A stretch of 37,552 nucleotides of DNA, taken from Bacteroides sp. (GTDB lineage Bacteria > Bacillota > Clostridia > Lachnospirales > Lachnospiraceae). Each line of letters starts with the position of its first letter. Within the stretch, counting starts at the first letter, position 1. Under the pieces are notes generated by a model. The model was not told the origin of the DNA, ran no database searches, and saw only the letters and a program-made list of their open reading frames with translations. Shown here one piece after another: positions 1-37,552 of this stretch. The position numbers were made by a program, and so were the translations under genes. The stretch covers positions 1 through 37,552 of the forward strand of contig JAMPBO010000023.1 in the NCBI GenBank assembly GCA_023666705.1, read 5' to 3'.

Positions 1-360
1 GGCTAAGCCGTAAAATTAAATCGAATACAATGCTTCAAGGACATTGTATTACATGCGTATAAGAAATACAAGTGATTTTTCTATGAATTTTGTCAAATGT
101 CAAAATTTACTACTGACATTTATCTTTTTCCGTAAATTAAATTAATTTGAAAATCAATATTTATATAAAGCAATTTTAAATAATACATCCAATCAGGTGA
201 TTATGAAATATTTAATTTGGAATAAAAACCCCGTCAATGTACAAAATAATATAAAGAAAATATGGATAATCATGAGCAGAATGTACTGCTTCTAATGGGT
301 ATTCTTAAAAGTAGAATTTTGATCATGGTTAAAATGTAAAAAGGACGGAGGTTACTTGTT
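1..360. other. AT-rich gene-free region with two palindromes
   Basis: I find no convincing gene here. Two perfect short inverted repeats are visible: AATACAATG (24-32) with CATTGTATT (42-50) around a 9-nt loop, and AAATGTCA (95-102) with TGACATTT (114-121) around an 11-nt loop, the second followed by a T-rich run. Either could be an operator, or a weak terminator of a gene lying before the window. No sigma-A promoter with good -35 and -10 boxes stands out before the first gene. The ribosome binding site GGAGG at 347-351 belongs to the gene at 361. Confidence 0.5.
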
Positions 361-1080
361 ATGTGTAATGGAAATGAAAAAAATAAGGATGCAGAGCAAA
401 ATACACCTGAAAAGTATGAAAATGGTCTTGTTAAGGAGCTTGGACATTATATTTTAGAATCCAAAAACCAGGGGAAGGGGATTGTTTTGTTAAATATAGC
501 AGGGGAGATTGAGGGACATGAGAAGCTTGGGAGTAATTCAAAGGTGAGTAAATATGAGCTCATCCTGCCACTGCTGGCACTGGTTGAGAATGATGAGAGT
601 ATAGAAGGACTTCTTGTTTTGCTGAATACCGTAGGGGGAGATGTGGAGGCAGGACTTGCCATAGCGGAAATGATAGCATCTATAAACAAACCAAAGGTTT
701 GCCTTGTGCTTGGAGGAGGGCACTCCATAGGTGTTCCGCTTGCTGTTTCGGGTGATGTTACGTATATTGTACCAACTGCAACCATGGTTGTTCATCCCAT
801 CCGCATCAATGGCACGGTACTCGGCGTGCGGCAAAATTATGAGTACATTGAAAGGATGCAGGACAGAATCATAAAGTTTACGGCAAGCCACAGTAAGGTG
901 GAGGAGGAGGAACTTAGAGACATTATGTTTAACACGAAGGAGCTTATCAAGGATATTGGCTCTGTCCTTATTGGAGAGCAGGCGGTGAACAGGGGAATTA
1001 TAGACCATGTGGGCGGAATCAGTGATGCCATGAATTGTTTATATGACTTGATAAATAAATCGAAAAATAGTACAATGTAA
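361..1080 (+). CDS. tepA: TepA/ClpP-like serine protease
   Basis: 239-residue cytosolic protein of the ClpP/crotonase fold, closest in kind to Bacillus TepA (YlqI), which is usually encoded directly before spoIIIE as here. The central motif GGGHSIGVP puts the probable nucleophilic Ser at residue 122. It is followed by the alternating small and hydrophobic residues and the VVHPIRING stretch that occupy the ClpP catalytic His region. The N-terminal 35 residues are charged and lack a signal peptide. The start is supported by GGAGG nine bases upstream. Family knowledge says these are ClpP-like proteins whose substrates are poorly defined; a role in secretion or spore physiology is only inferred. 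Confidence 0.85.
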   Translation: MCNGNEKNKDAEQNTPEKYENGLVKELGHYILESKNQGKGIVLLNIAGEIEGHEKLGSNSKVSKYELILPLLALVENDESIEGLLVLLNTVGGDVEAGLAIAEMIASINKPKVCLVLGGGHSIGVPLAVSGDVTYIVPTATMVVHPIRINGTVLGVRQNYEYIERMQDRIIKFTASHSKVEEEELRDIMFNTKELIKDIGSVLIGEQAVNRGIIDHVGGISDAMNCLYDLINKSKNSTM

Positions 1081-1199
1081 AGGCGTGGGCATATGTCCCG
1101 GGGATGTCTGCATTGTATAAGGGAATCCTTGGGACAACAGCATTTTTGCAGGGAATGACAAAAATGTCTGCGAAGATATGAATGATAAGGAGACAGACG

Positions 1200-3812
1200 A
1201 TGGCTGGTCAAAAAACAGGCTCTAAATCCAATTCGAAAACCAATTCCGGTAGTAAAGGAAAGAATGGGAAAATAGACAGTACATATACAAGAGAACGAAA
1301 GGCATCGGCAGTTAAGGCATTAAATGAGGAGAGCAGTTCAAGGAGAAATGAAATATTTCTCTTTGTTTATCTGGCTGCTGCAGTATTTTTAGTGCTCAGT
1401 AACTTTGGACTTTGTGGAGTGGCAGGTAAATTTGTATCAAGGATATTCTTTGGCTTGCTGGGAACCATATCTTATATTATTCCAATATACATTTTTTTTA
1501 CTGCTGCTTTTCTACTCTCAAATGGGGCACAGAAAAAAATTGTAAAAAGAGTGCTTTGTGTGGCAATATTTCTTGTGGCACTTGCCTTTGTGTGTCAGCT
1601 ATTAAGCGGAGCGGAAGACGTGACAATCAAGAGTTTGTATGTTGACGGGGCAGAACATAAAAGAGGCGGCGGAGTTATTTTGGGCGGTCTTTTTTCACTG
1701 CTTTATAAGTTGATTGGAATGTCAGGTTCGGTAATTCTGATAGCACTGTTGACGATTATAGGAGTTATTATCGTAATGGATGTATCGATTGTCGGTATGA
1801 TAAAGGACAGTCTCGATAAGGAATATGATGACGATGACGAGGAGGACGATACGGAGGCTGATTTACAAAAACGTAACAAGAACAAAAATATGATGAATAA
1901 CATCATGGTACTTGAGTCTCCTGAAAGCAAGAAACAGAAGGCAAAAAAGAAAAAGGTCAAGGTAAATACTGAGGAGGTACATGAATTAAAACCGCTTCCA
2001 CCGAAGGATTTCTTTGAGCTTGATGATCTCACATATGAAGAAAAGCAGGTAGAAGCTGCAAAGGAAACAAAACCATTTGAGGATAAAAAACAGGCAAATA
2101 AGGAAAAGACGACGCCTGCTGCGGACATATTTGCCAAAGCTGAGGCATTTCCTGCTGATAAGACGGAGGGGCTTACCGCATCGCAGGAGGAGGCAGCAGA
2201 GCCTGTAAAGAGAAGAAGGAAAAAGACAAAGGAATCCCATGATGAGATGGTTGAGGCAAGGGACAGCATAGCGAATGAAATAAATGCAGGCACGGAGGAT
2301 GCCGCCAAAAAGCAGGCATCACCTGTCGGAACTTCCCCTGAGAGCTACAGATTTCCGCCGATTGATTTGCTTAAGCCGGGCAAGGGAAAAAATGTTTCGG
2401 GAAATGATGCCTCGGTAAGGGAGACAGCGATAAAGCTTAAGAGTACACTGGAAAATTTTGGCGTCAATGTGACTGTTACGGATTATAGCTGCGGACCATC
2501 CGTTACAAGGTACGAAATTCAGCCTGAACAGGGGGTTAAGGTAAGCAAGATTGTTAATCTGGCGGACGATATCAAGCTTAACCTTGCGGCGGCTGATATC
2601 AGAATCGAGGCACCAATACCGGGAAAAGCGGCTGTGGGAATCGAGGTTCCGAACAAAGAAAGTCAGGCGGTTAATTTCAGGGATCTCTTGGAGTCAGAGA
2701 GCTTTAAAAAGTTCCCTTCCAAGATTGCATTTGCTGTTGGAAAGGATATAAGCGGACAGGTTGTTGTGGCAGATATTGCAAAAATGCCGCACCTTCTTGT
2801 TGCAGGTGCAACAGGCTCAGGAAAGTCTGTCTGTATCAACACACTTATTATGAGCATACTGTATAAGGCAAGACCTGATGAAGTTAAGCTGATTATGGTG
2901 GATCCAAAGCAGGTTGAGCTAAGCATATATAATGGAATTCCGCATATGCTTATTCCTGTTGTCACGGACCCTAAGCAGGCGGCAGGAGCCTTAAACTGGG
3001 CGGTTATGGAAATGACAAACCGCTATCAGCTGTTTGCACAATATAATGTACGTAATCTTCAGGGCTACAATGACAAGGTAAAAGCAGTTACGGGAAATGA
3101 AGAAGGGGACGAGGAGCTGAAAAAGCTTCCGCAAATTGTAATTATTGTTGATGAGCTTGCGGACCTTATGATGGTTGCACACGGAGAGGTCGAGGATGCA
3201 ATCGTCCGTTTGTCACAGCTTGCAAGGGCAGCAGGAATTCATCTTGTAATTGCAACCCAGAGACCATCTGTTGATGTTATAACCGGACTGATAAAGGCAA
3301 ATGTTCCGTCACGTATTGCCATGACGGTATCGTCAGGTGTCGACTCAAGAACAATACTTGACATGGTCGGGGCGGAAAAACTTTTAGGAAAGGGTGACAT
3401 GCTGTTTTATCCGACGGGATATCCAAAACCTGTGAGGGTACAGGGAGCATTTTTGTCTGATGATGAGATAGCGGATGTGGTAGACTTTTTGAAAGAGCAG
3501 TCGGGTGCCGTTGAGTATGACAGCAAAATAACCGATGAAATATCCAAGGCAAAGGCAGGGGGAGCTTCGGCAGGAGGAAGCAGCTCAGAGTATGACGATT
3601 ATTTTGTGGATGCAGGAAAATTTATTATTGGCAAGGATAAGGCGTCAATCGGTATGCTGCAGAGAGTTTACAAGATAGGCTTTAACAGGGCTGCAAGAAT
3701 TATGGATCAACTTTCGGAGGCTGGTGTGGTTGGACCTGAGGAAGGTACAAAACCAAGAAAGGTTTTAATGTCCATAGAAGAATTTGAAAATTATGTTGAA
3801 GAATTCCTCTGA
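1200..3812 (+). CDS. ftsK: DNA translocase FtsK/SpoIIIE
   Basis: 870-residue membrane-anchored hexameric DNA pump that moves chromosomal DNA through the closing septum at division or sporulation. Four or five hydrophobic segments fill roughly residues 50-200. A long Asp/Glu/Lys-rich linker runs to about 400, then comes the RecA-like motor with Walker A GATGSGKS (about 536-543) and Walker B IIVDELADLMM. A winged-helix gamma domain that reads KOPS/SRS-type sequences lies at the end (FIIGKDKASIGMLQRVYKIG onward). I chose the ATG at 1200 because AAGGAG lies seven bases before it; the ATG at 1182 would overlap that site. The tepA neighbour favours a SpoIIIE-like assignment. Sequence alone cannot split FtsK from SpoIIIE roles. 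Confidence 0.95.
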   Translation: MAGQKTGSKSNSKTNSGSKGKNGKIDSTYTRERKASAVKALNEESSSRRNEIFLFVYLAAAVFLVLSNFGLCGVAGKFVSRIFFGLLGTISYIIPIYIFFTAAFLLSNGAQKKIVKRVLCVAIFLVALAFVCQLLSGAEDVTIKSLYVDGAEHKRGGGVILGGLFSLLYKLIGMSGSVILIALLTIIGVIIVMDVSIVGMIKDSLDKEYDDDDEEDDTEADLQKRNKNKNMMNNIMVLESPESKKQKAKKKKVKVNTEEVHELKPLPPKDFFELDDLTYEEKQVEAAKETKPFEDKKQANKEKTTPAADIFAKAEAFPADKTEGLTASQEEAAEPVKRRRKKTKESHDEMVEARDSIANEINAGTEDAAKKQASPVGTSPESYRFPPIDLLKPGKGKNVSGNDASVRETAIKLKSTLENFGVNVTVTDYSCGPSVTRYEIQPEQGVKVSKIVNLADDIKLNLAAADIRIEAPIPGKAAVGIEVPNKESQAVNFRDLLESESFKKFPSKIAFAVGKDISGQVVVADIAKMPHLLVAGATGSGKSVCINTLIMSILYKARPDEVKLIMVDPKQVELSIYNGIPHMLIPVVTDPKQAAGALNWAVMEMTNRYQLFAQYNVRNLQGYNDKVKAVTGNEEGDEELKKLPQIVIIVDELADLMMVAHGEVEDAIVRLSQLARAAGIHLVIATQRPSVDVITGLIKANVPSRIAMTVSSGVDSRTILDMVGAEKLLGKGDMLFYPTGYPKPVRVQGAFLSDDEIADVVDFLKEQSGAVEYDSKITDEISKAKAGGASAGGSSSEYDDYFVDAGKFIIGKDKASIGMLQRVYKIGFNRAARIMDQLSEAGVVGPEEGTKPRKVLMSIEEFENYVEEFL

Positions 3813-3824
3813 TTATACTATAGT
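3796..3824 (+). promoter_or_regulatory. Probable sigma-A promoter for fhs operon
   Basis: TTGAAG (3796-3801), exactly 17 bases, then TATAGT (3819-3824). The -35 box lies inside the last codons of ftsK, 45 bases before the fhs start. This would let the folate and lipid genes be transcribed apart from ftsK. Confidence 0.6.
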
Positions 3825-3868
3825 GTTTAGATGTATTTTTCTCAAAGAAAAGAAAGGAAGAAATATTA

Positions 3869-5536
3869 ATGACAGACATTGAAATTGCACAAAAGGCAGA
3901 GCTCAAAACTATAAAGGATGTGGCAGCGGCTTTGGATATAACCGAGGATGACATAGAGCTTTATGGAAAGTATAAGGCAAAGCTGTCAGACGAGTATATC
4001 AGCTCGGTACAAAAAAATAAGGATGGAAAATTGATTCTTGTGACAGCAATCAATCCGACACCTGCAGGAGAGGGGAAAACGACTGTTACGGTTGGTCTTG
4101 GACAGGCGATGGGAAAGCTTGGCAAAAGAGCCGTTATCGCCTTGCGGGAGCCGTCCCTTGGTCCTTGCTTTGGCATTAAGGGTGGAGCAGCAGGAGGAGG
4201 ATATTCACAGGTTGTCCCAATGGAAGATTTAAATCTTCATTTCACGGGAGATTTCCATGCCATAACCTCGGCAAACAATCTTTTGGCGGCACTTATGGAT
4301 AATCACATCCATCAGGGAAATGCACTTCGGATTGATACGAAAAGAATTGTATTTAAGCGATGCCTTGATATGAATGACAGGGTGCTTAGAAATATCGTCG
4401 TCGGAATGGGAAAGAAGGCAGACGGTGTTATGAGGGAGGATGGCTTCGTTATTACAGTTGCCTCTGAAATTATGGCGATACTTTGTCTTGCTTCTGATAT
4501 CGGGGATTTACAAAGCAGACTTTCCAAAATTATCGTGGCATACAACGTGGATAATGAGCCTGTGACAGCGGGGGATTTAAATGCGGTAGGTTCCATGACT
4601 GCACTGCTCAAGGATGCCATTAAGCCAAATATGATTCAGACATTAGAGCATACACCTGCACTTGTCCATGGCGGACCGTTTGCAAATATAGCACACGGCT
4701 GTAATTCAGTGCGGGCTACGAGAACTGCCCTTAAAATTGCTGATTATGTCATAACAGAGGCAGGCTTTGGTGCTGACCTTGGTGCAGAAAAGTTTTTTGA
4801 TATTAAATGCAGAATGGCAGGACTTGTGCCGGATGCGGTTGTCCTGGTTGCAACGGTAAGAGCACTGAAATATAATGGCGGAGTGCCGAAGGATAAGCTT
4901 GGAACTGAAAATGTGGAAGCACTAAAAAAGGGTATTGTAAATCTGGAGAAGCACATTGAAAATCTCAAGCTTTACGGTGTACCGATTGTTGTTACGCTGA
5001 ACAGGTTTATTTCAGATACAGAGGCAGAGCTTGCATACGTGAAAAAATTCTGTGAGGAACGGGATTGTGACTTCGCACTTGCAAATGTGTGGGAGAAGGG
5101 CGGAGAAGGCGGAATAGAACTGGCAAACGCCGTTTTAAACACAATTGAAAATAAGGAAAGCAATTTCAGGCTGCTGTATGAGGGCAGCCTTTCAATCAAG
5201 GACAAAATAAAAACGGTAGCGACCAAAATATATGGAGCTGATGATGTTACATACAGTGCGGAGGCTTTACGTGCAATTGACAAAATTGAAGCAATGGGCT
5301 TTTCAAATATGCCTGTATGTATGGCGAAAAACCAGTATTCGCTTTCGGATGATGCAGGAAAGCTCGGAAGACCAACTGGGTTTACGGTGAATATCAGAGA
5401 GGTTTATGTAAGTGCGGGTGCAGGCTTTGTTGTTGCAATTACAGGACAGATTATGACAATGCCGGGACTTCCAAAGGTGCCGGCGGCAGAACGGATTTTT
5501 GTAGACGAAACTGGAACGATTAACGGATTATTTTAA
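3869..5536 (+). CDS. fhs: Formate--tetrahydrofolate ligase
   Basis: 555-residue cytosolic enzyme that joins formate to tetrahydrofolate using ATP, giving 10-formyl-THF for purine and formyl-Met synthesis and for acetogenic-type one-carbon flux. The length matches the family (about 555-560). The P-loop-like PAGEGKTT motif is at residues 65-72, with the family stretches [23 protein letters not shown] (read in parts) and [10 protein letters not shown] following. The start has AAAGGAAG upstream. folD, the next enzyme of the pathway, begins 11 bases after the stop, so the pair is almost surely cotranscribed. Confidence 0.98.
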
Positions 5537-5547
5537 AGGAGACAGGT

Positions 5548-6384
5548 ATGGCAAGCATAATTGATGGAAAAGTGATATCAAAACAGATTAAGGATGAACT
5601 TAAGGAACAGGTTGCTTTGTTAAATGAGGAGGGTAAGGAAGTATGCCTTGCAGTGATTCAGGTAGGAGCTGACCCTGCATCCACGGTCTATGTCGGAAAC
5701 AAGAAAAAAGCATGTGAGTACATTGGTATAAAATCACTTGCCTATGAGCTGCCGGAAGATATTACGGAGGCGGAGCTGATAGCATTGATTGAAAAGCTGA
5801 ATGAGGATGACAAAGTGCATGGAATACTGGTGCAGCTTCCCGTGCCAAAGCATATAAATGAGGAAACGATTATCAATGCCATATCACCATCAAAGGATGT
5901 TGACGGCTTCCATCCTTCCAGTGTAGGTGCTTTAAGCATAGGAAAAAAAGGCTTTGTGTCATGTACGCCAGCAGGAATTATACAGCTGTTAAAGCGTTCG
6001 GGGATAGAGATATCGGGAAAGGAATGTGTGGTTGTGGGAAGAAGCAACATAGTAGGAAAGCCAATGGCTATGCTGTTGCTGCGTGAAAATGGAACCGTGA
6101 CCGTATGTCATTCCAAAACAAAGAATTTAAAAGAAGTGTGCAAACGTGCAGACATACTTGTTGTTGCAATCGGAAGACCAAGAATGATAGATGCCTCCTA
6201 TGTAAAGGAAGGTGCAACCGTGATAGACGTGGGGATTCACAGAAATGAAAATGGAAAGCTTTGCGGAGATGTGGATTATGAGTCGGTTGAGCCAGTTGCA
6301 GGTGCAATTACTCCTGTGCCGGGTGGCGTTGGTCCTATGACAATTGCAATGCTTATGAATAACTGTGTAGAAGCAGTCCGGTAG
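5548..6384 (+). CDS. folD: Methylene-THF dehydrogenase/cyclohydrolase FolD
   Basis: 278 residues, standard FolD length. It interconverts 5,10-methylene-THF, methenyl-THF and 10-formyl-THF with NAD(P). Visible marks are the substrate-site Tyr/Lys region YVGNKKKACEYIGI, the QLPVPKHI stretch, the Rossmann motif VVVGRSNIVGKPMA and the C-terminal PVPGGVGPMT. Its ribosome site AAAGGAGAC lies between the fhs stop and its ATG. With fhs directly upstream it forms a complete formate-to-methylene-THF module. Confidence 0.98.
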   Translation: MASIIDGKVISKQIKDELKEQVALLNEEGKEVCLAVIQVGADPASTVYVGNKKKACEYIGIKSLAYELPEDITEAELIALIEKLNEDDKVHGILVQLPVPKHINEETIINAISPSKDVDGFHPSSVGALSIGKKGFVSCTPAGIIQLLKRSGIEISGKECVVVGRSNIVGKPMAMLLLRENGTVTVCHSKTKNLKEVCKRADILVVAIGRPRMIDASYVKEGATVIDVGIHRNENGKLCGDVDYESVEPVAGAITPVPGGVGPMTIAMLMNNCVEAVR

Positions 6385-6403
6385 GTATGGCAGGGGGCTT
6401 AGT

Positions 6404-7750
6404 ATGAATATTTTAATGATATCCCTTGGCTGTGATAAAAATCTTTGTGACAGTGAAGCGATGCTGGGGCTTCTTTCGGCTGCCGGTCACAACATTACAA
6501 ATGATGAGCATGAGGCTGACGCTGTTGTCATAAATACATGCAGCTTTATCCATGACGCGATGGAGGAGAGCATAAGTACAATACTTGAAATGGCCCAGTT
6601 AAAGCGTGAGGGGTTAAAGTATCTTATTGTTACAGGGTGCCTTGCAGAGCGGTACAAGGACAGTATCTTAACGGAGATACCTGAGATAGATGCCTGTATC
6701 GGAATTGGAAGCATAGATAAGCTGATGGATGTTATAAAGGAACTTGAACTTAAAACATCCGGGGAGGATAAGATAACTGTATATGATGACATAAACCGTC
6801 TGCCTTTGATAGACGAGAAAAGAATCATTACTTCAGGAACCTTTATGGCGTATCTAAAAATTGCGGAGGGCTGCAATAAACACTGTACTTACTGCGTCAT
6901 ACCAAGCATCAGGGGAAGCTACAGAAGTGTGCCTGAGGAAAGTCTTTTGTCCGAGGCAGAATATCTGGCATCCATGGGAATTAAGGAGCTTGTGCTTGTG
7001 GCACAGGAGTGTACATGCTACGGGGAGGATTTGTATGGAAAGAAAACCCTTCCGGAGCTGTTACATAAGCTTGCAGATATCGACGGGATACAGTGGATCA
7101 GGCTTCTTTACTGCTACCCTGAGGAAATTAATGATGCACTGATAGAAAGCTTTGTTACAATTCCCAAGCTTGTACATTATATTGATATGCCTTTGCAACA
7201 CTGTGAAGACAAAATACTGAAAAGTATGGGACGGAAAACAAATAAGGCGTCCATTAAAAATGTAATAAACAGGCTTCGGGATATGGTTCCTGATATTGCA
7301 ATCAGAACAACCTTTATTACAGGGTTTCCCGGTGAACAGGAGGAGGATCACGAGGCACTGCTTGCTTTTATAAATGAGATGGAGTTTGACCGGCTTGGCG
7401 TATTTACTTATTCCAGACAGGAAGGTACGCCTGCCGATAAATTTCCAAATCAGGTAGACAGTGGAATTGCAGAGCACAGAAAAAATGAAATCATGGAGCT
7501 GCAGCAGGAAATTTCACTGGATAAAAATTTAAAGCTGATAGGACAGATTATGAAGGTCATTGTTTACGGCTACTCGGATGATGCGGGCGTATATGTGGGC
7601 AGAACCTACAAGGATGCACCGGACATTGACGGGCTTGTGTTTTTTGACTGTGACCGTGAGCTGATATCGGGAGATATCGTTGATGTAGAAATAACCGAAG
7701 CAGCACCATATGATTTGATAGGAGAGATAAAATATGAATTTACCGAATAA
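6404..7750 (+). CDS. rimO: Ribosomal protein S12 methylthiotransferase RimO
   Basis: 448-residue radical-SAM enzyme that adds a methylthio group to an aspartate of ribosomal protein S12. The N-terminal UPF0004 domain begins SLGCDKNLCDSE and supplies Cys for a second Fe-S cluster. The radical-SAM triad is C157, C161 and C164 (CNKHCTYC). A C-terminal TRAM domain follows from about residue 380. The SLGCDKN start and IRGSYRSVPEE stretch fit RimO better than MiaB. The downstream pgsA start lies inside its last 17 bases, indicating translational coupling. Confidence 0.95.
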   Translation: MNILMISLGCDKNLCDSEAMLGLLSAAGHNITNDEHEADAVVINTCSFIHDAMEESISTILEMAQLKREGLKYLIVTGCLAERYKDSILTEIPEIDACIGIGSIDKLMDVIKELELKTSGEDKITVYDDINRLPLIDEKRIITSGTFMAYLKIAEGCNKHCTYCVIPSIRGSYRSVPEESLLSEAEYLASMGIKELVLVAQECTCYGEDLYGKKTLPELLHKLADIDGIQWIRLLYCYPEEINDALIESFVTIPKLVHYIDMPLQHCEDKILKSMGRKTNKASIKNVINRLRDMVPDIAIRTTFITGFPGEQEEDHEALLAFINEMEFDRLGVFTYSRQEGTPADKFPNQVDSGIAEHRKNEIMELQQEISLDKNLKLIGQIMKVIVYGYSDDAGVYVGRTYKDAPDIDGLVFFDCDRELISGDIVDVEITEAAPYDLIGEIKYEFTE

Positions 7751-8273
7751 ATTGACAATATTGAGGGTCGTACTGATACCGTTTTTTTTGGTGGCACTTA
7801 TGGTTGACGGCATTCCATACGGAAAATGGATTGCCCTTTTCTTGTTTGCAGTCGCAAGTTTAACGGATATGCTGGATGGAAAAATTGCAAGAAAGTACAA
7901 TCTGATTACAAATTTTGGAAAATTCATGGATCCGCTGGCGGACAAGCTTTTAGTCTGCTCTGCCATGATAGCCTTAATTGATTTGGGTAAAATACCCGCA
8001 TGGGTTGTTATCGTGATTATAGCAAGGGAATTTATCATAAGCGGCTTCCGCCTGATTGCATCCGATAACGGCATCGTCATAGCGGCAGGCTGGTGGGGCA
8101 AGGTAAAAACCGTTGTGCAGATGGTTATGATTATCATATTAATTTGTGATTTCGGTGGTGATATTGCGAAAATAGTAGAAACGATATTGATATATGCTGC
8201 ACTTGTGCTTACGGTTGTATCACTAATTGATTATCTTGCGAAAAATAAATCCGTGCTTTCCGACACAAAATAA
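7734..8273 (+). CDS. pgsA: CDP-diacylglycerol--glycerol-3-P phosphatidyltransferase
   Basis: 179-residue integral membrane enzyme making phosphatidylglycerol-phosphate. The N-terminus MNLPNKLTILRV is the classic PgsA opening, with four to five hydrophobic helices after it. The CDP-alcohol phosphotransferase signature is intact: DGKIAR, then eight residues, G, three residues, D, three residues, D, ending at FMDPLADK. Its start, with GGAGAG before it, overlaps rimO by 17 bases. With plsY and gpsA further on, the window carries several steps of glycerophospholipid synthesis. Confidence 0.95.
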   Translation: MNLPNKLTILRVVLIPFFLVALMVDGIPYGKWIALFLFAVASLTDMLDGKIARKYNLITNFGKFMDPLADKLLVCSAMIALIDLGKIPAWVVIVIIAREFIISGFRLIASDNGIVIAAGWWGKVKTVVQMVMIIILICDFGGDIAKIVETILIYAALVLTVVSLIDYLAKNKSVLSDTK

Positions 8274-8394
8274 AGACGATAAAATAAAGTGTCTATGACA
8301 TGGCGGGTTCAACTGGAACATACGAACCCAAAATGGTTATGCCAGGTTTACAGAAAAGCTTGAACGGCAGATGCTTCAGAGGAGAGAGTTTTGT
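8274..8394. other. Short spacer with nested hairpin
   Basis: About 120 bases between pgsA and the CinA-like gene. It contains GGGTTC and GAACCC about 13 bases apart, and inside that a competing GTTC/GAAC pair, so two alternative hairpins are possible. No T-run follows, so a simple terminator is unlikely. No gene is seen. Confidence 0.35.
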
Positions 8395-8946
8395 ATGTTA
8401 AATAAATTTGAAAATTACCGTAATTCCACCATGCATGTGTTTGGGCAAAGTGGTTTTTTGTTGGAGGATAACTCGGAGCGTCTTATAAAGACACTTCAGG
8501 AAAAGGGATACACAATTACAACGGCGGAGTCCTGTACGGGAGGAATGATTTCTTCAACGCTGGTCAATGTTCCGGGTGCGTCGGATGTGCTTTCTTCCGC
8601 ATATGTAACCTATGCAAACGCAGCAAAAGAAAAAATACTTGGTGTAAAACATGAAACCCTGAATCAATATGGTGCAGTGTCTGCCGAAACGGCAAGAGAG
8701 ATGGCGGAGGGAGCAGCACGTGCGGCATCGTCAGAATGTGCAATTGCGGTTACGGGAATTGCAGGTCCTGACGGAGGGACAAAGGAAAAGCCTGTCGGAA
8801 CAGTTTATGCAGGCTTTTTTGTGTGTGGAACGGTTATCGTTGAACGATATTTATTTTCGGGAAGCCGGTACGAGGTGCGTTACCAGACGACACTGAAAAC
8901 CATAGACAGGATATGGGAGCTGATTAATAATCGCAAATTAGCATAA
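8395..8946 (+). CDS. cinA: CinA C-terminal amidase domain protein
   Basis: 183 residues if begun at 8395, preceded by AGAGGAG ten bases away; an ATG at 8371 would add eight residues and cover that site. It matches the CinA C-terminal domain (nicotinamide-nucleotide amidase, PncC-like): TAESCTGGMISSTL with the Ser/Cys active region, GAVSAETAREMA, AIAVTGIAGPDGGT and KPVGTVYAGF. The N-terminal molybdopterin-binding-like domain of full CinA is absent, so this is a stand-alone PncC-type protein. Likely role: deamidating NMN in pyridine-nucleotide recycling. The pgsA-cinA adjacency is the usual Firmicute order, but recA does not follow. Confidence 0.9.
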   Translation: MLNKFENYRNSTMHVFGQSGFLLEDNSERLIKTLQEKGYTITTAESCTGGMISSTLVNVPGASDVLSSAYVTYANAAKEKILGVKHETLNQYGAVSAETAREMAEGAARAASSECAIAVTGIAGPDGGTKEKPVGTVYAGFFVCGTVIVERYLFSGSRYEVRYQTTLKTIDRIWELINNRKLA

Positions 8947-8951
8947 ATAAC

Positions 8952-8980
8952 TTGATTTAATATTCGAAAAAGTATACAAT
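8952..8980 (+). promoter_or_regulatory. Strong sigma-A promoter of decarboxylase operon
   Basis: TTGATT (8952-8957), 17 bases, TACAAT (8975-8980). Transcription should start near 8987, giving a roughly 60-base leader before the ATG at 9047, which has GGAGG at the expected distance. Confidence 0.75.
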
Positions 8981-9046
8981 TACAATCGGAAGAAATTGGT
9001 TTTGATTTCGGTCAATGCCTAAAATAAATCAAATGGAGGACTAAAA

Positions 9047-10453
9047 ATGAGTAACAAACTTAGTTTGTCAGCAAGCGATAGAATAGCCAAATTGCTTGAT
9101 GACTCAAGCTTTGTTGAGGTCGGTGCTTACGTTACTGCAAGAAGCACGGATTTTAACATGCAGGAAAATGATACTCCAAAAGATGGTGTTATAACCGGGT
9201 ATGGTGTTATCAACGAAACTCTTGTGTATGTTTACAGTCAGGATGCAACTGTGCTTGGCGGTGCAGTCGGTGAAATGCATGCAAAGAAAATTGCAAACAT
9301 ATACGATATGGCTATGAAGGTGGGGGCACCTGTAATCGGTTTGATTGACTGTGCAGGTCTCAGACTTCAGGAGGCTACGGATGCCATGAATGCTTTCGGG
9401 GAGCTTTACCTTAAGCAGTCGCTTGCATCAGGAGTAATTCCGCAGATAACGGCAGTATTTGGAACATGTGGAGGCGGTGCGGCACTGATTCCTGCACTTA
9501 CTGATTTCACATTTATGACCTCTGCTGATTCAAAAATCTTTGTAAACAGTCCAAATGCGTTAGACGGAAATTACGAGTCTAAGCTGGATACGGCTTCGGC
9601 TGAGTATATAAGCTGCAATACATCGCTCGTTGACGGTGTGTTTGACAGTGAGGAGGAGCTTCTTGCACAAATCAGGGGGCTGGTAGATATGCTGAATGAC
9701 ACTTCGGAGTGCACGGACGATTTGAACAGAATTATCCCAAATCTTGACGGACTCTGCGACAATGCAAGAGAAGTGCTTAAAAATATTGCGGACAACAATG
9801 TATTTTTTGAGGCATACAAGGGATTTGCAAAGGATATGGTGCTTGGCTTTATAAAGCTGGACGGACAGGCTGTGGGCTGTGTGGCAAATCAAAAGGAGGC
9901 AGGCGGAGATTATCTTTCAACCTCAGGCGCTTATGTGGCAGCAGATTTCGTAAAATTCTGTGATGCATTTTCAATACCTGTACTCACGTTAGTAAATGTA
10001 AAGGGCTTTGTAGGTACCGTGGCAAATGAGCGTATGATTGCAGATGCGGCAGCAAAGCTTACGTATGCATTTGCAAATTCAACGGTGCCAAAGGTAACGC
10101 TCGTTATGGGCGATGCATTTGGAACGGCTTACACGGTGATGAATTCCAAGGCAATCGGTGCAGATATGGTATATGCATGGCCGGGAGCAAAGATAGGAAC
10201 CATGGACCCTGAGATGGCAGTTAAGATTATGTATGCGAAAGAAATTGAAGCTGCTGAGGATAAGGTTGCATGTGTTGCTGAATATAAGGAGACTTATACA
10301 AAGCTTCAGTCGAGTGCAATGGCTGCAGCAAAGAGGGGCTATGTGGATGATATTATAGAGCCTGATGCAACAAGAAAGCGTCTTGTGGCTGCCTTTGATA
10401 TGTTATATGCAAAGACAGAGGAAAGACCTTATAAAAAGCATGGAGCATTTTAA
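9047..10453 (+). CDS. mmdA: Acyl-CoA carboxyltransferase (MmdA-like)
   Basis: 468-residue carboxyltransferase of the crotonase-like family used in methylmalonyl-CoA decarboxylase, propionyl-CoA carboxylase and transcarboxylase 12S. Two homologous halves are visible: an N-terminal half with GGAVGEMHAKKI, GLIDCAGLRLQE and GTCGGGAALIPAL, and a C-terminal half with GCVANQKEAGGDY, FVKFCDAFSIPVLTLVNVKGF and YAWPGAKIGTMDPEMA. The family is usually near 510 residues, so this is a shorter version. It would move CO2 between an acyl-CoA and the biotin carrier encoded two genes on. The exact acyl-CoA (methylmalonyl, glutaconyl or malonyl) cannot be fixed by eye, so the symbol is a family label. Confidence 0.85.
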   Translation: MSNKLSLSASDRIAKLLDDSSFVEVGAYVTARSTDFNMQENDTPKDGVITGYGVINETLVYVYSQDATVLGGAVGEMHAKKIANIYDMAMKVGAPVIGLIDCAGLRLQEATDAMNAFGELYLKQSLASGVIPQITAVFGTCGGGAALIPALTDFTFMTSADSKIFVNSPNALDGNYESKLDTASAEYISCNTSLVDGVFDSEEELLAQIRGLVDMLNDTSECTDDLNRIIPNLDGLCDNAREVLKNIADNNVFFEAYKGFAKDMVLGFIKLDGQAVGCVANQKEAGGDYLSTSGAYVAADFVKFCDAFSIPVLTLVNVKGFVGTVANERMIADAAAKLTYAFANSTVPKVTLVMGDAFGTAYTVMNSKAIGADMVYAWPGAKIGTMDPEMAVKIMYAKEIEAAEDKVACVAEYKETYTKLQSSAMAAAKRGYVDDIIEPDATRKRLVAAFDMLYAKTEERPYKKHGAF

Positions 10454-10471
10454 AGAAGAGGTGACAACTAA

Positions 10472-11446
10472 ATGAAAATTAAAAAAATAGTAATCGTAAT
10501 TTCCATGTTAGCTGTTATGTTCTCTTTATCAGGCTGTGATGACGAAAAAAAGGCTCCATTTGAATATGATGATTCATCGATTGTTCTTGACGCAATTACT
10601 CTTTTTGACAATTATGCAGATGTGTCAGAGGAATATGCAAAGTATTATATTGAAAATGGAACTGACCTTGAAAAGTCGGCTGTGAACGGTATCAGACAGG
10701 CAATCGAGACTGACAAGGTAGGCACTTTTCAGGATTACTCAATTATACTCTCAAACCAGCAGTCTACAGGGATGTTCAGTCCTGAGTCCGTTGATTACGA
10801 GATAGAGGAAACGGAAGAAGCAGTGCTTGTAACTGTTTTAAACAGAGCCGAGAAAAGGGATGTAAAGATAACAGTAAAATATGTAGTGAATCCGGATTAT
10901 TTTATCCAGTTAGATAAGGCGGCACAGTATTATTCTCCGGATAACCTTATGTCATTGACAGAGGCATATGGTATATCGGTTGATGACATGATGCAGCAGT
11001 ACGGATGTGACAGCATTGAACAACTTGGACAAGTATTGGCGGTTGAGGAAATGAACTATCAAAATATCAAGTCTTACACCGCTGAGGAGATGGTTGTATC
11101 AGCAGTTTACTCGAAAAAGGAGCTTATGGCATCCGCAGGAAGAAATACACTGATTGGTATGGGAACGGTTTTTGTAGTTCTTATATTTATCTCGTTTATA
11201 ATATCAAGGTTTAAGTTTTTACCTGCCCTGCTTGCACCAAAGCCGAAGCTTGCAGAAATCAAGGAGGAGTCGGCTAAAAAGGCTCCTGCACCAGTGGCAT
11301 CGGCTGCACAGGATGAAAATCCAGCAAATGACGAAGCACTTGTTGCCGTTATTATGGCAGCAATTTATGCGGCATCAGCAGAAAGCGGAAATGCAGTAAG
11401 CAGGGATAAGCTTGTGGTAAGATCAATAAAACGTGTGAGAAAGTAA
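10472..11446 (+). CDS. OadG-family subunit with lipoprotein N-terminus
   Basis: 324 residues. A lipoprotein signal runs to a lipobox L19-S20-G21-C22. A roughly 200-residue acidic region, presumably outside the membrane, follows, then one membrane helix at about 226-247 (GMGTVFVVLIFISFIISRF) and a Pro/Ala/Lys cytosolic tail ending AIYAASAESG...VVRSIKRVRK. The helix and tail match the gamma/delta (OadG/MmdD) subunit that holds Na+-pump decarboxylases together, and the last 40 residues resemble small MmdE-type subunits. Classical OadG is only about 80-120 residues, so the lipoprotein-like domain is an added module. It lies between the carboxyltransferase and the biotin carrier. The function of the N-terminal domain is unknown to me. 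Confidence 0.8.
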   Translation: MKIKKIVIVISMLAVMFSLSGCDDEKKAPFEYDDSSIVLDAITLFDNYADVSEEYAKYYIENGTDLEKSAVNGIRQAIETDKVGTFQDYSIILSNQQSTGMFSPESVDYEIEETEEAVLVTVLNRAEKRDVKITVKYVVNPDYFIQLDKAAQYYSPDNLMSLTEAYGISVDDMMQQYGCDSIEQLGQVLAVEEMNYQNIKSYTAEEMVVSAVYSKKELMASAGRNTLIGMGTVFVVLIFISFIISRFKFLPALLAPKPKLAEIKEESAKKAPAPVASAAQDENPANDEALVAVIMAAIYAASAESGNAVSRDKLVVRSIKRVRK

Positions 11447-11488
11447 CACAACCGTTTTTCAATATAAAATATCTAGGAGGAATAATAA

Positions 11489-11863
11489 ATGAAGAATTAT
11501 AGAATTACCGTAAACAATACAGCATATGACGTAGCAGTTGAGGAGCTTGGTGCATCAGCAGCTCCCGTAGCAGCAACCCCTGTGGCAGCACCTGCACCTG
11601 TAGCGGCACCTGCACCTACAGCAGCACCTGCGGCATCAACAGGAGCAGGAAAGGTTAAGGTGGTAGCACCTATGCCTGGAAAGATTTTAAATGTGAAGTC
11701 GAGCGTTGGTGCTTCTGTCAAGAAGGGTGATGTAATCCTGATACTTGAGGCAATGAAGATGGAAAATGAGGTTGTTGCACCTGAGGATGGTACAATAGCA
11801 AGTATTGATGTTGCAGAGGGTGCTTCCGTAGAGGCAGGGGATGTTCTTGCAACATTAAACTAG
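11489..11863 (+). CDS. Biotin carboxyl carrier protein of decarboxylase
   Basis: 124-residue free-standing biotin carrier of the MmdC/GcdC/1.3S type. The N-terminus MKNYRITVNNTAYDV is typical of these carriers. An Ala/Pro-rich flexible linker spans about 25-52, and the biotinyl domain contains EAMKMENE with K90 as the biotin-attachment lysine. The start has AGGAGG upstream. It should shuttle CO2 from the carboxyltransferase(s) to the membrane pump encoded next. Neither carboxyltransferase in the operon has its own biotin domain, so both could use this one. Confidence 0.95.
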   Translation: MKNYRITVNNTAYDVAVEELGASAAPVAATPVAAPAPVAAPAPTAAPAASTGAGKVKVVAPMPGKILNVKSSVGASVKKGDVILILEAMKMENEVVAPEDGTIASIDVAEGASVEAGDVLATLN

Positions 11864-11907
11864 GAGATAAAAACTTTGTACCCAAAAAAACAGGAGGTAA
11901 CAGCTAA

Positions 11908-13035
11908 ATGAGTAGCTTTGGAGATATTTTAAAAAATCTGGCTATGCAGACAGGCTTCGCAAGTCTTACATGGAAGCATTATATTATGATTTTAATAGCG
12001 TGTTTCTTTATGTATCTTGCAATAGTCAAGGGCTTTGAGCCATTGCTATTAGTTCCTATTTCCTTTGGTATGTTTCTGGTTAATATGTTTCCGGGAATTA
12101 TAGAGGAAGGCGGACTTTTGCATTATTTTTATTTATTGGATGAGTGGAGTATTTTACCGTCGCTTATTTTCTTGGGCGTTGGTGCCATGACTGACTTTGG
12201 ACCGCTGATTGCGAATCCAAGCAGCTTTGTACTTGGTGCAGCGGCACAGTTTGGTATATATTCTGCATATTTTCTTGCATTCCTTATGGGCTTTAATGGA
12301 AGGGAAGCAGCAGCAATTTCGATTATAGGTGGAGCAGATGGTCCTACGTCAATCTTCCTTGCAGGAAGGCTTGGCATGGGAGGTACACTCATGGGACCAA
12401 TCGCTGTGGCAGCATATTCTTATATGGCACTTGTGCCAGTTATACAGCCGCCGATTATGAAGCTTCTCACAACGGAGAAGGAACGGAAAATAAAGATGGG
12501 ACAGCTTCGTCCTGTAACCAAGCTTGAGAAAATTTTGTTCCCTATCATCGTTACACTTGTAGTGGTTCTGATTCTCCCTACTACGGCACCGCTTGTAGGT
12601 ATGCTGATGCTCGGAAATTTATTCAGGGAGTGCGGGGTTGTGAAGCAGCTTACGGAAACGGCTTCCAATGCACTTATGTATATTGTAGTTATTTTGCTTG
12701 GAACATCTGTCGGTGCAACAACAAGTGCAGAGGCATTTCTTCAACTGAGCACACTTAAGATTGTTGCACTGGGACTGATTGCATTTATGTTTGGTACAGC
12801 GGCAGGTGTCATATTTGGCAAGATAATGTGTAAGGTTACCAAGGGTAAGGTGAATCCGCTTATCGGGTCTGCAGGCGTTTCTGCAGTTCCTATGGCAGCA
12901 AGAGTTTCACAGAAGGTTGGTGCAGAGGCAGATCCTTCAAACTTCCTTCTTATGAATGCTATGGGACCAAATGTTGCAGGCGTTATCGGTACGGCGGTTG
13001 CGGCAGGTACGTTCCTTGCAATATTTGGTGTTTAA
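11908..13035 (+). CDS. oadB: Na+-pumping decarboxylase beta subunit
   Basis: 375-residue polytopic membrane protein of the OadB/MmdB/GcdB family, which decarboxylates carboxybiotin and exports Na+. Seen are about nine to eleven hydrophobic segments, the family core GGADGPTSIF (D144, the position equivalent to the essential Na+/proton-binding Asp), and a second conserved block SAVPMAARVSQKVGAEADPSNFLLMNAMGPNVAGVIG (read in parts). Length agrees with the family (about 375-435). GGAGG precedes the start. Gene order after the biotin carrier is that of the glutaconyl-CoA, methylmalonyl-CoA and oxaloacetate decarboxylase operons. Confidence 0.96.
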   Translation: MSSFGDILKNLAMQTGFASLTWKHYIMILIACFFMYLAIVKGFEPLLLVPISFGMFLVNMFPGIIEEGGLLHYFYLLDEWSILPSLIFLGVGAMTDFGPLIANPSSFVLGAAAQFGIYSAYFLAFLMGFNGREAAAISIIGGADGPTSIFLAGRLGMGGTLMGPIAVAAYSYMALVPVIQPPIMKLLTTEKERKIKMGQLRPVTKLEKILFPIIVTLVVVLILPTTAPLVGMLMLGNLFRECGVVKQLTETASNALMYIVVILLGTSVGATTSAEAFLQLSTLKIVALGLIAFMFGTAAGVIFGKIMCKVTKGKVNPLIGSAGVSAVPMAARVSQKVGAEADPSNFLLMNAMGPNVAGVIGTAVAAGTFLAIFGV

Positions 13036-13037
13036 AA

Positions 13038-13102
13038 TATCCTAAGGGGGACCGGCGAAGCCGGTGGATGCCTTAGGATACGGCTCCGTGCGAAGCATGG
13101 AG
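13038..13102. repeat. Compound hairpins with GCGAAGC cores
   Basis: Directly after the oadB stop. TATCCTAAGG (13038-13047) pairs perfectly with CCTTAGGATA (13071-13080) and encloses ACCGGC-GAA-GCCGGT (13051-13065). A separate hairpin CTCCGTGC-GAA-GCATGGAG (13084-13102) follows with one G-T wobble. Both small hairpins end in the heptamer GCGAAGC. No T-run follows, so it is not an ordinary terminator. It may process or attenuate the mRNA between the pump and oadA, or be a dispersed repeat. Confidence 0.7.
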
Positions 13103-13127
13103 TACAAAAAAATAGGAGGACATATAA

Positions 13128-14537
13128 ATGGCAGTAGAGAAAAAACCGGTAAAGATTACCGAAACTATATTACGTGATGCCCATCAGTCACTCATTGCGA
13201 CGAGAATGACTACGGAGCAGATGCTTCCCATTATAGACAAGATGGATAAAGTCGGATACCATTCTGTTGAGTGCTGGGGCGGAGCAACCTTTGATGCATC
13301 CCTTCGTTTTTTGAAGGAGGATCCGTGGGAGCGGTTAAGAAAGCTCAAGGACGGCTTCAAAAATACAAAGCTTCAGATGCTTTTCAGAGGACAAAATATA
13401 CTTGGATATCGTCATTATGCGGATGATGTGGTTGAGTATTTTGTACAGAAGTCAATTGCAAATGGTATTGATATTATCCGTATATTTGACTGTTTAAATG
13501 ATATCAGAAATCTCCAGACAGCAGTTAAGGCAGCCAATAAGGAAAAGGGACATGCACAGGTTGCACTTTCTTATACTTTAGGTGAGGCATATACCCTTGA
13601 CTACTGGAAGGATATGGCAAAGAAAATTGAGGATATGGGTGCAGATTCCATCTGTATCAAGGATATGGCAGGACTTTTGGTTCCAGCAGCAGCAGCAGAG
13701 CTTGTTACGGCATTAAAGGAAAGCACAAAGCTTCCGATTCAGCTTCATACACATTATACATCCGGTGTTGCATCCATGACATACATGAAGGCAGTTGAGG
13801 CAGGCTGTGACATTATTGATACGGCCATGTCACCGCTTTCCATGGGTACAAGCCAGCCTGCAACGGAGGTTATGGCAAAATCCTTTGAGGGTACGGAGTT
13901 TGATCCGAAATTTGACCAGAATCTTCTTGCAGAGATAGCAGATTACTTTAAGCCGATGCGTGAGGAGTGGCTTGCAAGCGGATTACTCAATCCAAAGGTT
14001 ATGGGAGTAAACATTAAGACACTTTTGTATCAGGTGCCTGGTGGTATGCTTTCAAATCTTGTATCTCAGCTTAAGGAAATGAATGCTGAGGATAAGTTTG
14101 ACGAGGTTCTTGAGGAGGTTCCAAGAGTCCGTAAGGATTATGGTGAACCACCGCTTGTTACACCGTCAAGTCAGATTGTAGGAACACAGGCTGTGTTAAA
14201 CGTAGTAACGGGTGAAAGATACAAAATGTGTACAAAAGAGTCAAAAGCTTTGGTTGCCGGTGAGTACGGTCAAACGGTACTTCCGATATCAGAGGAGGTA
14301 CGCAAAAAGGTTATCGGAGATAAGGAACCGATTACCTGCAGACCGGCAGACCTTCTCGAAAATGAGCTTGATAAGCTGGAAAAAGAGATGGCTCAGTATA
14401 AGCAGCAGGATGAGGATGTGCTTACGTATGCATTATTCCCTCAGGTTGCAATTGATTTCTTCAAATATAGGGAAGCACAGCAGACAAAGATTGATGCGTC
14501 TGTTGCAAATACGGAAGACAAAACATATCCGGTATAA
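13128..14537 (+). CDS. oadA: Oxaloacetate decarboxylase/transcarboxylase 5S subunit
   Basis: 469-residue carboxyltransferase of the OadA / pyruvate carboxylase C-terminal / transcarboxylase 5S family. It opens with ITETILRDAHQSLIATRM, in which the Asp binds the active-site metal. It carries the Trp/Arg stretch MLFRGQNILGYRHYADDVV, the catalytic-Lys region SICIKDMAG and the metal-binding LHTHYT histidines. It ends at the PYC_OADA domain with no biotinyl domain, so it needs the separate carrier upstream. It transfers CO2 between oxaloacetate/pyruvate and biotin. AGGAGG precedes the ATG. A second, chemically different carboxyltransferase beside the mmdA-like gene is the notable feature of this operon. 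Confidence 0.93.
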   Translation: MAVEKKPVKITETILRDAHQSLIATRMTTEQMLPIIDKMDKVGYHSVECWGGATFDASLRFLKEDPWERLRKLKDGFKNTKLQMLFRGQNILGYRHYADDVVEYFVQKSIANGIDIIRIFDCLNDIRNLQTAVKAANKEKGHAQVALSYTLGEAYTLDYWKDMAKKIEDMGADSICIKDMAGLLVPAAAAELVTALKESTKLPIQLHTHYTSGVASMTYMKAVEAGCDIIDTAMSPLSMGTSQPATEVMAKSFEGTEFDPKFDQNLLAEIADYFKPMREEWLASGLLNPKVMGVNIKTLLYQVPGGMLSNLVSQLKEMNAEDKFDEVLEEVPRVRKDYGEPPLVTPSSQIVGTQAVLNVVTGERYKMCTKESKALVAGEYGQTVLPISEEVRKKVIGDKEPITCRPADLLENELDKLEKEMAQYKQQDEDVLTYALFPQVAIDFFKYREAQQTKIDASVANTEDKTYPV

Positions 14538-14549
14538 TGAAACAGAATT

Positions 14550-14593
14550 ATGGGGCTGTCCACACAGCTTAGTGTGACAGTCCCATGTTTTTA
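14550..14593 (+). terminator. Terminator of decarboxylase operon
   Basis: ATGGGGCTGTCCACAC (14550-14565) pairs with GTGTGACAGTCCCAT (14572-14586) with one bulge per side, followed by GTTTTTA. It begins about 12 bases after the oadA stop. The right arm shares CTTAGTGTGACAG with the terminator-like hairpin at 22286. Confidence 0.75.
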
Positions 14594-14596
14594 CTT

Positions 14597-14677
14597 TATA
14601 GGAAATTCCTTTGAATTTCCTATAGGCACGCTCCTTACGGAGCCTGCTAAGATTCGAACTACAGCGTCATAGACGCT
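14597..14677. repeat. Three consecutive hairpins before flavoprotein gene
   Basis: After the terminator come three inverted repeats in a row: TATAGGAAATTC/GAATTTCCTATA (14597-14624, perfect 12 bp, loop CTTT); GCA-C-GCTCC/GGAGC-C-TGC (14626-14647, loop TTAC); and AGCGTC/GACGCT (14663-14677, loop ATA, with an outer GAAC/GTTC pair). No gene fits here. The regular series suggests a structured RNA leader or stacked repeat elements. Confidence 0.55.
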
Positions 14678-14700
14678 TTGTTCTAGTATAATAAGGAATT

Positions 14701-15963
14701 ATGAAAGAATATAATCAATATGATGTAATAATAATAGGATGTGGTGCAGCGGGCATGATGGCAGGGATAACACTGGCGGATATGGGACATAAGGTTGTTA
14801 TCCTTGAAAAAAATGATAAGCCGGGCAAAAAGCTTTTCATTACGGGAAAAGGAAGATGTAATTTGACGAATAACTGCGATGAGGAGCAGTTTTTTGCAAA
14901 TGTAGTTACCAATCCGAAATTTATGTACAGTGCCATAAACAATTTTAACAGCAGGGATACAATAGATTTTTTTCAGACTCTTGGACTAAAGGTGAAAACG
15001 GAGAGAGGAGGCAGGGTATTTCCTGTGTCAGACCATTCTTCAGATGTAATCAGCGTGCTTATTACGAAGCTGAAAAGGCTTCATGTTGATATCAGGTACA
15101 ACACTGAAGTTTGTGGTATTTTGGTGGAAGAAGGGGAGACTGGCAGGTGTGTGAAGGGCATTACAGTAAAGGAAGGTGGAATAAACCATGATGTTTTCTG
15201 TGAAAATGTCGTAGTGGCAACAGGAGGCTTGGGATATCCTCTGACAGGCTCTACGGGTGATGGAATGAAATGGGCAAGGGAGCTTGGACTAACTGTATCA
15301 GAGCCGAAGCCTGCACTGGTGCCTCTTGAGGTGTCAGGAGTGAACTGCAGGGAGCTGATGGGACTTTCCCTTAAAAATGTTGAAGTGTCATTTCGGACGA
15401 ACGTAAAGGGCAAAACGAAAACAGTTTATAAGGCGTTTGGCGAGATGCTGTTTACGCATTTTGGAGTGAGTGGACCCGTGATTTTGTCTGCATCCTCTTA
15501 TCTGCACAAATATGACGGAGAACAAATGGAGCTTTTTATTGATTTAAAGCCTGCACTTACGGAAAAACAGCTGGATGACAGACTAATCAGGGATTTTACA
15601 AAAAACATCAATAAGCAGTTCCGGAATGCTCTGGATGCCCTGTTGCCGGGAAAGCTGATTTCCGTGATAGTGGAACGGTCAGGAATTTATCCATACAAAA
15701 AAGTGAATGAGGTGACAAGGCAGGAAAGAGAACAGCTTGTCGCGTGTATCAAGGGCTTTCGGCTTAACGTGACGGGATACAGGGGTTTTGATGAGGCAAT
15801 CATAACACAGGGAGGATTAAGCGTGAAGGAGCTGAATCCAAAGAACATGGAGGTCAAGGCAATCAAAGGACTCAGATATATTGGAGAGGTTGTAGACTGT
15901 GATGCACTTACAGGTGGATACAATTTACAGCTTGCGTGGAGTATGGCAAGACTTTTAAAATAA
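14701..15963 (+). CDS. BaiN/HI0933-family flavoprotein
   Basis: 420-residue cytosolic FAD-binding oxidoreductase of the HI0933 / BaiN-like / YhiN family. The dinucleotide motif GCGAAGMMAGITLADMGH is near the N-terminus, then the family signature KPGKKLFITGKGRCNLTN, and near the C-terminus GGLSVKELNPKNMEVKAIKGLRYIGEVVD (read in parts) and GGYNLQLAWSMA. Length is typical. The physiological substrate of most members is unknown; bile-acid reduction is shown only for particular relatives and should not be assumed. The start has AAGGAA upstream. cmk follows 13 bases later, an arrangement common in Clostridia. Confidence 0.88.
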   Translation: MKEYNQYDVIIIGCGAAGMMAGITLADMGHKVVILEKNDKPGKKLFITGKGRCNLTNNCDEEQFFANVVTNPKFMYSAINNFNSRDTIDFFQTLGLKVKTERGGRVFPVSDHSSDVISVLITKLKRLHVDIRYNTEVCGILVEEGETGRCVKGITVKEGGINHDVFCENVVVATGGLGYPLTGSTGDGMKWARELGLTVSEPKPALVPLEVSGVNCRELMGLSLKNVEVSFRTNVKGKTKTVYKAFGEMLFTHFGVSGPVILSASSYLHKYDGEQMELFIDLKPALTEKQLDDRLIRDFTKNINKQFRNALDALLPGKLISVIVERSGIYPYKKVNEVTRQEREQLVACIKGFRLNVTGYRGFDEAIITQGGLSVKELNPKNMEVKAIKGLRYIGEVVDCDALTGGYNLQLAWSMARLLK

Positions 15964-15976
15964 AGAGGAGGAAATC

Positions 15977-16627
15977 ATGAATATAGCGATAGACGGACCG
16001 GCAGGTGCCGGAAAAAGTACCATTGCAAAGGCGGTGGCAAAGGAACTTGGATATATATATGTGGATACGGGAGCAATGTATCGTGCAATTGCATTATATA
16101 TACTTGAAAATAATATTGACGTGGACAATGAGCAAAGCATTTCACAGGCATGCGGTGAGATTGATGTACAGATTCAGTATGAGGACGGCATGCAGCAGGT
16201 ATATTTAAATGGCAGAAATGTCCAGTCAGAAATAAGAAAAGAAGCAGTAGGAAATATGGCAAGCACCGCAGCGGCAAAGAAACCGGTTCGGGATAAGCTG
16301 CTACTTCTCCAAAGAAATATTGCAGGAAAGCAGGATGTTGTTATGGATGGCAGGGATATCGGTACATTTGTGCTTCCAAATGCCGAATATAAATTTTATC
16401 TCACGGCATCTGTAAAAACAAGGGCAATGAGACGATATAAAGAATTGACAGAGAAAGGTGAAACACCTGACATAGCCAAAATAGAAGCAGATATTGAAAA
16501 AAGAGATTATCAGGATATGAACAGGGAAATTGCACCGCTGAAACAGGCGGAGGACGCAATATATATTGATAGCTCGGATATGACAATCGGGCAGGTTGTA
16601 AGCCTTATGTGTGATAAGGTAAAATAA
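15977..16627 (+). CDS. cmk: Cytidylate kinase
   Basis: 216-residue NMP kinase that phosphorylates CMP and dCMP with ATP. It has the P-loop GPAGAGKST near residues 6-14, YVDTGAMYRAIA with the substrate-binding region, MDGRDIGTFVLPNAE, and a lid with DIEKRDYQDMNRE. Length is standard (about 215-225). GAGGAGG precedes the start. cmk followed by an S1-domain gene is a widely conserved pair; here that partner is the IspH-S1 fusion 20 bases downstream. Confidence 0.97.
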   Translation: MNIAIDGPAGAGKSTIAKAVAKELGYIYVDTGAMYRAIALYILENNIDVDNEQSISQACGEIDVQIQYEDGMQQVYLNGRNVQSEIRKEAVGNMASTAAAKKPVRDKLLLLQRNIAGKQDVVMDGRDIGTFVLPNAEYKFYLTASVKTRAMRRYKELTEKGETPDIAKIEADIEKRDYQDMNREIAPLKQAEDAIYIDSSDMTIGQVVSLMCDKVK

Positions 16628-16647
16628 ACGAAAAGAGAAGCTGATTT

Positions 16648-18600
16648 ATGAGAGAGGTTTTCCTTGCCGGGACGGCAGGCTTTTGTTTTGGAGTAAAGAG
16701 AGCTGTGGATACAGTTTATAACGAAATTTCAGGTGTGGGAAATGAAAAGGTGTACACCTATGGTCCAATCATACACAACGAGGAGGTTGTGGCTGACTTA
16801 AAAGCAAAGGGGGTTACCATTTTAGGGGAGGACATCTTTGATAGCAGGGAAGCTGCCTGCTTATCAGGAAAGGTTATCATCCGTTCCCACGGGGTTGGGC
16901 GTGCCATATATAACAAGCTTAATAAGCTGGGACTTACGGTTATCGATGCCACTTGTCCTTTTGTAAAAAAAATTCATAAGATTGTGGATGAGGAAAGTGC
17001 AAAGGGAAGCCGTATCATTATCGTTGGCGACAGGCTCCATCCTGAGGTTACCGGCATCATAGGCTGGTGCAATACGGAGCCAATTGTTATAAATTCTGTT
17101 GAGGATGCGTCAAAAATTGACAAAATTATGGAAAAAAATGTGGTTTTGGTTGCACAAACTACATTTAATAGCATTAAATTTAAAGAATTAGTTGAATTTT
17201 TCCGAAAAAAAGATTATAATGTTTGTGTTTATAATACCATTTGTAATGCTACGCATGACAGACAGGAGGAAGCACGGAAGCTTGCAGGACGTGTTGACAC
17301 CATGATTGTCATTGGAGGCATGAAAAGCTCAAATACACAAAAGCTATATGACATGAGCAAAAAAGAATGCAAAAATACTTACTATATTCAGACACTCGTT
17401 GACTTGGATTTAACTGTTATAGAATCCGCTAAGAGGGTAGGTATTACGGCTGGGGCATCTACCCCAAAAAACATTATTAAGGAGGTTTATGACAGGATGT
17501 CAGAATTAAGCTTTGAGGAACTGCTCAAGCAGTCAGAGGAAAACCAAACAAAAATAAAACCTGGTAGTGTGGTGGAAGGAAAGATAATAGACGTTAAGCC
17601 TGACGAAATCGTTGTTGATATTCAGTACAAGGCAGATGGAATTATCACCAGAAATGAGTATTCAAACACTCCTAACCTGGACTTGACAACGGTTGTCAAG
17701 GTAGGAGATCCTATCAAAGTTAAGGTAATAAAGACAAATGACGGTGAGGGACAGGTCCTTCTTTCCTACAAGAAAGTTGCGGCTGAAAAATCATATGCAA
17801 TGCTGGAAGAGGCATTTGAAAACGAAACCGTGCTTAAGGCTAAGGTTACACAGGTCGTGGAAGGCGGTATAAGCGTTACGGTTGAGGAGTGCAAGGTATT
17901 TATACCTGCAAGTCTCGTTTCTGATGTATATGAGAAAAACTTAAACAAGTTTATGGATCAGGAAATTGAGTTTGTAATAACTGAATTCAATCCAAGGAAG
18001 AGAAGAATTATAGGAAACAGAAAGAAGCTTATTGTGGCGGCTAAGGCTGAAGCTGCAAGAAAGCTGTTTGACTCCATTCATATTGGGGATGTCGTAGAAG
18101 GTACTGTTAAGAATGTTACCTCCTTTGGTGCATTTATTGATTTGGGCGGAGCAGACGGACTTCTCCATATTTCAGAGATGTCATGGGGAAGGATTGAAGA
18201 CCCTAAGAGCATTCTTAAGGTTGGAGATAAGGTTAAAACATTTATTAAGGATATAAACGGTGAGAAGATTGCACTTAGCTTAAAGTTTGAGGATGCCAAT
18301 CCTTGGGTAAAGGCAGGAGAAAAGTACACAGTCGGAAGTGAAGTTACCGGAAAGGTAGCAAGAATGACAGCATTTGGTGCATTTGTTGAGCTTGAGCCTG
18401 GTGTGGATGCACTGTTGCATGTTTCACAGATTTCAAATGAGCATGTTGAAAAGCCGGAGGATGTATTTAAGATTGGACAGGAAATTACTGCTAAGGTTGT
18501 GGACTTCAAGCAGGAGGACAAAAAAATCAGTCTCAGCATAAAGGCAATGCTTAAGCCTGAGGAAGATGCTCAGGACGAAGAGGAATCAGTGGAGGAATAA
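16648..18600 (+). CDS. ispH: Bifunctional IspH / S1 RNA-binding protein
   Basis: 650-residue fusion. Residues 1 to about 285 are 4-hydroxy-3-methylbut-2-enyl diphosphate reductase, the last step of the non-mevalonate isoprenoid pathway, with Fe-S ligands C13 (GFCFGVKRAV), C103 (ATCPFVKKIH) and C199 (TICNATHDRQEE). From about 300 on lie four S1 RNA-binding domains. The last two are the best conserved (GTVKNVTSFGAFIDLGGADGLLHISEM and GKVARMTAFGAFVELEPGVDALLHVSQI, read in parts). A highly acidic tail ends the protein. No stop or frameshift separates the parts. This fusion is a recurrent Clostridia feature; why the two activities are joined is not known to me. Confidence 0.95.
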   Translation: MREVFLAGTAGFCFGVKRAVDTVYNEISGVGNEKVYTYGPIIHNEEVVADLKAKGVTILGEDIFDSREAACLSGKVIIRSHGVGRAIYNKLNKLGLTVIDATCPFVKKIHKIVDEESAKGSRIIIVGDRLHPEVTGIIGWCNTEPIVINSVEDASKIDKIMEKNVVLVAQTTFNSIKFKELVEFFRKKDYNVCVYNTICNATHDRQEEARKLAGRVDTMIVIGGMKSSNTQKLYDMSKKECKNTYYIQTLVDLDLTVIESAKRVGITAGASTPKNIIKEVYDRMSELSFEELLKQSEENQTKIKPGSVVEGKIIDVKPDEIVVDIQYKADGIITRNEYSNTPNLDLTTVVKVGDPIKVKVIKTNDGEGQVLLSYKKVAAEKSYAMLEEAFENETVLKAKVTQVVEGGISVTVEECKVFIPASLVSDVYEKNLNKFMDQEIEFVITEFNPRKRRIIGNRKKLIVAAKAEAARKLFDSIHIGDVVEGTVKNVTSFGAFIDLGGADGLLHISEMSWGRIEDPKSILKVGDKVKTFIKDINGEKIALSLKFEDANPWVKAGEKYTVGSEVTGKVARMTAFGAFVELEPGVDALLHVSQISNEHVEKPEDVFKIGQEITAKVVDFKQEDKKISLSIKAMLKPEEDAQDEEESVEE

Positions 18601-18606
18601 TTTAAT

Positions 18607-19386
18607 ATGGCATATGGGTACGAGCAATTCAAAAAGGATGTATACAGACTGACAAACATCAATTTGGATATGTACAAGGAACGCCAGATGAAACGAAGGA
18701 TTGAGTCCCTTATTGACAGAAAGGGATTTAAGGGCTTCGATGATTTTTACAAAGGTATGGAACAGGACAAAGCACTGCTTCGTACCTTTGTTAGTTATCT
18801 TACAATAAATGTATCGCAGTTTTACCGCAATCCGGGACAGTGGGAGACATTTGAAAAAGAAATGATACCATATCTGAGAAAGTGCTATGGTGATAAGATA
18901 ACCATCTGGAGTGCGGCATGCTCTACGGGAGACGAGCCGTATACATTGGCAATGATTATGTCAAAGTATTTACCAACGAGTAAAATCAAAATCATCGCCA
19001 CGGATATTGATGAGGATGTAATTGCTTTTGCAAAGGAAGGCATTTATACCGAAAAGAGTCTGGTTGATTTGCCTGAGGAATATAAGAAGCGGCATTTCAA
19101 AAAGGTAGATAATTATCACAGCCAGATATCAGATGAGATAAAAGCCTGCGTAACCTTCAAAAAGCATAATCTTTTGGAGGATGCATATTTAAAGGATGTA
19201 AGCATGATTGTGTGCAGAAATGTTGTGATTTATTTTACGGAGGACGCAAAGGATGAGGTGTACCGCAAATTTTACAAATCACTATCTAAGGATGGATTGT
19301 TGTTTATAGGCAATACAGAACAGATTTTGCGGGCAAAGGAAATGGGATTTCAGGCTATTAAAACATTCTTTTACAAAAAAATGTAA
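18607..19386 (+). CDS. cheR: CheR-type protein-glutamate methyltransferase
   Basis: 259-residue SAM-dependent enzyme that methylates glutamates of chemoreceptors. The N-terminal alpha-helical domain has MYKERQMKRRIESLIDRKGF and TINVSQFYRNPGQWE. The SAM-binding core has IWSAACSTGDEPYTLAMI and IIATDIDEDVIAFAKEGIY. CRNVVIYF and LFIGNTEQI are further family landmarks. It lies only six bases after ispH and apart from any visible che operon. Motility or sensing is implied but other chemotaxis genes are not in the window. Confidence 0.95.
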   Translation: MAYGYEQFKKDVYRLTNINLDMYKERQMKRRIESLIDRKGFKGFDDFYKGMEQDKALLRTFVSYLTINVSQFYRNPGQWETFEKEMIPYLRKCYGDKITIWSAACSTGDEPYTLAMIMSKYLPTSKIKIIATDIDEDVIAFAKEGIYTEKSLVDLPEEYKKRHFKKVDNYHSQISDEIKACVTFKKHNLLEDAYLKDVSMIVCRNVVIYFTEDAKDEVYRKFYKSLSKDGLLFIGNTEQILRAKEMGFQAIKTFFYKKM

Positions 19387-19394
19387 GTCATGGC

Positions 19395-19423
19395 TTGATT
19401 TATTTTCTCCAATATGATATAGT
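19395..19423 (+). promoter_or_regulatory. Extended -10 sigma-A promoter for rplS block
   Basis: TTGATT (19395-19400), 17 bases, TATAGT (19418-19423), with TG one base before the -10 (19415-19416). Start near 19430 leaves a leader of about 75 bases before rplS, long enough for autoregulation by L19, though I cannot recognise a specific leader motif. Confidence 0.75.
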
Positions 19424-19504
19424 GTCCTAGTTGTGAAAAAAGGGATGGTCCTCTGTATCTTTGTATGATATAAGAACGTCTAAATTATTTAGGAGGTCAC
19501 ACAA

Positions 19505-19855
19505 ATGAACACAAACGAGATTATCAAGAACATTGAGGCTGCCCAGATGAAAGAAGTTACACAGTTTAATGTTGGTGATACGATTAAGGTATACGCTAAG
19601 ATTAAAGAGGGCGAGAGAGAAAGAGTACAGGCTTTTGAGGGAACAGTTCTTAAGAAGCAGGGCGGAAGCTGCAGGGAGACATTCACGGTAAGAAAGAATT
19701 CGAACGGTGTCGGTGTTGAAAAAACATGGCCGCTTCATTCCCCAACTATCGAGAAGATAGAGGTTATCAGAAGAGGTAAGGTAAGACGTGCAAAGCTTAA
19801 CTACTTACGTGACAGAGTTGGTAAGAAGGCTAAGGTAAAAGAGCTTGTAAAATAA
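19505..19855 (+). CDS. rplS: 50S ribosomal protein L19
   Basis: 116 residues, standard L19 length. It contains [54 protein letters not shown] (read in parts) and the C-terminal [31 protein letters not shown] precedes the start. It has its own promoter and a strong terminator. It heads the block that continues with signal peptidases and rbgA, as in Bacillus, and RbgA itself works in 50S assembly. Confidence 0.99.
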
Positions 19856-19884
19856 TGAACGAAGGTTCTTTATGTATGATCAGG

Positions 19885-19915
19885 ATGACTGGAGATAAAA
19901 GCTCCAGTCATTTTT
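19885..19915 (+). terminator. Rho-independent terminator after rplS
   Basis: ATGACTGGAG (19885-19894) and CTCCAGTCAT (19902-19911) form a perfect 10-bp stem with a 7-base loop, and the stem runs into TTTTT. It should separate rplS strongly from lepB, or act as a partial terminator. Confidence 0.92.
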
Positions 19916-20012
19916 AAAATAACAGGAAATTTTCGTTGGTTTCTTTATGAAAGGCTTTCGTTTATGGGAAGTACTAAGCAATGGAACTGATAGTAAAAAT
20001 AGGTGACATAAT

Positions 20013-20615
20013 ATGAAACGTACAACAAATATGCTTGAAATAAAAATAAAGGATAAGTCAGCTAAAAAGTCTGTCAAAAAAACAAAGGGTAGGATTTTCA
20101 AAGGTATTTTTAACTGGATTATTCTTGTTTTTGTTGCCGTAGTAATGGGATATGCCTTTGTTGTGTTTGGTTTTCAGACCATTCATGTTGTAGGACCGTC
20201 AATGAATGATACATTAAAGGACGGGCAGGTTGTTGTCGTAAACAAGCTGTGCTATAAGTTTGGCAGTGTGGAGCGGTATGACATCGTTGCCTTTTCGCTG
20301 GTGGAAAACGATGATTACTACGACATAAAACGGGTAATCGGGATGCCGGGAGAGACGGTATCAATTGCGGATGGTGTTTTGTATATTGACGGACAGCCGC
20401 TTGGAACCAGTGTTATTACAGGCAGTATATTGACGGAGGGGATTGCAAAGAAGGGTGTAACCCTCGGTGACAATGAATACTTTTTACTGGGCGATAACGT
20501 GAATAACAGCGAGGATTCACGATATACCAATATAGGAAACGTAAGCAGTGCGGAAATACTGGGCAAAGTTATATATACATGGAGCCCAAAGGAAAGCAGA
20601 GGAACGGTTAAATGA
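20013..20615 (+). CDS. lepB: Signal peptidase I (first copy)
   Basis: 200-residue S26 membrane protease that removes signal peptides from exported proteins. About 28 basic cytosolic residues precede one membrane helix (about 30-55). The catalytic Ser is S63 in GPSMNDTL and the general-base Lys is K106 in YDIKRVIGMPGE, followed by the GDN box FLLGDNVNNSEDSR. Length and one-helix layout are Gram-positive type. Its last four bases overlap the rbgA start (ATGA). A second, distinct copy lies just beyond rbgA. Confidence 0.95.
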   Translation: MKRTTNMLEIKIKDKSAKKSVKKTKGRIFKGIFNWIILVFVAVVMGYAFVVFGFQTIHVVGPSMNDTLKDGQVVVVNKLCYKFGSVERYDIVAFSLVENDDYYDIKRVIGMPGETVSIADGVLYIDGQPLGTSVITGSILTEGIAKKGVTLGDNEYFLLGDNVNNSEDSRYTNIGNVSSAEILGKVIYTWSPKESRGTVK

Positions 20616-21445
20616 ACATTCAGTGGTACCCGGGTCATATGACAAAGGCAAAAAGGATGATGCAGGAGGATATCAAGCTGATTGATATTGTGGTGGAGCT
20701 TTTGGATGCAAGGGCACCGATGAGCAGTAAAAATCCGGATATTGATACACTTGCATTAAATAAATATCGTCTGGTTATATTAAATAAATATGACCTGGCA
20801 GACAGCAGGGCTACAGCCACATGGGAAAAATATTTCAAGGATAAGGGATATTTTGTCACCTGCCTTGACTCAAGAAAAAATACGGGTATGAAATCAGTGA
20901 CTGATACGATTATGGAAGCCTGCCGTGAGAAGACAGAGCGTGACCGGAAAAGGGGAATTATCAACCGGCCGATTCGTGCCATGGTTGTAGGGATTCCGAA
21001 TGTCGGCAAATCAACATTTATTAATTCATATGCAAAAAAGGCATGTACCAAGGTTGGAAATAAGCCGGGTGTCACAAAGGGAAAGCAGTGGATTCGGATA
21101 AACAAAAATGTTGAACTGCTGGATACACCAGGGATTTTATGGCCGAAGTTTGAGGACGAGCGGGTGGGCTTAAATCTTGCTTATATCGGTTCCATCAATG
21201 ACAATATTATATCCATGAGTGACCTTGCACTGGGGCTGATTGCGTTTTTGAAAAAAAATTATTGTAATGTATTGCAGGATAGGTATAATATAGATATTGA
21301 GAAACAGGATTTTGAGATTCTTCGGGATATCGCTGTAAACAGACAATGTATCCAAAAAGGAAATGAACCGGATATTGAAAAGGCTTCCATTTTACTGTTT
21401 GATGATTTTAGAAGTGGAAAGCTTGGAAGAATAAGCTTGGAATAG
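20612..21445 (+). CDS. rbgA: Ribosome biogenesis GTPase RbgA (YlqF)
   Basis: 277-residue circularly permuted GTPase required for late 50S subunit assembly. It opens with the diagnostic IQWYPGHMTKAKRMM. The G4 motif (NKYDLAD) comes before the G1 P-loop (GIPNVGKST) and G3 (DTPGIL), which is the permuted order. A C-terminal RNA-binding-like region follows. Its start overlaps lepB by four bases. rplS-rbgA-rnhB proximity is conserved in Firmicutes and fits its ribosomal role. Confidence 0.97.
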   Translation: MNIQWYPGHMTKAKRMMQEDIKLIDIVVELLDARAPMSSKNPDIDTLALNKYRLVILNKYDLADSRATATWEKYFKDKGYFVTCLDSRKNTGMKSVTDTIMEACREKTERDRKRGIINRPIRAMVVGIPNVGKSTFINSYAKKACTKVGNKPGVTKGKQWIRINKNVELLDTPGILWPKFEDERVGLNLAYIGSINDNIISMSDLALGLIAFLKKNYCNVLQDRYNIDIEKQDFEILRDIAVNRQCIQKGNEPDIEKASILLFDDFRSGKLGRISLE

Positions 21446-21458
21446 GAGTTGACCTATC

Positions 21459-22271
21459 ATGGGTTTTAAAAAGAAGAAAAACGACAAGGAAATAGAACAA
21501 AAGACGGAAAACACTTCCGCTTCAGAAGAAAAAACAGAGGAAGCTGCCACGGCAGAGGTATCTGATTCTGGGGAAGAAAAGTCATTGGAGGACAAGGAAA
21601 AAACGACTTCTGATGTAAAAGAAGAACATGCTCCTGAGGATTCCTCCGAAGCTTTGGATGACGAATCGGAAGAAAACAAGGAACAAAAAAAGAAAAAACG
21701 GAAGAAAAAAGAAAAGAAGCCGGAGAAAAAGCCGGAGGACGTCAATATTGTTAAGGAGCTGCTAAGCCTTATCGTGTACATAGGCATAGTTGTTTTGCTG
21801 TGTTATTTTATAATCAATTTTGTAGGCTGCCGTTCGAGAGTGGACGGAGATTCCATGAATGCTACCCTTCAGGATGGAGACAATCTTTGGGTGGATAAGC
21901 TCTCTTACACCTTTGGCAAGCCTGACCGTTTCGATATCATTATATTTAATTATGATGAAAATACAACTTATGTTAAGAGAATTATAGGTCTGCCGGGCGA
22001 GACGGTGCGGATTGACCAGAAAGGGCAGATTTTCATCAACGAGCAGCTGCTCGTGGAAAATTATGGTCTGGAGGCGATTCATGCCAATAATCTTGGAAGG
22101 GCGAACCAGCCTGTTTTATTGGGCGAGGATGAATATTTTGTATTAGGCGACAACAGAAATAACAGCTCAGACAGCCGATGGCCTGATGTTGGAAATGTAC
22201 ACAAGGAGGATATCGTTGGAAAGGTTGTGCTAAGAATCTATCCGTTTAAGAGCTTTGGCTTTGTAAAATAA
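21459..22271 (+). CDS. lepB: Signal peptidase I with charged N-terminal tail
   Basis: 270 residues. The C-terminal 165 are a normal type I signal peptidase: one membrane helix at about 104-126, catalytic S132 in VDGDSMNATL, K173 in YVKRIIGLPGE, and FVLGDNRNNSSDSRWPDVG. The first 100 residues are an extremely Glu/Lys-rich, Ser/Thr-containing cytosolic extension with no hydrophobic stretch, ending in a Lys run (KKKKRKKKEKKPEKKPED). The purpose of the extension is unknown; it could bind the membrane surface or the translocon. The ATG at 21459 is preceded by AGGAG. Confidence 0.93.
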   Translation: MGFKKKKNDKEIEQKTENTSASEEKTEEAATAEVSDSGEEKSLEDKEKTTSDVKEEHAPEDSSEALDDESEENKEQKKKKRKKKEKKPEKKPEDVNIVKELLSLIVYIGIVVLLCYFIINFVGCRSRVDGDSMNATLQDGDNLWVDKLSYTFGKPDRFDIIIFNYDENTTYVKRIIGLPGETVRIDQKGQIFINEQLLVENYGLEAIHANNLGRANQPVLLGEDEYFVLGDNRNNSSDSRWPDVGNVHKEDIVGKVVLRIYPFKSFGFVK

Positions 22272-22285
22272 CATGTAAGAAAGGT

Positions 22286-22345
22286 GGGCTGCCGCACTAA
22301 GAATATTTATGCCATAAACAGTTTCTTAGTGTGACAGCCCTATTT
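22286..22345 (+). terminator. Terminator-like hairpin before rnhB
   Basis: GGGCTGCCGCACTAAGAA (22286-22303) pairs with TTCTTAGTGTGACAGCCC (22323-22340), with one C-A mismatch and one G-T wobble and a 19-base loop, then TATTTTA. It ends just before the rnhB start, so readthrough, not full stop, is likely. CTTAGTGTGACAG is shared with the terminator at 14550. Confidence 0.7.
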
Positions 22346-22353
22346 TAAAAGGT

Positions 22354-23127
22354 ATGAACATAGGAGAAATTAAGAGTATATTCAAAACGATACAGGAGGA
22401 TGACCGTGACGGACTGGAAAAATTTGCAGCGGAGTTTGGTGCGGATACCCGAAGCGGTGTCATAGCAGTTGTAAATGCCGCAAAAAAGAAAATCGAGGCG
22501 TACGATAACGAGCTTTTGAGAACAGACAAGCTGTATGCATTTGAAAAAAAATATGCCGCCATGGGCATGAAATACATATGTGGGATTGATGAGGTGGGCA
22601 GGGGTCCCTTGGCAGGACCTGTTGTTACCTGTGCCGTTATACTGCCACAGGACGAAAAAATTCTTTATTTAAATGATTCAAAGCAATTATCAGCACGTAA
22701 GAGAGAGGAGCTTTATGACGTGATAACCAGTCGTGCCGTCTCTTACGGAATTGGCATTTCAAGCGAGACAAGAATAGATGAGATAAATATTTTACAGGCA
22801 ACCTATGAGGCAATGCGGATGTCAATTGGGAATTTAAAGGTAAAGCCTGATATTCTTTTAAATGATGCAGTTAAAATACCTAATGTCAACATTACCCAGG
22901 TGCCGATAATAAAAGGGGATACATTATCTGCGTCCATAGCAGCCGCAAGCATTGTGGCAAAGGTGACAAGGGACCGGATGATGGCGGAGTATGACAAGCT
23001 CTATCCCGGCTATGACTTTGGAAGTAATATGGGATATGGCTCCCCAAAGCATATAGCGGCAATAAAGTCGATGGGATTATGTGAGATACATAGAAGGAGC
23101 TTTACGGGAAACTTTGTGGATCTGTAG
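22354..23127 (+). CDS. rnhB: Ribonuclease HII
   Basis: 257-residue enzyme that cuts RNA in RNA-DNA hybrids and single ribonucleotides in DNA. The core begins ICGIDEVGRGPLAGPV with catalytic D79 and E80. DSKQLSARKREELY, ASIVAKVTRDRMM and the C-terminal NMGYGSPKHIAAI/HRRSFTGNF follow. The 75-residue N-terminal extension (MNIGEIKSIF onward) matches that of Bacillus RnhB, supporting the ATG at 22354 despite a poor ribosome site (AAAGG just one base away). Confidence 0.96.
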   Translation: MNIGEIKSIFKTIQEDDRDGLEKFAAEFGADTRSGVIAVVNAAKKKIEAYDNELLRTDKLYAFEKKYAAMGMKYICGIDEVGRGPLAGPVVTCAVILPQDEKILYLNDSKQLSARKREELYDVITSRAVSYGIGISSETRIDEINILQATYEAMRMSIGNLKVKPDILLNDAVKIPNVNITQVPIIKGDTLSASIAAASIVAKVTRDRMMAEYDKLYPGYDFGSNMGYGSPKHIAAIKSMGLCEIHRRSFTGNFVDL

Positions 23128-23163
23128 TGCCAAGCCTGTATTGGATACGATTGGAGTGTATGT

Positions 23164-24921
23164 ATGAATATATCTGACAGGGGAATGAACCCCAATGTAG
23201 GACGGGAACTGAATCAGGTTTTTACCAAGGAGCAGATAAGTGCCATAAAAAATGCGGACGGTCAGTCGGCAAATGCACAGATTGCAAGGGTTGCAGTGGG
23301 AGAAATGTTTCGGGGACAAATTCTTGATATAACGAACAATCAGGTGAGTATTGCCCTTGATGGAAAAGGCATTTTAAGTGCGAGAATGCTCGATTCGGTG
23401 AATCTTAACATAGGCGATACCCTTTCCTTTCTTGTGCAGGAAAATGACGGGGTCAATGTTATGATAAAGCCTCAGGCAGAGCCGGCAGACGCAGTTAAGG
23501 ACAATGCTATTTTTAAAATTCTGGAGGGCAACAATCTGATGCCTACCGAAAAAAACTATCAGATTGCCGAGTCGCTGATGAATCGTGGAATGTCCGTTGA
23601 CAAAGGACATATGCAGCAGATTATGCAGCAGTCCTACAAGTTTCCTGATGCATCCATTGATACGTTAACCGCTTTGAATAAGCTTGGGATTGAGGTAAAT
23701 GATGCAAATATACAACAGTATACGGATTATATGAATAACTCCCATCAGCTATCAGGAAATTTAAATTCATTAGCCACAGAGCTGGCTGACTTTTTCACTG
23801 CCGAAATACAGGGTATGGCAGAAGCAGGGGAGACACAAAGCACGGATGCCATGCTTGCTAAGAATAATATGGTGCTTGAAATAATATCGGATAGCGTTGA
23901 TATGCCCTCGGAGGCAGTAAAGGATGTAGTCATTCATGCAAATAAGGAAGTTGGAACGGGAATAAGTAACAGCGAAAACATGGCAGCCCTAAAAAACAAT
24001 GGATTGCAGGACACGGCAGGAAACAAGGGAGTCCCTGATGCAGTGGGCAATACCATGGAAGCTGCCATAAGTGAGTTTTCCGACAAAACGGGCATGGAAA
24101 GCGGAACCGTAAAAGTGATTTTTGACAAGCTTTCCTCCATGGGCTTTCACAATGAGGATTTGTCAATGCTTGCCAAAGAATCAGACACGCCGGTTAAGCT
24201 GTTAAATAACATAAATAAAATATTGGAAAACAATAAAGAGCAGATACCCGTGGAGACCGTTAAGAGCTTTTTTACGTCCCCTGAATATAACAGCATGTTA
24301 GGGGAGGCAACAGGTAAAAAATTCTCCATTAATCCAAGGGATATGCAGGAGCCAAAAGAGCTTGATGACCTGTACAACAAAATATATGAGAAGACCAATA
24401 AGCTGATGAATACCCTCTCGAAGGCAGGAACAGGCGGAGCGGGGGGAGAGACCTTAAATAACACCGCAAAAAGTGTTCAGGAAAGAATTGATTTTATGCA
24501 AAATCTTAACAATATGTATGCATATGCACAAATACCTGTAAAAACTGCGGGAAACGAAATGAATTCAGAGCTTTTTGTATATATGAACAAGAGAGCCATG
24601 AAGGATGCAAAGGATGAGGTAAGTGCCTTACTTCATCTTGACATGGAGCATTTGGGAGCGACGGATGTTCATGTAAGTCTGCATGGAAGCACGGTGCACA
24701 CAAGATTTTATGTTGAGGATGAGGAAAGTGCACGTATTATAGATGAGCATATGACAATGCTGGAAAAAGCAATTAACGACAGCGGCTACAGTCTGACCAA
24801 TGAGGTGATAGCAAGGGAACCGTCACTTGCAAAGCCGGCAACCAACATGGTTGTGGATGAAATGCTTGGAAATGATTTGGAACAAAGCGTAAAGCGATAT
24901 TCATTTGATATAAGAATGTAG
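23164..24921 (+). CDS. FliK C-terminal-like protein (YlqG-like)
   Basis: 585 residues, soluble, no signal peptide or membrane helix. The first 100 residues contain a small beta-rich segment (GQILDITNNQVSIALDGKGILSAR). The middle is low-complexity, Asn/Asp/Met-rich and helical. The last 120 residues (EVSALLHLDMEHLGATDVHVSL, VHTRFYVEDEESARIIDEHM, LEKAINDSGYSL) have the look of the flagellar hook-length control FliK C-terminal domain. The gene sits between rnhB and a FlhB C-terminal-like gene, as ylqG does in Bacillus. It probably belongs to an export-control module; molecular function unproven. Confidence 0.75.
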   Translation: MNISDRGMNPNVGRELNQVFTKEQISAIKNADGQSANAQIARVAVGEMFRGQILDITNNQVSIALDGKGILSARMLDSVNLNIGDTLSFLVQENDGVNVMIKPQAEPADAVKDNAIFKILEGNNLMPTEKNYQIAESLMNRGMSVDKGHMQQIMQQSYKFPDASIDTLTALNKLGIEVNDANIQQYTDYMNNSHQLSGNLNSLATELADFFTAEIQGMAEAGETQSTDAMLAKNNMVLEIISDSVDMPSEAVKDVVIHANKEVGTGISNSENMAALKNNGLQDTAGNKGVPDAVGNTMEAAISEFSDKTGMESGTVKVIFDKLSSMGFHNEDLSMLAKESDTPVKLLNNINKILENNKEQIPVETVKSFFTSPEYNSMLGEATGKKFSINPRDMQEPKELDDLYNKIYEKTNKLMNTLSKAGTGGAGGETLNNTAKSVQERIDFMQNLNNMYAYAQIPVKTAGNEMNSELFVYMNKRAMKDAKDEVSALLHLDMEHLGATDVHVSLHGSTVHTRFYVEDEESARIIDEHMTMLEKAINDSGYSLTNEVIAREPSLAKPATNMVVDEMLGNDLEQSVKRYSFDIRM

Positions 24922-24929
24922 GTGATAAT

Positions 24930-25229
24930 ATGGCGTCATTACAAAATAAAAATGAGGGCGAAAAAAGAAAAAAGGCAGTTGCACTGCTGTATGACCCGTC
25001 CAATCAGGCACCGCAGGTTGTGGCATCAGGTAAGGGGGCATTGGCAGATAAAATCATTGACAAAGCAAAGGAAAGCGATGTTCCGTTGTATAAGGATACC
25101 AACCTTGCAGACACCTTGCTAAAGCTGGATATCGGAGACTGTATACCGCCTGAGCTTTATGGCGTTGTTGCGGAGATACTCGTGTATGTGGACCGGATGG
25201 ACAAAATACGGGCAAAGATTAAAAAATAA
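24930..25229 (+). CDS. FlhB C-terminal-like protein (YlqH/FlhX)
   Basis: 99 residues resembling the cytoplasmic switch domain of FlhB/YscU without the membrane part: KAVALLYDPSNQAPQVVASGKGALADKI (read in parts), SDVPLYKDTNLADTLLKLDIGDCIPPELYGVVAEILVYV. The self-cleaving NPTH motif of true FlhB is replaced around YDPSNQAP, so autocleavage is not expected. Its start is eight bases after the FliK-like stop, with GGTGATA upstream. FlhB C-terminal domains contact FliK in flagellar export, so adjacency to a FliK-like gene makes a functional pair likely. Confidence 0.85.
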   Translation: MASLQNKNEGEKRKKAVALLYDPSNQAPQVVASGKGALADKIIDKAKESDVPLYKDTNLADTLLKLDIGDCIPPELYGVVAEILVYVDRMDKIRAKIKK

Positions 25230-25286
25230 GGGAAATAGGCAAAAGCATACCGATGAAAAACGTGCAGGAAACAGGGAGGAATTACT

Positions 25287-25643
25287 ATAAATAAAAGAAG
25301 CATAGGAGCACAGTATGAAGAACTTGCAGCAGCCTATCTTGAACACCAGGGCTATAAAATACTTGCAAGAAATTACAGAAATAAATTTGGAGAGCTTGAC
25401 ATCATAGCGAAAAAGGACGGTGTCCTTGTATATGTGGAGGTAAAGTACCGTGGCAATCAAAGCTGTGGAGACCCTCTGGAGGCGGTTGACAGGCGAAAGC
25501 AGATGCAGATCTGTAGGGTGGCGGCATGCCATTATGCCAAATATGGGGCAACGGCGTATCAGCCATGCAGGTTTGATGTCATAGGCGTGTACCGTGATGA
25601 GACGATACGGCATATAGAAAATGCATTTGAATTTTATTATTAA
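25287..25643 (+). CDS. yraN: YraN family nuclease-like protein, ATA start
   Basis: 118 residues, typical for YraN (UPF0102), a PD-(D/E)xK-fold family. It reads (M)NKRSIGAQYEELAAAYLE, then GYKILARNYRNKFGELDII and LVYVEVKYR. E36, D38, E51 and K53 form the expected nuclease-like set. No ATG, GTG or TTG lies in frame between the in-frame stop at 25254-25256 and codon 50. The ATA at 25287 has GGGAGG at the ideal seven-base distance and aligns with the usual family start (MNKR). A 13-codon ATG frame (25253-25294) overlaps that start. Gene product is very likely real; the rare start, or a point change from ATG, is my inference. Confidence 0.85.
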   Translation: MNKRSIGAQYEELAAAYLEHQGYKILARNYRNKFGELDIIAKKDGVLVYVEVKYRGNQSCGDPLEAVDRRKQMQICRVAACHYAKYGATAYQPCRFDVIGVYRDETIRHIENAFEFYY

Positions 25644-25656
25644 AGGAATGAAATAT

Positions 25657-26601
25657 ATGGAGAGAAAAAAATTTGATTTGAGGCTGATGGACGGAGAAAT
25701 TTTGAGGAGACAGGAGGGTAAGCTAACGTTTATACCTCCATTTTTCTATGAGGGAGAACGATCCACCTATATCGATTACAGTCTGGTTAAGGGTATTGGC
25801 GATGATGCCCTTGTGCCTGTAATAAAATACAAGCTGTTTTCGGAATACAGTGATATGAGGCATGGCTTTTCCACAAGAATGGGCGGGACAAGCCATGACC
25901 ATCTGGCAACCATGAATTTAAGCTTTTCCAGAGGCGACGACAGGGAAAATGTCATTGCAAACCATAAGCGTTTTGCTGCGGCTGTGGGCTACGACTGGGA
26001 AAAGACGGTTCTATCCGACCAGGTTCACAAGACCCAAATATATAAGGTAACAGCCAGGGACGCAGGCAAGGGCGTTACGGTGGAGAGTGACATAAAGGAA
26101 ACGGATGCCCTTATGACAAATGAACGGGGAATACCGCTTATGACATTTTATGCAGACTGTGTGCCCATATTTTTCTATGACCCGGTAAAAAAGGTAGTGG
26201 CACTTGCACATTCCGGCTGGAAAGGCACCGTTGCAAAAATAAGTGAAACGGTGATACAAGCAATGGGAGAGGAATACGGAAGCAGTACTTCAGACATATT
26301 ATGTGCAATTGGACCTTCCATCTGTCAGGCATGTTATGAGGTAAGCGATGATGTGATACAGGAGTTTATGAAAACCTTCGGCGGTGCCTCAAAAAATTTT
26401 TTCTATGGAAAGGAAAATGGAAAATACCAACTGAATCTTCATGCCGCATGTAAGCATACACTACGCCTGGCAGGAGTACCTGAGGATAATATCGCCATGC
26501 CTGACCTTTGTACATGCTGTAATCCCAACGTACTTTTTTCGCACAGGGCATCCCACGGTATGCGTGGAAACTTAAGTGCTGTCATTATGCTGGCAGAATA
26601 A
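25657..26601 (+). CDS. pgeF: Laccase-domain purine nucleoside enzyme PgeF/YfiH
   Basis: 314 residues from the ATG at 25657 (AAAGGA nine bases upstream; earlier in-frame ATGs at 25621 and 25648 overlap yraN or that site). Multicopper-polyphenol-oxidase-like family, now known to act on purine nucleosides and on peptidoglycan-editing quality control in some bacteria. Landmarks: FSTRMGGTS, DQVHKT, TDALMTNERGIPLMTFYADCVPIFF (read in parts), HSGWKGTV, and the Cys/His end DLCTCCNPNVLFSHRASHG, giving the metal-binding His/Cys set. It follows yraN by 13 bases. Confidence 0.92.
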   Translation: MERKKFDLRLMDGEILRRQEGKLTFIPPFFYEGERSTYIDYSLVKGIGDDALVPVIKYKLFSEYSDMRHGFSTRMGGTSHDHLATMNLSFSRGDDRENVIANHKRFAAAVGYDWEKTVLSDQVHKTQIYKVTARDAGKGVTVESDIKETDALMTNERGIPLMTFYADCVPIFFYDPVKKVVALAHSGWKGTVAKISETVIQAMGEEYGSSTSDILCAIGPSICQACYEVSDDVIQEFMKTFGGASKNFFYGKENGKYQLNLHAACKHTLRLAGVPEDNIAMPDLCTCCNPNVLFSHRASHGMRGNLSAVIMLAE

Positions 26602-26629
26602 AGCGGTAAATGTCAAGCTGATAAAATCC

Positions 26630-26658
26630 TTTACAAGTTCGTGGGTTTATTGTACAAT
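26630..26658 (+). promoter_or_regulatory. Sigma-A promoter before der
   Basis: TTTACA (26630-26635), 17 bases, TACAAT (26653-26658), followed by a leader of about 38 bases to the der ATG at 26703. It separates the der-plsY-gpsA unit from pgeF. Confidence 0.75.
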
Positions 26659-26702
26659 CAATCGGAGTGACGAAAAAGCCGTTTTTGAAATGGAGAAATA
26701 AA

Positions 26703-28025
26703 ATGGGTAAACCTATAGTTGCCATCGTGGGACGACCAAACGTTGGAAAATCAACGCTGTTTAACACCCTGGCAGGAGATAAAATATCAATTGTCCAGGA
26801 TACACCCGGTGTTACAAGAGACAGGATATATGTGGATGTATCATGGCTGAAGTACAATTTTACAATCGTTGACACAGGCGGTATTGAGCCTGACAGCAAC
26901 GACATTATTTTAAAGAGTATGCGGGAACAGGCAGAGATAGCGATATCGACTGCTGATGTTATTATGTTTCTCACTGATGTGAGACAGGGACTTATGGATG
27001 CGGACGGCAAGGTGGCAGACATGCTTAGGCGTTCAGGTAAGCCTGTGGTTCTTGTGGTAAACAAGGTTGACAACTTTGAGAAATTCATGCCGGATGTCTA
27101 TGAGTTTTACAATCTGGGTATCGGAGAACCGTTGCCAATTTCGGCAGCATCCCAGCTTGGACTTGGCGATATGCTCGACGAGCTTGTAAAGTATTTTGAT
27201 GATAGCGACACATCGGAGGAAGAAGACGAGAGACCAAGAGTCGCAATTATCGGAAAGCCAAACGTAGGCAAGTCCTCCATAATTAACAAGCTGCTGGGAA
27301 CGGACAGGGTTATCGTGTCTGACATTGCAGGAACAACAAGAGATGCAATTGATACAACCATAAAGCGGAATGGCACGGAGTATGTGTTTATTGACACGGC
27401 GGGGCTTAGAAGAAAGAGCAAAATCAAGGAAGAAATAGAGCGTTACAGCATTATACGAACCGTATCGGCAGTGGAACGGTGTAATGTTGCGGTGCTTGTA
27501 ATCGATGCAAAAGAGGGTATAACGGAGCAGGATACGAAGATTGCAGGTATTGCCCACGAGCGTGGTAAGGGCATGGTAATTGTTGTCAATAAATGGGACG
27601 CAGTGGAAAAGGACGACAAGACGATTTACAAGGTTACCAATGAAATCAGACAGAAGCTTTCTTACATGCCGTATGCAGAGCTTTTGTTTGTATCTGCAAA
27701 GACAGGACAGCGGTTAAATAAGCTGTTTGAAGTCATTGACATGGTAATTGAAAACCATTCCTTAAGAATAGCGACGGGCGTATTAAATGAGATTATGGCA
27801 GAGGCAGTTGCCTTAAATCAGCCTCCGTCGGATAAGGGTAAGCGGCTGCGGTTATACTATATAACACAGGTGTCTGTAAAGCCGCCAACCTTCGTTATAT
27901 TTGTAAATGATAAAGAACTGATGCACTTTTCCTATACAAGATATATCGAGAACAAAATAAGAGAGGCATTCGGGTTTAAAGGGACGCCACTTAAATTTAT
28001 TATACGTGAGAGGAAAGAAAAATAA
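26703..28025 (+). CDS. der: Ribosome-associated GTPase Der (EngA)
   Basis: 440 residues from 26703, where GGAG lies seven bases upstream and the N-terminus [18 protein letters not shown] is the family norm (an ATG at 26667 would add 12 odd residues). Two tandem GTPase domains have P-loops GRPNVGKST and GKPNVGKSS, with DTGG/DTAG switch motifs and NKVD/NKWD specificity motifs. The C-terminal KH-like domain ends [15 protein letters not shown]. It is needed for 50S assembly. Its stop overlaps the plsY start by one base. Confidence 0.98.
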
Positions 28026-28699
28026 TGATACTTGCCAGAATTATTTGTCTTATGGGCGGTTATGTTTTCGGTCTTTTACAGACCTCATATATATACGGAA
28101 GATTAAACGGAATTGATATCAGAGAGTACGGAAGCGGGAATGCGGGTACGACAAATGCGTTGCGTGTACTGGGAAAAAAGGCAGGGCTTATTGTGTTTCT
28201 CGGCGACTCCTTGAAAGCAGTGGCGGCAGCAGTTATTGCAAGGCTTGTAATAAATAATATTTATCCGAATGAGGTATACATGTTTATTGCATATGCAGGA
28301 ATCGGTGTCGTTTTGGGACACAATTTTCCATTTTACTTAAAGTTCAGGGGCGGAAAGGGAATTGCTGCAACGGCAGGTGTGGCGCTTGGATTTTTGGATC
28401 CTGTCATCATTTTATCATGCCTTGTTATATTTACGGTTGCAGTGGCAGCGACAAGGTATGTTTCACTTGGTTCCATATTGATGGTGCTCACGTTTGGAAC
28501 AGAGTATGCCATATTTGCAGGCCACGGAAAATATTCCTTTTTGCTTACGGAGGAGCTGTCAAAGCGATGTATGATTGAAAGCATTATTGTTGTGGAGGTT
28601 ATGGTCATTATGGCAATATACAGGCATAAAACAAATATAAAGAGACTTTTGACACACGAGGAAAACAAGCTGGGTAAAAAGCAGGAGAATAATAGTTAA
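28025..28699 (+). CDS. plsY: Glycerol-3-phosphate acyltransferase PlsY
   Basis: 224-residue polytopic membrane enzyme that transfers an acyl group from acyl-phosphate to glycerol-3-phosphate, starting phospholipid synthesis. Conserved motifs: SYIYGRLNGIDIREYGSGNAGTTNALRVLG (read in parts), GHNFPFYLKFRGGKGIA, and TRYVSLGS. It shares one base with der (TAATG). The next gene, gpsA, makes its substrate. Confidence 0.96.
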   Translation: MILARIICLMGGYVFGLLQTSYIYGRLNGIDIREYGSGNAGTTNALRVLGKKAGLIVFLGDSLKAVAAAVIARLVINNIYPNEVYMFIAYAGIGVVLGHNFPFYLKFRGGKGIAATAGVALGFLDPVIILSCLVIFTVAVAATRYVSLGSILMVLTFGTEYAIFAGHGKYSFLLTEELSKRCMIESIIVVEVMVIMAIYRHKTNIKRLLTHEENKLGKKQENNS

Positions 28700-28715
28700 G
28701 GAAAGGTATGGAAGG

Positions 28716-29732
28716 ATGAATGTAGGTGTATTAGGAGCAGGAAGCTGGGGAATTGCGTTGACGGTTCTCTTAAGTGAAAATGGTCATAATGTAAGGGTAT
28801 GGTCCATCGATGAAGCGGAAGTAACGATGTTAAATGAGCACAGGGAGCATTTGACCAAGCTTCCGGGAGTAAAGATAAACGATGATGTCGTATGCTCGAC
28901 GGATATAAAAACAGTTGTGGAAAATACGGAGCTTATCGTTATGGTAGTGCCATCCGTATTTGTAAGAAGCACCATAAAGGCGGCGGCTCCTTACATAGGC
29001 AGTCAGATTATTGTAAATGCGTCAAAGGGTATTGAGGAAGATACGCTTATGATATTGACGGATGTAATCATGGATGAGATACCGGGAATAAAGGTTGGTG
29101 TTTTGTCAGGTCCAAGTCATGCGGAGGAGGTAGGAAAGCTTATGCCTACAACCGTTGTGGCAGGTGCCGTTGACAAGGAGACGGCAATGCTGATTCAAGA
29201 CGCATTTATGTCAGATAATTTCAGGGTATATACAAGCCCTGACGTAGTCGGAATAGAGCTTGGCGGGGCACTTAAAAATGTAATTGCCCTTGCGGCAGGT
29301 GTGGCAGACGGGCTTGGCTGCGGAGATAATGCCCTTGCAGCAATTATCACGAGAGGTATCTCTGAGATAACGAGACTGGGCTTGGCTATGGGATGCTGTG
29401 CCGAGACATTTGGTGGTCTCTCAGGAATTGGTGACTTAATCGTTACATGTGCGTCCAAGCACAGCAGAAACCGTAGGGCAGGTGTTCTGATTGGCCAGGG
29501 TAAGTCTTATCAGGAAGCAATGGATGAGGTAAATATGGTTGTCGAGGGTGTATATTCGGCAAAGGCTGCTCTGAAGCTTAGCAGAAAATATGATATAGAA
29601 ATGCCTATTGTTGAGATGGTCAACCGGGTATTGTTTGATGGTTTGAGTGCACAGGATGCAATGGTTCAACTGCTTAAACGAAACAGAACAAGCGAGTCAG
29701 ACAAGTTTGAGTCGGATAAGTTTGACTGGTAA
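28716..29732 (+). CDS. gpsA: Glycerol-3-phosphate dehydrogenase [NAD(P)+]
   Basis: 338-residue cytosolic enzyme that reduces dihydroxyacetone phosphate to glycerol-3-phosphate for PlsY. Rossmann motif GAGSWGIALTVLL at the start, VNASKGIEEDTL, SGPSHAEEV, the catalytic Lys in ALKNVIALAAG, and GLSGIGDLIVTC/SRNRRAG follow. The C-terminus carries a duplicated ESDKFESDKFDW tail beyond the usual end, where a six-residue SDKFES-type unit is repeated. AAGGATG-type site upstream. Confidence 0.97.
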   Translation: MNVGVLGAGSWGIALTVLLSENGHNVRVWSIDEAEVTMLNEHREHLTKLPGVKINDDVVCSTDIKTVVENTELIVMVVPSVFVRSTIKAAAPYIGSQIIVNASKGIEEDTLMILTDVIMDEIPGIKVGVLSGPSHAEEVGKLMPTTVVAGAVDKETAMLIQDAFMSDNFRVYTSPDVVGIELGGALKNVIALAAGVADGLGCGDNALAAIITRGISEITRLGLAMGCCAETFGGLSGIGDLIVTCASKHSRNRRAGVLIGQGKSYQEAMDEVNMVVEGVYSAKAALKLSRKYDIEMPIVEMVNRVLFDGLSAQDAMVQLLKRNRTSESDKFESDKFDW

Positions 29733-29757
29733 TAGTTTTTGAAAGGGATGTTTATTC

Positions 29758-30759
29758 ATGGGTAGCAAAAGGATCACTCGTGAGGAATTAAAACGTTTAA
29801 AAAGGAAAAGACAACGACATTTAAATACTGTTGTAACCCTTGTAGTATCTGCAAGCATGATTGTAGTATTAGCAGTCAGTGTTATCGTTTTTAATGACAG
29901 ACCAAGCGATGCTGAGTACGGTGGGCAGATGCATGTGGGTGTAAAGAATGATTTAGGAACAGGTGACCTGCCTGTAATGGCAACACCGATTGATGCGTCA
30001 AGTGAGGAAGAACAGACAACAGAACAAACAACCGAAGCAAAAACGACAGAGGAAGAAAGCACGGAATATGACGTGGAATTTGAGGTTCCTGAAACGTCGC
30101 TCCCGCCTGTGGAGGAGGTTGTGGGAAATGACTGGTATCCGGGTAACTATGAAAAGGTTGAAAAGGTGGCACCATTATCCTATTTTGACGATACGGTACT
30201 GATAGGTGATTCAAGGACGGAGGGTATTGTTCTTTACTCAGGACTGTCCAACCTAAATGCATTTTGTTACAAGGGGCTGAATGTAAGCAAGCTTGACTCC
30301 GAGGCATGCATCACACTTCCTGAATATGGTGGAAAATATACCTGCTATCAGGCAATTGAGTATACGTCGTTTGATAATTACTATTGCATGTTTGGTATCA
30401 ACGAGCTTGGCTGGTATGATATGGATATTTTTGTTGAGGACTTCAGTGCTCTTGTTGATTACATTAAATCCGTGAATCCAAATGCCAATATTTACGTGGA
30501 AAGCGTCATGCCTGTGTCCAAGTCGAAAGAAAACCAAGATGCGGTTTTCACAAAGGAAAATGTTGACGAGATTAATTCCCTTTTGCTTGATATGTGCAAA
30601 AAGAGAAAGGATTGTGTGTTCCTGGATGTTGGGGCAGCAGTAAGGGATGAAGACGGATATTTGCCGGAGGAGGGGTCACCTGACGGTATTCATTGCAACG
30701 CAGATTACTGCAAGCGGGTGCTTCAATATATCAGGTGTAACCGTTACGAAAAAAAATAA
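29758..30759 (+). CDS. Membrane-anchored SGNH/GDSL hydrolase
   Basis: 333 residues. A basic cytosolic tip (about 20 residues, KRLKRKRQRH), one membrane helix (about 22-46) and a Glu/Thr-rich linker (about 80-115) lead to an extracellular SGNH domain. Block I is VLIGDSRTEG with nucleophile S152. Block V is PDGIHCN with D309 and H312 as the remaining triad. Block III is recognisable in CMFGINELGWYD. Likely a surface esterase removing acyl groups from cell-wall or secreted glycans; the substrate is not readable from sequence. It lies between gpsA and spoIVA with no clear terminator on either side. Confidence 0.85.
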   Translation: MGSKRITREELKRLKRKRQRHLNTVVTLVVSASMIVVLAVSVIVFNDRPSDAEYGGQMHVGVKNDLGTGDLPVMATPIDASSEEEQTTEQTTEAKTTEEESTEYDVEFEVPETSLPPVEEVVGNDWYPGNYEKVEKVAPLSYFDDTVLIGDSRTEGIVLYSGLSNLNAFCYKGLNVSKLDSEACITLPEYGGKYTCYQAIEYTSFDNYYCMFGINELGWYDMDIFVEDFSALVDYIKSVNPNANIYVESVMPVSKSKENQDAVFTKENVDEINSLLLDMCKKRKDCVFLDVGAAVRDEDGYLPEEGSPDGIHCNADYCKRVLQYIRCNRYEKK

Positions 30760-30768
30760 AAACAATAT

Positions 30769-30797
30769 TTGAAAGGTAATACCTCTGATTTTTATTA
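30769..30797 (+). promoter_or_regulatory. Candidate promoter before spoIVA
   Basis: TTGAAA (30769-30774), 17 bases, TTATTA (30792-30797). The -10 match is weak. SpoIVA genes are normally sigma-E dependent, and I could not find a convincing sigma-E -35/-10 pair here, so the true element may differ. Confidence 0.3.
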
Positions 30798-30837
30798 CAT
30801 ATATATTTAATAGTGTAATAGAAATTGGAGGTTTTTT

Positions 30838-32298
30838 ATGGATATTTATAAGGACATAGAAGCGAGAACCAACGGTGACATATACATGGGAGTGGTAGGA
30901 CCTGTGAGAACCGGAAAATCCACATTTATCAAAAGATTTATGGAGCTTATGGTTCTTCCTGCCATCGGTGATGATAACAGCAGGCAGAGGGCAAAGGATG
31001 AGCTGCCACAGTCGGCAGGCGGCAAGACAATTATGACAACGGAGCCAAAGTTTATTCCAAAGGAAGCCGTTGAGGTGACAATCGGAGAGGGGATAAAGCT
31101 GAAGTGCAGGCTGATTGACTGCGTAGGCTATATGATTGACGGTGCGGAGGGACATGAGGAGGACGGTGTGGAACGTCTCGTCAAGACACCGTGGTATGAT
31201 TATGACGTACCATTTACAAAGGCAGCAGAGCTTGGAACAAGAAAGGTTATCTTTGACCATTCCACGGTTGGGATTGTTGTGAGCTGTGACGGCTCCATTA
31301 CAGATATTCCAAGAGAATCGTACATAGAAGCAGAAAAACGTACCGTGACAGAGCTTAAGGAAATCGGCAAGCCGTTTATTATGGTGCTAAATTCCCTGCG
31401 TCCTGCATCGCCTGACACAAAAGAGCTTGCAGACATGCTTGCAAGGGAGTATGGTGTTGACGTTGTGCCTGTCAATTGTGACCAGCTCAAAATGAAGGAC
31501 ATTAACACAATCTTTGAATGTCTTTTGATGGATTTTCCTGTGACGGCAGTGAACTTCAACATACCAAAGTGGGTTGAGGCAATCGACCACGATAATCCCG
31601 TCAAGGCATATATGATAAAGGCGTCGGGAGAATATTTCAAGGGGATTCACCATATGCGGGATGTGTACAATCTCATGTGTGATGATGACGAATATATAGA
31701 GAAGATTGATTTAAGCAACTTAAATATGGCGGATGGAACGGTGAATATCAATGTTATGCTCTACAATAAGTATTATTATGACATGCTTTCAGGTATGCTT
31801 GGCACGGAAATCAGAAGTGAGTATGACTTTATCAGGGAAATCACACAGATGGCAAAGACAAAACGGCAGTGTGAAAGAGTCAGTGAGGCATATTTGCAGT
31901 CCTGTACAACGGGCTATGGCTCAGTAAGCCCTGACGAGGCAGATATTAAGCTTGATGCACCGGAGCTGATTCGTTCAGGCAATAAATACGGTGTAAAGAT
32001 TAAGGCGGAGGCTCCGTCCATACATCTGATTAAGGCGAATATTACGACTGAAATTGCACCGATTGTAGGTTCGGAGGAGCAGGCGAAGGAGCTAATCAGC
32101 TACATTAACAGTGACAGTGATGACCAGAATAACATATGGTCGGTGAACATTTTTGGCAAATCTGTCCAGCAACTTGTGGAGGATGGATTAAAGTCCAAAA
32201 TCAGTAAGATAAATCAGGAGAGCCAGCAGAAGCTTCAGGATACCATGGAGAAGATTGTCAATGACTCCAATGGAGGAATGGTTTGCATTATAATTTAA
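30838..32298 (+). CDS. spoIVA: Stage IV sporulation protein A
   Basis: 486-residue ATPase that polymerises on the outer forespore membrane as the base of the spore coat; Bacillus SpoIVA is 492. It begins MDIYKDIEARTNGDIYMGVVGPVRTGKST (read in parts) with Walker A at 21-28, then DDNSRQRAKDELPQSAGGKTIMTTEPKF and LIDCVGYMIDGAEG (switch/Walker B region), and a long helical middle. It ends with a hydrophobic MVCIII tail like that needed for membrane targeting. TTGGAGG lies before the ATG. Its presence indicates a true endospore former. Confidence 0.98.
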   Translation: MDIYKDIEARTNGDIYMGVVGPVRTGKSTFIKRFMELMVLPAIGDDNSRQRAKDELPQSAGGKTIMTTEPKFIPKEAVEVTIGEGIKLKCRLIDCVGYMIDGAEGHEEDGVERLVKTPWYDYDVPFTKAAELGTRKVIFDHSTVGIVVSCDGSITDIPRESYIEAEKRTVTELKEIGKPFIMVLNSLRPASPDTKELADMLAREYGVDVVPVNCDQLKMKDINTIFECLLMDFPVTAVNFNIPKWVEAIDHDNPVKAYMIKASGEYFKGIHHMRDVYNLMCDDDEYIEKIDLSNLNMADGTVNINVMLYNKYYYDMLSGMLGTEIRSEYDFIREITQMAKTKRQCERVSEAYLQSCTTGYGSVSPDEADIKLDAPELIRSGNKYGVKIKAEAPSIHLIKANITTEIAPIVGSEEQAKELISYINSDSDDQNNIWSVNIFGKSVQQLVEDGLKSKISKINQESQQKLQDTMEKIVNDSNGGMVCIII

Positions 32299-32363
32299 AT
32301 TATTATATAATAAACCGGACTTGGTTTTAGGATGAAGAATGTGATACGGAGTTTTTTAGGTAC

Positions 32364-33107
32364 ATGAGCATTGAGGTAAAATTAAATGTATTTGAGGGTC
32401 CCTTGGATTTACTGTTACATTTAATAGAGAAAAATAAATTTAATATATTTGATATTCCCATCGTTGATATAACGGAGCAGTATCTTGACTATGTAAATCA
32501 GATGGATGATTCTGACCTTGACCTTATGAGTGAGTTTTTGGTTATGGCGGGAACGTTAATCAGCATCAAGGCAAAAATGCTCCTTCCGAAGGAGGAAGAG
32601 TCTGTTGAGGAGGAGGACCCAAGAAGCGAGCTTGTGAGAAGGCTTCTTGAGTACAAAATGTATAAGTATGCGTCCTACGAGCTGAAGGATATGGAATTGG
32701 ATGCAGAAAAGTCATATTACAAACAGGCTACACTTCCGAAGGAGGTATTGGAGTACAGGGAAGAAATAGATCCGGCTGAGGTTGTGGGAGATTTGACACT
32801 GGCTAAGCTTAGCGAAATATTTAATCAGGTGATGAAGCGTACCGTGGACAGGGTTGACCCCATACGAAGCAAGTTTGGAACAATTGAAAAGGACGAGGTG
32901 CGTGTTGAGGACAAAATGGAAGAAATACGCACGGGCATAAAGGGCTTAAGAGGGATTAATTTCAGGACGCTTTTGGAGACACAGGCGTCTAAAATGAACG
33001 TAATCGTAACATTTCTGGCGGTGCTTGAGCTGATGAAGATAGGAAGCATCGTGATTCGGCAGGAGGATTTGTTTGGAGAAATTATGATAGACTCTCTTGA
33101 GATGTAA
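32364..33107 (+). CDS. scpA: Segregation and condensation protein A
   Basis: 247-residue kleisin that bridges the Smc dimer in the chromosome condensation complex. The N-terminal domain VKLNVFEGPLDLLLHLIEKNKFNIFDIPIVDITEQY (read in parts) is diagnostic. An acidic middle binds ScpB, and the C-terminal winged helix has VTFLAVLELMKIGSIVIRQEDLFGEI. The ribosome site is weak (TTTAGG). scpB follows 13 bases later, the standard pair. Confidence 0.97.
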   Translation: MSIEVKLNVFEGPLDLLLHLIEKNKFNIFDIPIVDITEQYLDYVNQMDDSDLDLMSEFLVMAGTLISIKAKMLLPKEEESVEEEDPRSELVRRLLEYKMYKYASYELKDMELDAEKSYYKQATLPKEVLEYREEIDPAEVVGDLTLAKLSEIFNQVMKRTVDRVDPIRSKFGTIEKDEVRVEDKMEEIRTGIKGLRGINFRTLLETQASKMNVIVTFLAVLELMKIGSIVIRQEDLFGEIMIDSLEM

Positions 33108-33120
33108 TATTGGAGGAAAT

Positions 33121-33696
33121 ATGGAAGATACAAGGAATGAAATTGCAGCAGCCGTTGAGGCGATACTGTTTTCCATGGGGGAAGCAGTGCCGGTAAAGGA
33201 GCTTTTAAATGTGCTTGAAGTAGAGGAGCATGTACTTAAGGAAGCAATCGACAGCCTGACAGAGGAATATGAAGCAGAAAACAGGGGAATTAAGCTTGTC
33301 AAGCTGGAGGATTCCTATCAGTTGTGTACAAAGCATAAATATTACGATTATCTTACCAGGCTGGTAAATATGCCGAAGAAGCATGTGCTTACGGATTCCC
33401 TGCTGGAAACATTGTCCATAATTGCGTATAAGCAGCCGATTACAAGACAGGAGGTAGAAGCCATACGTGGCGTTTCCTGCGTTCATGCAATCAACAAGCT
33501 TGTGGAATATAAGCTTGTGGCAGAGATAGGAAGACTGGATGCTGTGGGAAGACCGATTCTGTTCGGTACCACGGAGGACTTTTTGAGAAGCTTTGGAGTT
33601 ACGTCCATGGACGACCTGCCTGTCATTACACCTGACAAGATAGAGGATTTCAGGCAGCAGGCAATGGAGGAAGTAAACATCAGGGTAGAAACGTAG
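33121..33696 (+). CDS. scpB: Segregation and condensation protein B
   Basis: 191 residues from the ATG at 33121, which has GGAGG in good position (an upstream ATG at 33097 lies inside scpA). Two winged-helix domains: IAAAVEAILFSMGEAVPVKELLNVL, and ETLSIIAYKQPITRQEVEAIRGV with LFGTTEDFLRSFGV. It partners ScpA in the Smc complex. Oddity: its last Thr codon and TAG stop are the first bases of the outermost inverted repeat of the palindrome that follows (ACGTAG at 33691-33696), so the repeat may have reset the gene's end. Confidence 0.96.
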   Translation: MEDTRNEIAAAVEAILFSMGEAVPVKELLNVLEVEEHVLKEAIDSLTEEYEAENRGIKLVKLEDSYQLCTKHKYYDYLTRLVNMPKKHVLTDSLLETLSIIAYKQPITRQEVEAIRGVSCVHAINKLVEYKLVAEIGRLDAVGRPILFGTTEDFLRSFGVTSMDDLPVITPDKIEDFRQQAMEEVNIRVET

Positions 33697-33753
33697 CGGC
33701 ACTAAAAGCTGTGGGCATATACCACCATGCAATCAAAACAAAAACCGTTTGAA

Positions 33754-33969
33754 GACGTCGGTACTTAAGTTGTCCGCACGATAGGGCTAAGCAGTAACCA
33801 AAAACACGCTTTCGCTCGATGAGAACGTAGCGGCACTAAAAATTGCCGGTTTAAGACACCTACAAGCATAGATATCTTAGTCCGGCAATTTAAGTGCCGA
33901 CGTTCTCATAACGGTTTTTTTATTACTGCATAGCTCTATCGTGCGGACAACTTTTAGTACCGCTACGTC
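33754..33969. repeat. Middle pair (level B), reversed polarity
   Basis: Left arm 33754-33797 and right arm 33923-33969. Inner stem GTTGTCCGCACGATAG matches its partner exactly, followed by G/A differences and GCAGTAA. Here the CTTAA arm is on the left and the CTAAAA arm on the right, opposite to levels A and C. Confidence 0.8.
33819..33909. repeat. Inner pair (level C)
   Basis: Left arm 33819-33849 (ATGAGAACGTAGCGGCACT then AAAAATTGCCGG) and right arm 33882-33909 (CCGGCAATTTAAG then TGCCGACGTTCTCAT). The loop 33850-33881 holds a further TAAGA/TCTTA pair. Confidence 0.8.
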
Positions 33970-34043
33970 TTTAACCGAGCGAAAGCGGGTTTTTGTGTGA
34001 TTGCATGGGTGGTATATGCCCACAGCTTAAGTGCCGCTACGTT

Positions 34044-34196
34044 GTCGTTAAGTGAAAGTATATTTTATTGTCACTGCATCAGATTTGTTATATCCATAAC
34101 GCAAGTACTGATGTCTTAGGTTCAACTTTAATTGGTATTCTAAATTTTCAGCACATGAAATATATTAACTATATATTATATTCAAGGGTTTCAGAT
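34044..34196. other. AT-rich leader before dacF
   Basis: Between the palindrome and the carboxypeptidase start. Open frame continues upstream of 34197 in the same frame, but it lacks a ribosome site and would precede a clear signal peptide, so I treat it as leader. No convincing sigma-A promoter; a forespore sigma-factor promoter would be expected from Bacillus dacF but I could not identify one by eye. Confidence 0.4.
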
Positions 34197-35372
34197 ATGA
34201 GGTATTTCAGTACAATTATTGTAATTTTTTCCATGTTGCTGCAACATCCGTTTTGTGTGGGCTTCAATGAGCAAAAGGAAATAAAGGAAAATCAGCTCTA
34301 TTCCATTTCGGCAGTCCTCATGGATGGGGATACAGGCAGAATATTGTATGAGAAAAACGGGGAAGAAGTAAGGTCAATGGCAAGCACCACAAAAATAATG
34401 ACACTGATTCTTACCTTGGAGTATGGAAATACGGAGGATATTGTGACGGTCAGCTCCTATGCCGCCAAGATGCCCGATGTTCAGCTTGGAATCAAGAAGG
34501 GTGAGCAGTACAGGCTTGAGGATTTGCTCTATTCCCTTATGCTGGAAAGCCATAATGACAGTGCTGTTGCAATAGCAGAGCATGTCGGCGGTGATGTGGA
34601 GGGCTTTGCCAACATGATGAATAAAAAGGCGGCAGAGCTTGGTCTTAAGAACACTTATTTTATAACGCCAAACGGCTTGGACGCCAAGGACGATAAGGGA
34701 AGTCATTCGACAACGGCGGCTGACCTGGCACGTATCATGAAGTACTGTACCATGGAATCCCCAAAAAAGGATGAATTTATCCGTATTTGCCAGACAAGAC
34801 AGTACATGATTCACGAATATGACGGTGCAAGAAGCTTTAGCCTGACAAACAGAAATTCCCTTTTTACAATGATAGACGGAGTGATTGCAGGAAAGACGGG
34901 CTTTACGACACAGGCAGGATATTGCTATGTGGCAGCTCTGGAACGGGACCAGAAAACATACATCATTGCACTTTTGGGCTGTGGGTGGCCGAACAATAAA
35001 AGCTACAAATGGTCTGATGCAAAAAAACTGTTTCAATATGGAATAGAAAATTATGATTATGAAATGGTATTAGACAACAGCTATGCATCGCCCAATATCA
35101 GGGTGAAGGATGGAATAGAACAGGATTACATTTCCACGTATGTAAGCGACAGTGTTTCCATGATACTATGTGATGCGGATGATGTAAGGCTGGAGGCGGA
35201 GATACCGGAGGTAATCACTGCTCCCGTGTCAAGGGATGAGGTGGTAGGAAGAATTAACGTGTATGTAAATGATAAGCTTTTTACGTCCTGCAATTTGTAT
35301 TCTTCTGAGTCCATAAAAAAGACCAGTTATTTATACTATCTGAAAACCGTGATAGACTGTTATATTTTTTAA
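34197..35372 (+). CDS. dacF: D-alanyl-D-alanine carboxypeptidase (DacF-type)
   Basis: 391 residues from the ATG at 34197 (AAGGG eight bases before), which begins directly with a signal peptide MRYFSTIIVIFSMLL. Serine DD-peptidase of the S11 family that trims the terminal D-Ala of peptidoglycan stem peptides. S63 and K66 form the SxxK motif (STTK), S118-H-N120 the SxN motif, and K233-T-G the KTG motif. The C-terminal domain from about 300 is PBP5-like. Ending VDCYIF without a clear amphipathic anchor is atypical of DacA. Sporulation-specific DacF is likely given spoIVA nearby, but DacA/DacB cannot be excluded. Confidence 0.85.
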   Translation: MRYFSTIIVIFSMLLQHPFCVGFNEQKEIKENQLYSISAVLMDGDTGRILYEKNGEEVRSMASTTKIMTLILTLEYGNTEDIVTVSSYAAKMPDVQLGIKKGEQYRLEDLLYSLMLESHNDSAVAIAEHVGGDVEGFANMMNKKAAELGLKNTYFITPNGLDAKDDKGSHSTTAADLARIMKYCTMESPKKDEFIRICQTRQYMIHEYDGARSFSLTNRNSLFTMIDGVIAGKTGFTTQAGYCYVAALERDQKTYIIALLGCGWPNNKSYKWSDAKKLFQYGIENYDYEMVLDNSYASPNIRVKDGIEQDYISTYVSDSVSMILCDADDVRLEAEIPEVITAPVSRDEVVGRINVYVNDKLFTSCNLYSSESIKKTSYLYYLKTVIDCYIF

Positions 35373-35385
35373 ATTGCAAAAAAAA

Positions 35386-35410
35386 TATCGTTGTAAAAAA
35401 ACGATTTAAA
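35386..35410 (+). terminator. Weak hairpin after dacF
   Basis: ATCGTT and AACGAT around an A-rich loop shortly after the dacF stop, followed by TTTAAAT. Short and AT-rich, so at best a weak terminator. Confidence 0.35.
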
Positions 35411-35507
35411 TAATCTACGAAGTAGTGTAAAATAAACCCTATAATTTGCACAAGTTACAATCAATTACAGGCGTTACCATAAAATACAGGCATAGGGAGG
35501 TATACAT

Positions 35508-37552
35508 ATGAAGGGAAAGAAAATGATTTGTACCATATTAAGCATGTTGATACTGATTGTCCCTTTCGCACCTTTTGTAAGCGGGAATGTAAAGGCAGCA
35601 GATGTATTGCAGTTTGGAGATTGGAAGTACGAAGAGCTTAACACTGGCATGGTCGCCGTGACGGGGTATGAAGGAAGCCAGACAGCAATTGCCATACCGG
35701 CGGAGATAAATGGGAAAACAGTGACAGGGATAGGAGATTATGCATTTAGCCATTGTGAAAGCCTGACAAGTATTGACATACCAACCAGTGTGACGAGTAT
35801 TGGAAAATATGCATTTTATAATTGCAGCAGTTTAACAGATATAGAACTTCCGATAAGTATAACAAGCATAGGAAATTGGGCATTTGGTAATTGTATAGGA
35901 TTAACAGACATTCGTATTCCAAAGGGGATAACAAGCATATCGGAGTACACATTTTATGGATGTACCAGTGTAACAGACATTAGTATACCAACCAGCGTGA
36001 CACATATAGGGGATAGTGCATTCGGTCATTGTGAAAGCGTGACAAGCATTAACATACCAACCAGCGTGACATATATAGGGCACGGTGCATTTACATATTG
36101 TGAAAGCCTGTTGGCTATCAATATCCCAACTAGTGTGACAAGTATAAGCCAAAATACATTTTGGGGCTGCAAGAGTTTGAAAGGCATTAATATCCCGACC
36201 AGTGTGACATATATAGGGGAAAGTGCATTTACTGATTGCAGTAGTTTGACAAGCATTAGTATCCCAACCAGTGTGACACGAATAGGGAGATGTGCATTTA
36301 ACCATTGTGAAAGTTTGACAAGTATTGATATCCCAGCCAGTGTGACACATATAGGGGATTTAACATTTGCCGGTTGTAAGAGCTTGACAAGTATAGAACT
36401 CCCGGAAGGTGTGACAAGTATAGAAGCTGGTCTGTTTGAGAATTGTGAAAGCCTGACAAGCATAGACATACCAACCGGCGTGACAAGTATAGGGACTGAT
36501 GCATTTAGAGGATGTAGCATATTAGCAAGTCTAAGAATCCCTGAAAGCGTGACAAGTATAGGGACTGGTGCATTTAGAGAATGCAGCATATTAACTAGTA
36601 TAAAAATCCCCAAAGGGGTAACAAGTATAAAACCTAATACATTTTATGGCTGTTATAACCTGACGAGCATAGAAATCCCTGATGGGGTAACAAGCATAGG
36701 AGGAAATGCATTTTATGCCTGTTCTGACCTGACAAGTATAGAACTCCCGGAAGGAGTGACAAGTATAGGGGAAAGTGCATTTTCTGGTTGTTTTGATTTA
36801 ACAAGTATAAAACTCCCGGAAGGAGTGACAAGTATAGGGGAAAGTGCATTTTCTGGTTGTTTTGATTTAACAAGTATAAAACTCCCGGAAAGTGTGACAA
36901 GTATAGGGGAAAGTGCATTTTCTGGTTGTTTTAATTTAACAAGTATAACAATTCCGGAAGGTGTAACAAGTATAGAGTCTGGTACATTTGATGGCTGTGC
37001 AAATTTGACCAGTGTGACAATCCCGAAAAGTGTGGTAAGTATAGGAGACAAGGCATTTTCTAATTGCAGAAAGCTGACAAGCATAAAAATCCCGGAAGGT
37101 GTGACAAGTATAGAGTCTGACACATTTTCTGGTTGCACAAACTTAATCAGTGTGACAATCCCGAAAAGTGTGGTAAGTATAGGAGACAAGGCATTTTCTG
37201 ATTGCGGAAAACTGATGAGTATAACAATCCCAAAAAGTGTGACCAATATTGCAGATAGTGCATTTGATAATTGTAGTGATGTACTTTCAATCCATTGTGA
37301 AATGGGTTCCGCCGCAGAGCAGTACGCAAAAACGAAGGGAGCAAAGGTTGTCGCAACGGGAACACCCAAGGTGGGAGTGGTATTCAAGGATGACAAATCC
37401 ACGGGACAGTACAAGATTACAGGGGCACAGACAGTCACTTACATAAAGACAACTGCAACTGCAGGCAAGGTAACCATACCTGCAACGGTTACATATGAAG
37501 GAAGAAGCTTCAAGGTAACGGCAATCTACAAAAAGGCATTCAGGAATAAGAC
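35508..37552 (+). CDS. Secreted BspA-type leucine-rich-repeat protein, 3' cut
   Basis: Open to the end of the window: 681 codons seen, no stop. The ATG at 35508 has AGGGAGG seven bases upstream. Signal peptide: basic MKGKK, hydrophobic ILSMLILIVPFAPFV, then a VKA-AD cleavage site near residue 31. Residues 86-591 are 22 consecutive 23-residue leucine-rich repeats of the BspA/LRR_5 type (consensus LTSIxIPxxVTSIGxxAFxxCxx). They are followed by the typical cap (VLSIHCEMGSAAEQYAKTKGA) and a beta-rich region (VTIPATVTYEGRSFKVTAIYKKAF). Such proteins bind host or matrix components at the cell surface in other bacteria; here function and anchoring cannot be judged because the C-terminus is missing. 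Confidence 0.93.
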   Translation, partial: MKGKKMICTILSMLILIVPFAPFVSGNVKAADVLQFGDWKYEELNTGMVAVTGYEGSQTAIAIPAEINGKTVTGIGDYAFSHCESLTSIDIPTSVTSIGKYAFYNCSSLTDIELPISITSIGNWAFGNCIGLTDIRIPKGITSISEYTFYGCTSVTDISIPTSVTHIGDSAFGHCESVTSINIPTSVTYIGHGAFTYCESLLAINIPTSVTSISQNTFWGCKSLKGINIPTSVTYIGESAFTDCSSLTSISIPTSVTRIGRCAFNHCESLTSIDIPASVTHIGDLTFAGCKSLTSIELPEGVTSIEAGLFENCESLTSIDIPTGVTSIGTDAFRGCSILASLRIPESVTSIGTGAFRECSILTSIKIPKGVTSIKPNTFYGCYNLTSIEIPDGVTSIGGNAFYACSDLTSIELPEGVTSIGESAFSGCFDLTSIKLPEGVTSIGESAFSGCFDLTSIKLPESVTSIGESAFSGCFNLTSITIPEGVTSIESGTFDGCANLTSVTIPKSVVSIGDKAFSNCRKLTSIKIPEGVTSIESDTFSGCTNLISVTIPKSVVSIGDKAFSDCGKLMSITIPKSVTNIADSAFDNCSDVLSIHCEMGSAAEQYAKTKGAKVVATGTPKVGVVFKDDKSTGQYKITGAQTVTYIKTTATAGKVTIPATVTYEGRSFKVTAIYKKAFRNK
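35763..37280 (+). repeat. 22 tandem 69-bp LRR units
   Basis: Exactly 22 units of 69 bp with no insertion or deletion. Units 15-17 (36729-36935) are nearly identical at DNA level, and the unit pairs 18-19 and 20-21 repeat as a 138-bp block. Each unit carries one Cys at a fixed position. The DNA-level likeness points to recent expansion by slippage or recombination. Confidence 0.92.

Follow-up and report, generated by a model that had tools for sequence, protein, structure and literature searches.

What kind of element places three inverted repeats one inside the other directly behind a bacterial gene, and does it belong to this locus only? The window (the whole stretch of 37,552 nucleotides analysed here, from contig JAMPBO010000023.1) carries such a structure at positions 33690-34043, where a first-pass annotation made from the letters had claimed three nested pairs of inverted repeats; they are present at those coordinates, as three concentric layers around a core (354 bp in total). 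The palindrome is flanked on the left by scpB (33097-33696, Pfam SMC_ScpB) and on the right by a D-alanyl-D-alanine carboxypeptidase gene (ORF 34068-35372), and its left end overlaps scpB, whose TAG stop codon (33694-33696) falls within ACGTAG. The DNA fold of 33690-34043 has an energy of -141 kcal/mol, where shuffled sequences average -44.9 (z -24.5) and none of 100 does as well; for the RNA fold of 33680-34055 the values are -217 and -100 (z -22). Complementarity amounts to 94% between the outer ends (33690-33706 and 34027-34043, 17 nt), 100% in the stem 33706-33726/34008-34028 (21 nt), 81% in the stem 33725-33750/33983-34008, 89% in the stem 33767-33804/33916-33953 (38 nt) and 83% in the core (33840-33862/33869-33891). 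The features are listed below; R1 is a covariance model of the single module, built from 48 sequences, and F and R denote the two polarities of a module.

33690..33706, plus strand: outer layer, left arm end AACGTAGCGGCACTAAA, F polarity by the left arm; the scpB TAG stop (33694-33696) lies inside
33706..33736, plus strand: variable stem between outer and middle layers, left arm (inverted repeats)
33737..33768, plus strand: middle module, R polarity, left arm, ACGTCGGTACTTAA, without bulge
33767..33799, plus strand: variable stem between middle and inner layers, left arm (inverted repeats)
33792..33933, plus strand: inner module with core, F polarity; best R1 match (75.7 bits, E 3.4e-19)
33838..33893, plus strand: core hairpin AATTGCCGG...CCGGCAATT (inverted repeat)
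33920..33953, minus strand: variable stem between middle and inner layers, right arm (inverted repeats)
33951..33999, minus strand: middle module, R polarity, right arm, AGTACCGCTACGT with 2-nt bulge; weak R1 match
33998..34028, minus strand: variable stem between outer and middle layers, right arm (inverted repeats)
34027..34043, minus strand: outer layer, right arm end; the minus strand also reads ACGTAGCGGCACT, the bulge being gone

The three layers are related without being identical at their ends. The sequence ACGTAGCGGYACT, which had been described as shared by all pairs, is found on both arms of the outermost layer but on only four of the six arms overall (33691 and 33825, and on the minus strand 33956-33968 and 34030-34042); the remaining arms read ACGTCGGTACT in the middle layer (33755-33765) and AGTGCCGACGT in the inner layer (33893-33903). 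In the inner two layers, ACGTAGCGGYACT faces ACGTCGGYACT, so that 2 nt bulge out, and both the middle and the inner layer have one arm with an additional CGCTTTCGCT segment. Bulge and extra CGCTTTCGCT, being on one arm, give each layer a polarity, and the left arms of the window read F, R, F and then the core AATTGCCGG; the first-pass annotation was right that CTAAAA and CTTAA change places in the middle pair. The right arm of the middle module further includes a GAGC-GAAA-GCG segment (33977-33987) and a T run (33990-33994). Against R1 the middle layer scores weakly (13.6 bits, E 0.18, 34002-33853 on the minus strand), and the automatic layer parser recognises only the inner two layers of the window. 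Cores resembling that of the window are present at loci L001, L002, L004 and L005.

The unit that builds these layers is a polar structured module of about 109 nt (109 model positions). Besides an outer stem and a central stem with a bulge, it has a small side hairpin rich in GC, and it ends in a hairpin loop. In F polarity, its left arm runs AAAACACGCTTTCGCTC..ACGTARCGGYACTAA and the opposite arm TTAAGTRCCGACG..GGTTTT; the stems between modules differ in sequence from layer to layer. The stems of the module covary. In an alignment of 51 single copies (A1, with a structure written by hand from one copy, L149, and with L157, L241 and L036 left out), 75.8% of the cells are paired, compared with 61.5% in shuffles and at most 44.5% when slid; 430 cells are changed on both sides (196 in shuffles), and 35 of the 44 pairs include a both-side change (30.0 shuffled). 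RNAalifold, unaided, predicts 16 pairs from the same alignment. (From alignment A2, L258, L243, L140, L230, L264, L105 and L148 were left out in addition to those three.) A further 22 copies, located by the model among its high-scoring matches, come from 20 stretches; 14 of the 22 are from genome G068, and 11 lack the exact motif. An alignment of these copies that was fitted to the structure has 87.6% of its cells paired (76.0% in shuffles), and both sides have changed in 24 of its 36 pairs (12.6 in shuffles). Compensatory changes affect even ACGTARCGGYAC among these copies, so that the ends are not invariant: the apparent constancy of ACGTARCGGYAC is an effect of its use as search key. In every one of the 51 aligned and 22 model-located copies, the loop of the side hairpin fits T-Y-N-C on the F strand and hence GNRA on the R strand. 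By eye, A1 also exhibits a G-A mismatch, apparently conserved, that separates two covarying pairs in the stem below the bulge (between columns 44 and 46/128 and 130) and an A-A mismatch topping the central stem (column 68/111).

How far does this module extend beyond the window? R1 matches 32 times in the window's genome, 54, 64, 43, 29 and 29 times in the congeners G003, G004, G035, G036 and G020, and 4 to 54 times in six congeners without the exact motif. Further counts are 90 in G126, 32 in G437, 1 in G100, 5 in G150, 0 in G111 and at least 148 in G068, where every candidate scored was positive; eight genomes from other families of the order gave no match. These counts may be low, at most 148 candidates having been scored per genome. 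When 120 genomes of the Lachnospiraceae were sampled evenly, with no genus represented twice, 58 of them contained R1 matches under stricter filters and with at most 32 candidates scored. Using motifs, ACGTAGCGGYACT occurs 10 times in the window's genome (0 for the reversed control), ACGTARCGGYACT is found in 27 of the 37 genomes of the genus (reversed control in 6 of 37, once each, and some single ACGTARCGGYACT matches may likewise be due to chance), and ACGTARCGGTACTAAG is found in 25 of the 397 genomes of the family, with 82 occurrences in G126 (control in 4). A degenerate 18-base pattern matched 89 stretches, of which 19 bear titles from outside the order or phylum and were taken as chance matches. 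Motif and model searches retrieve, from the window's and related genomes, further copies that share the ends but differ in their stems. Rfam yields no match in the window and, at 16 other loci, just four matches to microRNA and snoRNA families, all below gathering score, so that no known RNA family could be assigned. In keeping with the first-pass remark that no named element with these ends is known, none was found in Rfam or by searches of an open-access library of papers, absence from the latter being no proof that the family is unpublished. The module seemingly represents an undescribed hairpin repeat family of Lachnospiraceae, which is best read as dispersed and REP/MITE-like.

Nesting in this family follows a rule. 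The first-pass annotation saw one layer of the window in opposite orientation, and this proves general, as neighbouring layers are of opposite polarity in 46 of 46 distinct parsed nested copies. A layer is counted here only if its two motifs are paired with each other in the fold, which leaves out the outer layer of the window's palindrome (mirrored arm) and two loci, L112 and L135, where the two motifs lie side by side and un-nested. Single, double and triple copies all exist; triples were found in the window's genome (L001, L003 and the window itself), in CAMWGV (L065) and in DKZK (L076), and all of them alternate. Most doubles have spans of about 216 and 78 nt. This constant spacing suggests that doubles probably arose from few nesting events, so that the 46 alternations stand for far fewer independent events. 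For the proposed repeated insertion, independent arrival of every layer is not supported, since most nested copies share the two-layer spacing and were probably dispersed as preformed doubles. Species also differ in how many layers they carry at one and the same locus: one site between convergent genes reads RF in L126, RFR in L202 and FR in L231 and is reduced in L212 (L137, a single module, has just one flank in common with this locus). Of the 22 orthologous pairs compared, 14 show a size difference above 25 nt, and 10 of these differ in the layer number read.

The site behind scpB has a history of its own. At the same site in G036 (L160), two left arms are absent and the sequence passes from an outer ACGTAATGGTTCT straight into the core, a deletion of the kind that recombination of the direct repeats 33690-33726 and 33824-33860 would produce. 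In G035 (L161), just a short hairpin with CACGCTTTCGCT..AGCGAAAGCGTGTTTT follows scpB, and this may be what is left there of the insertion seen in the window. Given the deleted version and this remnant, the element probably predates the split of these species. The scpB gene ends with GAAACGTAA in L160, L161, L166, L167 and L169 and differently in other relatives; judging from these sequences, a motif-like coding end of scpB was probably fused to the element. The outermost layer carries ACGTAGCGGCACT on both arms, and the right arm of L160 is decayed and (by eye) without the extra CT; the mirrored arm of the window may stem from arm-to-arm copying. The short hairpin of L161 (2083-2130) is terminator-like and made of the sequence of the module's side hairpin.

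Copies of the family are placed away from divergent promoters. Placement was recorded for 123 copies that have the motif (at most one mismatch), another motif no more than 400 nt away and, on either side, an ORF of at least 90 aa; exact duplicates were removed, orthologous copies kept and ORFs delimited without a gene finder. Of these copies, 48 lie between convergent, 67 between tandem and 8 between divergent genes (2 are inside an ORF), the background in the 8-kb loci being 72 convergent, 390 tandem and 68 divergent among 530 junctions. Convergent placement is more frequent for nested copies (30/46) than for singles (18/77; p 7.5e-6), although this contrast lies partly between genomes, as 13 of 29 singles in a subset of loci are convergent (13 tandem, 3 divergent). 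Singles between tandem genes comprise 27 in F and 27 in R polarity. Some arms end, outside the modules, in an A tract and GGCTGYCGCAC on one side and GTGCGRCAGCC and a T tract on the other, and a terminator-like GGCTG..CAGCC arm pair flanks 16 of the 123 copies (loose motif, both sides). Over 118 copies, the right arm is followed by more T than A (0.35 vs 0.26, p 0.0004); the excess of A over T before the left arm (0.33 vs 0.28) is non-significant (p 0.09). A terminator scan of 33500-34400 found none. Hairpins with GGCTGYCGCA and without the element are present in 7 of 8 genomes; among seven inspected, four are located at convergent gene ends and three between same-direction ORFs, two of the latter far from either ORF. 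They may be host terminators, or short forms or terminal repeats of the element itself.

Presence/absence variation at orthologous sites is well supported: four orthologous pairs are occupied in one species and unoccupied in the other, including one in an apparent trp operon (by eye; G012 vs G030). At the four unoccupied sites, neither a clear target duplication nor a hairpin is visible by eye, so that these sites lend no support to entry into a pre-existing loop. The loop is put forward as the target on the basis of nesting, of the terminator-like surroundings of some copies and of second-family hairpins inside loops, rather than of an empty-site junction. Across 8 alignable orthologous pairs, four of which are 55-71% identical and perhaps represent different insertions, 494 base pairs are unchanged and 198 are changed on one side, and both-side changes kept pairing in 39 cases and lost it in 45. 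Two pairs of single copies are more alike than their flanks: L136 and L140 (G009 and G013) are 99% identical between flanks of 87%, a difference that simple drift leaves unexplained and that we count against our best explanation, and L151 and L190 are 94% identical over 159 nt, with flanks of 78%. A search for a cognate transposase, as had been suggested, brought none to light in the family searched: the Y1_Tnp profile has 0 matches in the window's genome and is absent from 13 of 14 congeners (present in 1 of 14, and in 4 of 11 genomes of other genera).

Our best explanation, to which we assign a probability of roughly 0.55, is that the palindrome belongs, as a triple-nested copy, to a dispersed and Lachnospiraceae-wide family of non-coding structured hairpins, whose modules enter hairpin loops, including their own. 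Under this explanation, modules would insert either into terminator-like hairpins at gene 3' ends or into earlier copies, with opposite polarity each time, and would be mobilised by a putative enzyme acting in trans; mature doubles then appear to spread as units. Copies would persist near stop codons because they are tolerated there, or perhaps because they add to transcription termination, and their arms would stay complementary during sequence drift through template-switch correction, selection or both. The family, its architecture and covariation, the alternation of polarity, the avoidance of divergent promoters, the presence or absence of copies at orthologous sites and the differences in layer number are observed; loop-targeted insertion, mobilisation in trans, the terminator role and the mechanism of arm matching are steps that we infer. 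A more general and more tentative formulation, which we would not yet favour over its negation, is that mobile hairpins home to loops, each one bringing the next target loop and always taking the opposite polarity, and thereby build Matryoshka palindromes at terminators.

One alternative, which we regard as unlikely, is a structured RNA family in which the transcribed module acts as a 3' UTR structure, a terminator or an RNA-binding site and dispersal is secondary. The GNRA loop on the R strand in all 51 aligned and 22 model-located copies fits such a role, as does the scarcity of copies between divergent genes (8 of 123), but singles between tandem genes are equally numerous in both senses (27 and 27). 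If RNA were the acting form, G-U mismatches should outnumber A-C mismatches on the acting strand. They do so between tandem genes in the mRNA sense (109 vs 69, p 0.003), a bias that may however be a mutational strand bias; numbers are balanced in single modules by polarity (73 G-U and 84 A-C) and in alignment columns (97 and 98, with large noise from misaligned outer stems), and the arm-versus-arm comparison that yields the tandem and polarity figures gives 245 G-U and 217 A-C over all 123 copies. One column pair, 63-115, has 14 G-U and no A-C in the F sense. The strand evidence is thus mixed, with the GNRA loop pointing to the R strand, column pair 63-115 to the F strand and most counts to neither, and strand-specific RNA selection was not retained on the basis of G-U counting. 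Selection for structure, suggested for the different stems, is one of several explanations of their pairing: G-U and A-C are nearly equal in most of the counts, so that pairing alone is no proof of RNA selection, and template switching, which according to a passage in PMC8794818 can create and maintain hairpins without selection, can likewise keep arms complementary. The same process, or duplication of arms, could in principle have added layers to a single hairpin where it stood, without arrival of any module, and the outermost right arm, which mirrors the left one while L160 has (by eye) a decayed arm without the extra CT, is in line with it. We nonetheless consider growth in place improbable, as modules with the same bulge and side hairpin occur at many unrelated loci, copying would tend to erase the asymmetries, and alternating polarity does not follow from copying alone. 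As for an assembly fold-back, which the first-pass annotation had raised, we give it practically no weight: the arms are non-identical, the layers differ from one another, the L160 assembly contains a partly deleted version, and the same family recurs in independent assemblies.

Ordinary REPs mobilised by a REP-associated tyrosine transposase (RAYT) are another conceivable source, and the resemblance is real. Passages of PMC3733652 describe REPs, tagged with GTAG or CGTC, as dispersed intergenic palindromes near gene 3' ends, mostly between unidirectional or convergent genes, with a unit of 20-40 bp and with ends that can donate TAG stop codons. Similarly, the present module is intergenic, near 3' ends and seldom between divergent genes, and the window copy supplies the TAG stop of scpB. 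A GTAR tetranucleotide (GTAG or GTAA) stands at the foot of the central hairpin on its 5' side; REPs carry their GTAG or CGTC tag unpaired at one end, and here GTAR is internal and partly paired. However, the unit is a multi-part module of 109 model positions (354 bp for the window copy) instead of 20-40 bp, it nests concentrically where REPs form side-by-side dimers, and Y1_Tnp is absent from the window's genome and from all but one of the 14 congeners searched, among them G003, G004, G035 and G027, which are rich in copies of the module but lack the profile; we therefore judge this origin very improbable. The main text of PMC3733652 does not contain the words Firmicutes or Clostridi-, and a word search of the main text of the 2025 RepRanger survey (PMC12306157) returned neither Lachnospir- nor Clostridi-.

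Besides REPs, three types of known systems invite comparison with the family. Miniature inverted-repeat elements (MITEs) and small repeats of Firmicutes include BOX and RUP. Like these, the module is short, non-coding and multi-copy, and family-B copies share inverted ends GTTGTACAATATAG; GTTGTACAATAYAGAC occurs at 74 places against 5 for the control (at most two mismatches), a result for family B and not for the window copy. By eye, no clear target duplication is seen at the four unoccupied sites, and no parent insertion sequence came to light in the Y1_Tnp search. Unlike MITEs, BOX and RUP, the module has a whole fold that covaries strongly, and its nesting is recursive. The insertion sequences IS1397, IS621 and ISKpn1 encode their own transposases. 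They also enter REP palindromes, as reported in a passage of PMC1525189, and thus share with our family palindromic DNA as insertion target, but in our case what is inserted is itself one of the family's hairpins. Intrinsic bidirectional terminators resemble some copies in having an A tract, a GC-rich hairpin and a T tract (16 of 123 by motif), but not in the module nested in the loop, and the scan found 0 terminators in 33500-34400.

Several vehicles and element types were considered and set aside. Phage or plasmid carriage was rejected, since none of 14 viral contigs with the 16-base motif has the second arm within the 90 nt covered and a blastn search of the 354-bp palindrome against plasmids and phages returned no match. 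Two loci contain tandem arrays (L260, 1-800, and L261, 296-790) with repeats of about 300 and 216 bp, each repeat with one same-orientation module; an integron-like cassette array was rejected here, as L260 1-800 has no ORF of 90 aa and an antisense ORF of L261 (667-1209) overlaps the array end. An autonomous element was sought at four places with two motifs, two of which enclose an apparent ordinary metabolic gene (by eye) between the motifs, while the other two, with adjacent copies, enclose no ORF.

A repeat without an Rfam entry that occurs in 58 of 120 sampled Lachnospiraceae genera, with at least 148 matches in one genome, merits a name and annotation. Layers that differ between species at common loci offer a way to test how long palindromes persist and whether arm matching is due to selection or to template switching, and nested layers a way to test whether loops of terminator hairpins serve as landing sites for small mobile DNA.

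Two minor observations concern neighbouring repeats and reduced copies. A second small hairpin repeat, ATGTCCTGAGGTGGCTGC..AGCAGACGGAGTCCTGAGGACAT, is found with its relatives within module loops and side bulges, at L036 (about 1550-1600), L039 (about 1515-1575), L085 (about 4425-4475), L297, L314 and L317. In L297, a 54-nt family-B copy (about 1671-1724) is apparently internally deleted, its outer ends being all that remains.
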